Shown here: piece by piece, positions 1-7,819 of the stretch | How positions within the stretch are numbered: the first letter of the stretch is position 1 | Layout of the letters: each line of letters opens with the position of its first letter | Notes under the pieces: model-generated | Seen by the model: the letters and a program-made list of their open reading frames with translations, nothing else | Database searches by the model: none | What the model was told of the DNA's origin: nothing | Translations under genes and position numbers: made by a program | Assembly (NCBI GenBank): GCA_030673425.1 | Contig: DAOVJB010000050.1 | Location: 1 to 7,819, forward strand | DNA: 7,819 nucleotides | From: Elusimicrobiota bacterium | Lineage (GTDB): Bacteria > CAYTYR01 > UBA6262 > DAOVJB01 | Direction of reading: 5' to 3'

Positions 1-437
1 CCAATTCCATAGTAATGCCTTATAGCATTAACAATATCCTTTTCAGTGGCAATAACAGGTATCGGTTTAAGGTCAGTCAAAAAACGCAGATCATCCTGTG
101 TACGCACATCTAAAGGATCAGCCATAGCTACAGTAAGAGAATTCTTCTCTATTTTCAAGGGAAAAATTTTATATCGTGAGGCAAATTTAACAGGAACCTT
201 TCTAAGCACCTCGGAAGAAACTTCTATATTGGATATTTTTACATAGGGCAAACCTAATTGCTGAGCTAAACGGATTAAAAAATCTTCCTCCTGGGCATAG
301 CCTAATTTAATCAGAATATGTCCAATCCGTTGACGAGTTTTGCTCTGTTGCTGTAGCCCTTTATCCAACTGTTCCTGAGTAATTATACCTTCCCGGATTA
401 ATATCTGCCCAATAAGTTCCCTGTTTTCTTTAACCAT
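1..437 (-). CDS. PilB/GspE-family assembly ATPase, N-terminal part with MshEN c-di-GMP-binding domain (3' end cut by window)
   Basis: Translating the minus strand from the ATG at 437 gives 145 open codons to the window edge. The protein begins MVKENRELIGQIL and has no signal peptide, as expected for a cytoplasmic motor of a type IV pilus or type II secretion system. Residues 8-31 and 37-60 are two copies of the 24-residue MshEN motif (L/I-G-x2-L-x3-G-x6-L-x3-L-x2-Q), separated by the usual 5-residue spacer (SKTRQ). The second copy starts with the consensus Arg (R37); the first has Leu (L8) there, and L17 of copy two is Phe (F53). Residues 103-145 (VAMADPLDV through the final HYYGI) match the rest of the T2SSE N-terminal domain. 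The Walker A/B ATPase core would lie beyond the edge, so PilB, GspE and MshE cannot be told apart. A ribosome binding site, AAGGA at 446-450, sits 8 nt before the ATG. The gene has its own promoter and a riboswitch leader. Family call is secure; c-di-GMP binding is inferred. Confidence 0.9.
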   Translation of the reverse strand, partial: MVKENRELIGQILIREGIITQEQLDKGLQQQSKTRQRIGHILIKLGYAQEEDFLIRLAQQLGLPYVKISNIEVSSEVLRKVPVKFASRYKIFPLKIEKNSLTVAMADPLDVRTQDDLRFLTDLKPIPVIATEKDIVNAIRHYYGI

Positions 438-473
438 TTAATATATCCTTAGAAATATATTTATAAATATTTT

Positions 474-516
474 AAACAAAAAGCCAGTTGCCTTCTTAAA
501 CCTTCGGCAACTGGCT
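474..516 (-). terminator. Intrinsic terminator forming the riboswitch expression platform
   Basis: On the minus strand AGCCAGTTGCC (516-506) pairs perfectly over 11 bp with GGCAACTGGCT (492-482) around a 13-nt loop, and the stem runs into TTTTGTTT (481-474). This is a strong rho-independent terminator placed 37 nt before the start codon of the downstream ATPase gene. Its 5' arm is part of the riboswitch aptamer: it includes the end of the third helix, the TTGCC core and one base of the closing helix. Aptamer and terminator therefore exclude each other, which predicts read-through when c-di-GMP is bound and termination when it is not. Confidence 0.88.
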
Positions 517-586
517 ATCCCAATGATATCTCGGGACCCTATAGTTTTGCGTTCTCGCCTCACAGCGGATTTGCCTTTATCGAATC
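501..586 (-). ncRNA. Cyclic-di-GMP-I (GEMM-I) riboswitch aptamer
   Basis: Read on the minus strand, the leader carries the conserved GEMM-I core: GGCAAA (575-570), a hairpin with a GNRA loop (CGCT 567-564, GTGA 563-560, GGCG 559-556), ACGCAAA (552-546), the stretch AGGGT (540-536) and TTGCCGAA (510-503). A closing helix forms from TTCG (584-581) with CGAA (506-503), and the third helix from CTAT (544-541) with ATAG (518-515) plus CCC (535-533) with GGG (521-519). The GTGA loop fits the tetraloop that docks into the third helix. By my hand alignment to the Vibrio Vc2 aptamer, the G that contacts the ligand (G20) is G here (position 575), A47 is at 548 and C92 is at 507. G at the first of these is expected of c-di-GMP sensors rather than the cGAMP-sensing variant, which has A. 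It lies between a promoter and the MshEN ATPase gene, so it should control that gene. Helix limits are hand-drawn. Confidence 0.9.
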
Positions 587-622
587 TATACTAAATTATA
601 TACTAATATCCTCTTTGTTTTA

Positions 623-651
623 AACATAGCATAATTTTCGAATTCTGTCAA
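623..651 (-). promoter_or_regulatory. Sigma70-type promoter for the riboswitch and MshEN ATPase gene
   Basis: The minus strand shows a perfect TTGACA -35 box (651-646), a 17-bp spacer and a TATGTT -10 box (628-623; 4 of 6 consensus bases). Transcription would start near 616, about 30 nt before the aptamer, giving a leader of roughly 180 nt. Position and spacing fit a promoter that feeds the riboswitch. It separates this gene from the tlpA-containing operon upstream. Confidence 0.75.
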
Positions 652-717
652 GTGTATAAAAGATACAATTAAAAAATTATGGGAAATTAGAAGGATTATT
701 ATAATTATCTATATTAT

Positions 718-1254
718 TTATTCCGCAAGCAACTTTTTAATCTCTTTTTCAAACACATCTTCTGAAGCATAACCTATATGTTTATTCCTTATTTGTCCTT
801 CTTTATCAATGATAAAAGTGGTAGGAATAGCTCTAATACCGCCATAATCTTCGGTTATTTTACTATTTCCCCTTACTATAGAATAGTTTATATTCCATTC
901 GTTAACAACATTGGCAAGCTCCTGCTTTGATCCCCTGTCTAAGCTGACTCCTATAATCTCTAAACCCTGGGATTTGTATTTATTATATAGATTGATAAAT
1001 CCGGGTATTTCCTGTTTGCAAGGAGGACACCATGTAGCCCAGAAATCGATTATAACGACTTTCCCTCGTAATTCAGAAAGAGTAACCTGGTATCCGTTAA
1101 GATCAGTTAAACTAAAATCAGGAGCTAACGAAGCAGATTTTTTAACCTCTTGAGGGTTTATATTCTGTTCTACTTGTGTGGACTCTTTACAGCCTGCTAT
1201 TAGTAAAACTAACATTATTAAAAACACTATACTCCGGGAAAATATCTTTTTCAT
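718..1254 (-). CDS. TlpA/ResA-like thiol-disulfide oxidoreductase lipoprotein
   Basis: A 178-residue envelope thioredoxin-like protein that reduces disulfides in exported proteins, in the ResA/TlpA/CcmG group. The N-terminus (MKKIFSRS, then a hydrophobic stretch of residues 9-20) ends in a lipobox LIAGC with the lipidated Cys at position 22, so it should be anchored to a membrane with its domain outside the cytoplasm. The AhpC/TSA-Redoxin type fold starts at LAPDFSLTD (43-51), with the active site WCPPC at 75-79 and the cis-proline loop RAIPTT at 141-146. I chose the ATG at 1254 because it follows AAAGGAG (1269-1263) by 8 nt and begins the signal peptide exactly; that ribosome binding site overlaps the trxB stop codon. 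It is the last gene of the ccdA-trxB-tlpA run and is the likely receiver of electrons passed across the membrane by CcdA. Whether its target is apocytochrome c or another thiol protein cannot be told from this window. Confidence 0.93.
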   Translation of the reverse strand: MKKIFSRSIVFLIMLVLLIAGCKESTQVEQNINPQEVKKSASLAPDFSLTDLNGYQVTLSELRGKVVIIDFWATWCPPCKQEIPGFINLYNKYKSQGLEIIGVSLDRGSKQELANVVNEWNINYSIVRGNSKITEDYGGIRAIPTTFIIDKEGQIRNKHIGYASEDVFEKEIKKLLAE

Positions 1255-1267
1255 TTTAGTAGCTCCT

Positions 1268-2197
1268 TTATATACTATTTTTAATCTCTTGAATATATTG
1301 GCCTGCTGCAAATCCGGCAGTTGCACCTTCACCACAGGCAGTCACGACCTGTCTTAACAACTTTCTGCGAACATCCCCGCATGCATATATACCTTCACAG
1401 GAAGAAAGCATATTCTCATCTGTAATAATATACCCTTCTTCATCTCTTTTAACGATTTCCTTGATAAATTCTGTATCAGGTTTGGTACCTATAAAGATAA
1501 ATACCCCATCTGTATTTATTATTTGCGTCTGGTTGGTTTTTACATTCTTAATCTGTATCCGTTCTACCTTTTTTTCGCCTATTATCTTTTCTGGTACAGA
1601 GTCCCATATAAAATCTATTTTTTTATTTGTAAATGCTCTCTCCTGCAATATTTTGGCTGATCTCAACTCGTTTCTTCGATGTATCACAGTAACCTTTTTA
1701 GCAAACTTTGTCAGGAACAATGCCTCTTCTATGGCAGCATCCCCTCCGCCTATGACAACTATTTCCTTTCCTCTGAATAACGGTCCATCACAGGTACCAC
1801 AATATGAAACCCCTTTACTGATGAACAGATTCTCTCCGGGTATGTTTAATTTTTGGGGCTGGGCTCCTGTAGCTATAATCACAGCAAATGCCTCGTGCTC
1901 TTTTTGATCTGTTTTAACAATATGTTTATTATTCTTTTTCGTTATACCTTTTACCTCTTCAGATACTATTTTAAGCCCAAAATTTACGGCTTGCTTTTGG
2001 ATATTTTGCATTAATTGGGGACCTGAGATTGTATCAGGAAAACCCGGGTAATTTTCAATTAAGTCTGTCAAAATTGCCTGCCCGCCGGGTAACAGTTTTT
2101 CAATCAACAAAGTATTAAGACCTAAACGTGTTGTATAAATTCCGGCGGTCAAGCCAGCCGGCCCGCCACCGATTATTATAACATCATAGGATTTCAT
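1268..2197 (-). CDS. trxB: Thioredoxin reductase (NADPH, FAD)
   Basis: A 309-residue, low-molecular-weight thioredoxin reductase, the usual length for the bacterial enzyme. It moves electrons from NADPH through FAD and a redox-active cysteine pair to thioredoxin in the cytoplasm. The FAD dinucleotide fold is at IIGGGPAGLTAG (8-19); the cysteine pair is C133 and C136 in YCGTCDG (CGTC rather than the commoner CATC); the NADPH fold is GGGDAAIEEA (150-159); HRRNELR (173-179) holds the arginines that recognise the 2'-phosphate of NADPH; the C-terminal FAD motif is ACGDVRR (272-278). The start at 2197 follows AAAGGAG (2210-2204) by 6 nt, and that site overlaps the ccdA stop. The gap to ccdA is 11 nt and to tlpA is 13 nt, so the three are almost certainly co-transcribed and probably work as one electron path. 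No thioredoxin gene is seen in the window. Confidence 0.96.
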   Translation of the reverse strand: MKSYDVIIIGGGPAGLTAGIYTTRLGLNTLLIEKLLPGGQAILTDLIENYPGFPDTISGPQLMQNIQKQAVNFGLKIVSEEVKGITKKNNKHIVKTDQKEHEAFAVIIATGAQPQKLNIPGENLFISKGVSYCGTCDGPLFRGKEIVVIGGGDAAIEEALFLTKFAKKVTVIHRRNELRSAKILQERAFTNKKIDFIWDSVPEKIIGEKKVERIQIKNVKTNQTQIINTDGVFIFIGTKPDTEFIKEIVKRDEEGYIITDENMLSSCEGIYACGDVRRKLLRQVVTACGEGATAGFAAGQYIQEIKNSI

Positions 2198-2208
2198 GGA
2201 TTTCTCCT

Positions 2209-2907
2209 TTATAGTATAAAATTAAAATTACCTGTTATAATTAATATCCCGATTATTATAAGAATTATCCCGCTGATTAATGAGATAACCTTAAAATATT
2301 TTTTTATCTTCTTAGAAAAATTCAAAAAGGCATTGATGGCCAGACTCGTAATTAAAAACGGTATTGCTAAACCTAAAGAATAAGCGCTGAGCAATACGAT
2401 TCCTTTTGACACTGTTTCCTGTGTACCTGCATATATTAATATGGAAGCCAGAATCGGTCCTATACAGGGAATCCATGCCAGAGCAAAAACCACGCCGGTA
2501 ATAAATGAACCGATTACATTAACCGGATGCGCTTTTAATGAGATTCTTTTTTCACGTTCTAAGTATTTTAACTTAAAGACACCCATAATATGAAGGCCTA
2601 AAACAATAACTACTATACCACCGATTGTCTGAAGGAGTTTCTGCTTTTGGAGGATGAAACCACCTAATAATGTAGATGAAGCACCTAATAAGATAAAAAT
2701 CACAGAAAACCCGAGTATAAAAACACAGGTATTCAGGAAAACCTTACGTAAAGTTTTCTGATTTTGATTAGATTCTGCCAATTCTTTAATGGATGTTCCC
2801 GTAATAAATGAGATATAAGCAGGTATCAGGGGAAAGATACAGGGAGAAATAAAACTTGCAAGTCCTGCAATGAATGCAAGAAATAGGGAGATTTGTTGAT
2901 TCATCAT
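2209..2907 (-). CDS. ccdA: CcdA/DsbD-type transmembrane thiol-electron transporter
   Basis: A 232-residue, very hydrophobic inner-membrane protein of the CcdA family, equivalent to the central domain of DsbD. It carries reducing equivalents from cytoplasmic thioredoxin across the membrane to extracytoplasmic thioredoxin-like proteins. About six membrane segments are visible (roughly residues 7-36, 60-82, 92-112, 130-160, 168-194, 205-229). The two redox cysteines are in the family signatures SPCIFPLIPAY (C23) and AWIPCIGP (C148), both in prolines-rich turns as expected. The ATG at 2907 is followed at once by a second ATG (2904), and no good Shine-Dalgarno sequence precedes either one, so the start could be either. 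The gap to the PEP carboxykinase stop is 44 bp of A/T-rich sequence. It is followed closely by trxB and tlpA, which fits the route NADPH to TrxB to thioredoxin to CcdA to TlpA. Function as family is secure; cytochrome c maturation is only one possible use. Confidence 0.94.
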   Translation of the reverse strand: MMNQQISLFLAFIAGLASFISPCIFPLIPAYISFITGTSIKELAESNQNQKTLRKVFLNTCVFILGFSVIFILLGASSTLLGGFILQKQKLLQTIGGIVVIVLGLHIMGVFKLKYLEREKRISLKAHPVNVIGSFITGVVFALAWIPCIGPILASILIYAGTQETVSKGIVLLSAYSLGLAIPFLITSLAINAFLNFSKKIKKYFKVISLISGIILIIIGILIITGNFNFIL

Positions 2908-2951
2908 GGTTTTTTAATCTTATTTTAAGAATTTTTCCGTTTTTATTTTAA

Positions 2952-4838
2952 TTAATTCGTTTCAAATATATCAGGTTTTATGCAATCCCCATGTTGCTTC
3001 TTCGTCTCTTGAAGCCGTGCTTTTTGTTCCTTGAGAGTCTCAAAAAGAATAGCCGGCGTATCAGTAACTTTTGTTTTATAAATCTCTTCTATTCTTTTAA
3101 TTTTCGCAAGATTCTCGTTAACACGCAGGCTGAACTGCTTTATATAATCCTCTTCTTTATAATCCTCATTAAGAACCTTTTTGAACAGTCTTTTCAAATC
3201 CTGATACTTTGGAATAAACCCTATAGGTGTTTTTATTGCCTCAACCTCATTATGGACTCTTAATTCCATCCATTTAAGCCATACTCTTTTATCCTGCATG
3301 CCGGTTATGTAATCTCCTTTTTCATCCCGCAGAAAATAATTCACCCCGAATATTGAACAAGGATTCGTTAAATCTCCTGCAAAACTGAGATAATTGTTTA
3401 TGTATTTCCCGATAGGTATGGATAAAAAGTCCAAATTTGCCATAATATTAAATTTTCTTATTCCTTGTTTTCCTAAAGTAGCGGCTGTGGTTTCAGACTC
3501 TAAACTGGCACCTATCGTTATTACGCCGTGTTTCCAATTGAAGCTTTCAAAAACAGGAGGTAATGTATCTGAATCTCTTCCCCCATAGATTACTCCTTTT
3601 ACTTCCACTCCTTCCGGATTTTCTAACTCAGGATCACAATTTTTAAGATTGTTCAGTTTAATGGTATAGCGTGCATTAGCATGAGAAGAAGCAATCTCAT
3701 TTCCTTTTTCGTCTTTTTTACCTTTCTGCCACTTGCCGGAATAGTTTATACCTTCTTCCGGAATCTCCTTTTCATATCCCTGCCAGTATGGGATCCCGTC
3801 TTTTACTAAAATATTGGAAAAAATGATCTCTCCCTCGTTGTTCAAAGCTTGCCATATCAGAGGATCATCCTGTGAATTTAAATTTCTAATGATACCGAAA
3901 ATTCCTCTTTCAACATTTACAGCAAATACCTTATCTTCCCTTTTCCTTAGATAAGCAATATCATCTCCTATGATTCTCTCACCCGCAACCATACATGTTG
4001 AGGTCTTGCCGCAAAAACTTGGAAAAGCCCCTGTAAAATATGTTTTTCTTTTATCCGGACCATGAACAGCCATGACAAACATATGCTCGGAAAGCCAGTT
4101 GCTTTCCATACCTGCTTTCCTGATTGTCAGCCGTAAAGACAGTTTCTTTAATCCTAATGTATTTCCTGCATATTGCGTATTCACACTATAGACTTTGTTT
4201 TCTATAAAATCAGTGTAAATTCTTCTTTTATCCACGTCTTTACTTACGTTATTCTCTAACTTACCTGCGGAATGTACGTACTTAAAGAAATCTATATCAG
4301 AACCTTCTTTCTTAAACGATTCATAGGCTGGTCTGTAAAGAATATCCTCCGAATGAGCTACATAGCTTGAGTCCGTAATCTGCACTCCATATATGGAAAA
4401 GTCTGAATTAACAGGTCCCAGACAGAGAAACAGAACGAACATCTCCTTTCCATCCATGCTGTTCTTTAATAATGTATGGACTTCTTTTAATCCTTTTTCC
4501 CTTTCTATAGAACTAAGTCCGCTTCCTAAATCCATATCCTTGGTTACAAGAAACTTTGTCATCTCTTTATCCCTTGCCTGGTCAAAGTAGCCGTCGAAAT
4601 GGGTCGTATGGCCGTTTATAGCAAGAAGTATTTCTTCACCTGACTCTTTTGCTTTATTTCTAATATGGAGGATGTCTTCGACAGAATCCGTGCGCACAAA
4701 AACTGATGCAGGATTACAAAGTTCAACATACTTAGCAATAAAATATTCCACTCCCGGATTATTCAACAATAAAAGTTTTTCATAATTTTTAGTACCACAT
4801 TTTTCTTTAAGTAATGAAACATATCTTTCCATCATCAT
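2952..4838 (-). CDS. pckG: Phosphoenolpyruvate carboxykinase, GTP type (divergent archaeal-like subgroup)
   Basis: A 628-residue cytoplasmic enzyme interconverting oxaloacetate plus GTP with PEP, CO2 and GDP; length is normal for the GTP family (about 600-630). Family signatures occur in order: QYAGNTLGLKK (222-232, substrate-binding R-loop region), SEHMFVMAVHGP (250-261), the P-loop FPSFCGKTST (272-281) with the hyper-reactive Cys at 276, the metal-binding GDDIAYL (291-297), FGIIRN (314-319), GVIYGGRDSDTLPPVFESFNW (split: 415-422 and 427-435), SLESETTAA (445-453, lid), FGVNYFLRD (497-505) and TPIGFIP (537-543). The P-loop reads CGKTST rather than the CGKTN of animal and typical bacterial enzymes, and GGR is followed by Asp, not Arg; from memory this resembles Thermococcales-type enzymes. 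The residues 545-628 form a charged, helical tail. Three ATGs in a row (4838, 4835, 4832) follow AGAGGAG; the first is 7 nt from GGAG. With a PPi-type phosphofructokinase nearby, it may work in either the gluconeogenic or the CO2-fixing direction. Confidence 0.92.
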   Translation of the reverse strand: MMMERYVSLLKEKCGTKNYEKLLLLNNPGVEYFIAKYVELCNPASVFVRTDSVEDILHIRNKAKESGEEILLAINGHTTHFDGYFDQARDKEMTKFLVTKDMDLGSGLSSIEREKGLKEVHTLLKNSMDGKEMFVLFLCLGPVNSDFSIYGVQITDSSYVAHSEDILYRPAYESFKKEGSDIDFFKYVHSAGKLENNVSKDVDKRRIYTDFIENKVYSVNTQYAGNTLGLKKLSLRLTIRKAGMESNWLSEHMFVMAVHGPDKRKTYFTGAFPSFCGKTSTCMVAGERIIGDDIAYLRKREDKVFAVNVERGIFGIIRNLNSQDDPLIWQALNNEGEIIFSNILVKDGIPYWQGYEKEIPEEGINYSGKWQKGKKDEKGNEIASSHANARYTIKLNNLKNCDPELENPEGVEVKGVIYGGRDSDTLPPVFESFNWKHGVITIGASLESETTAATLGKQGIRKFNIMANLDFLSIPIGKYINNYLSFAGDLTNPCSIFGVNYFLRDEKGDYITGMQDKRVWLKWMELRVHNEVEAIKTPIGFIPKYQDLKRLFKKVLNEDYKEEDYIKQFSLRVNENLAKIKRIEEIYKTKVTDTPAILFETLKEQKARLQETKKQHGDCIKPDIFETN

Positions 4839-4879
4839 CGCATAACTCCTCTTTTAGATTAAGAATAATATTAAATAAG

Positions 4880-4907
4880 CCAACACCCATCCACCTCGCA
4901 GTGTTGG
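4880..4907 (-). other. Unassigned hairpin in the panD-pckG gap
   Basis: On the minus strand CCAACAC (4907-4901) can pair with GTGTTGG (4886-4880) over 7 bp around a purine-rich 14-nt loop (TGCGAGGTGGATGG). It lies in the 100-bp gap between panD and pckG, 41 nt before the first pckG ATG. The sequence after it (CTTATTTAATATT) is AU-rich but not a clean T-run, so it is at best a weak terminator or attenuator; an mRNA-processing or stability element is equally possible. I do not recognise the loop as a known riboswitch. Confidence 0.4.
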
Positions 4908-4938
4908 TTTAGCATACGGTAATTTAATTAAAGAGTTA

Positions 4939-5301
4939 TTATAAAGAACACTTACGAACGATTTTATTTTTGTTATTTACAACTATCAGTTTAGGCTTAA
5001 GATTCTTTATCTCTTGCTCGTTAAAGAATCCGTAAGAGATAACAATCAATTCGTCACCAAGCTCGCCAAGACGTGCTGCGCCACCGTTCAATCCTATAAC
5101 TCCGGAATTAGGTTTACCTTTAATTACATAAGTCTCAAAGCGTATACCTGTATTTATATTTACTACAAGCACTATTTCTCCCGGCAAAATATCTGCTGCT
5201 TCTATAAGCTTGGCATCAATTGTAATGCTTCCTTTATATTTCAAGTTCGTCTGTGTAACTATTGGTTTATGAATCTTCGATTTACACATCATCCGTAACA
5301 T
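4939..5301 (-). CDS. panD: Aspartate 1-decarboxylase proenzyme (pyruvoyl-dependent)
   Basis: A 120-residue proenzyme that decarboxylates L-aspartate to beta-alanine for pantothenate and coenzyme A synthesis. It aligns with E. coli PanD with no gaps over the first 76 residues: K9 and H11 (SKIHK), Y22, the self-cleavage site G24-S25 (KYKGSIT), after which S25 becomes the pyruvoyl group, R54 and Y58 (IRFETY), and N72-G73 (GLNGGAA). All the residues needed for processing and catalysis are present, so the gene should be active. The ATG at 5301 has only a modest GGGG ribosome binding site 8-11 nt upstream; the 15-nt gap to the phosphofructokinase stop suggests one transcript. It shares this putative operon with acetolactate synthase, whose pathway gives the ketoisovalerate half of pantothenate. 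Confidence 0.97.
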   Translation of the reverse strand: MLRMMCKSKIHKPIVTQTNLKYKGSITIDAKLIEAADILPGEIVLVVNINTGIRFETYVIKGKPNSGVIGLNGGAARLGELGDELIVISYGFFNEQEIKNLKPKLIVVNNKNKIVRKCSL

Positions 5302-5316
5302 TTATTTAACCCCAAT

Positions 5317-6342
5317 CTATTTAAAAAATATCTCTGCAAACTTCCACCACTCATCATTAACTACTTTTAATTCACCTACTGCCTTATCCAGGAATACACC
5401 GATGATTTCATTTCCCTTTAACGCAGCCATTTGCCCGAATTTGCCTTCTGCCACAAGGTCTGCAGCCTTCACACCTACTCGCAAACCCAATATACGGTCA
5501 AAAAGTGTGGGAGATCCGCCTCTTTGCATATGACCTATAACCGATACCCTTGTTTCAATTCCTGTTTTTTCTTCTATTATCTCAGCTAACTGGCTACCTA
5601 CCCCGCGTTTTTTCAATATCATATGTCCAAACGCATCCAGTTCTTCTTTCCCGCCTTCAGATCCAGGAATTTTTGTTCCTTCAGAGACTATTACCAAGCC
5701 ATATTTTTTTATTTTATGGACCTTTTTCAACTCCTCGCACATCTTGTCTATCTCAGGCTCTCTTTCGGGAATTAATGTCCAGTCAGCGCCTGATGCGATG
5801 CCTGTATAAAGAGCTACCCATCCAGCATGGCGTCCCATCACTTCAAGAATCATAATCCTGCGGTGTGAACGGCCTGTATCAATTAATACAGATGCTGTGT
5901 CCATAGCACGCGTAACAGAGGTATCAAAACCAAAGGTGTAATCCGTAGATGACAAATCATTATCCATAGTCTTTGGCACACCTACAACTTTTATCCCTTC
6001 TTTGAATAATTTATTAGCCACTCCTAGAGTATCTTCACCGCCCATAACTACCAGAGCGTCAATTTTCAGCTTTTTTAGGTTTTCTTTGACCTTATCTACC
6101 CCGCCTTCAATCTTGTAGGGATTGGTCCTTGATGTGCCCAGGATTGTGCCTCCTCTGTCTATTATCTCTTCCACTTCTTTTAAGCCCAAAGGCTGTGTCA
6201 TTCCGTTAAGGAGTCCTTTCCATCCTTCCTGAATACCGATGGTCTCAAAACCATGGTCAATTGACCGCATAATACAACCCCTGATAGCCGGATTCAATCC
6301 GGGACAGTCTCCGCCACCTGTTAGTACTGCCATTTTTGTCAT
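5317..6342 (-). CDS. pfp: 6-phosphofructokinase, probably pyrophosphate-dependent (group III)
   Basis: A 341-residue cytoplasmic glycolytic enzyme that phosphorylates fructose 6-phosphate to fructose 1,6-bisphosphate. Motifs in order: GGGDCPGLNPAIRG (9-22, phosphoryl-donor loop), GTSRTNP (69-75), GGEDT (101-105), PKTMDND (123-129) with catalytic base D127, MGRHAGW (169-175), EGTK (221-224) and HMQRGGSPT (271-279) with sugar-phosphate contacts. Numbering coincides with the E. coli enzyme in the key loops. Position 104 is Asp and 124 is Lys, where ATP-dependent enzymes have Gly-104; Asp-104 with Lys-124 is the signature of PPi-using enzymes such as that of Amycolatopsis, and blocks ATP alpha-phosphate binding. 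A PPi enzyme would be reversible and save ATP. The start at 6342 follows GGGAGGA by about 8 nt. It is 31 bp after the acetolactate synthase stop and 15 bp before panD. Phosphofructokinase identity is near certain; the donor is inferred. If shown to use ATP it would be named pfkA. Confidence 0.95.
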   Translation of the reverse strand: MTKMAVLTGGGDCPGLNPAIRGCIMRSIDHGFETIGIQEGWKGLLNGMTQPLGLKEVEEIIDRGGTILGTSRTNPYKIEGGVDKVKENLKKLKIDALVVMGGEDTLGVANKLFKEGIKVVGVPKTMDNDLSSTDYTFGFDTSVTRAMDTASVLIDTGRSHRRIMILEVMGRHAGWVALYTGIASGADWTLIPEREPEIDKMCEELKKVHKIKKYGLVIVSEGTKIPGSEGGKEELDAFGHMILKKRGVGSQLAEIIEEKTGIETRVSVIGHMQRGGSPTLFDRILGLRVGVKAADLVAEGKFGQMAALKGNEIIGVFLDKAVGELKVVNDEWWKFAEIFFK

Positions 6343-6373
6343 TCTTACTTCCTCCCTAATTAGTATTAATTTC

Positions 6374-7819
6374 TTACGATAAACCGCCTATCATCTGGTC
6401 CAAAGCTGCTCCTGAAGGAACCATTGGAAATACATTCTCTTCTTCTTCCACCTGAAAATCCAGAACAACCGGACCCTTAATACTTAAAGCCTTCTTTAAG
6501 GCTGGAACAACCTCTTCTTTTTTGGTTACTCTGATACCTTTAGCACCATATGCCTCAGCAACTTTAACAAAATCCGGGTTCCCTGTAAGCGGAGTCGCCG
6601 AATACCTCTTTTTATAGAACAGTTCCTGCCACTGACGAACCATTCCCAGATACCCATTGTTTAAGATTGCAATTTTAACAGGTACTTTATTCTTTACAGC
6701 TGTTGCTAATTCCTGGATGTTCATCTGGAAGCTCCCGTCTCCCGCAATATCAAAAACTATCTTTTTCGGCATCCCGAATTGGGCTCCTATTGCAGCAGGA
6801 AAACCATACCCCATAGTACCAAGACCACCTGAAGAAAGGAATGTGCGCGGCTTAGTGTACGTATAATAATGTTGAGCCCACATCTGATTTTGCCCCACTT
6901 CTGTAGCGATGATAGCTTCGCCTTTTGTAACTTTGTTAATTTGTTCAACCACGTATTGCGGTTGAAGCTTATTTGATTTTTTATAGGTAAGAGGATATTG
7001 CTTCTTCCAATCGGAAATTTTCTTATGCCAATCTTTTATATCCTTTTTCTTTACTATCTTATTTAATTCCTGAAGTATCTGTTTAGCATCACCCACTACA
7101 GGAATATCCACCACCACATTCTTGGAAATGGAGGCAGGGTCAATGTCGATATGAATTATCTTCGCATTAGGAGCAAAAGCAGATATCTTGCCGGTTATCC
7201 TGTCATCAAAACGTGCTCCTACGGTGATAATAAGATCTGACTCCTGAATAGCATAATTTGCATAATATGTTCCGTGCATTCCCAACATTCCCAGAGATAA
7301 AGGATGATTGCTTGGAAAAGCACCTACGCCCATAAGCGTTATAGTTACAGGAATATTGGTTGCTTGGGCAAGTTGTCTTAATTCTCCTGATGCATCAGCC
7401 GTAATTACCCCTCCACCTGCATAAATAATAGGTTGGGTTGCCTTAGCAATTAATTGGGCAGCTTTTTTAATCTGTCCCGGATGTCCTTTGTAATTGGGTT
7501 TATACCCTCTTATTGCGGCTTCTTTAGGATAAACGAATTCTGTTGCTGCCCGCTGTACATCAACAGGTAAATCAACCAAAACAGGACCAGGTCTGCCTGT
7601 TCTTGCTATATAGAAAGCCTCTTTTATAATCCTTGTTAAATCCTTTACGTCTTTTACAAGGTAATTGTGTTTTGTAACAGGACGCGTTATCCCGGTAGTA
7701 TCAGCTTCCTGGAAGGCATCGTTCCCGATTAGATGAGTAGCTACCTGACCGGTAAAAGCCACCATCGGAATGGAATCCATAGCTGCTGTTGCTAAACCCG
7801 TAGTTAAGTTAGTTGCCCC
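6374..7819 (-). CDS. ilvB: Acetolactate synthase, large (catalytic) subunit; 5' end beyond the window
   Basis: The minus-strand frame stays open to the right edge, giving 481 codons of a normally ~560-residue enzyme; the missing ~80 residues include the catalytic Glu that activates thiamine diphosphate. The visible part starts with [12 protein letters not shown] and [13 protein letters not shown] (7780 leftward), typical of the N-terminal TPP domain. The central FAD-binding-type domain has YAGGGV and [10 protein letters not shown], and the C-terminal TPP-binding motif is [12 protein letters not shown] followed by [15 protein letters not shown]. The Trp in RQWQ is the residue that favours 2-ketobutyrate in true acetohydroxyacid synthases, and the C-terminal [13 protein letters not shown] fits the anabolic enzyme. 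It condenses two pyruvates, or pyruvate plus 2-ketobutyrate, for valine, leucine and isoleucine. The ilvN regulatory subunit usually follows directly; here the next gene is phosphofructokinase. An internal Met at 7780 is not a start. Confidence 0.96.

Follow-up and report, generated by a model that had tools for sequence, protein, structure and literature searches.

Does a single second messenger, c-di-GMP, decide both whether a pilus or secretion motor is made and whether it works? The locus analysed here raises this question. The window spans the entire contig C190 (7819 bp); the genome to which it belongs comprises 1.32 Mb in 199 contigs and is 88% complete. Every gene identified within the window, including the riboswitch feature, lies on the minus strand. 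As a sequence-only reading of this DNA had claimed, a GEMM-I aptamer, a terminator and then a gene with tandem MshEN motifs are all present (Table 1). We think it likely that a transcriptional riboswitch of class c-di-GMP-I, turned ON by its ligand, governs an mRNA starting with the MshEN gene, most likely for a GspE/PilB-type ATPase with a c-di-GMP pocket of its own. The same reading had also described a sigma70-type promoter. A consensus match does exist 5' of the aptamer; however, promoter-like matches are not enriched across the whole window (21 against 25.8 in shuffles), so what argues for this candidate is its position.

Table 1. Elements of the window, and the tandem GEMM-I pairs of the four same-class genomes
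Feature	Position	Strand	Basis
Candidate sigma70 promoter, TTGACA-N17-TATGTT, TG before -10	623..651	minus	consensus match
Alternative -10 hexamer TATAAT, about 10 nt 5' of the aptamer	595..600	minus	consensus match
GEMM-I (c-di-GMP-I) aptamer	502..584	minus	covariance models RF01051, RF03167
Intrinsic terminator hairpin, then U-run	482..516	minus	fold energy -20.4 kcal/mol
Shine-Dalgarno-like AAGGA	446..450	minus	read from letters
MshEN gene, ATG at 437, 145 codons, then contig edge	3..437	minus	ORF + profiles
MshEN c-di-GMP motif 1, LIGQILIREGIITQEQLDKGLQQQ, residues 8-31	345..416	minus	
MshEN c-di-GMP motif 2, RIGHILIKLGYAQEEDFLIRLAQQ, residues 37-60	258..329	minus	
Tandem GEMM-I pairs (L163, L156, L154, L158)	G001:C60 32521+32311, G002:C8 20248+20033, G003:C132 4466+4248, G004:C24 15207+15429		

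Performing covariance-model searches, we confirmed the class of the aptamer. The c-di-GMP-I model RF01051 matched with 57.7 bits (E 5.6e-11), exceeding its gathering score of 35. The top-ranked Rfam model was the variant RF03167 (c-di-GMP-I-GGC), with 52.9 bits (E 1.6e-10), which is below its gathering score of 59. The remaining Rfam matches to the window at E ≤ 1 were two overlapping ones of the same clan. We take G20, A47 and C92, in the numbering of the Vc2 structure, to be the c-di-GMP contact positions that decide ligand choice. The aptamer carries this canonical triad (G20 at 575, A47 at 548 and C92 at 507, minus strand), as do 70 of the 80 aligned GEMM-I. It is the lowest-scoring of the nine GEMM-I of the genome, and its P2 has one C-A mismatch. 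Its canonical secondary structure is not its minimum-energy fold; because the same holds for nearly all GEMM-I tested, fold energy is uninformative as a test of the aptamer.

The terminator hairpin with its U-run was unusually stable (z -4.5), and none of 200 shuffles reached the same stability. The aptamer's final 15 nt, which form the P3/P1 3' strand and include C92, double as the 5' arm of this terminator. Since these 15 nt are common to both structures, aptamer and terminator are mutually exclusive, and c-di-GMP is predicted to turn the gene ON. When c-di-GMP is scarce, the aptamer's 3' strand would pair into the terminator and transcription would halt. At high c-di-GMP, the ligand would pair with C92, close the aptamer and hold its 3' strand, so that the terminator is blocked and the gene transcribed. 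The same overlap was found by script for four other GEMM-I of the genome and by fold inspection for the one on contig C89, while three have a separate terminator downstream of the aptamer. As a control, overlap arose in 18 of 250 random windows.

Two other readings of the RNA were weighed. The first rank of RF03167 would suit an aptamer that binds another cyclic dinucleotide, either 3',3'-cGAMP or an unknown one. We consider this very improbable, as position 47 is A and not the distinguishing G of the RF03167 consensus, position 20 is G and not the A of 3',3'-cGAMP riboswitches (GEMM-Ib), and C92 is retained; the aptamer thus belongs to neither the GGC variant nor GEMM-Ib. Moreover, RF03167 ranks first for most GEMM-I of this genome despite their canonical triad. 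The sign of the switch could also be the opposite, given that the class I riboswitches of C. difficile are OFF switches (PMC11477304). We give an OFF switch very little credence here, because the 5' arm of the terminator is the aptamer's own 3' strand, as it is in the pilM ON switch of Geobacter metallireducens (PMC9262584), and a separate antiterminator is neither needed nor seen.

We then turn from the predicted ON switch to the protein. The 145-residue product matched the MshEN profile PF05157 with 93.4 bits (cut-off 23.1) and the NCBIfam c-di-GMP_motif profile NF053729 over residues 9-60 with 53.5 bits (cut-off 38). The two tandem motifs and their 5-residue spacer are exactly as the sequence-only reading had them. 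Allowing Ile for Leu at position 2, motif 1 keeps 11 of 11 key positions and motif 2 keeps 8 of 11, departing from the consensus at Y47, A48 and F53. The retained key positions include G10, G39, L24, L28, L57, Q31 and Q60. Relatives in the PDB with c-di-GMP-binding MshEN domains are MshE (5htl) and PilF GSPII-B (8pdk). A worry had been raised that Leu in place of Arg at the first position of motif 1 abolishes binding. The accepted motif start has, however, been widened to (R/K/L)LG, with a hydrophobic residue at position 1 giving higher predicted affinity, and PilF GSPII-B, which carries Lys and Leu at these positions, binds c-di-GMP at 6 nM (PMC11731258). Leu at position 1 is therefore no objection, and the worry is removed.

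The contig edge cuts the gene at codon 145, and Walker motifs or a T2SSE ATPase domain would lie past that edge. Searching the assembly for a contig that overlaps the end of the window, we found none; the sole near match was a paralog on contig C26. This paralog is full-length (571 aa), carries a T2SSE domain and is 77% identical to the window protein. Its GspE/PilB profile scores fall just below the equivalog cut-offs, and downstream of it come a GspF/PilC gene and then a pilin-like start. In a tree, the window protein joins the C26 PilB with support 0.98, together with an Omnitrophota PilB, and the best named relatives are mostly from Omnitrophota (42-48% identity). From the 77%-identical paralog, the window gene is probably the N-terminus of a GspE/PilB-type ATPase. 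A stretch of 36 identical nucleotides (positions 1-36 of the C26 locus, L017, and 415-450 of the window) spans both MshEN start codons, and contig C26 starts inside this stretch, 13 nt before the ATG. This suggests that C26 and the window gene are a tandem duplicate or a strain variant sharing a leader.

Two readings of the protein compete with a c-di-GMP-gated motor. It may be that the RNA layer alone works, with an MshEN pocket so degenerate that the protein is blind to c-di-GMP. Motif 2 does miss three consensus residues, and the one GSPII domain of PilF whose motif is degenerate fails to bind (PMC11731258). We find this unlikely, since motif 1 is intact, the seven positions named above are kept in the two motifs and the NCBIfam c-di-GMP_motif cut-off is passed. 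It is about equally doubtful that the gene encodes an MshEN protein that stands alone, some 150 residues long and acting as an adaptor or c-di-GMP buffer, with the motor as the next gene, perhaps the C26 paralog. Several Omnitrophota genomes have MshEN proteins of 148-166 aa directly 5' of a PilB gene, which speaks for this reading; the start of C26 within the shared 36 nt fits a tandem repeat, and the assembly search found no orphan ATPase fragment. The window protein nevertheless groups with the C26 PilB and not with the solo proteins, to which it is 35% identical, and no solo MshEN protein is listed in the four same-class genomes. We observed a recurrent Omnitrophota operon (L045:3831-5995, L050:3828-5996 and others) in which a solo MshEN gene (about 150 aa) precedes one or two complete genes for PilB-type ATPases. 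An apparent 1226-aa secretin-ATPase fusion at another locus (L043) was rejected as a scaffold-gap artefact, with a run of N before the ATG.

We return to the preferred reading, an ON switch before a receptor-bearing motor. The sequence-only reading had proposed that c-di-GMP sets both the amount of the motor and its activity. What stood of it is a GEMM-I with the canonical triad directly 5' of an MshEN gene, with an exclusive terminator. The joint action of the two layers, setting amount and activity, like the ATPase part and the binding of the ligand by RNA and protein, is what we infer. The messenger that permits synthesis would probably also gate or stabilise the protein through the MshEN pocket.

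We checked whether GEMM-I precedes MshEN genes in other genomes. With GEMM-I loci drawn from 386 diverse relatives, no MshEN gene follows any of the 28 best loci that were newly examined. A genome-wide adjacency analysis of 34 MshEN-bearing genomes, with 105 GEMM-I and 138 MshEN genes, gave a single pair. Likewise, in the 80 nearest MshEN loci of GTDB genomes and about 30 more, GEMM-I was directly upstream in one. In both cases it was the same locus (L083), from Clostridiales bacterium 38-18, where GEMM-I heads pilB, pilT, pilC and pilin-like genes. The class II model gave no match in the window, the C26 contig, the 80 nearest MshEN loci or 29 further loci. The four other genomes of the same phylum that we examined have 3-4 GEMM-I each, none of them 5' of an MshEN gene.

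The impression of a near-singleton was overturned when we examined relatives of Clostridiales bacterium 38-18. We searched 80 such relatives, whose listed relatedness is what places these loci in "Clostridia", and examined 50 MshEN-pilB loci. A c-di-GMP riboswitch lies upstream on the same strand in 29 of the 50, with 12 of class I and 17 of class II (nine of these 17 score under the Rfam gathering score, at E ≤ 1e-5). In 28 of the 29, no intervening ORF reaches 60 aa. G20 and A47 are present in all 12 clostridial class I aptamers. Overlap of terminator and aptamer was seen in 12/12 class I and 13/15 class II pilB leaders tested, against the 18/250 of random windows. The pairing is therefore recurrent in Clostridia; it is not conserved in the class of the window, yet it is not unique. 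As the clostridial genomes are related, their counts are not independent events. From the two unrelated RNA classes together with the lineage of the window, we therefore infer at least three recruitments. On balance, and with only a modest lean, we favour convergence as the origin of dual c-di-GMP control over pilus or secretion motors: classes I and II would have been recruited separately as ON switches directly before receptor-bearing motors, two or more times in Clostridia and once in the window's phylum.

Riboswitch control of pilus operons is already known from C. difficile and Geobacter. The G. metallireducens pilM riboswitch is a GEMM-Ib that takes cGAMP as ligand and acts as a transcriptional ON switch, its aptamer and terminator excluding each other (PMC9262584). 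It resembles the window in its GEMM-I fold and exclusive ON layout and controls type IV pilus genes, but it differs in its ligand and in heading a pilus operon that begins with pilM; an MshEN motor has not been described as its target. In C. difficile, the class II riboswitch Cdi-2-4 precedes pilA1, and transcription reads through into the pilB operon (PMC6366702, citing Bordeleau 2015; PMC11477304). Cdi-2-4 is likewise a c-di-GMP ON riboswitch and raises pilus genes including pilB, but its class II aptamer stands before a pilin gene and c-di-GMP binding by PilB is outside the control described.

At the protein level, V. cholerae MshE, with its MshEN domain (PMC5013675), and T. thermophilus PilF GSPII-B (PMC11731258) bind c-di-GMP. 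The window protein shares with both the two tandem motifs, each about 24 residues long and separated by 5 residues, and with PilF GSPII-B the Leu at motif position 1. In contrast, no riboswitch is reported for the mshE and pilF genes, and motif 2 of the window protein is less canonical than theirs. M. xanthus PilB is another MshEN motor that binds c-di-GMP. So is C. perfringens PilB2 (Hendrick 2017, cited in PMC11656802), a clostridial MshEN motor for which no riboswitch layer is described there. In the open-access literature that our search covered, we found no paper with both layers on one motor gene.

Each layer is thus known singly, and the most valuable result is the clostridial recurrence with two riboswitch classes. 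That both layers are repeatedly placed on one gene, by way of two RNA classes that are unrelated, suggests that selection has favoured a coherent double gate, in which the motor would be neither made nor active unless c-di-GMP is high. The affinities of RNA aptamers and of MshEN domains are not the same, so combining them could make the pilus response sharper or later. In addition to the window, about 28 loci from Clostridia offer a ready set for asking why one signal is read twice.

The genome of the window has eight GEMM-I besides the one described above, and it encodes GGDEF domains and an HD-GYP protein. Among the GEMM-I with an identifiable downstream gene (some targets are truncated), the targets are secreted GH113 glycosidases with PKD and CHU_C domains, a PorP/SprF-OmpA protein, other exported proteins and a PAS-GAF-HD-GYP protein. 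The last is encoded on contig C89 (L033:2940-4746, minus strand), directly 3' of a terminator-overlapping GEMM-I, and its catalytic motif HD...HHExxDGxGYP is intact. A GEMM-I on the gene of an HD-GYP enzyme is a possible negative feedback on c-di-GMP. Another GEMM-I, on contig C184 (L034:140-217, minus strand), precedes a gene for a small exported protein and has G20 and A47 with U92, which could favour an adenine-containing ligand, for example, cGAMP.

In same-class genomes, a GEMM-I lies just 3' of a shortened MshEN-ATPase gene and 5' of an exported-protein gene (L155, L159, L160 and L162). All four same-class genomes also have two GEMM-I in tandem, about 215 nt apart; in the one case tested (L158), a subtilase gene follows. 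At the ligand-contact position 20, the 5' copy carries C (AAAACGCAAA) and the 3' copy the canonical G. The triad of the 5' copy fits neither Rfam variant (UAU, GGC), and this copy may be a new specificity variant, or the pair may be a two-input switch.
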